From positions 1 through 24,239 of the IMG/VR virus record IMGVR_UViG_3300047509_000032: a stretch of DNA of 24,239 nucleotides. The stretch is one strand, 5' to 3'. Of this stretch, positions 1 to 24,239 are shown one piece after another. The translations under genes and the position numbers were made by a program. The DNA comes from a virus. Numbering within the stretch: position 1 is the stretch's first letter; every line of letters starts with the position of its first letter. The notes beneath the pieces were generated by a model. It was not told the origin of the DNA, ran no database searches, and saw only the letters and a list, made by a program, of their open reading frames with translations.

Positions 1-117
1 AAGCAAAGGCAGTTCATTATCAGCCTTTTTACGGTAACTGAGGGCGGCATGGCAATCTGGTATGAGAAGTTCCTAGATGAACTCCGCGAGATAGGAATGA
101 AGAAACTTGACTCCTAA
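1..117 (+). CDS. 3' end of an unidentified gene (partial)
   Basis: The frame is open from the first base of the window and ends at a TAA at 115-117, giving the last 38 residues of a protein that starts outside the window. The visible tail is mixed hydrophobic then charged (residues such as YEKFLDELREIG), consistent with a C-terminal helix. An internal ATG at 49 could also begin a 22-residue peptide, but nothing marks it as a start. The family cannot be recognised from this fragment. It lies 23 bases before the deaminase gene on the same strand, so it is probably part of the same transcript. Confidence 0.5.
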   Translation, partial: KQRQFIISLFTVTEGGMAIWYEKFLDELREIGMKKLDS

Positions 118-140
118 TGAGCTTATGAAAACGATGCGAC

Positions 141-560
141 ATGACGCAGCCAACCTTTGAGCGCCCGACGTTTGACCAGTGGTTCCTTGACGGAGCCAGA
201 TGGGCCAGTAAGCGAAGCGGCTGTGTCCGACGAAAAGTAGGTGCTCTACTTGTTGACCCACGAACCAAGGATATCATTGAGCCTGGATACAACTCCGCTC
301 CAAGCGGTGAACTGGATTGTTTCGAAGGTGGCTGCCCGCGAGCTTTCAGTAGCGTGCCTCCCGGAAGTAGCTACGATAGCGGCCCTGGCACTTGTATCGC
401 AATCCATGCAGAGGCCAATTCTCTACTCCGCGCTGGTAGAAACGCCAGAGGGGCCTATCTGTATCTCACTGACGTACCTTGCGACGGGTGCCTGAAACTA
501 GCTAAGGGTGCTGGCGTAGCTAAGATTATATGGCCAGAAGGTAGCATTATGCTAACCTAA
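141..560 (+). CDS. dCMP/cytidine deaminase-like zinc enzyme
   Basis: The 139-residue protein has the zinc-dependent deaminase signature: HAE at residues 89-91 (H89 zinc ligand, E91 proton shuttle) and PCDGC at 113-117 (C114 and C117 zinc ligands). Upstream it has the RRKVGALLVD strand and a C60/C65 pair, as in dCMP deaminases. By family knowledge such enzymes convert dCMP to dUMP and feed phage thymidylate synthesis in the cytoplasm. The length is typical of phage versions. The ATG at 141 has no clear Shine-Dalgarno sequence, and the next gene starts 5 bases after its stop, suggesting an operon. Substrate (dCMP versus cytidine or another nucleotide) is inferred only from overall resemblance. 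Why a nucleotide enzyme sits beside lysis-type and structural genes is not explained by the window. Confidence 0.85.
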   Translation: MTQPTFERPTFDQWFLDGARWASKRSGCVRRKVGALLVDPRTKDIIEPGYNSAPSGELDCFEGGCPRAFSSVPPGSSYDSGPGTCIAIHAEANSLLRAGRNARGAYLYLTDVPCDGCLKLAKGAGVAKIIWPEGSIMLT

Positions 561-565
561 GGGTT

Positions 566-1093
566 ATGAATCAAGTTCAGCCCATGGCAGGCGATTTCGG
601 TCTTACACGAGTTAACGGTGAGGTCGGTCGCCTTATTCGTTTTGGCCAGCTTCTCGACGGCGTAGGCTTTGAGGATTACGAGCACGCCTTCATCTACCTC
701 GGCGCTGGCGTTGTAGTCGAGGCCGAGCCAGGTGGCGCACGCGCTGCTAAGGTCTCTGAGTACCAGCCGGAACATATTCTGTGGAGCACAGGTCATTTCG
801 ACCTGACCACTGACCAGCGGATTAAGATCTGCGGCAGGGCACGCGCTTTCACGGCAGCCAACAATGGTAAGGGTGTCCCTTACAGCTTCCTAGACTACCT
901 GGCTCTGACCACGCACCGGCTGCACATTCCGGCTCCGGGACTACAGAATTACATCTACAGCAGCCAGCACGTTATCTGCTCACAGCTTGTGGACATCTGC
1001 TACCAGGCCGGAGGCGTTCAGCTATTCACTGACGGGCGATGGGCGGGTTTCGTCACGCCTGGTGACCTGTATGGCAGGCTTACGAATGCCTAA
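566..1093 (+). CDS. Permuted papain-fold (NlpC/P60-like) hydrolase
   Basis: The 175-residue protein has the circularly permuted order of the YiiX/YaeF-type NlpC/P60 superfamily. An early histidine (H40 in YEHAFIYLG) is followed by an acidic residue (E52 in VVEAE) and a late nucleophile cysteine in ICSQLV (C138). These are the expected catalytic residues. Known members are cysteine peptidases or amidases acting on peptides, lipids or cell-wall material. There is no signal peptide or membrane segment, so if it acts on the wall it needs a holin or delivery in the virion. It starts 5 bases after the deaminase stop and overlaps the next gene by 8 bases. A lysis role is inference; the fold assignment is much stronger than the substrate. 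Confidence 0.7.
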   Translation: MNQVQPMAGDFGLTRVNGEVGRLIRFGQLLDGVGFEDYEHAFIYLGAGVVVEAEPGGARAAKVSEYQPEHILWSTGHFDLTTDQRIKICGRARAFTAANNGKGVPYSFLDYLALTTHRLHIPAPGLQNYIYSSQHVICSQLVDICYQAGGVQLFTDGRWAGFVTPGDLYGRLTNA

Positions 1094-1238
1094 GCGCCCG
1101 TACCGGCACTACACGGATGACGAGCTGTTCAAGCTGGCCTTGCGGCTAGAGGATGAAAACCTGCAAACAGTCTTCTACATGGAACAGCTTGCCCTTGTCG
1201 AGGCCGAGATCTCCGAGCGCGAGTGGGCTAGCGACTAA
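1086..1238 (+). CDS. Small hypothetical protein, 50 residues
   Basis: The ATG at 1086 sits inside the stop region of the preceding hydrolase gene (ATGCCTAA, 8-base overlap), which suggests translational coupling. The product is short, charged and predicted helical (for example DDELFKLALRLEDENLQ), without membrane segments or cysteines. No family is recognised. Its last 11 bases overlap the 3' end of the glycosidase gene on the opposite strand, so the two transcription units converge without an intergenic terminator. An upstream ATG at 987 in the same frame would run antiphase through the hydrolase and is less likely. Confidence 0.6.
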   Translation: MPKRPYRHYTDDELFKLALRLEDENLQTVFYMEQLALVEAEISEREWASD

Positions 1239-2637
1239 GGACAATTACTGTTCCGGCAGGAACGGTAAGCACCTTTGCACCCGTCACATGCCCGGTAAGC
1301 ACGTGCGAAGACGCGGTACTGATCCGGTACGTGGTGTAGGCAGCAGTTGACGGAACGGTCATTACACGGGAAGCCGAGACACTGAGGTTCACGTACGCGT
1401 ACGCACGATGACCACCGCGCAGCTCCGACTCGTACTCCTGCTGGTACCCTGTGTCGACCAGCTTGAACAGCTCTGCGTGCGGCTGTGCGAGCCGTGAAGC
1501 CATCCAGTACCCGAAGTACGGCGGCTGAGGCACACCGCTACCGTCAAACATGGCATAGTCCGCCACAGCACACGATCCGTGGCTGTTATTGTTGTCTGAC
1601 TGCTCCCACCAGTTGACGTTTGACGCACCGTAAGAGAGCCATGCAAGAGAAGATGCAGCGGCGAATACCGCTCCGGTAGGCGTGCAAACGTCCGTGTTAG
1701 CTTTGTTGGACATGTTCTCTTCACCGATTTGCCACGGCTTCCCGGGACTGTACGTCTTAATATCCTTGAGCACAGCCGATGCCTCGCCGGGGATGTACCT
1801 GACTGAGTTAAGGGCAGCCGCAGCTCCGAGCGACGTAGAGTCATTGCTCGGGTACCAGAGAACGACTATTCCGTCATAATTCTTAAGAACAGGCATAACC
1901 GTGTCATTCCACACGTAACCAGAATTACCCTTAGGACTGATAGCATACGGAAGCTCAATTCTAACGCCAGGGTCAGCGGCCTTAATAGCGTTAATGAATG
2001 CGGGCGCGTACGTTAGGTATGACTGCCCCATTACTTTCAGTCCTGCCGCGACACTCCCGTACACATCATACGGGCAGGTTGCGGGGTCATTAGGCTCGTA
2101 ACCTGTGTCATTCACGGGAGGCTTAGTAAGCGGTATGATGATAGACCCGCAGCCGTACGGTTCATTGCCAATCTCAAATGAGCTTACGGGATATCCCGAA
2201 TCCTTAACCTGCTTAGCCCATGCGGCAGCCATACTAGGAGAGCCAGAACCGTAATTGGCAGTCGCCATGACGTTTCCGTTTACAGCCTCAGCGTTCACCA
2301 TTGACGCAGGAAAGCTTAGCGGGTCCGAATACGAGCACGGAGCGTTAAAGTTACCCGTTTCCGGGCGGCAACTGTACGTATTACGGTTGTTCTGCTCGTC
2401 ATACCCGTCTGCGTACGTTCCGCCTCCCCACCGGATAGCCATAGGACCCAAACCTTGCAAGTCCTTATTCATCTGAGCGTTAGCTCCGGAATCAGCGGTC
2501 TGCCACGGTGAGACGTTAATACCCAGAGGCGTACCCGAAAGGGCCGTACCCACAGGTACGGCAGCAGAGGCAACGCCGCTAGCCGCTGCCGCAGTACCAA
2601 CTGCGATAGCGGCGGCAGCGGCTAGAGACTTAAGCAC
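1228..2637 (-). CDS. Secreted glycoside hydrolase, clan GH-A-like
   Basis: The 469-residue product has a clear Sec signal peptide (MLKS, an alanine-rich hydrophobic stretch, then ASA). It also has hallmarks of a TIM-barrel retaining glycosidase: an early IRWGGGTYAD strand, EIGNEPYG with the asparagine-glutamate pair expected for the acid/base (about N158-E159), and WQIGEEN with the likely nucleophile (E306 or E307). Families GH30, GH39, GH51 and GH79 share this plan; the exact family cannot be fixed by eye. A small C-terminal beta domain follows. I chose the GTG at 2637 because it overlaps the upstream stop by 8 bases and leaves a normal signal peptide; a GTG at 2664 is possible. It is last in the minus-strand unit. 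It would be exported from the infected or lysogenic cell rather than built into the virion; cell-wall polysaccharide or environmental glycan are candidate substrates (inference). Confidence 0.75.
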   Translation of the reverse strand: MLKSLAAAAAIAVGTAAAASGVASAAVPVGTALSGTPLGINVSPWQTADSGANAQMNKDLQGLGPMAIRWGGGTYADGYDEQNNRNTYSCRPETGNFNAPCSYSDPLSFPASMVNAEAVNGNVMATANYGSGSPSMAAAWAKQVKDSGYPVSSFEIGNEPYGCGSIIIPLTKPPVNDTGYEPNDPATCPYDVYGSVAAGLKVMGQSYLTYAPAFINAIKAADPGVRIELPYAISPKGNSGYVWNDTVMPVLKNYDGIVVLWYPSNDSTSLGAAAALNSVRYIPGEASAVLKDIKTYSPGKPWQIGEENMSNKANTDVCTPTGAVFAAASSLAWLSYGASNVNWWEQSDNNNSHGSCAVADYAMFDGSGVPQPPYFGYWMASRLAQPHAELFKLVDTGYQQEYESELRGGHRAYAYVNLSVSASRVMTVPSTAAYTTYRISTASSHVLTGHVTGAKVLTVPAGTVIVLSR

Positions 2638-3145
2638 CCGGAACCGGAACAGTGATGTACTCACGGTCAGCCGCGCCCGTGACGAGCTTGACGTTACCCG
2701 TACCGGGAGCTGACGCGCTAGCGCCGAACAGGCCTACATACTCACCAGGACGTGCAGACGCCGGAACAGTCACGGTGACAACGCCTGACACAGACTGACC
2801 AGGCTGCAGCACTTCCGACGCCGGGAACGTAGACGTAACCCATGAAGCCGGAACAAGGGTGCCCTTAACCGCGCTCCAGTTCCACTGCCCGAAAGTCAGG
2901 GTAGACGGAACATTGCCAGTGCCCTCAAACTTAACGTTGAATGACGCCGAAGTGCCCGGGGCAATAGGTGTGTTACCGGGGACGGCATTAGCCTCAGTTC
3001 CGTAGTACCGCATATTAGTTACCGTGTCCCCGATATACGCTCCGGTGATGCCTACGCCTGCGGTAGGCACGGTAGACGCGAACGCAGCGGCCGAACCGCC
3101 GAGAGTACCTATAACGGCGAGCGCCGCAATAGCCTTAAGCTTCAT
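2630..3145 (-). CDS. Secreted beta-sandwich (Ig-like) protein
   Basis: This is a 171-residue protein with a textbook signal peptide (MKLKAIAALAVIGTLGGSAAAFAS). A single threonine/valine-rich beta domain follows, resembling NEW3/Ig-like accessory modules of secreted glycosidases: LQPGQSVSGVVTVTVPAS followed by RPGEYVGLFGA is typical of that fold. The ATG at 3145 follows a good AAGGAAA ribosome site 9 bases upstream, itself placed just after the stop of the zinc-finger gene. Its stop overlaps the start of the glycosidase gene by 8 bases, so the two are probably translated together and may act together outside the cell. It has no catalytic motif, so binding or scaffolding is the likeliest role (inference). 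Confidence 0.65.
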   Translation of the reverse strand: MKLKAIAALAVIGTLGGSAAAFASTVPTAGVGITGAYIGDTVTNMRYYGTEANAVPGNTPIAPGTSASFNVKFEGTGNVPSTLTFGQWNWSAVKGTLVPASWVTSTFPASEVLQPGQSVSGVVTVTVPASARPGEYVGLFGASASAPGTGNVKLVTGAADREYITVPVPGA

Positions 3146-3156
3146 TACTAATTTCC

Positions 3157-3705
3157 TTATCTAAAGTTTGTACGTACGGCCGTCTTTTGTGTAGTAGGCA
3201 GCGCCGCTACCGCCAGCGCCGCCAGAACTGCTAGAGGTAATAACGCCGCCGCGTGCTCGGCCGACGCCCCGCCGCGACCGCCACCCGTCATAGGAATAGA
3301 CGGTATCATTTGCAGGGCTACTACAGTGCTCTTAAGTTCCTTAAACTGCTCTTGCATTTTCTTTAGTTCATCGCGGAGGTCAGCGAGATCTTCCGCCATG
3401 ACGGAAAGTTCTTCTGACGTGGAGTAGCCGGGAATCGAACCCGAGTCCGGAGTTGTTCCGCTTGCGGCTTTTCCCTCCGTCGAAACCTTCCTACCCCCTG
3501 GATCACAGGACCAGCAGTCAACCATGTTCTTGAACACGCTGACACCGCAGGTTCCGCACGGCTTACCGCCAGCGCCGTTCCATGTACGGCGCAAGCGCTG
3601 ACAGTAATCACGCTGGCAGAGGTAACGAATTTTGTCGTTGTACCGCTTGCCAGGGCACTGCGTGCGCTTGTTGCACGCTGCACATTTATTAGTCCCGTAA
3701 CTCAT
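3157..3705 (-). CDS. Zinc-finger, coiled-coil, single-pass membrane protein
   Basis: The 182-residue frame has three parts. Residues 1-68 carry cysteine pairs C8/C11, C30/C35, C50/C53 and C64/C67, suggesting two zinc knuckles. Residues about 98-132 form a charged heptad-like helix (DLADLRDELKKMQEQFKELK). Residues about 152-170 form an alanine/leucine-rich membrane segment. A tail-anchored protein with its zinc domain in the cytoplasm is the simple reading. The linker at residues 70-95 coincides exactly with a tRNA-like sequence (3421-3497), so this DNA may serve both as codons and as an RNA gene, or the protein may really be two pieces. No family is recognised. The ATG at 3705 lacks a strong ribosome site. 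The gene lies between the intein-bearing gene and the secreted proteins. Confidence 0.6.
   Translation of the reverse strand: MSYGTNKCAACNKRTQCPGKRYNDKIRYLCQRDYCQRLRRTWNGAGGKPCGTCGVSVFKNMVDCWSCDPGGRKVSTEGKAASGTTPDSGSIPGYSTSEELSVMAEDLADLRDELKKMQEQFKELKSTVVALQMIPSIPMTGGGRGGASAEHAAALLPLAVLAALAVAALPTTQKTAVRTNFR
3421..3497 (-). ncRNA. tmRNA-like tRNA domain without tag sequence
   Basis: Read on the minus strand, the 77 nt form a 7-bp acceptor stem (GGGGUAG with CUACUCC) whose third pair is G3-U70, the alanine identity pair, and an A follows at the discriminator position. Next comes GGUUUCGAC (3487-3479), the conserved D-loop sequence of tmRNA, with no D-stem. A 5-bp stem CGGAG/CUCCG (3479-3475 with 3452-3448) takes the place of the tmRNA P2 helix. 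Then come GAC and a T-arm (UCGGG, loop UUCGAUU, CCCGG). Only 22 nt lie inside the P2-like stem, where a normal tmRNA has some 300 nt of tag frame and pseudoknots. No 7-nt anticodon loop exists, so it is not an ordinary tRNA. CCA is not encoded. It sits inside a reading frame. Function is unknown; chance resemblance seems unlikely given so many matching elements. Confidence 0.65.
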
Positions 3706-3744
3706 GTCTTTAACTTACCACACGTACGCGCGCCCGCGAGACAC

Positions 3745-5019
3745 CTAGTGGAATATGATGGCTAGCACGGACCCGAGCGCTATTAGGATGGACACTCCGG
3801 CGAGCAAAAGAGAGTAAGAGGCTCGCGCTCCCTCTTGGCGGCCTGTGCTCTGATCCAGACGAGATGTCAGCCTTAGCTCAAGATTGGAAACACGCTCAGT
3901 TAGCGCATCTATCTTATCTGCAACCGCTTGGTAAGATGCCGCATGCTCAACGCGACTGATTAGCGTGGCCGCCTGATCTGCCAGTTGCCCCCGGAACTCA
4001 TTTGTAGCCTTGAACCGTTCTCCTGCGGCGGATTCTGCCTTGCTAGCTGCCTTCTCTGCGGCTGCCAACGCGGCCTGGACAGCTTTGTCCGCTGCGTCGA
4101 AAGCGGTTTTCATGGCCGTGTTGTGCATGGCAAACCCGGCAGCGATGTACGTCCCCGTGGACGTGGACAGGGATGCGATGGTACCGCGCGCCCGCTGGCC
4201 CACGCAATGGACAGTCACCGCCCGCGCGTCACCGCTGATGCTGTGGCCCTCCCACACCCGGTCGCTGTGCGCGAGCAGCCGGGCAGGCCGCACGCTGCCA
4301 AGGAGCTTCATCACATCAGCGCGCCTGGATACCTGGTAACGGTTAATGAGTTTCTTGTTGTGGTAACGTCCGGCCTCCACCTGCGTTATGGCCGGGTCAC
4401 GGCCAAGGCAGTCCTTGACAGCCATAAGCAGGGCATCCGCCGTAGGGCCGGCAGCCTGGGCGATCCCCAGGCGGGCACTGCGGTCGCCTGGCGCGAACGT
4501 CAGCCAGCCCTCACCGTCGTACATGCCCGACAGCCAGCCGCCGTCCCACGTCCGGTCCACTTCCCAGACGTCCGTGACGTGCATGACCTGGTTACCTGGC
4601 CTGAGATCCCTGGTCTTACGCCAGAGCCAGCGATTCTCGTGCTTGGTCTTTACCAGCCACGGATGCTCAGGATTGCACCGCACGTCACCTGCCGCCGTCC
4701 TCACCAGCATCAGGTCATCCTGTGCCAGCCTGTTCGCGGTGACAACAGCACGCCGGAAGTTCCGGCCACTGCGTCCGGTGCCGGTATCTGACTCTGCATC
4801 AAACGCGATCAGCTCGTCACCCGGCCGCAGTTCACCGGCTGGTCGCCACACCAGATCAGCGCACAAAACCGGCGTGGATGCCTCGCAGCACTGCTGCGCT
4901 ACGAAAGCTGCGTCCGTGGCTTTAGTCTGCGTGGCGTACCGTTCATCCAGCGCTGTCCGCAGGTCTGTTAGCTGAGACTCAAAGTACTTTTTAAGGGTCT
5001 TAAGCGTCCAGCCGGTCAC
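3745..5019 (-). CDS. Coiled-coil membrane protein interrupted by an intein
   Basis: The 424-residue precursor starts at a GTG whose GTGA overlaps the previous stop. Residues 1-43 and 301-424 are the host protein: an amphipathic start (LKKYFESQLTDLRTALDERY), a long alanine-rich coiled coil containing NEFRGQLADQA, and a C-terminal membrane helix (about 402-423). Joined across the intein, the pieces read continuously (AQQ then TAMKTAF) as a 167-residue protein. This matches a type of small membrane-anchored coiled-coil protein I recognise from actinophages, often suspected of a holin-like or tail-associated role, though its function is not established. Residues 44-300 are an intein, described separately. 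Loss of splicing would put a 257-residue domain in the middle of the coiled coil. Confidence 0.8.
   Translation of the reverse strand: MTGWTLKTLKKYFESQLTDLRTALDERYATQTKATDAAFVAQQCCEASTPVLCADLVWRPAGELRPGDELIAFDAESDTGTGRSGRNFRRAVVTANRLAQDDLMLVRTAAGDVRCNPEHPWLVKTKHENRWLWRKTRDLRPGNQVMHVTDVWEVDRTWDGGWLSGMYDGEGWLTFAPGDRSARLGIAQAAGPTADALLMAVKDCLGRDPAITQVEAGRYHNKKLINRYQVSRRADVMKLLGSVRPARLLAHSDRVWEGHSISGDARAVTVHCVGQRARGTIASLSTSTGTYIAAGFAMHNTAMKTAFDAADKAVQAALAAAEKAASKAESAAGERFKATNEFRGQLADQAATLISRVEHAASYQAVADKIDALTERVSNLELRLTSRLDQSTGRQEGARASYSLLLAGVSILIALGSVLAIIFH
4120..4890 (-). other. Intein with single LAGLIDADG-type motif
   Basis: The segment codes residues 44-300 of the coiled-coil protein. It starts with Cys44 and shows an N-terminal splicing block ending in ELRPGDELIAFD. 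A B block follows with NPEHPW (residues 116-121), then an endonuclease-like motif GWLSGMYDGEGWL (161-173), and a C-terminal block with GTYIAAGFAMHN. Asn300 is followed by Thr301 as the first C-extein residue. These are the expected catalytic residues for protein splicing (Cys1, block-B His, His-Asn, +1 Thr). Cys45 directly after Cys44 leaves a one-residue uncertainty at the N-junction, but Cys44 gives the continuous extein. Only one LAGLIDADG-like motif is visible, so a homing nuclease may be reduced. The DNA is clearly more GC-rich than its surroundings (about 70% at 4141-4260), a sign of recent arrival. Confidence 0.85.
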
Positions 5020-5168
5020 TTGAGACTCACCACAGCATTCAGAACAGAGTCCAGCGCATCGTAATAAGCGTCCCAGTACGCGCTTCCAGGGTCGATATCA
5101 TTATCTGTGTCAAACTCTGCGCGGTCAAGCTTAGCCTGTAGCCACGAGATGAACTGTTCCTTAGTCAC
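5016..5168 (-). CDS. Small acidic hypothetical protein, 50 residues
   Basis: A GTG at 5168 begins a 50-codon frame ending in a TGA at 5016-5018. The product starts TKEQFISWLQAKLDRAEF and continues with an aspartate- and tyrosine-rich stretch (SAYWDAYYDALD). It is acidic, probably helical, without cysteines or membrane segments. It overlaps the FmdB-type gene upstream by 8 bases and the GTG start of the intein-bearing gene downstream by 4 bases (GTGA), so its place in a tightly coupled operon is the best argument that it is real. No family is recognised. Confidence 0.65.
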   Translation of the reverse strand: MTKEQFISWLQAKLDRAEFDTDNDIDPGSAYWDAYYDALDSVLNAVVSLK

Positions 5169-5412
5169 TTGAGTACCTGTTCTGGTTGTTAGGGTTGCGT
5201 CCTACGTTCGGCCGCGCCACATTGTCATTGCATGCGAAGCCAGGGCCTAGGAAGACCGCCGTAGGAACACTGCGGATAACACGCTTCATAGGTGCGTCAC
5301 ACGCGTAACAGAACTGGGTTTCATCGCAATCGGAGATCGGATGCACAAGTTCCTGTACTTCATCTAGGCAGGTGCACGTCTGGTTACCGCACACGTAGTC
5401 ATACTTAGGCAT
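5161..5412 (-). CDS. FmdB-type zinc ribbon protein
   Basis: Starting at the ATG at 5412, the 83-residue protein opens with MPKYDYVC and has two cysteine pairs (CGNQTC and CYAC). It continues with PMKRVIRSVP and FLGPGFACND, the layout of the FmdB/zinc-ribbon family (an M-P-x-Y-x-Y start, a treble-clef zinc ribbon, then an F-x-G-x-G-F-like end). Members are small, poorly understood, putative regulatory zinc proteins. A start 12 codons upstream (5448) is possible, but it would precede the likely promoter: a TATACT at 5424-5419 lies 6 bases before the ATG, so the message is probably leaderless, and no Shine-Dalgarno is present. It heads the minus-strand group that leads to the secreted proteins. 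Confidence 0.75.
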   Translation of the reverse strand: MPKYDYVCGNQTCTCLDEVQELVHPISDCDETQFCYACDAPMKRVIRSVPTAVFLGPGFACNDNVARPNVGRNPNNQNRYSSD

Positions 5413-5448
5413 ATCAAGAGTATACTTATACTTGTGGACTTTGAGCAA
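5413..5448 (-). promoter_or_regulatory. Leaderless sigma-A-type promoter for the FmdB-type gene
   Basis: On the minus strand TTGCTC (5448-5443) and TATACT (5424-5419) are 18 bases apart, close to the -35 and -10 consensus. The -10 ends 6 bases before the ATG at 5412, so transcription would begin at or next to the start codon. The same stretch on the + strand holds two tandem TATACT boxes (5421-5426, 5427-5432) just before a GTG at 5434, so it could fire in both directions. This is a sequence-pattern call only. Confidence 0.5.
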
Positions 5449-5787
5449 CAGCTACACGAAGCAGAAGAGAATTATTTCTACGCAGACACGGTTTCTGACC
5501 GCCTGCACTACGCGTCTGAGATCTGGGAGGCAATGAAATCCTTGAAATCAGGCGATGCGCCGTCATCAAACGCGTTAACCAGGGCTGCTACATACACTTT
5601 TTCTAGTCCGGAGAGCTTACTTATCCGATTTAGCGTGTACTTGCGCCTTAGCATCCAGCAGATTGTCATCAGGGTGCCTGTAGTGTGCCCAACCCATTCT
5701 GTAGACGCGAACTTGCACTCGATCATGGCTTCCACGCCGAGTAGTTCCACGTCTGAGAGCCTGAAAACAGGCGGCGGGAGCGCATAA
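5434..5787 (+). CDS. Possible antisense small protein over the WhiB gene end
   Basis: A GTG at 5434 opens a 117-codon frame. Its first roughly 45 residues look like a real protein (FEQQLHEAEENYFYADTVSD, then a helical segment with WEAMKSLK), and the codons there resemble neighbouring genes. The rest, antisense to the WhiB-like gene, turns serine/threonine-rich and looks like a shadow frame. TATACT boxes just upstream could give a leaderless message. The 280-base antiparallel overlap with a well supported gene argues against the full length. The frame may be a genuine short gene whose 3' end has been lost, or a coincidence. Confidence 0.25.
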   Translation: MDFEQQLHEAEENYFYADTVSDRLHYASEIWEAMKSLKSGDAPSSNALTRAATYTFSSPESLLIRFSVYLRLSIQQIVIRVPVVCPTHSVDANLHSIMASTPSSSTSESLKTGGGSA

Positions 5788-6017
5788 GGAGTGTCCGATA
5801 CGTCTTTACCCTCATAGTAAAGCTTGCCGGCGCATGTACCAGTGAATTCATCTTGCACAGGGTTAACGTGTGTGTAGCACAACTGAGCTACAGGGCACTG
5901 AGCGCAGATACGCCGCGCGGTATCAAACGCCCCGCGAGACGTAGACGCGAAAAGTGCTACGTCTCCCTTGCACTCAGCTCCGTCATACAGCTCTACGCAC
6001 TCTTTACGGTTCAGCAT
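5508..6017 (-). CDS. WhiB-like Fe-S transcriptional regulator, atypical
   Basis: The 169-residue protein has the WhiB cysteine pattern C16, then 21 residues, C38-x2-C41-x5-C47, which in the family binds a 4Fe-4S cluster and contacts the primary sigma factor. The usual G-V/I-W-G-G turn is replaced by GTCAGKLYYEG (with an extra C62). There is also a long C-terminal extension with a helix-turn-helix look (LNRISKLSGLEKVYVAALVN). Typical WhiB proteins are about 80-130 residues, so this is long. The ATG at 6017 has a fair AAGGA site 7 bases upstream. It reads away from the terminase genes and toward the FmdB-type gene, so it could control one or both units; the targets are inference. The degenerate turn makes the mode of DNA or sigma binding uncertain. 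Confidence 0.75.
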   Translation of the reverse strand: MLNRKECVELYDGAECKGDVALFASTSRGAFDTARRICAQCPVAQLCYTHVNPVQDEFTGTCAGKLYYEGKDVSDTPYALPPPVFRLSDVELLGVEAMIECKFASTEWVGHTTGTLMTICWMLRRKYTLNRISKLSGLEKVYVAALVNAFDDGASPDFKDFIASQISDA

Positions 6018-6086
6018 GAGTAGTTCCTTATCATATCCTTAGCTTACCGCATAAAATGATAAGATAGAGACACCTAGGAGGCAGGA
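6018..6086. promoter_or_regulatory. Divergent promoter region, WhiB-like gene / terminase operon
   Basis: This 69-base gap separates the minus-strand regulator from the plus-strand structural genes. On the + strand TAAGAT at 6060-6065 is a plausible -10, followed by GGAGG before the ATG at 6087. On the - strand TATGAT at 6035-6030 is a plausible -10 for the WhiB-like gene. Neither has a convincing -35. Being next to a WhiB-like gene, it is a natural place for autoregulation (inference). Confidence 0.35.
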
Positions 6087-6671
6087 ATGTGCGCGCACAA
6101 GTTTAAGAACGGGCAGCTATGCCCTAACGAGCCTAAGGACGGGAATCAGTATTGCGGTAGGTGCATAGGAATCTGCAAGGCCGGTCAGGTCAAAAACACT
6201 GCGATAGAGCCGAAGAAAGAACCAAAGGCTGACGCGACAGCACGTAAGCTGCTGCATGAGATCATGCAGCAGAACGACGTTAACATTGAGATCCGTGAGT
6301 GGGATACCAACTTTAACCCGTTCGATGCTCTGCTGGACATTGCTCAGGAGCAGATGCAGTGGAAGGATCTCTGCCTGTCTAAGATCTCTAAGCTCAAGGA
6401 AGACGAATGGCGCTGGGACGGCGACCGCGCGGGAGAACAGATTCGGAGTGAGATCACGCTTTACGAACGAGCCATTGACCGTGCTACCAAGACGCTAGAA
6501 CGCATTGCCCGGCTAGGCATTGAGGACCGTCTGATGCGTATTGCCGAGCGGCAAGCTGCTATTGTCGAAACGGCTATCGTACGGACGCTGCAGGATCTTG
6601 ATCTTCCTATCGAGCTACAGGCTAAAGCGCGTCAGAAGATGGTTATGCACCTAAGGGCTACGCGTGTTTAA
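6087..6671 (+). CDS. Terminase small subunit with N-terminal zinc finger
   Basis: The 194-residue protein starts with a cysteine/histidine cluster (C2, H4, C12, C23, C26, C30) that looks like a zinc-binding domain. It continues with the charged helical body seen in actinophage terminase small subunits (NPFDALLDIAQEQMQWKD, then GEQIRSEITLYERAIDR and RIARLGIEDRL). Such proteins bind the packaging site and load the large subunit. The start has a strong GGAGG site. It overlaps the terminase large subunit by 8 bases (GTG at 6664 before TAA at 6669). The gene order supports the assignment more than sequence similarity alone, and the zinc domain may provide the DNA contact (inference). Confidence 0.7.
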   Translation: MCAHKFKNGQLCPNEPKDGNQYCGRCIGICKAGQVKNTAIEPKKEPKADATARKLLHEIMQQNDVNIEIREWDTNFNPFDALLDIAQEQMQWKDLCLSKISKLKEDEWRWDGDRAGEQIRSEITLYERAIDRATKTLERIARLGIEDRLMRIAERQAAIVETAIVRTLQDLDLPIELQAKARQKMVMHLRATRV

Positions 6672-8244
6672 TAAGCCTGACCTGTTCCATATGGTCGCGG
6701 ACTCCATGGAGTCGGGCCAGAATGACCCGCGCGTTAAGTGGCGTGATACGGCCCGGCCGGATCAGCTCCCGCCAGAGGGCAAGTGGTCTACATGGCTGGT
6801 ACGCGGCGGTCGTGGGTCCGGTAAGACTCACACAGGTGCTTTTACCATGGTCACGTGGATTCTAGATGACCGCGATTCCCTAAATTACGAGCCCGGCGCA
6901 TGGGGTATCGTCGGGCCTACTTTTCAGTCCGCATGGACTGTTTGCGTGGAGGGTGAGTCAGGCATCCTCGCCGCGTTCGGCACTAATATGTCAGAAGTAC
7001 GCCAGGGCAAGTCTAAGTACGTAGCGCACGCATGGCGGTCACACGGTGAGATCCGGCTGCGGGACGGCGACACGATCTACGTCGACTCCGCTAATGATGG
7101 TGCGGACCGCGTGCAGGGTAAGAACCTGAAAGGCGTCTGGTGCGACGAACTCGGCATGTGGGCTAAGTGGGAGCAGGCATGGGACGAAGCCATCATGTAT
7201 GCCTGCCGTAAATCCGGTAGCCGTAAGGTCTGCACGACCACGCCTAAGGTCTCCCGTCCTGCTGCTAAGCTGATCCGCCGCCTGATTCAGGACCCTGACA
7301 TTCCCGTAGCTAAGCTACGTACCGTAGATAACGCGGCAAACCTGTCTGAAGCGTTCATTGACAGCGTTGTCGGACGCGCTAAGGGTACGAGACTTGAGAA
7401 GCAGGAACTTGAGGGTGAACTGCTGGATGACGTGTCAGGCGCTCTGTGGGCATGGCCGCTGCTGGAGAACACGACAGTTCGCGCGTTGCCTGAAGGCGTC
7501 AAGCTGAAGACTGTGTACGTAGGCGTTGACCCCTCTGACGGTAAGGAATCCGGTGACGAGCAGGCTTACACGGTAGTCGGCATGGGAAGCGACAATGAGC
7601 TGTACGTAGTGGAGAGCTGGGGAGACAAGATCAGCCCTAACGCTTTCCTGCGTAAGGCTGTAGATGCCGCAGTACGCTGGGATGCTTCCCTTGTTGTGGA
7701 AAAGAACCACGGTCAGGGCTATCTGGATCTCTCACTCAAGCAGGTCCAGAAAGACATGGGTACTAACCGTCCTGTACTGCTTAAGCAGGCATCTAAGGGT
7801 AAGAAGACACGTGCCGAGCCTGTAGCTGCTCTGTACGAGCGTAAGTTCGTGCACCACGTTAAACCGCTTAAGCGCAATGACGACGGTGATTACGTCGAGG
7901 AAGACCAGTTCGGGGAGCTGGAAGACCAGATGTGCAGCTTTACAGGCGCGTCTGACGAGAAATCTCCTGACAGGCTGGACAGCCTTGTGTGGGCGGTTTT
8001 CCCGTTCCTGCACCACGCATTCGGTAATACAGGCCCGCATAAGCCGCGCGTGCACGTGTGGAACGCTCAGGTACCCGATCCTAAGCCACTTGAGCGCTCA
8101 GACAGGGGCCGTCACTCTTACGTCGAGCCTATCAAGTACGACAGTAATCCTACGCTAGAGGATGAAGAGGATAACTGGGCACCGCCTAACGTCGTGAACA
8201 CCCGGCGAAACGTTCATGAATGGGGTACTGGGGGTATACTGTAA
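6664..8244 (+). CDS. terL: Terminase large subunit (packaging ATPase/nuclease)
   Basis: The 526-residue protein has a Walker A loop RGGRGSGKT (47-55), a Walker B ending CDE (D161, E162) and a TTTP coupling motif (191-194). Its C-terminal RNase H-like nuclease domain has acidic residues D289 (VGVDPS), E346 (VVEKNHGQG) and D436/D439 (PDRLD). It is the motor that cuts and pumps DNA into the prohead through the portal. It starts at a GTG overlapping the small-subunit stop by 8 bases, typical of coupled translation. Length and motifs are complete, with no sign of an intein, unlike the coiled-coil gene nearby. Confidence 0.95.
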   Translation: MFNKPDLFHMVADSMESGQNDPRVKWRDTARPDQLPPEGKWSTWLVRGGRGSGKTHTGAFTMVTWILDDRDSLNYEPGAWGIVGPTFQSAWTVCVEGESGILAAFGTNMSEVRQGKSKYVAHAWRSHGEIRLRDGDTIYVDSANDGADRVQGKNLKGVWCDELGMWAKWEQAWDEAIMYACRKSGSRKVCTTTPKVSRPAAKLIRRLIQDPDIPVAKLRTVDNAANLSEAFIDSVVGRAKGTRLEKQELEGELLDDVSGALWAWPLLENTTVRALPEGVKLKTVYVGVDPSDGKESGDEQAYTVVGMGSDNELYVVESWGDKISPNAFLRKAVDAAVRWDASLVVEKNHGQGYLDLSLKQVQKDMGTNRPVLLKQASKGKKTRAEPVAALYERKFVHHVKPLKRNDDGDYVEEDQFGELEDQMCSFTGASDEKSPDRLDSLVWAVFPFLHHAFGNTGPHKPRVHVWNAQVPDPKPLERSDRGRHSYVEPIKYDSNPTLEDEEDNWAPPNVVNTRRNVHEWGTGGIL

Positions 8245-8260
8245 AGTTAAGGAGGTAGAC

Positions 8261-8332
8261 ATGTATTACGGCTGGGGAAGTGCCGTGTTCCTAGTAGTCC
8301 TCGTACTCGTTCTTTTTCTAATCTTCCATTAA
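8261..8332 (+). CDS. 23-residue membrane microprotein
   Basis: A near-perfect ribosome site (AAGGAGGT) 5 bases upstream and a clean ATG-to-TAA frame support translation. The product has a short MYYGWGS head followed by one strongly hydrophobic helix rich in valine and leucine and ending in histidine. In shape it recalls the very small YjcZ-type membrane peptides of Gram-positive bacteria, but similarity at this length proves nothing. It sits alone between the terminase and portal genes. A TATACT at 8235-8240 could give it its own message. A holin helper or membrane modulator role would be speculation. Confidence 0.6.
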   Translation: MYYGWGSAVFLVVLVLVLFLIFH

Positions 8333-8351
8333 TCTAAACCTAAGGAAGCTA

Positions 8352-9884
8352 ATGTCAACGCGACTCGCGTACGCCGATATTTCTCCTCAGCAAGCCAAAA
8401 AGCTGCTAGGAGCAGAAATCGGTACCCAGTTTGATGTCCACGACCGGATGTTCGCTTACTGGGGTGACGGAATCGTTTTTGACTATTCCACGTGGTCAGA
8501 AGCCGACATGAAGACCATGATCCTGCGTGACGGGCAGGCTGCGGCTCTTGAGGCTGTCCTTACCTTGCCCATCCGTCAGTGCCCGTGGTCCATTATGCCG
8601 ACTAAGGGTGACAAGGGCGAAGCGGAGTTCGTCCGCTCCGTGCTGATGGCACCGCCTATGAGCGGCGGCATGCGCACGCCTATGCAGACTGTAATCGGTC
8701 AGATGACTGCCGCGCAGATTTACAAGAAGGCTTATTTCGAGAAGGTATTCACTATCCGGCCAGATGACGGGATGATTATTTATGACAAGCTGGCTTATCG
8801 TCCGCCGTCTACTTGCCAGGTGCGCCGCAAAGCTGAAAACTCTGAATTTGACGGGTTCAGGCAGCAAGTCTGGCTTTTCGGCGGTCTACTTGCTGACAAG
8901 AACCGACACCTCAAAACTCCCGGTTACGTGGATATACCTCGTCACCGATCCTTCGTCTATATCCACGGCCAGCACCGTGAGCCGCTTCAGGGCGTCTCAG
9001 AACTAGACCTGTGCTACTGGGCATACCAGACTAAGCTTAAGATCCTGTACCTCTGGTACAACTTCATCGAGAACCAGGCGCTACCTAAGGTCGCCGTGTA
9101 CGGCGAAAGCCAGCCTCAGGCTGATGACCGCGCACTGGACCTGGCACAGATGCGTGCGTCTGGCGTTGTCGGCTGGGAGCGTTCCGCGCCCGACATGAAG
9201 ACATTCGACATCATCGAGACTAACGGACGCGGATCTGACCAGTTTCAGGCGGCGCTTAGCTTCCTTGAGACCTGGCAGACAGCTTCCGTGCTCGCTGGCT
9301 TCACAGGCCTGTCCAGTCTAGCTAGCCTTGGTCGAGGTAGTCTTGCCCTGTCCAGTGACCAGTCAGCGTTCTTCCTTAAGAGCAGGCAGGCCATTACGCA
9401 GGAGCTTCAGTCAGATATCACTATTGACCTGATTGCCCCGCTAGTGGCGTACAACTTCGGTTCTGACGCAGCGTTCCCGACGTTCGCTTTCGGCCCGCTG
9501 ATTGACGATAACGCTGCGGCGCTTACCACGATGTTCCAGACGCTTGCCGTCGCGCCTAGCCTTCAGGTGCCTGTGGGCATCATGGACCTTATCACCGAGC
9601 GTATCGCCACGGTTCTTGACCTTGACATTGACGCTGTTGACGAGATCGTGCAGAGCGCGGCTAAGGAGCGCGCTGCACAGGCTGCGGCTAACCCTGGCGG
9701 CATGCCGCCCGGTGCCGCTGCTCAGCTCGGCGGACTCGCGGGCGGTGTTAACGCGGCTACGAACATTGTTCAGAAGGCTCTGAAGCAGTCTGCTAACTCT
9801 CCTAGGGCTAGCATCATGAATCAGCCTTTCACTCAGCCTAACGTTTCTAGCACCGGGGCGGGTAATAACCAGGGCGCTACGTAA
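8352..9884 (+). CDS. Portal protein (DUF935/Mu gp29-like)
   Basis: The 510-residue protein follows the terminase, has the size of a portal, and shows the DUF935-like pattern. Early features are DRMFAYWGDG and LTLPIRQCPWSI; a central helical part follows (AYQTKLKILYLWYNFIENQA), then TGLSSLASLGRGSLALSSDQS and a low-complexity alanine/glycine C-terminus. Portals form the dodecameric ring at the packaging vertex. The ATG at 8352 has an AAGGA site 7 bases upstream. Its stop overlaps the next start (TAATG). The assignment is from position plus fold-level resemblance; the exact family could differ. Confidence 0.8.
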   Translation: MSTRLAYADISPQQAKKLLGAEIGTQFDVHDRMFAYWGDGIVFDYSTWSEADMKTMILRDGQAAALEAVLTLPIRQCPWSIMPTKGDKGEAEFVRSVLMAPPMSGGMRTPMQTVIGQMTAAQIYKKAYFEKVFTIRPDDGMIIYDKLAYRPPSTCQVRRKAENSEFDGFRQQVWLFGGLLADKNRHLKTPGYVDIPRHRSFVYIHGQHREPLQGVSELDLCYWAYQTKLKILYLWYNFIENQALPKVAVYGESQPQADDRALDLAQMRASGVVGWERSAPDMKTFDIIETNGRGSDQFQAALSFLETWQTASVLAGFTGLSSLASLGRGSLALSSDQSAFFLKSRQAITQELQSDITIDLIAPLVAYNFGSDAAFPTFAFGPLIDDNAAALTTMFQTLAVAPSLQVPVGIMDLITERIATVLDLDIDAVDEIVQSAAKERAAQAAANPGGMPPGAAAQLGGLAGGVNAATNIVQKALKQSANSPRASIMNQPFTQPNVSSTGAGNNQGAT

Positions 9885-10096
9885 TGCACTACATAACTGA
9901 ATTGCACGCGCAGGTATTCGCTATAGCTTTCGCGGCAGGTGTTATCGGTAACCTGGTAGCGAGCTTGGTGACAGCCGTGTACCTGCACTTGCGCCTTAAC
10001 CAGCATCACCGTCAACTGAAAGAGCATATAAGCAATGAGCTACGTAGGCGACATGACCACGGAACTAGCGAACAAGCACCACACGGGGGACGGTAA
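9884..10096 (+). CDS. Small single-pass membrane protein
   Basis: The 70-residue product starts at an ATG overlapping the portal stop. One membrane helix (about residues 10-35, FAIAFAAGVIGNLVASLVTAV) is followed by a strongly basic, histidine-rich tail (RLNQHHRQLKEH and RRRHDHG). This N-out/C-in plan fits a small holin or a membrane anchor, but no family is recognised. Its last 62 bases overlap the next gene in another frame, and the cytoplasmic tail coded there is low in structure, so the overlap is tolerable. Confidence 0.55.
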   Translation: MHYITELHAQVFAIAFAAGVIGNLVASLVTAVYLHLRLNQHHRQLKEHISNELRRRHDHGTSEQAPHGGR

Positions 10097-10232
10097 GTTC
10101 GCGGATAAGACCGCAGAACGAGAGCGTATCCTTAAGATTTATCAACACCAGCAGTTGCTACCTGTAACAGGTATACTAGATGAAGCTACGAAAAACAGGC
10201 TTTCTGACGGAAACAAGGCGGCGAATGACTAA
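10035..10232 (+). CDS. Small protein with peptidoglycan-binding-like repeat
   Basis: The 65-residue frame ends with ILKIYQHQQLLPVTGILDEATKNRL, which resembles the PG_binding_1 helix-loop (a Q-x-L-x-V-x-G-x-x-D-x-x-T pattern). The start could be the ATG at 10035 or at 10053; neither has a good ribosome site, and both lie inside the preceding membrane-protein gene. Its stop overlaps the ATG of the next gene. A membrane protein followed by a wall-binding-like protein would suit a lysis pair, but the domain is short and the call is tentative. Confidence 0.5.
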   Translation: MSYVGDMTTELANKHHTGDGKFADKTAERERILKIYQHQQLLPVTGILDEATKNRLSDGNKAAND

Positions 10233-10627
10233 TGGCTTATCCAACTACACCGGGTCAGTCCCTTAATGCTGTGGCTGTGACTAGCACGGCATCTACCGGC
10301 GTCGGCACTACGCAGGCGGTGGGGGCGACCGTAGGTACGGCTGGTACGCACGCGGCTGTATTTACTGTCACATTGTTCAATCAGGGCGCTAATAGCGAAG
10401 CCGAACTCGTGCTTGTTATCGAGGGTAATCTTGACGGCTCGACATGGGTTAACCTAGGTAGCATGACTGTAGAGGCTAACGGAGTGTACCTGCTTGTACC
10501 TAGCACAGGTTCGGGCACTACTGCTAAGACACCGATGGCTAACCTGCGCTGCTCTGCTTACTTTAAGGGTTTCGGAACTAGTAGCCCTACGGCTACTGTC
10601 ACGGCTTGGATTGGAAGTACCATATAA
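10232..10627 (+). CDS. Beta-sandwich structural protein
   Basis: The 131-residue protein is almost all beta-prone and rich in threonine, alanine and glycine, with the motif VIEGNLDGSTWVNLG. The same x-DG-x-T/V-TW strand recurs in the gene at 15750, pointing to a shared Ig-like or jelly-roll fold used in decoration or tail-tip proteins. It overlaps the previous stop (TAATGG) and the following spike gene (TAATG). Being immediately before a tailspike, it might be a spike connector; alternatively it decorates the capsid. Confidence 0.5.
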   Translation: MAYPTTPGQSLNAVAVTSTASTGVGTTQAVGATVGTAGTHAAVFTVTLFNQGANSEAELVLVIEGNLDGSTWVNLGSMTVEANGVYLLVPSTGSGTTAKTPMANLRCSAYFKGFGTSSPTATVTAWIGSTI

Positions 10628-11757
10628 TGGCTGGTCCATATTATTTTGACATAAGTCAGGCTCCCTACTCCGCTATCGGCGACGGCGTTACCGACCACAC
10701 TACAGTCATCAACCAGGCTATTAAGGACGCTGGCGCGCTTACTACTAGCGTTAACCACGGCACTCCTACTAACTCCACCGTATTCTTCCCGGCCGGTATT
10801 TACATTACCAAGCAGGTTGTAATGTATCCCGGTGTCACGCTACAGGGTGTAGGTTCCGGTTCTTACGGCGTTCCTGGCGGAAACATGGACGCGCCCGGCT
10901 GGGGAACCTCTGTTCTTAAGCTAGCGGCTAACACCAACGATAACTTTATCTTGCTCGCTGACGGCGTTAACTACTGTCGTTTCTATGACATGGCGTTTGA
11001 CGGCAGTAAGAGTAATAACACATTCAACGCAGGTTCAGGGCTAGCTAACGGTATCCATATCGCGGATGGCGCGGGCGGCCAGGAATCCCAGATGATCATG
11101 GAACGCTGCTTTGTTTTCAACACGGTAGGTTCCGGTATCTACATGGGACACAACCGGCGTGCTAACAAGGTTTTCCAGAGCGTTGTCAACTACTCTGGCA
11201 TTGACGGCATTCAGGTCGCCGGATCGGACAACACGATTCAGAACAACATCCTCGGCTCTAATGTCCGTGCTAACGTGTGCCTTGGTACTAATACTGCCGT
11301 TCACTGGGGTGCTAACTCTGCCCCTAACTCAGCGGCGGTTACGCACGTACTCAACAATGACATTTACGGCAACACTAACAGTCCTTTTACTCAGGTCGGT
11401 ATTGCTCTCGGCTTGGGCACATGGGGCAGCATTATCATGGAAAACGGTCTTGACCGTCACCAGTATGAAGGTATCTCTGCTTATGACGGTACTACTACTG
11501 TAGCTGTCGGTAATTGTTTCCACAGCAACGGCATAGCTGTAGATAATACCTACGGCCATATTGGACTAGCGACTAACGTATCCAGCATTGCCATTAGCTC
11601 CAATAGCTTCGGCCCGCTAGACGGCGGTATCACCAATAAGGCTAACTACGGAGTGTATAATCAGACTAGTAAGGGTGTCACGGCTGTAGTTGGCGATTAC
11701 GGCGTTATCTTCCCTGGCTCTGTCGCTGGTACCGCTAACGCCGGACTGCATAACTAA
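10627..11757 (+). CDS. Beta-helix tailspike (pectate-lyase-like)
   Basis: Counted from the ATG at 10627 (overlapping the previous stop by one base), the product has 376 residues. Its start (YSAIGDGVTDHTTVINQAI) and the following STVFFPAGIYITKQVV and YPGVTLQGVGSG match the opening turns of pectate-lyase/pectin-lyase right-handed beta-helix proteins. Phages use these as depolymerising or binding spikes. Repeating N-x-I/V strands and surface asparagines continue to the C-terminus (NNIYGN-type turns). No large N-terminal virion-attachment domain is present, unlike the spike at 16375. A frame start 21 bases earlier (10606) is less likely because it overlaps more. Confidence 0.75.
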   Translation: MAGPYYFDISQAPYSAIGDGVTDHTTVINQAIKDAGALTTSVNHGTPTNSTVFFPAGIYITKQVVMYPGVTLQGVGSGSYGVPGGNMDAPGWGTSVLKLAANTNDNFILLADGVNYCRFYDMAFDGSKSNNTFNAGSGLANGIHIADGAGGQESQMIMERCFVFNTVGSGIYMGHNRRANKVFQSVVNYSGIDGIQVAGSDNTIQNNILGSNVRANVCLGTNTAVHWGANSAPNSAAVTHVLNNDIYGNTNSPFTQVGIALGLGTWGSIIMENGLDRHQYEGISAYDGTTTVAVGNCFHSNGIAVDNTYGHIGLATNVSSIAISSNSFGPLDGGITNKANYGVYNQTSKGVTAVVGDYGVIFPGSVAGTANAGLHN

Positions 11758-11765
11758 GGATTAAA

Positions 11766-12521
11766 ATGAAGGTTCAGATTAGGCCGTCGGCTAAGAAGGC
11801 CGGAAGCAAGTCTCCGACTTCAGCAAGCCGTAAGCAGCTTGAGAGTGCGGGCGAGGCAATGCCGGGCGGTCGTTACCCGATCCCCAACGTTGATTTCCTC
11901 AAGCGTGCGGTCCGGTCTATCGGACGTACCCCGCCCGGTAAGCGCGCTGCTGTCGTGTCGTGGATTAAGAAGCGCGCTTCAGCTCTCGGGCAGCCTAAGC
12001 TCGCGGCTAACCTGTCCAATGCTGCGGACTACGCGCTGAACCTGGCCAATCAGAAGGACGCTGACGCTATCGAGCTTGCCGGCGCTCCGGGCGGAAGCGG
12101 GGATACTCTTCCGCAGGGTGGCACTAAGAAAGAGACTGTCGATTTCAAGAACCTGAAGACTAAGGATTTCCAGTCTAAGGTTAAGAAGACTGCCCTAAAG
12201 ACCAAGAGCGGCAAGATGAACTACGCTAAGCTCCGTGCTCAGGGTTATGACAAGAAGACTTCTAAGGCTGCTGCGCTGAAGCACGAGCAGGGACTTATCA
12301 ACTCAGAAATGAGTAACCCGCAGGGCGCGCTTAACCTAGCTAACTTTGATACTGACGATGTGCAGGGCAAGCTCGGCCTGAAGAGTCCGGGCAGCCTGAA
12401 GGTCTATGCTAAGGCGCGTAAGAAGGGCCTCCCTCATAACGTTGCCTTGCAAGCCGCAAAGCACACGGACAAGAAGGCCAAGGATTCCGGGATGGCGAAC
12501 GCTAACGCCCCAAAAGCGTAA
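11766..12521 (+). CDS. Basic structural protein, zero-frame product
   Basis: This 251-residue, lysine- and alanine-rich protein lies between the spike and the prohead protease. Residues about 31-76 read MPGGRYPIPNVDFLKRAVRSI, then GRTPPGKRAAVVSWIKKRASALG. That is the pattern of a short domain often found in phage head-region proteins (MPDG-x-FPI-x-N-x-x-DL-x-NA, GR, then a basic helix). The middle holds KTKSGKMNYAKLRAQGYDKKTSKAAALKHEQG-like basic helices, suggesting nucleic acid or capsid contact. It ends at a TAA directly after a slippery CCCAAAA, so a longer frameshifted form is probable. Function is not established. Confidence 0.6.
   Translation: MKVQIRPSAKKAGSKSPTSASRKQLESAGEAMPGGRYPIPNVDFLKRAVRSIGRTPPGKRAAVVSWIKKRASALGQPKLAANLSNAADYALNLANQKDADAIELAGAPGGSGDTLPQGGTKKETVDFKNLKTKDFQSKVKKTALKTKSGKMNYAKLRAQGYDKKTSKAAALKHEQGLINSEMSNPQGALNLANFDTDDVQGKLGLKSPGSLKVYAKARKKGLPHNVALQAAKHTDKKAKDSGMANANAPKA
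12509..12515 (+). other. Candidate -1 ribosomal frameshift site
   Basis: The zero frame reads GCC CCA AAA GCG TAA, so C CCA AAA is a canonical X XXY YYZ slippery heptamer, placed 3 bases before the stop codon. A slip of -1 enters a frame that stays open for 142 more codons and codes a sensible protein. The 13 bases CCCAAAAGCGTAA are identical to those at the tail-chaperone frameshift site (23275-23287). No clear downstream stimulatory stem is obvious by eye. Confidence 0.6.
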
Positions 12522-12943
12522 CGGAACTGTCCAAGTCCGGTTCGGGTAACTACGGCCACGGGTTTAAGCCTAAGACCGAATCGGCGGCCAGTTCCCACTA
12601 CCACGGCTACCCTAACGAATGGCACGGCCCCAAGCGCAAGTACAACAACTCACGACGTAAGAGCATGGGCAATCACGGCGGCGGCATTCCAAAGGGCGCT
12701 AAGAACCGTGCCGGTACCAAGGGAACTTCTGCGGGATCTGCCGACAAGGGCAGTAACAAGTTTAGCGTCGGTGACCACGTTAGGGTGCACGCTGGGGTGC
12801 ATACAGGTATTGAGGGAAAGGTCAGGCGCACGCTTGGAGTTAACCACGTGCACGTCGTACCTAAGAGTGGCCGGTCTTTCATTGCGCACGTCAGAAACGT
12901 AGGCACAGTACACACTAAGCATTTCCACGCTGGTGTTGGGTAA
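12515..12943 (+). CDS. KOW-like extension made by -1 frameshift
   Basis: This frame has no ATG, GTG or TTG between its upstream stop (12503) and the ATG at 12665, yet 12515-12664 already reads like protein (SGSGNYGHGFKPKTE, SHYHGYPNEWHGPKRKY), so frameshifting from the preceding gene is the best explanation. The fusion would have 392 residues. The C-terminal part has FSVGDHVRVHAGVHTGIEGK, a KOW-like beta-barrel motif of the type seen in ribosomal protein L24 and NusG, in a glycine/histidine/lysine-rich setting. An independent start at 12665 would give 92 residues, but only a weak ribosome site precedes it. Confidence 0.6.
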   Translation, partial: SVTELSKSGSGNYGHGFKPKTESAASSHYHGYPNEWHGPKRKYNNSRRKSMGNHGGGIPKGAKNRAGTKGTSAGSADKGSNKFSVGDHVRVHAGVHTGIEGKVRRTLGVNHVHVVPKSGRSFIAHVRNVGTVHTKHFHAGVG

Positions 12944-12951
12944 CGTTAGGA

Positions 12952-12957
12952 TATAAT
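12952..12957 (+). promoter_or_regulatory. TATAAT -10 giving a probably leaderless message
   Basis: A perfect TATAAT ends 6 bases before the ATG at 12964, and no Shine-Dalgarno lies between, so transcription would begin at the start codon. No good -35 is visible. The same arrangement (-10, six bases, ATG) occurs before the FmdB-type gene on the other strand. Confidence 0.45.
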
Positions 12958-12963
12958 TACAAC

Positions 12964-14133
12964 ATGAGCATTATCCTTACCCCGATGGAGTTTAGCGGTA
13001 CAGAGCAGCTTGAGCGGCGACTGTACCGTAAAAGGGTGCTGCCAGTAGACAGTATCGACTATGAAGGCCGTAAGATCGACTTCACTACTGAGTACCTTCA
13101 GAAGATGGTGGAGTCCTTTAACGACGGTGCTTTCGACAACGTTCCGCTGCAGTTCGCAGAAGGCGATAACAAGCACACCAATAAGATCGAGCAGTACCGT
13201 GGCGATGTTGTCGGCATGGCTCTGCAAGACGACGGGCTGTACGTAACCGTTGCTGCTACATCTGAAGGCGCTAAGTGGCTTAAGGAAAATCCTAAGGTCG
13301 GTATCAGTGCGCGTATCGTCAATGACTATGACCGTGCTGACGGTAAGCACTATGATGCGGCTATGCAGCATGCGCTAGTGACTCATGACCCACGCATTCC
13401 CGGTCTAGGACCGTGGTCTGAGGTAAATTCTTTTAGTAATTCCGATGATTCTGATATCATTGACCTAACAGGGGAGAAATTCCCTGTAAAGACCAAAAAG
13501 ACTAAGGAGAAGTCTGTGCCAAAGAACGAGAACTCGCTCAGTGATACTGAGCTTGAGCGACTTCGTTCCTTCCTTGCGGAGCTTGACGAAGAGACGGACG
13601 AAGAGACCGCCCCTGAAGTCAATGCTGACGCGAGTGACGAGCTGACTGACGCCGAACTTGCGGAGCTTATTGCGTCGCTGGATAACGAAGACGCACCTGA
13701 AGCCGTTGACCCGGAGCCAGTGCTCGCAGACGCTTCTCTTAGCAATGATAACTCTAGCGACAATAAGGCGCTGGAGCTGGCGCAGTCACACGCTACCGAG
13801 CTTAGCCGTATCCGGTCTGAGCTTGACGACGAGCGGTGGACTGTTGAGCGTGAGCGTCTTATGCGTAAGGTCGGTCTGCCGCCTGCGGTGATTGACCTGG
13901 CTAAGCCTCTGCTTAAGGGCGAGGGTCATACGATTGACCTGTCTAACAACGAAACTGTTGATGCTGGCAAAGTTATGCGCGACGTGCTTAATGAAGTCGG
14001 CAAGCTAGTTAAGATTCTGGATCTGGGTAATGAGCTTGGGTCTGAGTTTGAGAAGGAGCCGGATGTCTCGGAAGAGGCTGCTACCCGGCGTAACGATACC
14101 ACCAAGGCCGTCCGTGCCATGATGGGTAACTAA
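12964..14133 (+). CDS. Prohead protease fused to scaffold
   Basis: The 389-residue protein has an N-terminal part (1-150) resembling Mu gpI-type prohead proteases. It includes YRKRVLPVDSIDYEGRKIDF, VGMALQDDGLYVTV and a late HALVTHDPRIPGLGPW, where the H-x-x-L-T-x-x-P-x-I-P-G-x-x-W motif is characteristic. The C-terminal half is very acidic and coiled-coil-like (EELDEETDEETAPE-type stretches, then ALELAQSHATELSRIRSELDD), as in scaffolds. Protease and scaffold on one chain, directly before decoration and capsid genes, is a known arrangement: the scaffold guides capsid assembly and is later cleaved. The start is leaderless. Confidence 0.75.
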   Translation: MSIILTPMEFSGTEQLERRLYRKRVLPVDSIDYEGRKIDFTTEYLQKMVESFNDGAFDNVPLQFAEGDNKHTNKIEQYRGDVVGMALQDDGLYVTVAATSEGAKWLKENPKVGISARIVNDYDRADGKHYDAAMQHALVTHDPRIPGLGPWSEVNSFSNSDDSDIIDLTGEKFPVKTKKTKEKSVPKNENSLSDTELERLRSFLAELDEETDEETAPEVNADASDELTDAELAELIASLDNEDAPEAVDPEPVLADASLSNDNSSDNKALELAQSHATELSRIRSELDDERWTVERERLMRKVGLPPAVIDLAKPLLKGEGHTIDLSNNETVDAGKVMRDVLNEVGKLVKILDLGNELGSEFEKEPDVSEEAATRRNDTTKAVRAMMGN

Positions 14134-14142
14134 GGGGTTAAA

Positions 14143-14676
14143 GTGGCTGGTTCTCTACCACACTACAAGCAAGGTCCGGCGAGTTACACTGCCGGTGGCC
14201 TTATTCTCGGTGGTCAGATTGTCTACCCGGCTACTGGCCTGGGTGGCGCTCTGGCCGCTCTTAACGGTATCGGCGTGCTGGTCGCGGCGACGGGTCAGCA
14301 GGTTAACGCGCTGGGTGTCGCTGGCGCGGACGCTAACAACACGATGTTTCTAGACTACAACGCGACTTACGGTCCTGACTCGGGAGCCTCGCTTCCGGCT
14401 GGATGGGCTGGCGACGGTAGCTCGACTGCGCAGGACACTGTTCTTGACGTTTCGATTCTAGGATTCACCATCCCTGTGTACAACAATGTTGACATTAACG
14501 TCAACTATGACGGTACTGCGGTTAGCTTTGGTCAGCTTCTGCAGACTTCCACGACTGTCGCGGGAGCTGTTATGGCTTGGTCAGGCTCTAACCCGCAGGC
14601 AATTATCGGACGCTGTACGCAGCCTGGCGGCGTTACTGCGGCTGCCCAGTCCGCTCGCGCGTTTATTCGGGTCTAA
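14143..14676 (+). CDS. Capsid decoration-type protein (DUF2190-like)
   Basis: The 177-residue protein starts at a GTG 9 bases after the protease/scaffold stop, with AAGGGG as ribosome site. It is glycine/alanine/valine-rich. It opens with a short GPASYTAGGLILGGQIVYPATG strand pair like small head-decoration proteins and continues as a beta-rich domain (TVLDVSILGFTIPVYNNVDI). It lies just upstream of the major capsid protein, where decoration or cement proteins are usually found. Alternative: a second scaffold-dependent head protein. No catalytic motif is visible. Confidence 0.65.
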   Translation: MAGSLPHYKQGPASYTAGGLILGGQIVYPATGLGGALAALNGIGVLVAATGQQVNALGVAGADANNTMFLDYNATYGPDSGASLPAGWAGDGSSTAQDTVLDVSILGFTIPVYNNVDINVNYDGTAVSFGQLLQTSTTVAGAVMAWSGSNPQAIIGRCTQPGGVTAAAQSARAFIRV

Positions 14677-14707
14677 GGCCCTTACGAAAGGTAAGTAGGA
14701 GAAAGAG

Positions 14708-15619
14708 ATGCCAACTCCGGTATATGCCGCCAGTGATGGGCCTCGCATCACCGTAGATGTCCTTATCAAGGACCCACTGCAGGTGCCAGCGCTTATTCTG
14801 GACATGACTGAGAACGAGTTCGTCGTTGACTCAGTTCTGCGTAACGCTGGCCTGGCTCAGTCCGGGGTTGTCCGTTACGAAGAGTCTACGCCTCTGTATG
14901 CGGATCAGAACCCTGAGGTTAGGGCTGAGTTCGCTGAGGTTCCAGTCGTGCCCACCTCGATTGGTCAGCCACGTGCTGTGTACGCTCACGAGCGTGCCAT
15001 GGCGATCATGGTGTCCGACGAAATGCGTCGGCGTCAGATCGTTGACCCTGTGACTCGTCAGCTTCTGCAGGTTAAGAACACGATGGTTTACTCTTGGAAC
15101 GCGGTCTTCATGAACGCGATCCTGGCCAACACCTCCGTGCAGACCCTTGCGGTTGCTAACCCTTGGGCGTCGTCTAACGCAACGATCCGAGCGGACCTGG
15201 CTAACGCGGGATTCCTGATCGAGAATGCTAACGTTACCTCGGTTAACGGTGTCGTGCAGTGGTTCGGTTTCGAGCCTGACACACTGATTGTCAACCACGT
15301 AACTAAGGCTACCCTGCTTCAGTCCAGCTCTTTCGCCGCGCCTTACCTCGGTGACATCGCGTCGGAAAACCTGCTCTACACGGGCAAGCTTCCTAACAAG
15401 ATCTTTAACTACGACGTGCTGGTTTCGCGGCAGGTTCCTACGGGTACCGCCGTCCTGATGCAGCGTCAGCGTTGCGGCTTCATCGCGGATGAACTGCCGA
15501 TGATGGCTTCGCCTCTTTACCGTGACGAGCCTCGTAAGGTCTGGCGTTCGGACGTGCAGCGTGCGGCGGCGATTGGGTTCGACCAGCCGCTCGCGATCTG
15601 TGTCATGACCGGCATCTAA
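14708..15619 (+). CDS. Major capsid protein (HK97-type fold)
   Basis: The 303-residue protein follows a good AGGAGA site, ends just before a strong terminator and occupies the place of the major capsid gene. Sequence signs are an E-loop-like region with PEVRAEFAEVPVVPTSIGQP and a long spine helix around RAMAIMVSDEMRRRQIVDPV. A P/A-domain-like part follows, with FEPDTLIVNHVTKATLL, and then RQVPTGTAVLMQRQRCGFIADE near the C-terminus. No separate delta domain is seen because scaffolding is carried by the upstream gene. A long antisense frame over this gene is a shadow. Confidence 0.85.
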   Translation: MPTPVYAASDGPRITVDVLIKDPLQVPALILDMTENEFVVDSVLRNAGLAQSGVVRYEESTPLYADQNPEVRAEFAEVPVVPTSIGQPRAVYAHERAMAIMVSDEMRRRQIVDPVTRQLLQVKNTMVYSWNAVFMNAILANTSVQTLAVANPWASSNATIRADLANAGFLIENANVTSVNGVVQWFGFEPDTLIVNHVTKATLLQSSSFAAPYLGDIASENLLYTGKLPNKIFNYDVLVSRQVPTGTAVLMQRQRCGFIADELPMMASPLYRDEPRKVWRSDVQRAAAIGFDQPLAICVMTGI

Positions 15620-15640
15620 GCTTAACATTCCCACTACAGT

Positions 15641-15668
15641 AAAACCCCCGTCATTAGGCGGGGGTTTT
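15641..15668 (+). terminator. Rho-independent terminator after the capsid gene
   Basis: AAAACCCCCG (15641-15650) pairs with CGGGGGTTTT (15659-15668) around an 8-base loop, giving a 10-bp stem whose 3' arm ends in four Ts. It is placed 21 bases after the capsid stop, where it could set the high capsid message level. The A-tract also allows it to work from the other strand. Confidence 0.85.
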
Positions 15669-15676
15669 GCTATAAT
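15668..15676 (+). promoter_or_regulatory. Extended -10 promoter fused to the terminator
   Basis: TGC followed by a perfect TATAAT begins in the last T of the terminator stem. The extended -10 form could work without a strong -35, and none is seen. Transcripts would start near 15683 and carry an untranslated leader of roughly 65 bases before the TTG start at 15750. Confidence 0.5.
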
Positions 15677-15749
15677 ATAAGATAGGGCCTCGAATGGTCC
15701 TACCGCACAGTCCCGTTCGGCAACTGCTGGACTTATGGAAGGAAATACA

Positions 15750-16163
15750 TTGGGTCTCTACCAATCAGGCGTTACGCTGTTCAATCAGACTTTCACTGCG
15801 ACTGGGACGTATAACTCCCCGTCGTTTAGCGCCGCCAACTTCGGTGGCGGCGCGGCGCTTGTCGCTTCATGGGGTACTGCTACGGTTTCTGCACCAACCG
15901 CTACATTCGCCCTTCAGATTTCTACTGACGGTGGCGTTACGTGGGCGGCTGTTCCGGCTACTGCTGGCTCGCTGACTGATGTGGGTACCTTCACCGCGAC
16001 TGCGCCTACTAACTCTGCTTCTGTGCAGGTTAAGACCTCAGTCGGCACTGTCTACGTTGGTAACCTGCTGCGTGTCCAGCTTGTTCTTGCTGGTACTAGC
16101 GTTACCTCGCTGCCAGCTAAGATCACTCTTGACGCGGCTAAGCGCTTCCCGGATAACGCGTAA
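15750..16163 (+). CDS. Beta-sandwich decoration or tail protein
   Basis: The ATG at 15735 has no ribosome site, whereas GGAAGGA lies 6 bases before the in-frame TTG at 15750, so I place the start there (137 residues). The protein is beta-rich and ends DAAKRFPDNA. It contains FALQISTDGGVTWAAVPA, the same DG-x-x-W strand as the protein at 10232. It has its own promoter after the capsid terminator and overlaps the next start (TAATGG). A capsid-fibre or decoration role fits the position; no enzyme motif is seen. Confidence 0.6.
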   Translation: MGLYQSGVTLFNQTFTATGTYNSPSFSAANFGGGAALVASWGTATVSAPTATFALQISTDGGVTWAAVPATAGSLTDVGTFTATAPTNSASVQVKTSVGTVYVGNLLRVQLVLAGTSVTSLPAKITLDAAKRFPDNA

Positions 16164-16318
16164 TGGCTACTAGGGCAGGCAGCGGGCAGTCCAGCGGTAT
16201 TACCGCTTCTGCCGGTGCGCTTACGGCTACGCATGCGACAGTGAGTGCGCACGTGCACCCTGCCACTGCTGCCCCCGTATGCGCGCCCGAATCACCGCCT
16301 ACGACCAACGAGCACTAA
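16163..16318 (+). CDS. Small hypothetical protein, 51 residues
   Basis: The ATG overlaps the preceding stop (TAATGG) and the frame ends with the TAA at 16316-16318, two bases of which fall in the stem of a perfect inverted repeat. The product is alanine/threonine/serine-rich, with several histidines and prolines (HATVSAHVHPATAAP), and looks unstructured. No family is recognised; support comes from the tight overlap and the terminator placement right at its stop codon. Confidence 0.5.
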   Translation: MATRAGSGQSSGITASAGALTATHATVSAHVHPATAAPVCAPESPPTTNEH

Positions 16319-16353
16319 GTAGTAAAAGAGCCTATAAGGCTCTTTTACTACTT
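16317..16353. terminator. Perfect 16-bp inverted repeat, probable terminator
   Basis: AAGTAGTAAAAGAGCC (16317-16332) and its exact complement (16338-16353) flank a 5-base loop, TATAA. The stem has a GAGCC/GGCTC core followed by TTTT, so it can stop transcription, and its symmetry makes it usable from both strands. It begins inside the stop codon of the 51-residue gene and lies just before the spike gene, whose ATG is 22 bases on. Confidence 0.75.
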
Positions 16354-16374
16354 TGTAAAGGAAGCAAGTGTAGT

Positions 16375-19299
16375 ATGGCACTCAGTACAGTCACGCTTAC
16401 TTGGAATCTGACGGACTTTCTTAGTACCGCGATTCCTGACTCCTGTACGCTATACATCACTCCTACTAGTACTCTTGCTGACACTGCCGATAGCAAGACG
16501 CTTATCGGTGTAACACGTGCTACATCGTTTACTGGCGGTGCCGGATCTTGGTCCGGTATCGTCGCTAACGACAACGTAACCCTAGCTCCGGCCAACAGTG
16601 CGTATACAATTCGTATCATTGACAACGTTACTGGTAGCACCATTATCGGGCCTTTCACATCGCCCGTCAACCACGCTGCAGGTGCTACACAGGATCTTTC
16701 CCTGCTTTACGCTAACCAGGTTAGCACTGTTCCTTTCTTCCAGTACGTGACTACAGCGGCGCTTCCCTCGCTAGTCGCTGCCGCCACTGCCGCTGATCTC
16801 GGTACCACGTACAGTGTGCTTACATTCGGTGCAGACCCTACAGGCGTGACTGACTCGACTGCAGCCATTCAGGCTACTATCAATGCTGTTACAGGTAACG
16901 CTAACCCGGTAACTACCTCACGGTCAGCTATTGCACAGGTATACCTGCCTACCGGCGTGTATAAGATCTCTACCGACCTGCTTATACAGTCTGTTCAGGG
17001 ATTCCGCCTTTACGGCGACGGACCTGAGATGACTTTCATTAAGGCGTCGGGTACAGGTTTCACTAACGGACCTATCACTATTGACGGCTCGTACGCTGGT
17101 CGCTATGAGGGTTTCACGATCCTAGGTGACACTACTGAGCAGGTTAACAACGCTATCACGCTTACGTGGACTACGAACGCCCACCGTTCTACCACGGGTA
17201 ACAAGTTCGCAGACATTCGTATTCGTAACCTCAACTTTGTCACTGGTTTTAACATGGCCGGTGTGGGTAACCGTCAGCTTGACTCTACTAAGCTTAGTTG
17301 TATCGTGGTCGGTGGCGGCTTCGGGCCGACAACCTGGAGTAATTCGGGTAACTGGCAGCAGGGTTTCGTATTCGGTAACAGTACCTTCGCTAACATCTAC
17401 GACCAGGTACTTGAACGGTGCGAGCCATCTGGCTGCTACTACGGCTTCTACAATAACGTCTCCAGTTTCTCGCTTAACGGGTCGCAGCCCGCCAACAACT
17501 TTATTGACTTCTACATGTCCCCCGGTGCGCAGAGCACGATCACCAACGTTCAGTCGCAGAACTGCGGTCAGTTCCTCTTCGCCCCGTCGAACTTCTCGGC
17601 AATTCCGAACTCTTTCAACGACATTCAGGTTAAGAGCAGTTTCCTTCAGGACAGCGGCAACGCGATCATCTCTCTCGCTGGCGGCACGTGGAACTTTAAT
17701 AACTTCAGTGCCACCGGCCTTCAGGTAACTACGACCGTAGCTGCCGGAAGTAACGGCGGCGCTATTAACACGATCGCATCCTGGGCATTCCCTTCGGCTG
17801 GCGTGCTGGCTGTAGCGTCCACCAACGGTCTGCCGACCTCTGGACAGATGAACGTCGTAACGTCTACCACTAACGCCGTGATCAGTTACACAGGCCTTAG
17901 CGGCGGTAATACGCTCACCGGCTGCACGTACGTATCCGGAGGCACGGGTACTGTATCCACAGGCGGTAACGTGTTCAACTACGTTAACGGTACTATTTCC
18001 CTAGTTGGACCTAGCACGACACGTCCCTGTACCGCACTGTTTAACAACCTGGCCCTACGCGGTTCGCGAGCTAGCGCTTTCACCCCACTGACTCACGCAA
18101 TTGTCTCGTGCCAGGGATACTCTAACTACGAACCCACCACAGGCGTTTACACCTACGCAACTGGTGACGTTTCTTCCATTAACCTCGGTGGTATCTGGAC
18201 TACCCTAGGCGGCCCCGGAACTCCGCAGCAGGTCAACTATATTACGGCTACTGGTAACACCACGTATAACATTCCAGTAGGTGCAGTAACCCTAGACGTT
18301 ATGATCGTCGGAGGCGGCGCTGGCGGATCGTCGGGCGCATTCTCTACCACGGGTGCTGCGGGGGGTGGACCAGGCGGCGCGGGTGGTGGCGTGTGTAAGC
18401 AGCAGTTCCAAGCTAGTGCGCTTACTAGTCCGCTTACGGTAACCGTAGGTGCTGGCGGCGCGGGCGGTGCTGCTGTTACTTCTGGTGCCAACGGTAACTC
18501 CGGAGTAGCGGGCACTAACACCAACTTCGGTACCTACATGTTCGCAAAGGGAGGCAGTGCTTCCAGTGGAGGCCTCGCCACTAACGCCTCGATTCAGACT
18601 GGCGCTGCTGGCGGCCCTGGTACGTGCGTAAGCGGTGCGGGAGGGTCTACAGTTACTACGTCTGCTGTACCGTCATCGGCAACGGCGCAGACAACAGGCG
18701 GTGGCGGCGCGGGCGGCGGCATACCGATTTGCTCGACTACGGTCGCGGCTGGCAGCAACGGCGGCACGATCACGAACATTGCGTCATGGGCTAACCCATC
18801 TGCCGGTACCCTGTCCGTTGCTGCTACTACAAACTTCCCCGCGTCTGGTACGGCTACTGTAGCCTGCTCGGTTTCTTCCCCGGCAACAATTACCTACACG
18901 GGAGTCACGGCTAACACGCTAACTGGTTGTGCGTATGTTTCTGGCGGAACTGGGACCGTAGCCACTGGCGGCGCAGTTATTACACAGGGGGCGGCGCAGA
19001 ACGGCGCGGGCTGCACAGCGCCAGTACTCGGAGTAGCCAGCAACTCGTCCAGCGGTGGCGTCGTCGGTGGCGCGAGCCCGACCAACGGCAGCGCGCCTAC
19101 GGCTCAGGGGGATACGGCACCTGGCGGTGGCGGTGGCGCGGCGGCGCTGTCTGGTACGGCCCAAGGCGGCGCTGCTGCACAGGCTAACTCTGGCGGTGGC
19201 GGTGGCGGTGGCGGTGCCGCTTCTAACGGGGCTACATCTTCAGGTGCAGGCGGCGCGGGCGGTTCCGGTTTTTGTCTTATTATCGCTTACTTCCAGTAG
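16375..19299 (+). CDS. Large tailspike/tail fibre with beta-helix and glycine-rich tip
   Basis: From the ATG at 16375 the product has 974 residues. Residues 1-120 (MALSTVTLTWNLTDFL to the QDLSLLYAN region) form a small beta domain that recurs alone in the gene at 19308 and is probably the virion-attachment part. From about 146, YSVLTFGADPTGVTDSTAAI starts a pectate-lyase-like beta-helix. From about 641 to the end the chain is extremely glycine-rich (MIVGGGAGGSSG and many GGG runs), resembling polyglycine-sandwich adhesin tips. An 81-residue module occurs twice (453-533 and 788-868), the second copy inside the glycine-rich part. It probably binds or degrades a surface glycan. The reading frame from 16279 is not used because it crosses the terminator. 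Confidence 0.8.
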   Translation: MALSTVTLTWNLTDFLSTAIPDSCTLYITPTSTLADTADSKTLIGVTRATSFTGGAGSWSGIVANDNVTLAPANSAYTIRIIDNVTGSTIIGPFTSPVNHAAGATQDLSLLYANQVSTVPFFQYVTTAALPSLVAAATAADLGTTYSVLTFGADPTGVTDSTAAIQATINAVTGNANPVTTSRSAIAQVYLPTGVYKISTDLLIQSVQGFRLYGDGPEMTFIKASGTGFTNGPITIDGSYAGRYEGFTILGDTTEQVNNAITLTWTTNAHRSTTGNKFADIRIRNLNFVTGFNMAGVGNRQLDSTKLSCIVVGGGFGPTTWSNSGNWQQGFVFGNSTFANIYDQVLERCEPSGCYYGFYNNVSSFSLNGSQPANNFIDFYMSPGAQSTITNVQSQNCGQFLFAPSNFSAIPNSFNDIQVKSSFLQDSGNAIISLAGGTWNFNNFSATGLQVTTTVAAGSNGGAINTIASWAFPSAGVLAVASTNGLPTSGQMNVVTSTTNAVISYTGLSGGNTLTGCTYVSGGTGTVSTGGNVFNYVNGTISLVGPSTTRPCTALFNNLALRGSRASAFTPLTHAIVSCQGYSNYEPTTGVYTYATGDVSSINLGGIWTTLGGPGTPQQVNYITATGNTTYNIPVGAVTLDVMIVGGGAGGSSGAFSTTGAAGGGPGGAGGGVCKQQFQASALTSPLTVTVGAGGAGGAAVTSGANGNSGVAGTNTNFGTYMFAKGGSASSGGLATNASIQTGAAGGPGTCVSGAGGSTVTTSAVPSSATAQTTGGGGAGGGIPICSTTVAAGSNGGTITNIASWANPSAGTLSVAATTNFPASGTATVACSVSSPATITYTGVTANTLTGCAYVSGGTGTVATGGAVITQGAAQNGAGCTAPVLGVASNSSSGGVVGGASPTNGSAPTAQGDTAPGGGGGAAALSGTAQGGAAAQANSGGGGGGGGAASNGATSSGAGGAGGSGFCLIIAYFQ
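17731..17973 (+). repeat. Spike internal module, copy 1
   Basis: Eighty-one codons starting TTVAAGSNGGAINTIASWA and ending GGTGTVSTGGNV, matched by the second copy at 18736-18978 with the same length. Shared landmarks are IASWA-PSAG, a Y-TG step, TLTGC-YVSGGTGTV and TGG-V. The module sits between the beta-helix and the next part of the spike. The DNA has diverged, so the duplication is not recent. Confidence 0.8.
18736..18978 (+). repeat. Spike internal module, copy 2
   Basis: The second copy begins TTVAAGSNGGTITNIASWA and ends GGTGTVATGGAV, again 81 codons. It is embedded in the glycine-rich tip, splitting it in two, which suggests that the module is a self-contained fold (for example a small beta domain) that can be shuffled within fibre genes. 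Confidence 0.8.
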
Positions 19300-19307
19300 G
19301 AGATCTA

Positions 19308-19661
19308 GTGGCTCTTAACACAGTAACTCTTACGTGGAACATAACGGACTTCCTTGTCGCGAGCATTACTGACTCATGCACGATATACCTAACGCCGACT
19401 ACTAACCTAGATGACGTTACTGATGGTAGGGCCATCCTTGCCATAACCCGGTCACAATCCTTTACCGGAGGTACCGGGTCACTGGCGGGCATCATAGCTA
19501 ATGATAACGTGCAGCTTACCCCTACGGGTAGCGGTTATATTATCCGTATTCAGGACAACGTTACCCTAGGCTATCTACTAGGCCCGTTCACCAGTGTCAT
19601 TGCCTTTGCTAACGGGGCAACGCAAGATCTTTCCGCCATCTATGCTTCACGTCAAGTCTGA
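19308..19661 (+). CDS. Stand-alone copy of the spike attachment domain
   Basis: A GTG at 19308 with AGGAG 7 bases upstream gives a 117-residue protein that aligns end to end with residues 1-117 of the preceding spike. Both have MAL-TVTLTWN-TDFL, DSCT-Y-TPT, SFTGG-GS--GI-ANDNV, IRI-DNVT, GPFTS and GATQDLS--YA. It stops where the spike passes into its beta-helix. It may be a shared baseplate or spike-anchor subunit, a cap, or what is left of a second spike. The TGA stop is part of an extended -10 promoter for the next gene. The longer frame from 19272 would start inside the spike gene and is unlikely. Confidence 0.75.
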   Translation: MALNTVTLTWNITDFLVASITDSCTIYLTPTTNLDDVTDGRAILAITRSQSFTGGTGSLAGIIANDNVQLTPTGSGYIIRIQDNVTLGYLLGPFTSVIAFANGATQDLSAIYASRQV

Positions 19662-19667
19662 TATACT
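19659..19667 (+). promoter_or_regulatory. Extended -10 promoter (TGA TATACT)
   Basis: TGATATACT at 19659-19667 fits an extended -10, using the stop codon of the previous gene. Identical boxes occur at 21505 and, with TGC, at 22902. No clear -35 is visible. The leader to the next ATG (19727) would be about 50 bases and holds a hairpin. Confidence 0.45.
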
Positions 19668-19686
19668 AAGACTACCTAACAGGAAT

Positions 19687-19708
19687 GTGAGCGGACAGTT
19701 TCCGCCAC
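19687..19708 (+). promoter_or_regulatory. Leader hairpin before the 19727 gene
   Basis: GTG-A-GCGGA (19687-19695) pairs with TCCGC-CAC (19701-19708), eight pairs with one bulged A and a 5-base loop. It lies just upstream of the GAAAGG ribosome site in the leader made from the 19659 promoter. It may affect message stability or start-site access; no T-tract follows, so it is not a terminator. Confidence 0.35.
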
Positions 19709-19726
19709 GGGAAAGGTAACAAACTA

Positions 19727-20125
19727 ATGGTTTACCAAAAGAAGACTGAGCCTGAGAAGCGCGAATACCGCGCTGTCGTTAACCTGTCTATCGGACGCGT
19801 CGATCGCGGTCCAGACGGTCGTAACGAAACGGCTGAGCGCGTTGAGCGCGGACATAAGACCTGGCTTACAGATGAAGAGGCGAGTAACCTCGGCCGCTTT
19901 GTTCGTCTAGTGGAGACTGAAGAGAATGACAAGGTGCCCACCCGGGTTAGCCCTGCTCGTATTCTCGGTATCCGCGAAGTCGATAAGAATGGCGCTAACC
20001 TTCAGGGATCGGGTGCTCTCGACATGAAGGATAAGACTACCGTCTACACGGAGGCAGAAGCCGACGAAGAGGCGCAGCCAACTAAGAATCCGTCAGACCC
20101 GTCATATAAGGGTAAGAAGGACTAA
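19727..20125 (+). CDS. Hypothetical charged protein in the connector region
   Basis: The 132-residue protein is hydrophilic and rich in glutamate, lysine and arginine. A possible beta part (EYRAVVNLSIGRVDRGPDG) is followed by helices (KTWLTDEEASNLGRFVRLV), and the acidic, probably disordered end finishes PSYKGKKD. The W-L-T-D-E-E-A pattern is common in small head or tail proteins of actinophages that begin with a binding strand, but I cannot name a family. It has its own promoter and lies directly before the connector genes, so a head-tail joining or minor structural role is possible. Confidence 0.55.
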   Translation: MVYQKKTEPEKREYRAVVNLSIGRVDRGPDGRNETAERVERGHKTWLTDEEASNLGRFVRLVETEENDKVPTRVSPARILGIREVDKNGANLQGSGALDMKDKTTVYTEAEADEEAQPTKNPSDPSYKGKKD

Positions 20126-20131
20126 CATACC

Positions 20132-20656
20132 ATGACCTTCAGCGGCACTGCCTATTGCAGCGTTACAGATGTTATCACGGCTGTCACTAGTTTTAACTAC
20201 GGCGGCACTCCTGGTGACATTAACGCTGCCATTGTGCAGGCCGCTGTAGATCAGGCTACGGCTAAGGTTAGCGCGTGGACGGGTATTAACTGGGCGGTTG
20301 ACTCGCAGGGTAATCCCCTCACCGTTCCTGATATCATCCAGTCTATTACGATTAACATTGCTACGTACTACGCCACGCTTAGCTACCGTAAGAATAAGCC
20401 TATGGAAGCTAACGATCCTGTGCTGCTACGGTACAACGACGCGTGTGCGGACCTTAAGGCTATTCAGGAGGGGCAGATCACCCCCGACCCTGTGGCTAAC
20501 GGAGCGCCGCTGTATAACTCCGGGCGTGTCTATAACACCAGGTTCCGTACGTTCACGCTGCGCGACTCTAACACCCGCCTTGAGAGCGGTCATATCGAGA
20601 ACGATACTTTCCCCGATAACGGCGGTTTTAACGGCGCTACACCTCCGTGGTGGTAA
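20132..20656 (+). CDS. Head-tail connector (DUF1320/gp36-like)
   Basis: The 174-residue protein starts with YCSVTDVITAV. It has a helical core (INAAIVQAAVDQATAKVSAW, then DIIQSITINIATYYATLSYR) and ends in an extended tail with DTFPDNGGFNGATPPWW. A short start strand, helical bundle and tyrosine-rich helix is the pattern of DUF1320-like or gp6-like adaptor proteins that sit under the portal. Position after the capsid genes and before the tail-completion genes agrees. Which connector ring it forms cannot be told from sequence alone. Confidence 0.65.
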   Translation: MTFSGTAYCSVTDVITAVTSFNYGGTPGDINAAIVQAAVDQATAKVSAWTGINWAVDSQGNPLTVPDIIQSITINIATYYATLSYRKNKPMEANDPVLLRYNDACADLKAIQEGQITPDPVANGAPLYNSGRVYNTRFRTFTLRDSNTRLESGHIENDTFPDNGGFNGATPPWW

Positions 20657-20659
20657 GCC

Positions 20660-21004
20660 GTGAACATTAACTTTGAGCCTGACGCCATGCAGCGTATCTA
20701 TGAGCTAACAGACAACATGTTTGAGACTAAGCTCGGCCCGATGATAGAGGCACAGGTTAAAATCAACTGCCCTAAAGATACTGGCGCACTCGCTGACTCT
20801 GTGAGCATGTCAGTTGACCGCGTTACGCACGCCTTGTACGTACAGGCTTACGGCGACGAGTCACGTCCGGAAGGACGTAAGTACTACGCGGCTTACGTAG
20901 ACCTAGGGCATCATCAGATCGCTTGGGGTCACGATACAGGTAAGGTTAAGGCACCTACTGCCTTTATGCGCAGGGCGCTCTACCGAAGGTATGCGGGTTT
21001 CTAA
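20660..21004 (+). CDS. HK97 gp10-like tail-completion/neck protein
   Basis: A GTG at 20660 gives 114 residues with the gp10-type pattern: a helical start, then NCPKDTGALADSVSMSVD, a middle strand with YAAYVDLGHHQ, and PTAFMRRALYR at the end. The P-x-D-T-G-x-L-x-x-S and Y-A-x-Y-V-x-x-G-H signatures are well known in proteins joining head and tail. The stop overlaps the next ATG by one base, showing coupled translation with the following tail gene. Confidence 0.8.
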   Translation: MNINFEPDAMQRIYELTDNMFETKLGPMIEAQVKINCPKDTGALADSVSMSVDRVTHALYVQAYGDESRPEGRKYYAAYVDLGHHQIAWGHDTGKVKAPTAFMRRALYRRYAGF

Positions 21005-21495
21005 TGGTGAATATCGGTATATACCCGGATGCGGAGCTGGTTATCTGCTCATGGATTATGAGCATCCCTGGTATTCAGGTTGACTACGCTGACTGGCGTC
21101 TCCCTTGGGACTTGCCTGTGGCCTTCCATTACGGTTACGCACAGGTAACCGTTATTAACGGTGTTCCAGATAAAGAAGTACCGCTATTTCATACGATCGC
21201 GCAGGTTGACTTCTGGGTAGGTGCTCCCAGTGAGGATCGTATTTTCAGGGTTATGTCTAGCGGACTGGCTAAGTCTGTCCAGTACGCCTGCTATGACCGG
21301 GTTAGGGCACAGCGTCAGGTGATTGTTAAGGAAACACTGCCTAACGGGGATATTATCACGTTCCCTAACGCGCACGTGTACACCGCAGTGACCATGACTG
21401 AGCCTCACTATATCCAGTCTAGGGATAACCCGTTCTATGAAGGCTACTCGATGGACATGGAATTTACCTGGACATCGGGTATTACAACCAAATAA
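21004..21495 (+). CDS. Tail terminator-like protein
   Basis: The 163-residue protein begins at the ATG overlapping the previous stop. It has an opening helix (DAELVICSWIMSIPGIQVDY), strands such as AQVTVINGV and IAQVDFWVGA, and a closing beta hairpin (YEGYSMDMEFTWTSG). Size, order between the gp10-like and major tail genes, and alternation of a helix and four strands are those of tail-terminator (gpU-like) proteins. The name rests on synteny and fold impression, not on a diagnostic motif. Confidence 0.55.
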   Translation: MVNIGIYPDAELVICSWIMSIPGIQVDYADWRLPWDLPVAFHYGYAQVTVINGVPDKEVPLFHTIAQVDFWVGAPSEDRIFRVMSSGLAKSVQYACYDRVRAQRQVIVKETLPNGDIITFPNAHVYTAVTMTEPHYIQSRDNPFYEGYSMDMEFTWTSGITTK

Positions 21496-21504
21496 GCCTC
21501 ATTC

Positions 21505-21513
21505 TGATATACT
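21505..21513 (+). promoter_or_regulatory. Extended -10 promoter (TGA TATACT)
   Basis: TGATATACT lies just after the stop of the tail-terminator-like gene and 29 bases before the next ATG (21543), which has an AAAGGG site. It repeats the 19659 element base for base. No -35 is evident. Confidence 0.45.
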
Positions 21514-21542
21514 TGCAATAAGGACTTTTGAAAGGGTAGGTA

Positions 21543-21914
21543 ATGGCACGAGCTACACTGACTGTGGTTAGTACCACGCCAGATAACGGCGTGCTTGACT
21601 TGACGACCACAGCTACTACAGCACCGGGAACTGGCTCGCCTAATGGCGTGCAGTTTAACAACTCGCTGCAATCTTTCTTGGTCGTTAACCAGGCCGGGGC
21701 CACGCCTAGCAACCTCACTATCGTGGTTGGAGCTACGCTGCTCGGACAGGCGGTTACCAGTTTCGCGGCGACCATTCCTGGCGTTGCGGGTGTCTATATG
21801 ATCGGGCCTTTCCACAGTGCAGATAACCTGCCTGGTACGGGCAATGTCGCAATTGACTTCTCCAGTGCAACCGGCATTACTGTCGGCGCTGTGTCGCTAG
21901 CGAGCGTGTACTAA
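21543..21914 (+). CDS. Beta-rich structural protein
   Basis: The 123-residue protein is threonine/alanine/valine-rich with regular strands (LTVVSTTPDNGVLDL, SNLTIVVGATLLGQ, GVYMIGPFHSADNL). A single jelly-roll or Ig-like domain without enzyme motifs is likely. It has its own promoter and its stop overlaps the next start. Similar small proteins next to tail genes serve as decoration or minor tail components; the precise role is unknown. Confidence 0.5.
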   Translation: MARATLTVVSTTPDNGVLDLTTTATTAPGTGSPNGVQFNNSLQSFLVVNQAGATPSNLTIVVGATLLGQAVTSFAATIPGVAGVYMIGPFHSADNLPGTGNVAIDFSSATGITVGAVSLASVY

Positions 21915-22237
21915 TGAATGTGCCTGTTAAGGTCTCCCTGAAGAATGCTGTAGAGCAGGTCTCTACCGTAATGGACGATGAACTCCATCAGCTTGTACTG
22001 GAGGGTCAGGTCTCCTTTAAGGATGCCATTCAGGCACTTAAAGACGCTAAGCTGGCGCTAGACAAGCGGTTCTACCCGTGGCTTCAGTTCGTTGAGAACG
22101 CGGCTACCGGAGAGTTCAATAAGTTCCCTGCCGCTAAGGTAGACAAGCCAGACCTGCTCAGTAAGAAGGCTGAGGGGCAAGTTTTGGGTGAAGCTTTTAA
22201 ACCCGAACCAGAAACTAATCCAGAAGGGGCCGACTAA
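21914..22237 (+). CDS. Hypothetical tail-region protein, 107 residues
   Basis: The protein starts at an ATG overlapping the previous stop and is mostly helical and charged (DDELHQLVLEGQVSFKDAIQ, then ALDKRFYPWLQFVENAATG), with a proline/glutamate-rich end. Its stop overlaps the major tail protein start. The small size and helical content could suit an assembly factor, but no family is recognised. Confidence 0.5.
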   Translation: MNVPVKVSLKNAVEQVSTVMDDELHQLVLEGQVSFKDAIQALKDAKLALDKRFYPWLQFVENAATGEFNKFPAAKVDKPDLLSKKAEGQVLGEAFKPEPETNPEGAD

Positions 22238-22842
22238 TGGCAATCACCCCGTTTAACATTATTCAGGGGCCAGCGCTTCTATACGTCGCCGTTTTTGGTA
22301 CGTCTCTAGCGAGCTACCTGACGACTGACCCGGCGACTCTACCCGTGGCTGCGCCGTTTACGGGCATCGGTGGTACTACCGGAGGTATTACCGTCGAAAT
22401 TGACGAGACGCTGTCTGACATCCACGTTGACCAGATCCTTGACCCTGTTGGCGCACGTGCTACGGCCCGTACCATTCAGGTCACCACGACCATGATGGAG
22501 ACGGAGCTTAGCAACCTGTCACAGGCTCTTAACGGAGCGGTCACTAACCTGAGTGGTACCAACTACACCGGGCTTTCCCTGACCACTACCACGTCCGCCA
22601 CGCAGCCTACGTACTCCAGCCTGATCATTGACGGCTGGGCACCTACGCTGAACAACGGCGCTGCGGCTACGCGACGGTTCATCGTGCAGAAGGTTCTTAG
22701 CCAGCCTAAGATCAGCCAGAAGTACGACATGACTTCGCAGGCTACGGTTTCCGTGACGTGGACGGCGTACTACGTTTCGTCTGCGGCTTCGCCAACCACG
22801 ATCCTCGACTCTTCTAGCGGCGCTGTTAACGACACGCTGTAA
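22237..22842 (+). CDS. Major tail protein
   Basis: The 201-residue beta-rich protein has ITPFNIIQGPALLYVAVFG at the start, then VEIDETLSDIHVDQILDPVG and an asymmetrical strand pair ending SVTWTAYYVSS. The G-x-x-x-E-x-x-x-x-x-x-x-D-Q-x-x-x-P motif is typical of actinophage tail tube proteins. It is followed by a strong terminator and then by the tail assembly chaperones, the usual gene order. It forms the tail tube around the tape measure. Confidence 0.75.
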   Translation: MAITPFNIIQGPALLYVAVFGTSLASYLTTDPATLPVAAPFTGIGGTTGGITVEIDETLSDIHVDQILDPVGARATARTIQVTTTMMETELSNLSQALNGAVTNLSGTNYTGLSLTTTTSATQPTYSSLIIDGWAPTLNNGAAATRRFIVQKVLSQPKISQKYDMTSQATVSVTWTAYYVSSAASPTTILDSSSGAVNDTL

Positions 22843-22852
22843 CCCCTACGTC

Positions 22853-22894
22853 AAAGGGGCGCTTGGTGCATGGGAAGTGACCAAGCGCCCTTTT
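22853..22894 (+). terminator. Rho-independent terminator after the major tail gene
   Basis: GGGCGCTTGGT (22857-22867) is exactly complementary to ACCAAGCGCCC (22880-22890); AAAG and TTTT extend the stem to 15 pairs (one G-T), around a 12-base loop. It begins 10 bases after the major tail stop and would separate abundant tail-tube message from the lower-level chaperone and tape measure genes. Confidence 0.85.
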
Positions 22895-22901
22895 GCTATT
22901 C

Positions 22902-22910
22902 TGCTATACT
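22902..22910 (+). promoter_or_regulatory. Extended -10 promoter after the terminator
   Basis: TGCTATACT lies 7 bases after the terminator's T-tract and 32 bases before the chaperone ATG. TTTTGCTAT occurs here (22891-22899) and in the capsid terminator-promoter (15665-15673), suggesting a common terminator-plus-promoter unit. No -35 is evident. Confidence 0.45.
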
Positions 22911-22942
22911 AGTAGTAACCAGGAAAGGAACACAAGATTAAG

Positions 22943-23287
22943 ATGTCTGTTAAGACTGCTGTCAAGGAAGACGCTTCCACGGAAGTTATCGCGCTTAAGT
23001 CTAAGAAGGGTACTAAGAAGGCCGACGCGATCACGCTGTTCTCGATCGATGACAAGGACTACAGTATCCCGTCGTCCATCCGGCCGAATCAGGCCATGCA
23101 GATCATGAAGGTTTTTCGTAAGCAGGGTGACACCGCTGGTGTTGACTTCATGCTTGAGGTTCTACTCGGTTCTGAGGGTTATGAAGCGCTGCTCGCGTTC
23201 GATGACCTTGAGAGTGATGACCTTGAGAAGATCATCAAGATTGCGTTCCAGATGGTCGTCGGGGCTACGGAAAACCCAAAAGCGTAA
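22943..23287 (+). CDS. Tail assembly chaperone, zero-frame product (gpG-like)
   Basis: The 114-residue protein lies between the major tail protein and tape measure genes. It has a start with charged low-complexity residues, then FSIDDKDYSIPSSIRPNQAM and a helical rest (GDTAGVDFMLEVLLGSEGYE). It ends ENPKA at a TAA right after the slippery CCCAAAA. Position, size and frameshift signal match the lambda gpG/gpGT system, where the short form and the frameshifted form together wrap the tape measure during tail assembly. The ATG at 22943 has AGGAAAGGA upstream. Confidence 0.85.
   Translation: MSVKTAVKEDASTEVIALKSKKGTKKADAITLFSIDDKDYSIPSSIRPNQAMQIMKVFRKQGDTAGVDFMLEVLLGSEGYEALLAFDDLESDDLEKIIKIAFQMVVGATENPKA
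23275..23281 (+). other. -1 ribosomal frameshift site of the tail chaperone
   Basis: The zero frame reads AAC CCA AAA GCG TAA, so C CCA AAA is a canonical slippery heptamer 3 bases before the stop. Slipping by -1 enters the open frame that ends at 23616. This is the conserved position for such a shift in siphophage tail operons. The sequence CCCAAAAGCGTAA is shared with 12509-12521. Confidence 0.85.
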
Positions 23288-23616
23288 TTTACCAGAGGTT
23301 CATGGAGATTGGTATCGTCTTCTACTACATGGAAGACATCCTCTGTGACCTTAGGGTATTTTTCGGCGTAGATGATGCAGATGAAGAACTAACCTCAGTT
23401 CAGTTCTTCAGGATGGTAACAAGGCTGCCCGCGTATAATGGAGCAGTACGGAATAAACTGGAGAAGTACGCTAGAGAGCACGAAGACGAGCTAAAGCAAG
23501 GCTACGAAATGGAACCTGTCACGCTTACACCTGACCAGCTTAGGAACAGTCCTAGGCTTGGAGCGGCCCCTGCCGCTGGTCAGGGTGCACCCATCTTTGA
23601 TACGCGGGTGATCTAG
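23281..23616 (+). CDS. Tail assembly chaperone, frameshift extension (gpT-like)
   Basis: Read after the -1 slip, the frame adds 111 residues (SVIYQRFMEIGIVFYYMEDI, then VDDADEELTSVQFFRMVTRL and an acidic helical end) to give a 224-residue fusion. An ATG at 23302 in this frame has no convincing ribosome site, in line with expression by frameshift. The end GAPIFDTRVI lies directly before the GTG of the tape measure gene. Confidence 0.8.
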   Translation, partial: SVIYQRFMEIGIVFYYMEDILCDLRVFFGVDDADEELTSVQFFRMVTRLPAYNGAVRNKLEKYAREHEDELKQGYEMEPVTLTPDQLRNSPRLGAAPAAGQGAPIFDTRVI

Positions 23617-24239
23617 GTGACAGACGGTTTCAAGCTCGGGTCTGCCTTCATTGAGATTAACCCTGATGCTGACGGTTTCAAGGACAAGCTTAAGGCTGCC
23701 CTTGACAAGGACAAGACTGAAGTCAAGGTTCCGATCGTACCAGATGCAACAGGTTTCAAAAGCAAAGTCAAGGCTGAAATTGATAAGGACAAGAGTGAGC
23801 TAAAGGTACCTCTTAAGGCTGATACTACAAAGTTTAAAGCCGACGTTGACGAGACTGTGCGGCGTGAAAGCCTTAAGAAGGTGCTGATATCTGTAGGTTA
23901 TAACCGTAGCCAGGTAAAGTCTGCTCTTTCTGCAGTCGATCAAGATGTTAAATCAGCGGTTAAGCGCGAAGCTGTCGGCAAGGTTATGGCGTCTGTCGGC
24001 TACGACAAGAGCCAGCTAAATGCAGTTATGAAGGCTGCCGGAACTGATACTCGTAATGCTTTTATGAGAGCTTTTAGCGGCGGTAGTGGCAGTGGTGCTG
24101 GCAGTATCTTCGGTGGCGGTGCTAGCGGCGCTGGGGGCGCAGGCCAGCTCGCGCAGGGCGGTCTTACATCTCCCATAGGTATAGGCGCGGCAATTGCCGC
24201 AGGCCTTGTCTCCCTGCCATTCATTGCTGAGACAGCGGC
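23617..24239 (+). CDS. Tape measure protein, N-terminal part (partial)
   Basis: A GTG immediately after the chaperone's TAG opens a frame that runs to the window end (207 codons seen). The start holds tandem repeats of about 26 residues (DGFKDKLKAALDKDKTEVKV, TGFKSKVKAEIDKDKSELKV, then a shortened third), typical of tape measure N-termini. A second pair, VLISVGYNRSQVKSAL and VMASVGYDKSQLNAVM, follows. A glycine-rich linker leads into a hydrophobic segment (IGIGAAIAAGLVSLPFIAE). The protein sets tail length and may form a channel during DNA entry. Its C-terminus is outside the window. Confidence 0.85.
   Translation, partial: MTDGFKLGSAFIEINPDADGFKDKLKAALDKDKTEVKVPIVPDATGFKSKVKAEIDKDKSELKVPLKADTTKFKADVDETVRRESLKKVLISVGYNRSQVKSALSAVDQDVKSAVKREAVGKVMASVGYDKSQLNAVMKAAGTDTRNAFMRAFSGGSGSGAGSIFGGGASGAGGAGQLAQGGLTSPIGIGAAIAAGLVSLPFIAETA

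Follow-up and report, generated by a model that had tools for sequence, protein, structure and literature searches.

The minus strand of a 24,239-base IMG/VR virus contig (here called the window, that is, the whole stretch of DNA analyzed) carries, within an open reading frame, a sequence resembling the tRNA-like domain (TLD) of tmRNA reduced to the size of a tRNA. The contig contains terminase, portal, and WhiB-like genes, from which the virus is probably a phage of actinobacteria. The locus raises the question of what this RNA is and of what use a tmRNA without a tag message might be to a phage.

The Window Element Is a Complete tmRNA TLD

Sequence inspection and comparison with Rfam revealed that positions 3420–3497 of the minus strand comprise a complete TLD of tmRNA without the tag message. 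In minus-strand order, the element reads GGGGUAG-GAAGGUUUCGAC-GGAG-GGAAAAGCCGCAAGCGGAACAA-CUCC-GGAC-UCGGGUUCGAUUCCCGG-CUACUCC-A, and the coordinates of its parts are collected in Table 1. The reading of this locus in the initial annotation was correct in all of the parts that it named: a 7-bp acceptor stem with G3-U70, discriminator A, a D-loop without a D-stem, a 5-bp P2, GAC, and a T-arm are each present in the sequence. The location and length that it gave (3421–3497, 77 nt) fall one base short: the discriminator A lies at 3420, just past that end, and the molecule is 78 nt through A73. The first C alone of the CCA end is encoded in the window copy (CACG).

TABLE 1. Positions of the tag-less TLD, its parts, and the overlapping reading frame in the window
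Feature	Positions	Strand	Basis
Tag-less tmRNA TLD RNA, 78 nt through A73	3420–3497	minus	Rfam RF00023, 51.6 bits, E 7.9e-18
Acceptor stem, 5' strand GGGGUAG	3491–3497	minus	7/7 pairs with 3421–3427
tmRNA-type D-loop GAAGGUUUCGAC, without D-stem; final C starts P2	3479–3490	minus	Sequence; RF00023 alignment
P2, 5' strand CGGAG	3475–3479	minus	5 bp with 3448–3452; P2 covaries, 96.9% of cells paired
22-nt stub in place of tag reading frame and pseudoknots	3453–3474	minus	RF00023 alignment
Parts of the stub: purine-rich bulge and apical hairpin CCG-CAAG-CGG	3458–3467 (hairpin)	minus	Pairing
P2, 3' strand CUCCG	3448–3452	minus	Sequence; P2 covariation
T-arm UCGGG-UUCGAUU-CCCGG, preceded by GAC (GGAC)	3428–3444	minus	Sequence; T-stem covariation
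Acceptor stem, 3' strand CUACUCC, U70 facing G3	3421–3427	minus	7/7 pairs; G3-U70 in 142/143 distinct homologues
ORF, 182 aa, element in frame at about residues 70–96	3157–3705	minus	Zinc-ribbon-like N-terminal part; coiled-coil-like part after element

The Rfam tmRNA model RF00023 matched the element with 51.6 bits, above the curated gathering score of 47 bits (E 7.9e-18), and was aligned end to end over model positions 1–374. Here, 314 model positions are replaced by 22 nt, exactly the number enclosed by P2 (CGGAG/CUCCG), which bears out the earlier statement that the tag frame and pseudoknots are missing and only 22 nt are left. The R1 covariance model, among whose sequences the window element was itself included, returned 94.3 bits. 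By contrast with the Rfam check, the proposed check with ARAGORN yielded neither a tRNA nor a tmRNA gene on the window element, and no tag was found. Thermodynamic folding, also put forward as a check, was undistinctive: the minimum free energy (MFE) fold had no T-arm and, with a z score of −0.91, was not unusually stable. Support beyond chance is provided by the Rfam score and by covariation over 67–143 distinct homologues.

The element belongs to the tmRNA family by its model match, as do its relatives, with 47 of 49 homologue records also scoring over the RF00023 cut-off. Its 7-bp acceptor, G3-U70, A73, D-loop without D-stem, and T-arm are those of a tmRNA TLD; the TLD alone is present, and the source is a virus record with terminase and portal genes, as for a TLD-only phage tmRNA. 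The mRNA-like domain (resume codon, tag, and stop) is absent from the window element according to both the RF00023 alignment and ARAGORN, and pseudoknots PK1–PK4 are likewise absent, the 22 nt leaving no room for them. The window RNA is the tRNA half of tmRNA and falls outside the tmRNA definition with respect to the tag and the pseudoknots.

Related identities were considered and rejected. A permuted (two-piece) tmRNA was ruled out, with the halves in standard order 22 nt apart and the corresponding model RF04321 giving only E 0.12. A canonical tRNA-Ala was ruled out by the lack of an ARAGORN tRNA and of a cloverleaf with D-stem and anticodon arm. Given that the apical loops vary (CACG, CATG, GCAA, GTAA, and others), no anticodon-like or decoding triplet is common to the elements. 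An ssrA attP fragment, consisting of the 3' end only and lying beside an integrase, was ruled out for the window, where both TLD halves are present.

Compensatory Changes Preserve All Four Helices

In an alignment of 72 model matches, which was fitted to the model and thus leans towards it, all four helices covary, with a score of 0.610 versus 0.114 for shuffled partners and standard pairs in 97.9% of pair cells versus 72.8%. In the same alignment, the score fell to 0.04–0.08 when partners were slid by 1–3 columns, and changes on both sides were observed in each of the acceptor, P2, apical hairpin, and T-stem. For P2 and the T-stem, an anchor-based count over 67 non-redundant elements agreed with this result. 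Covariation in the T-stem is seen at positions 1–2. Acceptor pairs 4–6 vary freely, with four or five pair types, whereas pair 3 remains G-U. P2 is capped by an apical hairpin, which is present in 63 of 67 homologues, with 92.4% of cells paired and a loop most often of the CAHG or GNRA type. Since D-loop length varies, a MAFFT alignment (A1) misaligned the acceptor, and a model derived from near-length-matched sequences was used instead. The stems are thus kept in homologues by compensatory change and not broken, the outcome on which the initial annotation had made its proposal depend.

Distribution among Phages, Viral Contigs, and Bacteria

Among named phages searched by blastn, the same ~80-nt form was found in the Streptomyces phages Shaeky, GiJojo, LuckySocke, and BRock and in the Stenotrophomonas phage Jojan60, all of whose elements exceed the RF00023 cut-off, and a diverged copy was found in the Streptomyces phage Alone3. 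The Streptomyces phage pSt2308 also carries the element (89 bits with R1). The carriers include complete genomes of Streptomyces and Stenotrophomonas phages. In these named phages, and in the Streptomyces phage Riptide described below, the element lies among or beside tRNA genes and is either not annotated or covered by a small hypothetical ORF.

IMG/VR was scanned with a pattern in which only the UUCGAC, GGAC, and T-arm bases were fixed, the acceptor was left unspecified, and a gap of up to 52 nt was allowed. Five scans, four of which subdivided the UUCGA T-loop form according to a single base of the T-stem and one of which addressed UUCAA, gave 43, 58, 18, 75, and 32 contigs, respectively, a total of 226 contigs with 143 distinct elements. 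Gap lengths among the matches clustered sharply at 25–32 nt. Although not asked for by the pattern, a perfect 7-bp acceptor was present in 141 of the 143 distinct elements, as compared with 0.7% of the time at random places in the same contigs under a best-of-8 search. The two exceptions were cut by a contig end (L300) or had a 2-nt deletion relative to near-identical contigs (L032). G3-U70 was retained in 142 and A73 in all 143, and CCA was encoded in 40.

When the first pattern was applied to bacterial and archaeal genomes totaling 257 billion bases, 84 stretches were obtained, about five of which are the tag-less element (records of Acidimicrobiales, Prochlorococcus, a cyanobacterium, Mycobacterium, and Parafrankia). 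The remainder were rejected as chance T-arm/TTCGAC pairs with longer gaps and poor acceptor pairing. A full-length tmRNA was located on another contig in four of the five bacterial assemblies with a tag-less element. Given this near-absence from bacterial and archaeal genomes, the class is essentially viral. A contig with a related terminase (L219, 65%) has no element within 10 kb upstream, which indicates that the element has not become fixed in the lineage of the window phage.

Several variants were encountered. The Streptomyces phage Riptide (L222, 1472–1548) has a diverged copy with an altered D-loop (GGUUAGAU) and GGAC motif, perhaps reflecting changed SmpB contacts, in which the acceptor, G3-U70, and apical hairpin are kept. 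Longer-gap relatives (40–43 nt) with a GGGCCGG acceptor and G3-U70 occur in L040, L050, and L120 and form a second size class of tag-less TLD; P2 is 12–15 bp in L040 and L050. In L006 (2476–3101) and L070 (5905–6228), ARAGORN calls spurious-tag tmRNAs that join a tag-less element with unrelated neighboring sequence, and annotation pipelines may thus mislabel this class.

Other tmRNA-related arrangements were also noted. In the Tunturiibacter phage Tunturi_4 (L010, 2119–2971), a permuted tmRNA directly follows a gene annotated as an RF-1-domain release factor, such that two ribosome-rescue functions adjoin in one phage. In the Mycobacterium phages Nibb (L008) and Squirty (L009), a tyrosine integrase is immediately preceded by sequence of the ssrA 3' end, as would fit an attP for ssrA integration; that of Nibb scores 31.8 bits with RF00023, below the cut-off.

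The Overlapping Reading Frame and Its Neighborhood

The initial annotation had suggested that the DNA may serve two purposes. In support of this, the element does lie in frame in the 182-residue ORF, whose codon usage is coding-like on both sides, favoring the ORF frame before, within, and after the element, such that this copy may be read through. Dual coding is, however, not established: in 14 of 67 homologues the element lies within an ORF of at least 100 aa on its own strand, as compared with 59% for random positions. Given that the homologues avoid long same-strand ORFs, overlap with a coding sequence does not belong to the design. Searches of viral contigs, phages, and PHROGs yielded no relatives of the ORF protein, and Pfam gave a sub-threshold match only (DUF3138, E 0.0036). 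Downstream of about 3290 (window 3157–3300, minus), codon usage prefers another frame, ending in GGVITSSSSGGAGGSGAAYYTKDGRTYKL and a stop just before the next gene; this switch is either a frameshift or the end of an overlapping gene.

It could be supposed that the window copy is mainly protein-coding, with the ORF reading through and the RNA-like sequence serving as an imported linker. We regard this as very unlikely. Although the frame is open across the element and favored by codon usage throughout, a coding role would not require 78 nt to reach 51.6 bits with the tmRNA model while retaining every pair and identity element, and the avoidance of long ORFs by homologues, the lack of detectable relatives of the ORF protein, and the preference for another frame beyond about 3290 also speak against it.

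Elsewhere in the window, a coiled-coil-like ORF (3745–5019, minus) contains an intein-like insert (about residues 44–300) in which a LAGLIDADG-like motif (LSGMYDGEGWL) occurs. About 84 aa of this insert are missing from the near-identical contig L218, as though through deletion of the endonuclease part. A dCMP-deaminase-like gene (141–560, plus) has homologues in eight tag-less tmRNA loci (L018, L020, L024, L037, L042, L052, L101, and L107), often on the same strand and a few kb from the tag-less tmRNA.

Relation to Known Tag-less tmRNAs

The initial annotation took a tag-less minimal form to be unknown in phages. This is not so, and the TLD-only kind of phage tmRNA is already known: mycobacteriophage DS6A is listed as “TLD only” in a passage of PMC4131195 that cites Mao 2009 and in PMC11915505. 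Like the window RNA, that of DS6A is phage-encoded and has little beyond the TLD and no tag frame. It differs in host and sequence and is reported from a single phage, and its likeness to the window RNA is one of description rather than of compared P2 helices and apical hairpins. Jakobid and other mitochondrial tmRNAs without an mRNA-like region (RF02544) have also kept the TLD and lost the tag frame, but are organellar and usually permuted into two pieces, whereas the phage RNA has a capped P2 and consists of a single uninterrupted stretch of ~78 nt. The CDS-less plastid tmRNAs of Mallomonadaceae (~65 bp; PMC11915505) are similarly continuous, tRNA-sized, and without coding sequence, but are known from two sequences only and represent organellar reduction rather than a phage gene. 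Full-length tmRNAs of the Mycobacterium phages Kumao and Wildcat, the Gordonia phage Boopy, and the Streptomyces phage Annadreamy are phage-borne and have a homologous TLD; they possess a tag reading frame and pseudoknots, whereas the window RNA has neither and is missed by ARAGORN.

Of the 97,179 sequences in the 2025 tmRNA database, nine are classed as “standard, no CDS” and 79, of any form, come from phages (PMC11915505). A published survey of phages (PMC9004378) depended on ARAGORN, a program that failed to detect the window copy and the majority of the homologues tested. What appears to be new here is the breadth of the class, the conserved apical hairpin, and the near-absolute alanine identity pair; its breadth and architecture appear to be uncatalogued.

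A Putative Charged Decoy in trans-Translation

We propose that the phage encodes, in this element, a free-standing tmRNA TLD and, with moderate confidence, that the function of this RNA is the inhibition of host trans-translation, as judged from its structure, its conservation, and the literature on a similar molecule. The RNA would probably be excised by host tRNA-processing enzymes and then completed with CCA, and its G3-U70 and A73 make it a likely substrate for charging by alanyl-tRNA synthetase (AlaRS). The conserved D-loop, elbow, and T-arm correspond to the parts of tmRNA bound by SmpB and EF-Tu. Once loaded with host SmpB and EF-Tu, the alanylated RNA would vie with the full-length tmRNA of the host, both for SmpB and for ribosomes that have stalled on truncated mRNA. 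Since it lacks a resume codon, a tag frame, and a stop codon, the RNA cannot tag, and the predicted net effect is that truncated phage products undergo less SsrA tagging and proteolysis and that, possibly, rescue is reduced under mRNA-cutting defenses. Neither a match to SmpB nor a second match over the tmRNA cut-off was found in 49 element-bearing records, many of which are fragments; in the absence of a phage SmpB from these records, the RNA would have to work with that of the host. If the RNA makes use of SmpB, EF-Tu, and AlaRS, these have to be supplied by the host.

A similar TLD-only RNA strongly inhibits tmRNA in Escherichia coli, “perhaps acting by titrating SmpB,” according to a passage of PMC4131195 and to PMC11915505. 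Together with the conserved TLD features, this supports as probable the competition with host tmRNA for SmpB, EF-Tu, or AlaRS that had been suggested for the window RNA. The near-absolute retention of G3-U70 suggests that the RNA acts while charged and on the ribosome, beyond simple titration. Features that weigh against a decoy are the MFE fold, which has no T-arm and is not unusually stable, the position of the element inside an open frame, and the lack of a sigma-70-like promoter near the element in the window.

The main rival to the decoy would be rescue without tagging, as proposed for mitochondrial tmRNA, in which the charged RNA and host SmpB take over the nascent chain, the complex falls apart untagged, and ribosomes are recycled. 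Truncated phage proteins would then escape SsrA-directed proteolysis, and the phage would supplement rescue rather than block it. We consider this unlikely, although the alanine identity pair, kept in 142 of 143 distinct elements, is as expected if transpeptidation matters. We know of no release step that operates without a tag stop codon, and in 49 records largely overlapping those searched for SmpB, an RF-1-domain protein was found in one and a peptidyl-tRNA hydrolase in none. In the literature, tmRNA that lacks a tag frame and SmpB are found together in mitochondria, where this RNA is considered still to assist when mRNAs are incomplete (PMC11915505), whereas the similar molecule described in part of PMC4131195 inhibited tmRNA in E. 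coli. Still less probable is a counter-defense role, in which the RNA would soak up a host defense factor that senses or cuts tmRNA or tRNA, such as systems with SmpB-like domains. SmpB-like domains in CoCoNuT defense systems are predicted to bind tmRNA (PMC11090510), and several copies of the element lie within phage tRNA clusters, but a tRNA is found within 1 kb for only 16 of 67 non-redundant copies, no direct tie to any defense system was seen, and the strict G3-U70 and A73 point to charging and not to a mere decoy shape.

The initial annotation had also allowed for a relic, that is, the remnant of a captured tmRNA gene or ssrA attachment site with no present function. It is true that ssrA 3' ends lie beside an integrase in Nibb and Squirty, as in attachment sites, and that loss of the DNA separating the two halves of the domain is conceivable. 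However, for the class this option is refuted because the helices covary, with compensatory changes in the acceptor, P2, apical hairpin, and T-stem. The sharp 25–32-nt insert length across many unrelated contigs, the presence of both halves, and the lack of any integrase noted beside the window element argue in the same direction, such that we give a relic scarcely any credence.

Tag-less TLDs with a capped P2 and a strict alanine pair are probably widespread among phages as a class of small RNA that has largely escaped cataloguing. When charged and loaded with SmpB, they would divert ribosome rescue or redirect it, as a strategy general to phages rather than a peculiarity of one mycobacteriophage. 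The near-absolute G3-U70 poses the question of why a decoy must be chargeable, given that, as reported in a passage of PMC4131195 and in PMC11915505, inhibition of tmRNA in E. coli was already seen with an unchargeable version. The cultured phages that carry a tag-less gene make a counter-rescue role testable. If these elements do block or redirect trans-translation, they would constitute a common RNA-based phage countermeasure against ribosome rescue.

Follow-up and report, generated by a model that had tools for sequence, protein, structure and literature searches.

What is an intein doing in a small membrane protein of a phage? The question is raised by a 24,239-nucleotide stretch of soil phage DNA (IMG/VR record IMGVR_UViG_3300047509_000032, positions 1-24,239; hereafter the window), in which a minus-strand open reading frame encodes a 424-aa precursor, with a GTG start, whose intein interrupts a helical protein with a C-terminal anchor. 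All phage intein hosts that could be classified have been described as binding nucleic acid; a class comprising 11 inteins, hosted by hypothetical proteins, was left unresolved (Kelley et al. 2016, PMC5050341). We consider it highly probable that we are dealing with a mobile intein of class-1 type which resides in a probable lysis-module membrane protein, removes itself from it, spreads by homing and is losing its endonuclease. The parts of the gene are as follows.

3745-5019, minus strand: precursor ORF, 424 aa, GTG start (ORF call)
4891-5019, minus strand: N-extein, 43 aa, ending ...DAAFVAQQ (junction alignment with intein-free homologues)
4120-4890, minus strand: intein, 257 aa, Cys1...His256-Asn257, a Hint domain with an inserted LAGLIDADG half-domain (homology and predicted fold)
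4254-4520, minus strand: endonuclease segment, intein residues 124-212, absent in contig L002 (comparison with L002)
4507-4536, minus strand: LAGLIDADG-type motif WLSGMYDGEG, single copy, putative catalytic acid Glu127 (alignment; modelled helix 115-127)
3745-4119, minus strand: C-extein, 124 aa plus stop, beginning TAMKTAFDAADKAV (junction alignment)
3754-3810, minus strand: C-terminal hydrophobic membrane anchor of the extein (hydropathy)

The intein corresponds to precursor residues 44-300, and joining of the two exteins (43 + 124 aa) would give a product of 167 aa. Judged by its sequence, the element at 4120-4890 is a complete class-1-type intein of the form Cys1...His-Asn/Thr. The original prediction had called an intein here from the letters alone, and its coordinates (4120-4890), its residues (Cys44 and the HN-T end, here His299-Asn300/Thr301) and its GC figure (about 70%) were all correct. 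In a tblastn search of 50,697 phage records the intein was aligned end to end (residues 1-257) with E values from 6e-26 to 8e-23, 178 records giving matches; among these were portal-protein inteins of Gordonia phages (32.8% identity, E 6e-26) and terminase-like inteins of cluster C mycobacteriophages (31-32%, E 5e-25). In an IMG/VR scan 139 relatives were found, and a profile built from 41 family members matched PI-PfuI, Mxe GyrA, gp41-1 and I-AniI in the PDB. Searching with Pfam Hint/intein models, as had been proposed, gave no match on the window protein itself but succeeded within the family, where Intein_splicing matched 16 and LAGLIDADG_3 matched 18 of the 41 members; the homology of the window protein therefore rests on tblastn, the family profile and the fold. 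The AlphaFold model of the intein (pLDDT 94, pTM 0.90) has a Hint fold, and its splicing domain superimposes on the Mtu RecA intein with a Z score of 19.1 and an rmsd of 1.9 over 131 residues.

The residues expected to carry out splicing are in place. Cys44 of the precursor, which is Cys1 of the intein, is invariant in the 41 relatives, as is His76, and His256, Asn257 and Thr+1 are likewise intact. Block B reads N-P-E-H-P-W, with Asn73 where Thr is usual and His76 kept, and block F lacks the usual Asp. Both departures recur in most members of the close clade described below, so they may be tolerated, or they may slow splicing. From the intact residues and the predicted fold we infer that the precursor undergoes protein splicing. 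Cys10 and Cys72 (window positions ~4861-4863 and ~4675-4677) are, besides Cys1, invariant in five aligned close-clade sequences. Other classifications were considered and rejected. Class 3 inteins are defined by a WCT triplet of Trp B:12, Cys F:4 and Thr G:5 (PMC5050341); here B:12 is occupied by Trp78, as this definition asks, but the alignment, counted back from HN, puts Ala at F:4, and Met255 stands at G:5. Bacterial intein-like (BIL) domains are Hint domains of variable host proteins that lack a precise insertion into an intein-free homologue; this classification was ruled out because the element here is inserted precisely and in frame within conserved sequence. Matches to a MORN repeat (E 0.008-0.016), phosphomevalonate kinase or DUF models fell below cut-offs.

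The boundaries of the insertion are given by homologues without it. Seven intein-free proteins (in contigs L003, L005, L006, L008, L020, L027 and L028, of up to 118 kb), whose best segments are 37-66% identical, run contiguously across AAFVAQQ/xAM or xAV, which bears out the AQQ/TAM junction of the original prediction. The site lies within the most conserved stretch of the extein: in an alignment of five proteins, invariant residues fill 34 of the 36 positions in the interval 26-61, compared with 33 of 131 elsewhere.

Between the splicing halves the AlphaFold model places one LAGLIDADG half-domain (residues 115-200) with the order alpha-beta-beta-alpha-beta-beta-alpha, that is, helix 115-127, two strands, helix 149-162, two strands and helix 190-200. 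Its single motif, already noticed in the original prediction, includes D125-G-E-G128, conserved in at least 90% of the intein family. DNA cutting by this half-domain is a plausible inference; since only one endonuclease half is present, homing would need a dimer, and the ability to home may already be lost. Contig L002 (IMG/VR 3300045257_000055), whose identity with the window is 99.6-99.8% across 5.5 kb, has the same intein in the same place with an in-frame deletion of 267 bp (89 aa) that removes residues 124-212, the entire endonuclease half. A 3-bp microhomology, TGT, is found at the deletion breakpoints, which sets the register to within ±3 bp. Contig L002 breaks off 130 bp past the intein, and a library chimera is a possible source of the deletion. 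The remaining 168 aa keep the predicted Hint fold (pLDDT 89.5), and we read the L002 element as a natural mini-intein that is new. A second mini-intein of the clade, of 177 aa and with deletion endpoints unlike those of L002, is found in L042. As read from these alleles, the endonuclease has been lost at least twice, independently, with the splicing domain kept, and empty, full and endonuclease-less states all appear to be present at one site. Beside the intein gene, a zinc-ribbon gene (window 5022-5448, L002 4719-4995) has been replaced or has diverged, with 79% identity over 121 bp, and a small ORF of ~47 aa in this region of the window is absent from L002; the zinc-ribbon difference reads as a recombination edge adjoining the intein gene.

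In a maximum-likelihood tree of 82 inteins, the window intein falls in a nine-member clade (support 100/100, branch 0.66) together with those of the IMG/VR contigs L002, L111, L112, L032, L116, L030, L042 and L031. The L111 intein (49% identical), from an unrelated 110-kb contig, occupies the site of the window intein (AAFIAQQ/TAL). Those of L112 (52%) and L032 (52%, counting what the contig contains of it) lie at AE[KR]AVQ/TAL, the downstream side in L032 being beyond the contig end; that of L116 (46%) lies at AAEKAV/SKAE, and those of L030 (47%) and L042 (55%) at EKRF[E/D]/[S/T]VNEFR. Eight of the clade hosts belong to one Ala-rich helical family, with a C-terminal anchor wherever the C-terminus is present. 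The ninth intein (44%; L031:1970-3688) is inserted in an amidase-like endolysin at its HxxxxxxTHxDPG motif. The annotated endolysin of Brevibacterium phage AGM4 is contiguous there (GHQHAPEN/THGDPG), and L031 reads GHVHASGN/intein/THWDPG; its extein is matched by 101 intein-free phage records and gave no match in a PDB sequence search. The clade occupies this protein family at four sites and an endolysin once, a distribution that is new. Sites b (L112 and L032) and d (L030 and L042) are each consistent with a single origin. An AU test in which the two site-a inteins (window and L111) formed one clade gave p-AU 0.449, so site switching within the gene is not claimed. No close-clade intein was found in a genome scan of 84,980 bacterial and archaeal species. 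Hosts in the wider intein family include, as named by sequence inspection, terminases, portals and a nicotinamide phosphoribosyltransferase-like enzyme; outside the close clade, the hosts of the L055 and L091 inteins (33-34%) resemble cell-wall hydrolases by eye.

The host protein itself is small, helical and membrane-anchored, much as had been predicted. The first 140 residues of the 167-aa product are free of proline and have a helical periodicity near 3.6-3.7, from which a coiled coil may be read, and the single strong hydrophobic segment lies at the C-terminus, where Kyte-Doolittle hydropathy peaks at 2.75 (residue 147 of 167). In IMG/VR at least 252 homologues make up a large, unnamed, tail-anchored Ala-rich family (L127-L209 among them), with the C-terminal anchor in 51 of the 53 ORFs that could be called. 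Searches of Pfam and PHROGs gave the family no name and no holin match; none of the 50,697 GenBank phage records matched the extein, a search in which the BLAST low-complexity filter may hide Ala-rich helices, and the genome scan placed the family in three bacterial genomes only. Among the extein-selected loci scanned, the intein is present in the window, L002 and L111 only.

Gene order links this family to lysis. Endolysins are the commonest PHROG matches among 124 neighbouring ORFs, six of which match Amidase_2. Across 50 extein-bearing contigs an Amidase_2 gene is present in seven, and in six of these it lies no more than 2 kb from the extein gene. Uniform placement would give this with a probability of 3e-6, but the clustering of phage genes makes that null a weak one. 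In L030 the gene is preceded by a holin (Holin_2-3), an SLT endolysin and two genes that match spanins weakly. The host protein is thus probably a member of the lysis module. The term "holin-like" in the original prediction is supported in part: the endolysin linkage agrees with it, but L030 encodes a separate canonical holin, so the extein protein need not be the holin. L111 also has, at 6108-6707, a sortase-like gene near an Rv2525c-like endolysin.

The origin of the intein was approached through its composition. GC content reaches 70.0% at 4141-4260 and is 65.1% over the intein, compared with 56-57% in the exteins and 54.9% in the window; among all 771-bp stretches of the window, the intein has the highest GC content. 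This contrast fits a foreign origin and suggests a donor of higher GC, and gives no date. The original prediction had spoken of recent entry; foreign origin agrees with the contrast, but "recent" is unsupported: the lineage is deep, and at least two strains share the intein, one of which has already lost the endonuclease. The adjoining terminase (6664-8244), which matches Terminase_6N and Terminase_6C, is uninterrupted, as had been stated. Elsewhere in the window, a diverged WhiB-like protein (5508-6017, minus strand; PHROG 472, E 9e-7) points to an actinobacterial host. A 478-aa protein (1228-2664, minus strand) with a signal-peptide-like start looks like a glycoside hydrolase by eye and has no Pfam match; beside it, 2630-3145 (minus strand) gives a weak NPCBM-associated match. 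The start of a 1006-aa tail-fibre-like ORF (16279-19299) shares a TVTLTWN[LI]TDFL... domain with a 129-aa ORF (19272-19661), probably a duplication.

Taken together, these observations can be arranged in a life cycle. The intein would be translated within the tail-anchored, Ala-rich helical phage protein and fold as a Hint domain. Cys1 would undergo an N-S shift, followed by attack of Thr+1, cyclisation of Asn257 aided by His256 and an O-N shift, and excision would leave the 167-aa membrane protein. At co-infection, a dimer of LAGLIDADG half-domains may cut intein-free copies of the conserved stretch, by which the intein DNA would spread. Autocatalytic removal and homing by a dimer are taken from established intein biology, in which the homing cycle predicts loss of the endonuclease with retention of the splicing domain. 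The clade would have specialised on the extein family, at four sites, and entered an endolysin once, with the endonuclease lost at least twice. A homing parasite at a late stage of erosion suffices to account for all the observations.

The same observations can be read in other ways. The intein might have been retained for regulation, with splicing that is slow or conditional postponing the moment at which a working membrane lysis protein is present. The linkage of the extein family to lysis genes, the retention of the splicing domain in two independent alleles that have lost the endonuclease (L002 and L042) and the presence of the clade in an endolysin motif (L031) would suit such a role. However, most relatives of the extein do without an intein, L030 has its own canonical holin, and mini-inteins are accounted for by neutral persistence, because loss of an intein needs a precise deletion; their retention is what neutral decay leads one to expect and is by itself no proof of function. 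We regard regulation as unlikely. It is also doubtful that the lineage has specialised on lysis-module proteins in such a way that its endonuclease-less forms keep splicing in order to set the time of membrane-protein activation. The timing switch of the original prediction is possible and unsupported, gene location being all that speaks for it.

A further reading, that the intein no longer splices and leaves either a dead gene or a precursor cleaved into two functional pieces, could draw on the departures from the canonical residues in block B (Asn) and block F, and on the high-GC insert of unusual composition. It seems to us very unlikely, as the junction nucleophiles and penultimate His are intact in an open frame, the predicted fold is well formed, the non-canonical residues are common to most clade members, and the L002 deletion kept both the frame and the splicing domain. 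That the intein gene was stitched into the ORF by assembly or binning is scarcely credible: the window is a single metagenomic contig with a contrast in GC, but the independent contig L002 has identical junctions together with a recombined neighbour gene and a deletion, and the intein at the same site in L111 is only 49% identical; these two refute an artefact as the source of the insertion. We therefore retain the eroding, homing intein as our reading. That its clade occupies a membrane-anchored, apparently non-enzymatic protein at four sites, and an endolysin besides, suggests that conservation of the target and DNA flow can suffice for an intein without nucleic-acid chemistry. The two near-identical alleles, one carrying the endonuclease and the other lacking it, offer, along with the empty alleles, a clean pair for separating the roles of endonuclease and splicing.

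Compared with known systems, this is an ordinary intein in kind, and its host class is unusual and apparently unreported. No intein was found in 224 mycobacteriophage endolysins (PMC3314691), and our full-text search of the open-access literature found no prior intein in a holin, an endolysin or a membrane coiled-coil protein. The inteins of L111, L112, L032, L116, L030, L042 and L031, which share the clade of the window intein and add three other sites and, in L031, an endolysin, have no description that we could find in that literature. With the Mtu RecA intein (PDB 2in8) the splicing domain has the Hint fold in common, at 20% identity and in a DNA recombinase host. The portal intein of Gordonia phage Anamika and its relatives (Woesvirus) can be aligned along all 257 aa, at 33% identity, and has the same block layout, the single DGEG motif and the Cys1 and HN ends; it differs in its host, the portal protein being an unrelated protein with an unrelated site. 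The Pham3880 inteins of cluster C1 mycobacteriophages (LinStu gp250) align end to end with the window intein at 31-32%, but interrupt a terminase-like protein. The LinStu intein probably shares its family with the Pham3880-g intein (ScottMcG gp245), which was shown by experiment to splice, with its precursor visible (Kelley et al. 2016, PMC5050341).

Follow-up and report, generated by a model that had tools for sequence, protein, structure and literature searches.

A programmed -1 ribosomal frameshift at the end of a gene in the head module, at positions 12509-12515 of the window, is in our judgement very probably real, given the sequence comparisons set out below. The window is the whole stretch of DNA analysed, 24,239 nt from an uncultivated bacterial virus (IMGVR_UViG_3300047509_000032). 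The zero-frame gene (11766..12521, plus strand, as are all features of the site described below) encodes a very basic protein of 251 aa (pI 10.3) and ends ...GCC CCA AAA GCG TAA, in which the slippery heptamer C CCA AAA (12509..12515) stands in zero-frame phase, one codon (GCG) ahead of the stop TAA (12519..12521). The -1 frame is open for 142 codons up to its own stop (12515..12943, TAA at 12941-12943), and its first 50 codons are free of ATG, GTG and TTG, the first of these being the ATG at 12665 (codon 51) and the sole earlier CTG lying at 12527. A shift would consequently produce a fusion of 392 residues (250 + 142). The earlier note had described this arrangement of a heptamer one codon before the stop of a basic protein, followed by a long -1 frame lacking an early start, and the sequence agrees with it in each respect. 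A scan of the whole window on both strands, for XXXYYYZ heptamers in phase and at most 12 codons from the stop, in frames of at least 60 codons with a longer -1 frame, returned three places only (four overlapping heptamers): the 12509 site, a tail-chaperone site at 23275, and a heptamer at 20995. The last was set aside as a frameshift site, its -1 frame being the next gene, which has its own ATG at 21004.

The extension encoded by the -1 frame was found by profile search in two viral_contigs records, 3300045257_000055 and 3300036819_000057 (hereafter L003), and a profile of the zero-frame protein matched the same two phages in viral_contigs. The former is a near twin of the window, with 99.95% identity over 7881 nt around the region and no indels, and adds no lineage, such that the distinct lineages known to carry the extension number only two. 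L003 is considerably more diverged: its amino acid identity to the window is 48% for the zero-frame protein and 67% for the extension. It retains the heptamer, the following GCG TAA and the open -1 frame, and an 18-nt run covering the slip site and stop, CCCCAAAAGCGTAACGGA (12508..12525), is identical in both phages; hence the site and both of its frames are conserved between two diverged lineages. Neither the extension profile nor a capsid profile matched anything in genome_contigs, and a search of phage records for the extension likewise returned no match. Just past the capsid gene, at about 15589-15671 of the window, identity to the near twin falls from 99.95% to about 97%, a pattern resembling a recombination edge.

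The zero-frame gene lies between the portal gene and a putative head maturation protease gene (12964..14133, plus strand, 389 aa), followed by the major capsid gene (14708-15619). The protease assignment is a weak one, drawn from the order of the genes together with a very weak match to the PHROG head maturation protease (E=0.25), and the product has no Pfam match at E<=1. Pfam, PHROG and NCBIfam contain nothing usable for the family of the zero-frame protein, which consists of an N-terminal domain at residues about 20-80 and a C-terminal motif, YxKxxxKGLxxxxAxxxAK. Residues 21-79 match a polyprotein annotated as ‘capsid maturation protease’ in Microbacterium phage Cece (gp70), the gene for which lies directly 5' of the Cece capsid gene, and this match appears to be the best link in sequence between the zero-frame protein and head assembly. 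The gene therefore combines a place in the head module with homology to a head gene product. From the gene order, and from the domain held in common with the capsid-protease polyprotein, we infer a head location for the protein. The earlier description of it as a head-region protein thus stands as regards its position between portal and putative protease, while the protease call itself is weak and membership of the head would follow only indirectly. The interval between the portal gene and the frameshifted gene is occupied by different proteins in the two phages: a pectate-lyase-like protein in the window (10606-11757) and an ADP-ribosyltransferase exoenzyme domain in L003 (42-1241; PF03496, E 7e-16). 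A second beta-helix protein of the structural region, a pectate-lyase-like protein of 1006 aa with a glycine-rich domain, is encoded at 16279-19299 of the window.

Under the reading we favour, most ribosomes would terminate at TAA 12519 and release the 251-aa basic protein, while a minority would pause over C CCA AAA owing to a stem 7 nt downstream, slip one base back as CCA and AAA re-pair with CCC and AAA, and continue into the 392-residue form, with 250 residues in common and 142 from the -1 frame. Both forms would act in head assembly, with the long form presumably minor and delivering a basic module of KOW/SH3-like character to the inside or the surface of the procapsid, as in the extended head proteins of A2, T3 and T7. 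Our best guess is that the long product is a minor version of a basic head-assembly protein, lengthened at its C terminus; that it is also a virion component seems to us about evenly balanced. The most durable alternative keeps the same frameshift and envisages a chaperone or scaffold pair in the style of lambda G/GT, in which neither form would stay in the particle and the extension would bring in another head component at a set ratio. This is a possibility of some substance, to which we nonetheless assign clearly less than an even chance. The slip word is the same as that of the window's own tail-chaperone pair, the gene sits in the head module adjoining the putative protease, and its N-terminal domain occurs in the protease polyprotein of Cece, all of which would suit such a pair; however, no partner is known, and A2 and T3 have frameshifted head proteins that are, in the portions of the literature available to us, capsid components. 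Lambda-type tail assembly chaperones do resemble the window site in having a -1 heptamer and a minority long form, yet they occupy another place in the genome and are unrelated in protein, and the head-module site lacks a tape-measure partner.

Translation of the -1 frame upstream of its first ATG is indicated by the pattern of substitution in the intervening stretch (12515..12664). Here the window and L003 differ at 35 of 150 nt, with 5, 6 and 24 of these differences at -1-frame codon positions 1, 2 and 3, giving dN 0.142, dS 1.244 and a dN/dS of 0.11 in the -1 frame. Such purifying selection, acting over the 50 codons that precede ATG 12665, implies that translation starts further upstream, and we conclude from these substitutions that 12515-12664 is in all likelihood translated in the -1 frame, with entry into that frame likely to occur by a slip. 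The extension could instead be a separate gene, starting at CTG 12527 or ATG 12665 and coupled to the upstream stop, a reading that would draw on the conservation of the Met codon at 12665 in L003 (3151) and on the nearness of the stop to the -1 frame. We consider it very unlikely: the 50 selected codons lack ATG, GTG and TTG in both phages, by eye no Shine-Dalgarno-like sequence precedes ATG 12665 in either, and a start at CTG 12527, although compatible with the selection alone, would leave the slip word unexplained. Nor, among the relatives, were the frames seen split into separate genes, each with a start of its own, an outcome that the earlier note had named as refuting its proposal. The frameshift proposed there is strongly upheld by the conserved site, stop and frame, the selection, a candidate stem and a slip word already reported elsewhere.

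Two further explanations are barely credible. Transcriptional slippage at CCCCAAAA, generating mixed mRNAs, would yield the same pair of proteins as ribosomal slippage, but an in-phase heptamer close to the stop, with a stem at a suitable spacing, is what the ribosomal route would lead one to expect, and tracts of only four C and four A offer a polymerase little room to slip. A base lost or gained in CCCCAAAA through assembly or sequencing error, splitting one gene in two, might be suspected at a homopolymer-rich site in a metagenomic contig, but L003, with 35 differences in the 150 nt past the site, breaks frame at the identical position, which in practice refutes this explanation; the near twin agrees without indels over its 7881 nt, and a slip site already reported has this very run.

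Downstream of the heptamer, a 7-bp stem can be folded in both the window and L003, with a 5' arm, GGAACUG (12523..12529), beginning after a spacer of 7 nt and a 3' arm, CAGUUCC, at 12589..12595. In L003 one A-U pair is replaced by a compensatory G-C pair, and both of the changes involved are synonymous in the -1 frame. When synonymous codons were shuffled in the two sequences together, keeping the proteins and the codon pairing from phage to phage, 35 of 2000 shuffles reached the fold energy of the two sequences combined; when each sequence was shuffled alone, its own energy was reached in 18 and 24 of 1000. A common stem of at least 7 bp at a spacing of 5-9 nt nevertheless arose in 334 of 2000 synonymous shuffles, so that the stem alone is no proof. 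Dinucleotide shuffles of 85-nt stretches gave z scores of -1.2 and -1.8 for the two phages, and the RNA downstream of the window's tail-chaperone site folds strongly as well (z -3.6). The stem, as seen in two sequences, offers backing for the frameshift rather than proof of it. An internal Shine-Dalgarno stimulator was also considered and dropped: across the seven sites compared, the best Shine-Dalgarno-like matches lie 12, 7, 7, 17, 11, 10 and 2 nt upstream of the heptamer, and none is conserved at a constant place.

The slip word itself has a counterpart in a known system. In Lactobacillus phage A2 the head gene finishes with the same 16 nt that open the 18-nt run, CCCCAAAAGCGTAACG, and the A2 tail gene ends in CCCCAAAAGCGTAG, which equals the slip word over 13 nt. 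Frameshifts of the -1 type are reported in the head and tail genes of A2, in the available part of one source (PMC5009743), and a CCCAAAA slippery sequence in the head gene of the related phage BH1, in the available part of another (PMC6950654). The window's own tail-chaperone pair provides an internal comparison, having the 13-mer CCCAAAAGCGTAA at its site (C CCA AAA GCG TAA, 23275..23287, plus strand), whereas the tail chaperone of L003 has A AAA AAC TAA in place of C CCA AAA; since L003 has changed the chaperone word and kept the head-module word, the two sites vary independently. The window gene hence shares with the frameshifted virion proteins of A2 the same slip word, the same stop distance and a C-terminal extension from the -1 frame. 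It differs from them in that the A2 carriers are major head or tail proteins and the window carrier is another head-module protein, and in that the A2 head extension is an Ig-like Big_2 domain, to which the window extension has no match (E<=1).

An exact 17-mer, CCCCAAAAGCGTAACGG, occurs in 24 viral_contigs contigs, against 5 for the reversed word, and the 24 forward-word contigs were sorted by the layout of their frames. Two are the near twin and L003. Half (12/24, many of them close relatives of one another) combine a long zero frame with a -1 frame starting SVTGV, and in the two of these tested a Big_2 domain was confirmed by Pfam, on a major tail protein (L008) and a major capsid protein (L009). 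One more contig (L012) has a gene pair at 5366-5582 right before a tape-measure-like frame, which has no PHROG match and is chaperone-like from its position only, and the other nine show no such frame layout. Counting this chaperone by position only, the slip word is found on four unrelated types of structural gene. A broader proposal treats CCCCAAAAGCGTAAC as a frameshift word that can be carried from gene to gene: unrelated phages would have acquired it, or arrived at it independently, in four types of structural gene, those for the major capsid protein, the major tail protein, the tail chaperone and the window's head-assembly protein. Here it would control the addition of a new, phage-specific module that binds nucleic acid or the ribosome to a fixed share of the copies of a head protein resembling a scaffold. 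We put this forward tentatively, and consider it rather doubtful as a whole.

The extension (142 aa, pI 10.8, with 14 His and 24 Gly) appears to comprise a conserved, basic part rich in His, Gly and Tyr (residues 1 to about 61) and a KOW-like part (about 80-130). Between the window and L003, residues 1-61 are the best conserved, with an invariant HYHGYPNEWHGPKRKYNNSRR core, and the best conserved portion of the extension is thus not the KOW-like one, which goes beyond the earlier note. The near-invariant HYHGYPNEWHGPKRK stretch (12515-12700) may bear a likeness to tails of the HYGVKGMKWGVRR type in the head proteins of some phages. A KOW-like domain had been claimed in the earlier note, and the motif phrase FSVGDHVRVHAGVHTG is indeed found in the extension, which has the GDxVxV...G..GxEGxV pattern of KOW/NusG-SPT5 motif proteins. 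However, no profile score reaches the gathering cut-off of PF00467 or its relatives: the best Pfam match, KOW4_SPT5 (E=6e-4), scores 20.1 bits where 27 are required, Pfam KOW itself scores 11.4 bits against 22.3, and the remaining weak matches are to NusG_myco (0.005) and UpxY (0.003). Moreover, the extension of L003 has no KOW match, and the resemblance of residues 80-130 is seen only in the window's copy, below every curated cut-off. Structure predictions for the extension and for its KOW part had pLDDT values of 46.8 and 46.9, too low to judge a fold, with strands in one model and a helix in the other, and a sequence search of the PDB gave one match, at E 0.98. On these profile scores, a KOW domain in the extension is possible but weakly supported.

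Among wider relatives, a capsid profile recovered 33 loci, including the two extension carriers, and 21 of the remaining 31 have at least 1 kb upstream of the protease match. In none of these 21 was the extension detected (profile E<=1, six frames), so that the wider group can evidently do without it. Nor does any of them have a slip site of this kind followed by an extension that matches; the five GC-rich heptamers present, spread over four of the 21 loci, were judged unrelated. A homologue of the zero-frame protein lies upstream of the protease in 10 of the 21, ending at or shortly past its C-terminal YxKLxxKG motif. On this distribution, the extension would have been either gained in the carrier lineage or lost elsewhere.

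Frameshifting outside the tail chaperones, which the earlier note had regarded as much less familiar, proves less exceptional than was supposed, given that major head proteins of phages A2, T3/T7 and A118 shift frame, as stated in the available part of a published account (PMC5009743). The coat proteins of T3/T7 (gene 10) and of Listeria A118 and A500, as far as the accessible portions of their descriptions go, resemble the window product in being head proteins with a frameshifted C-terminal extension, but their carrier is the major coat protein, unlike that of the window, and the likeness is one of description and not of sequence. What is new here is the carrier protein and the extension. A literature represented largely by titles and the beginnings of abstracts offers no description of a frameshifted KOW head protein, and its entries on CCCAAAA and phage frameshifting give no account of this case. 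Most phage frameshifts on record affect tail chaperones or the major proteins of head and tail, and the present one concerns another head-module protein with a different, strongly conserved extension; head assembly may thus make wider use of subunits extended in a set ratio. The occurrence of the exact slip word in A2, in the window's tail chaperone and in other structural genes also makes it a simple search key for unannotated extensions.

Elsewhere in the window, a coiled-coil/membrane protein of 424 aa (3745-5019, minus strand) carries an intein-like insert, with a weak NCBIfam match to an intein-containing protein over residues 42-301 (E 1e-4) and Cys...HN-Thr ends as judged by eye. An intein within a protein of this kind would be unusual.
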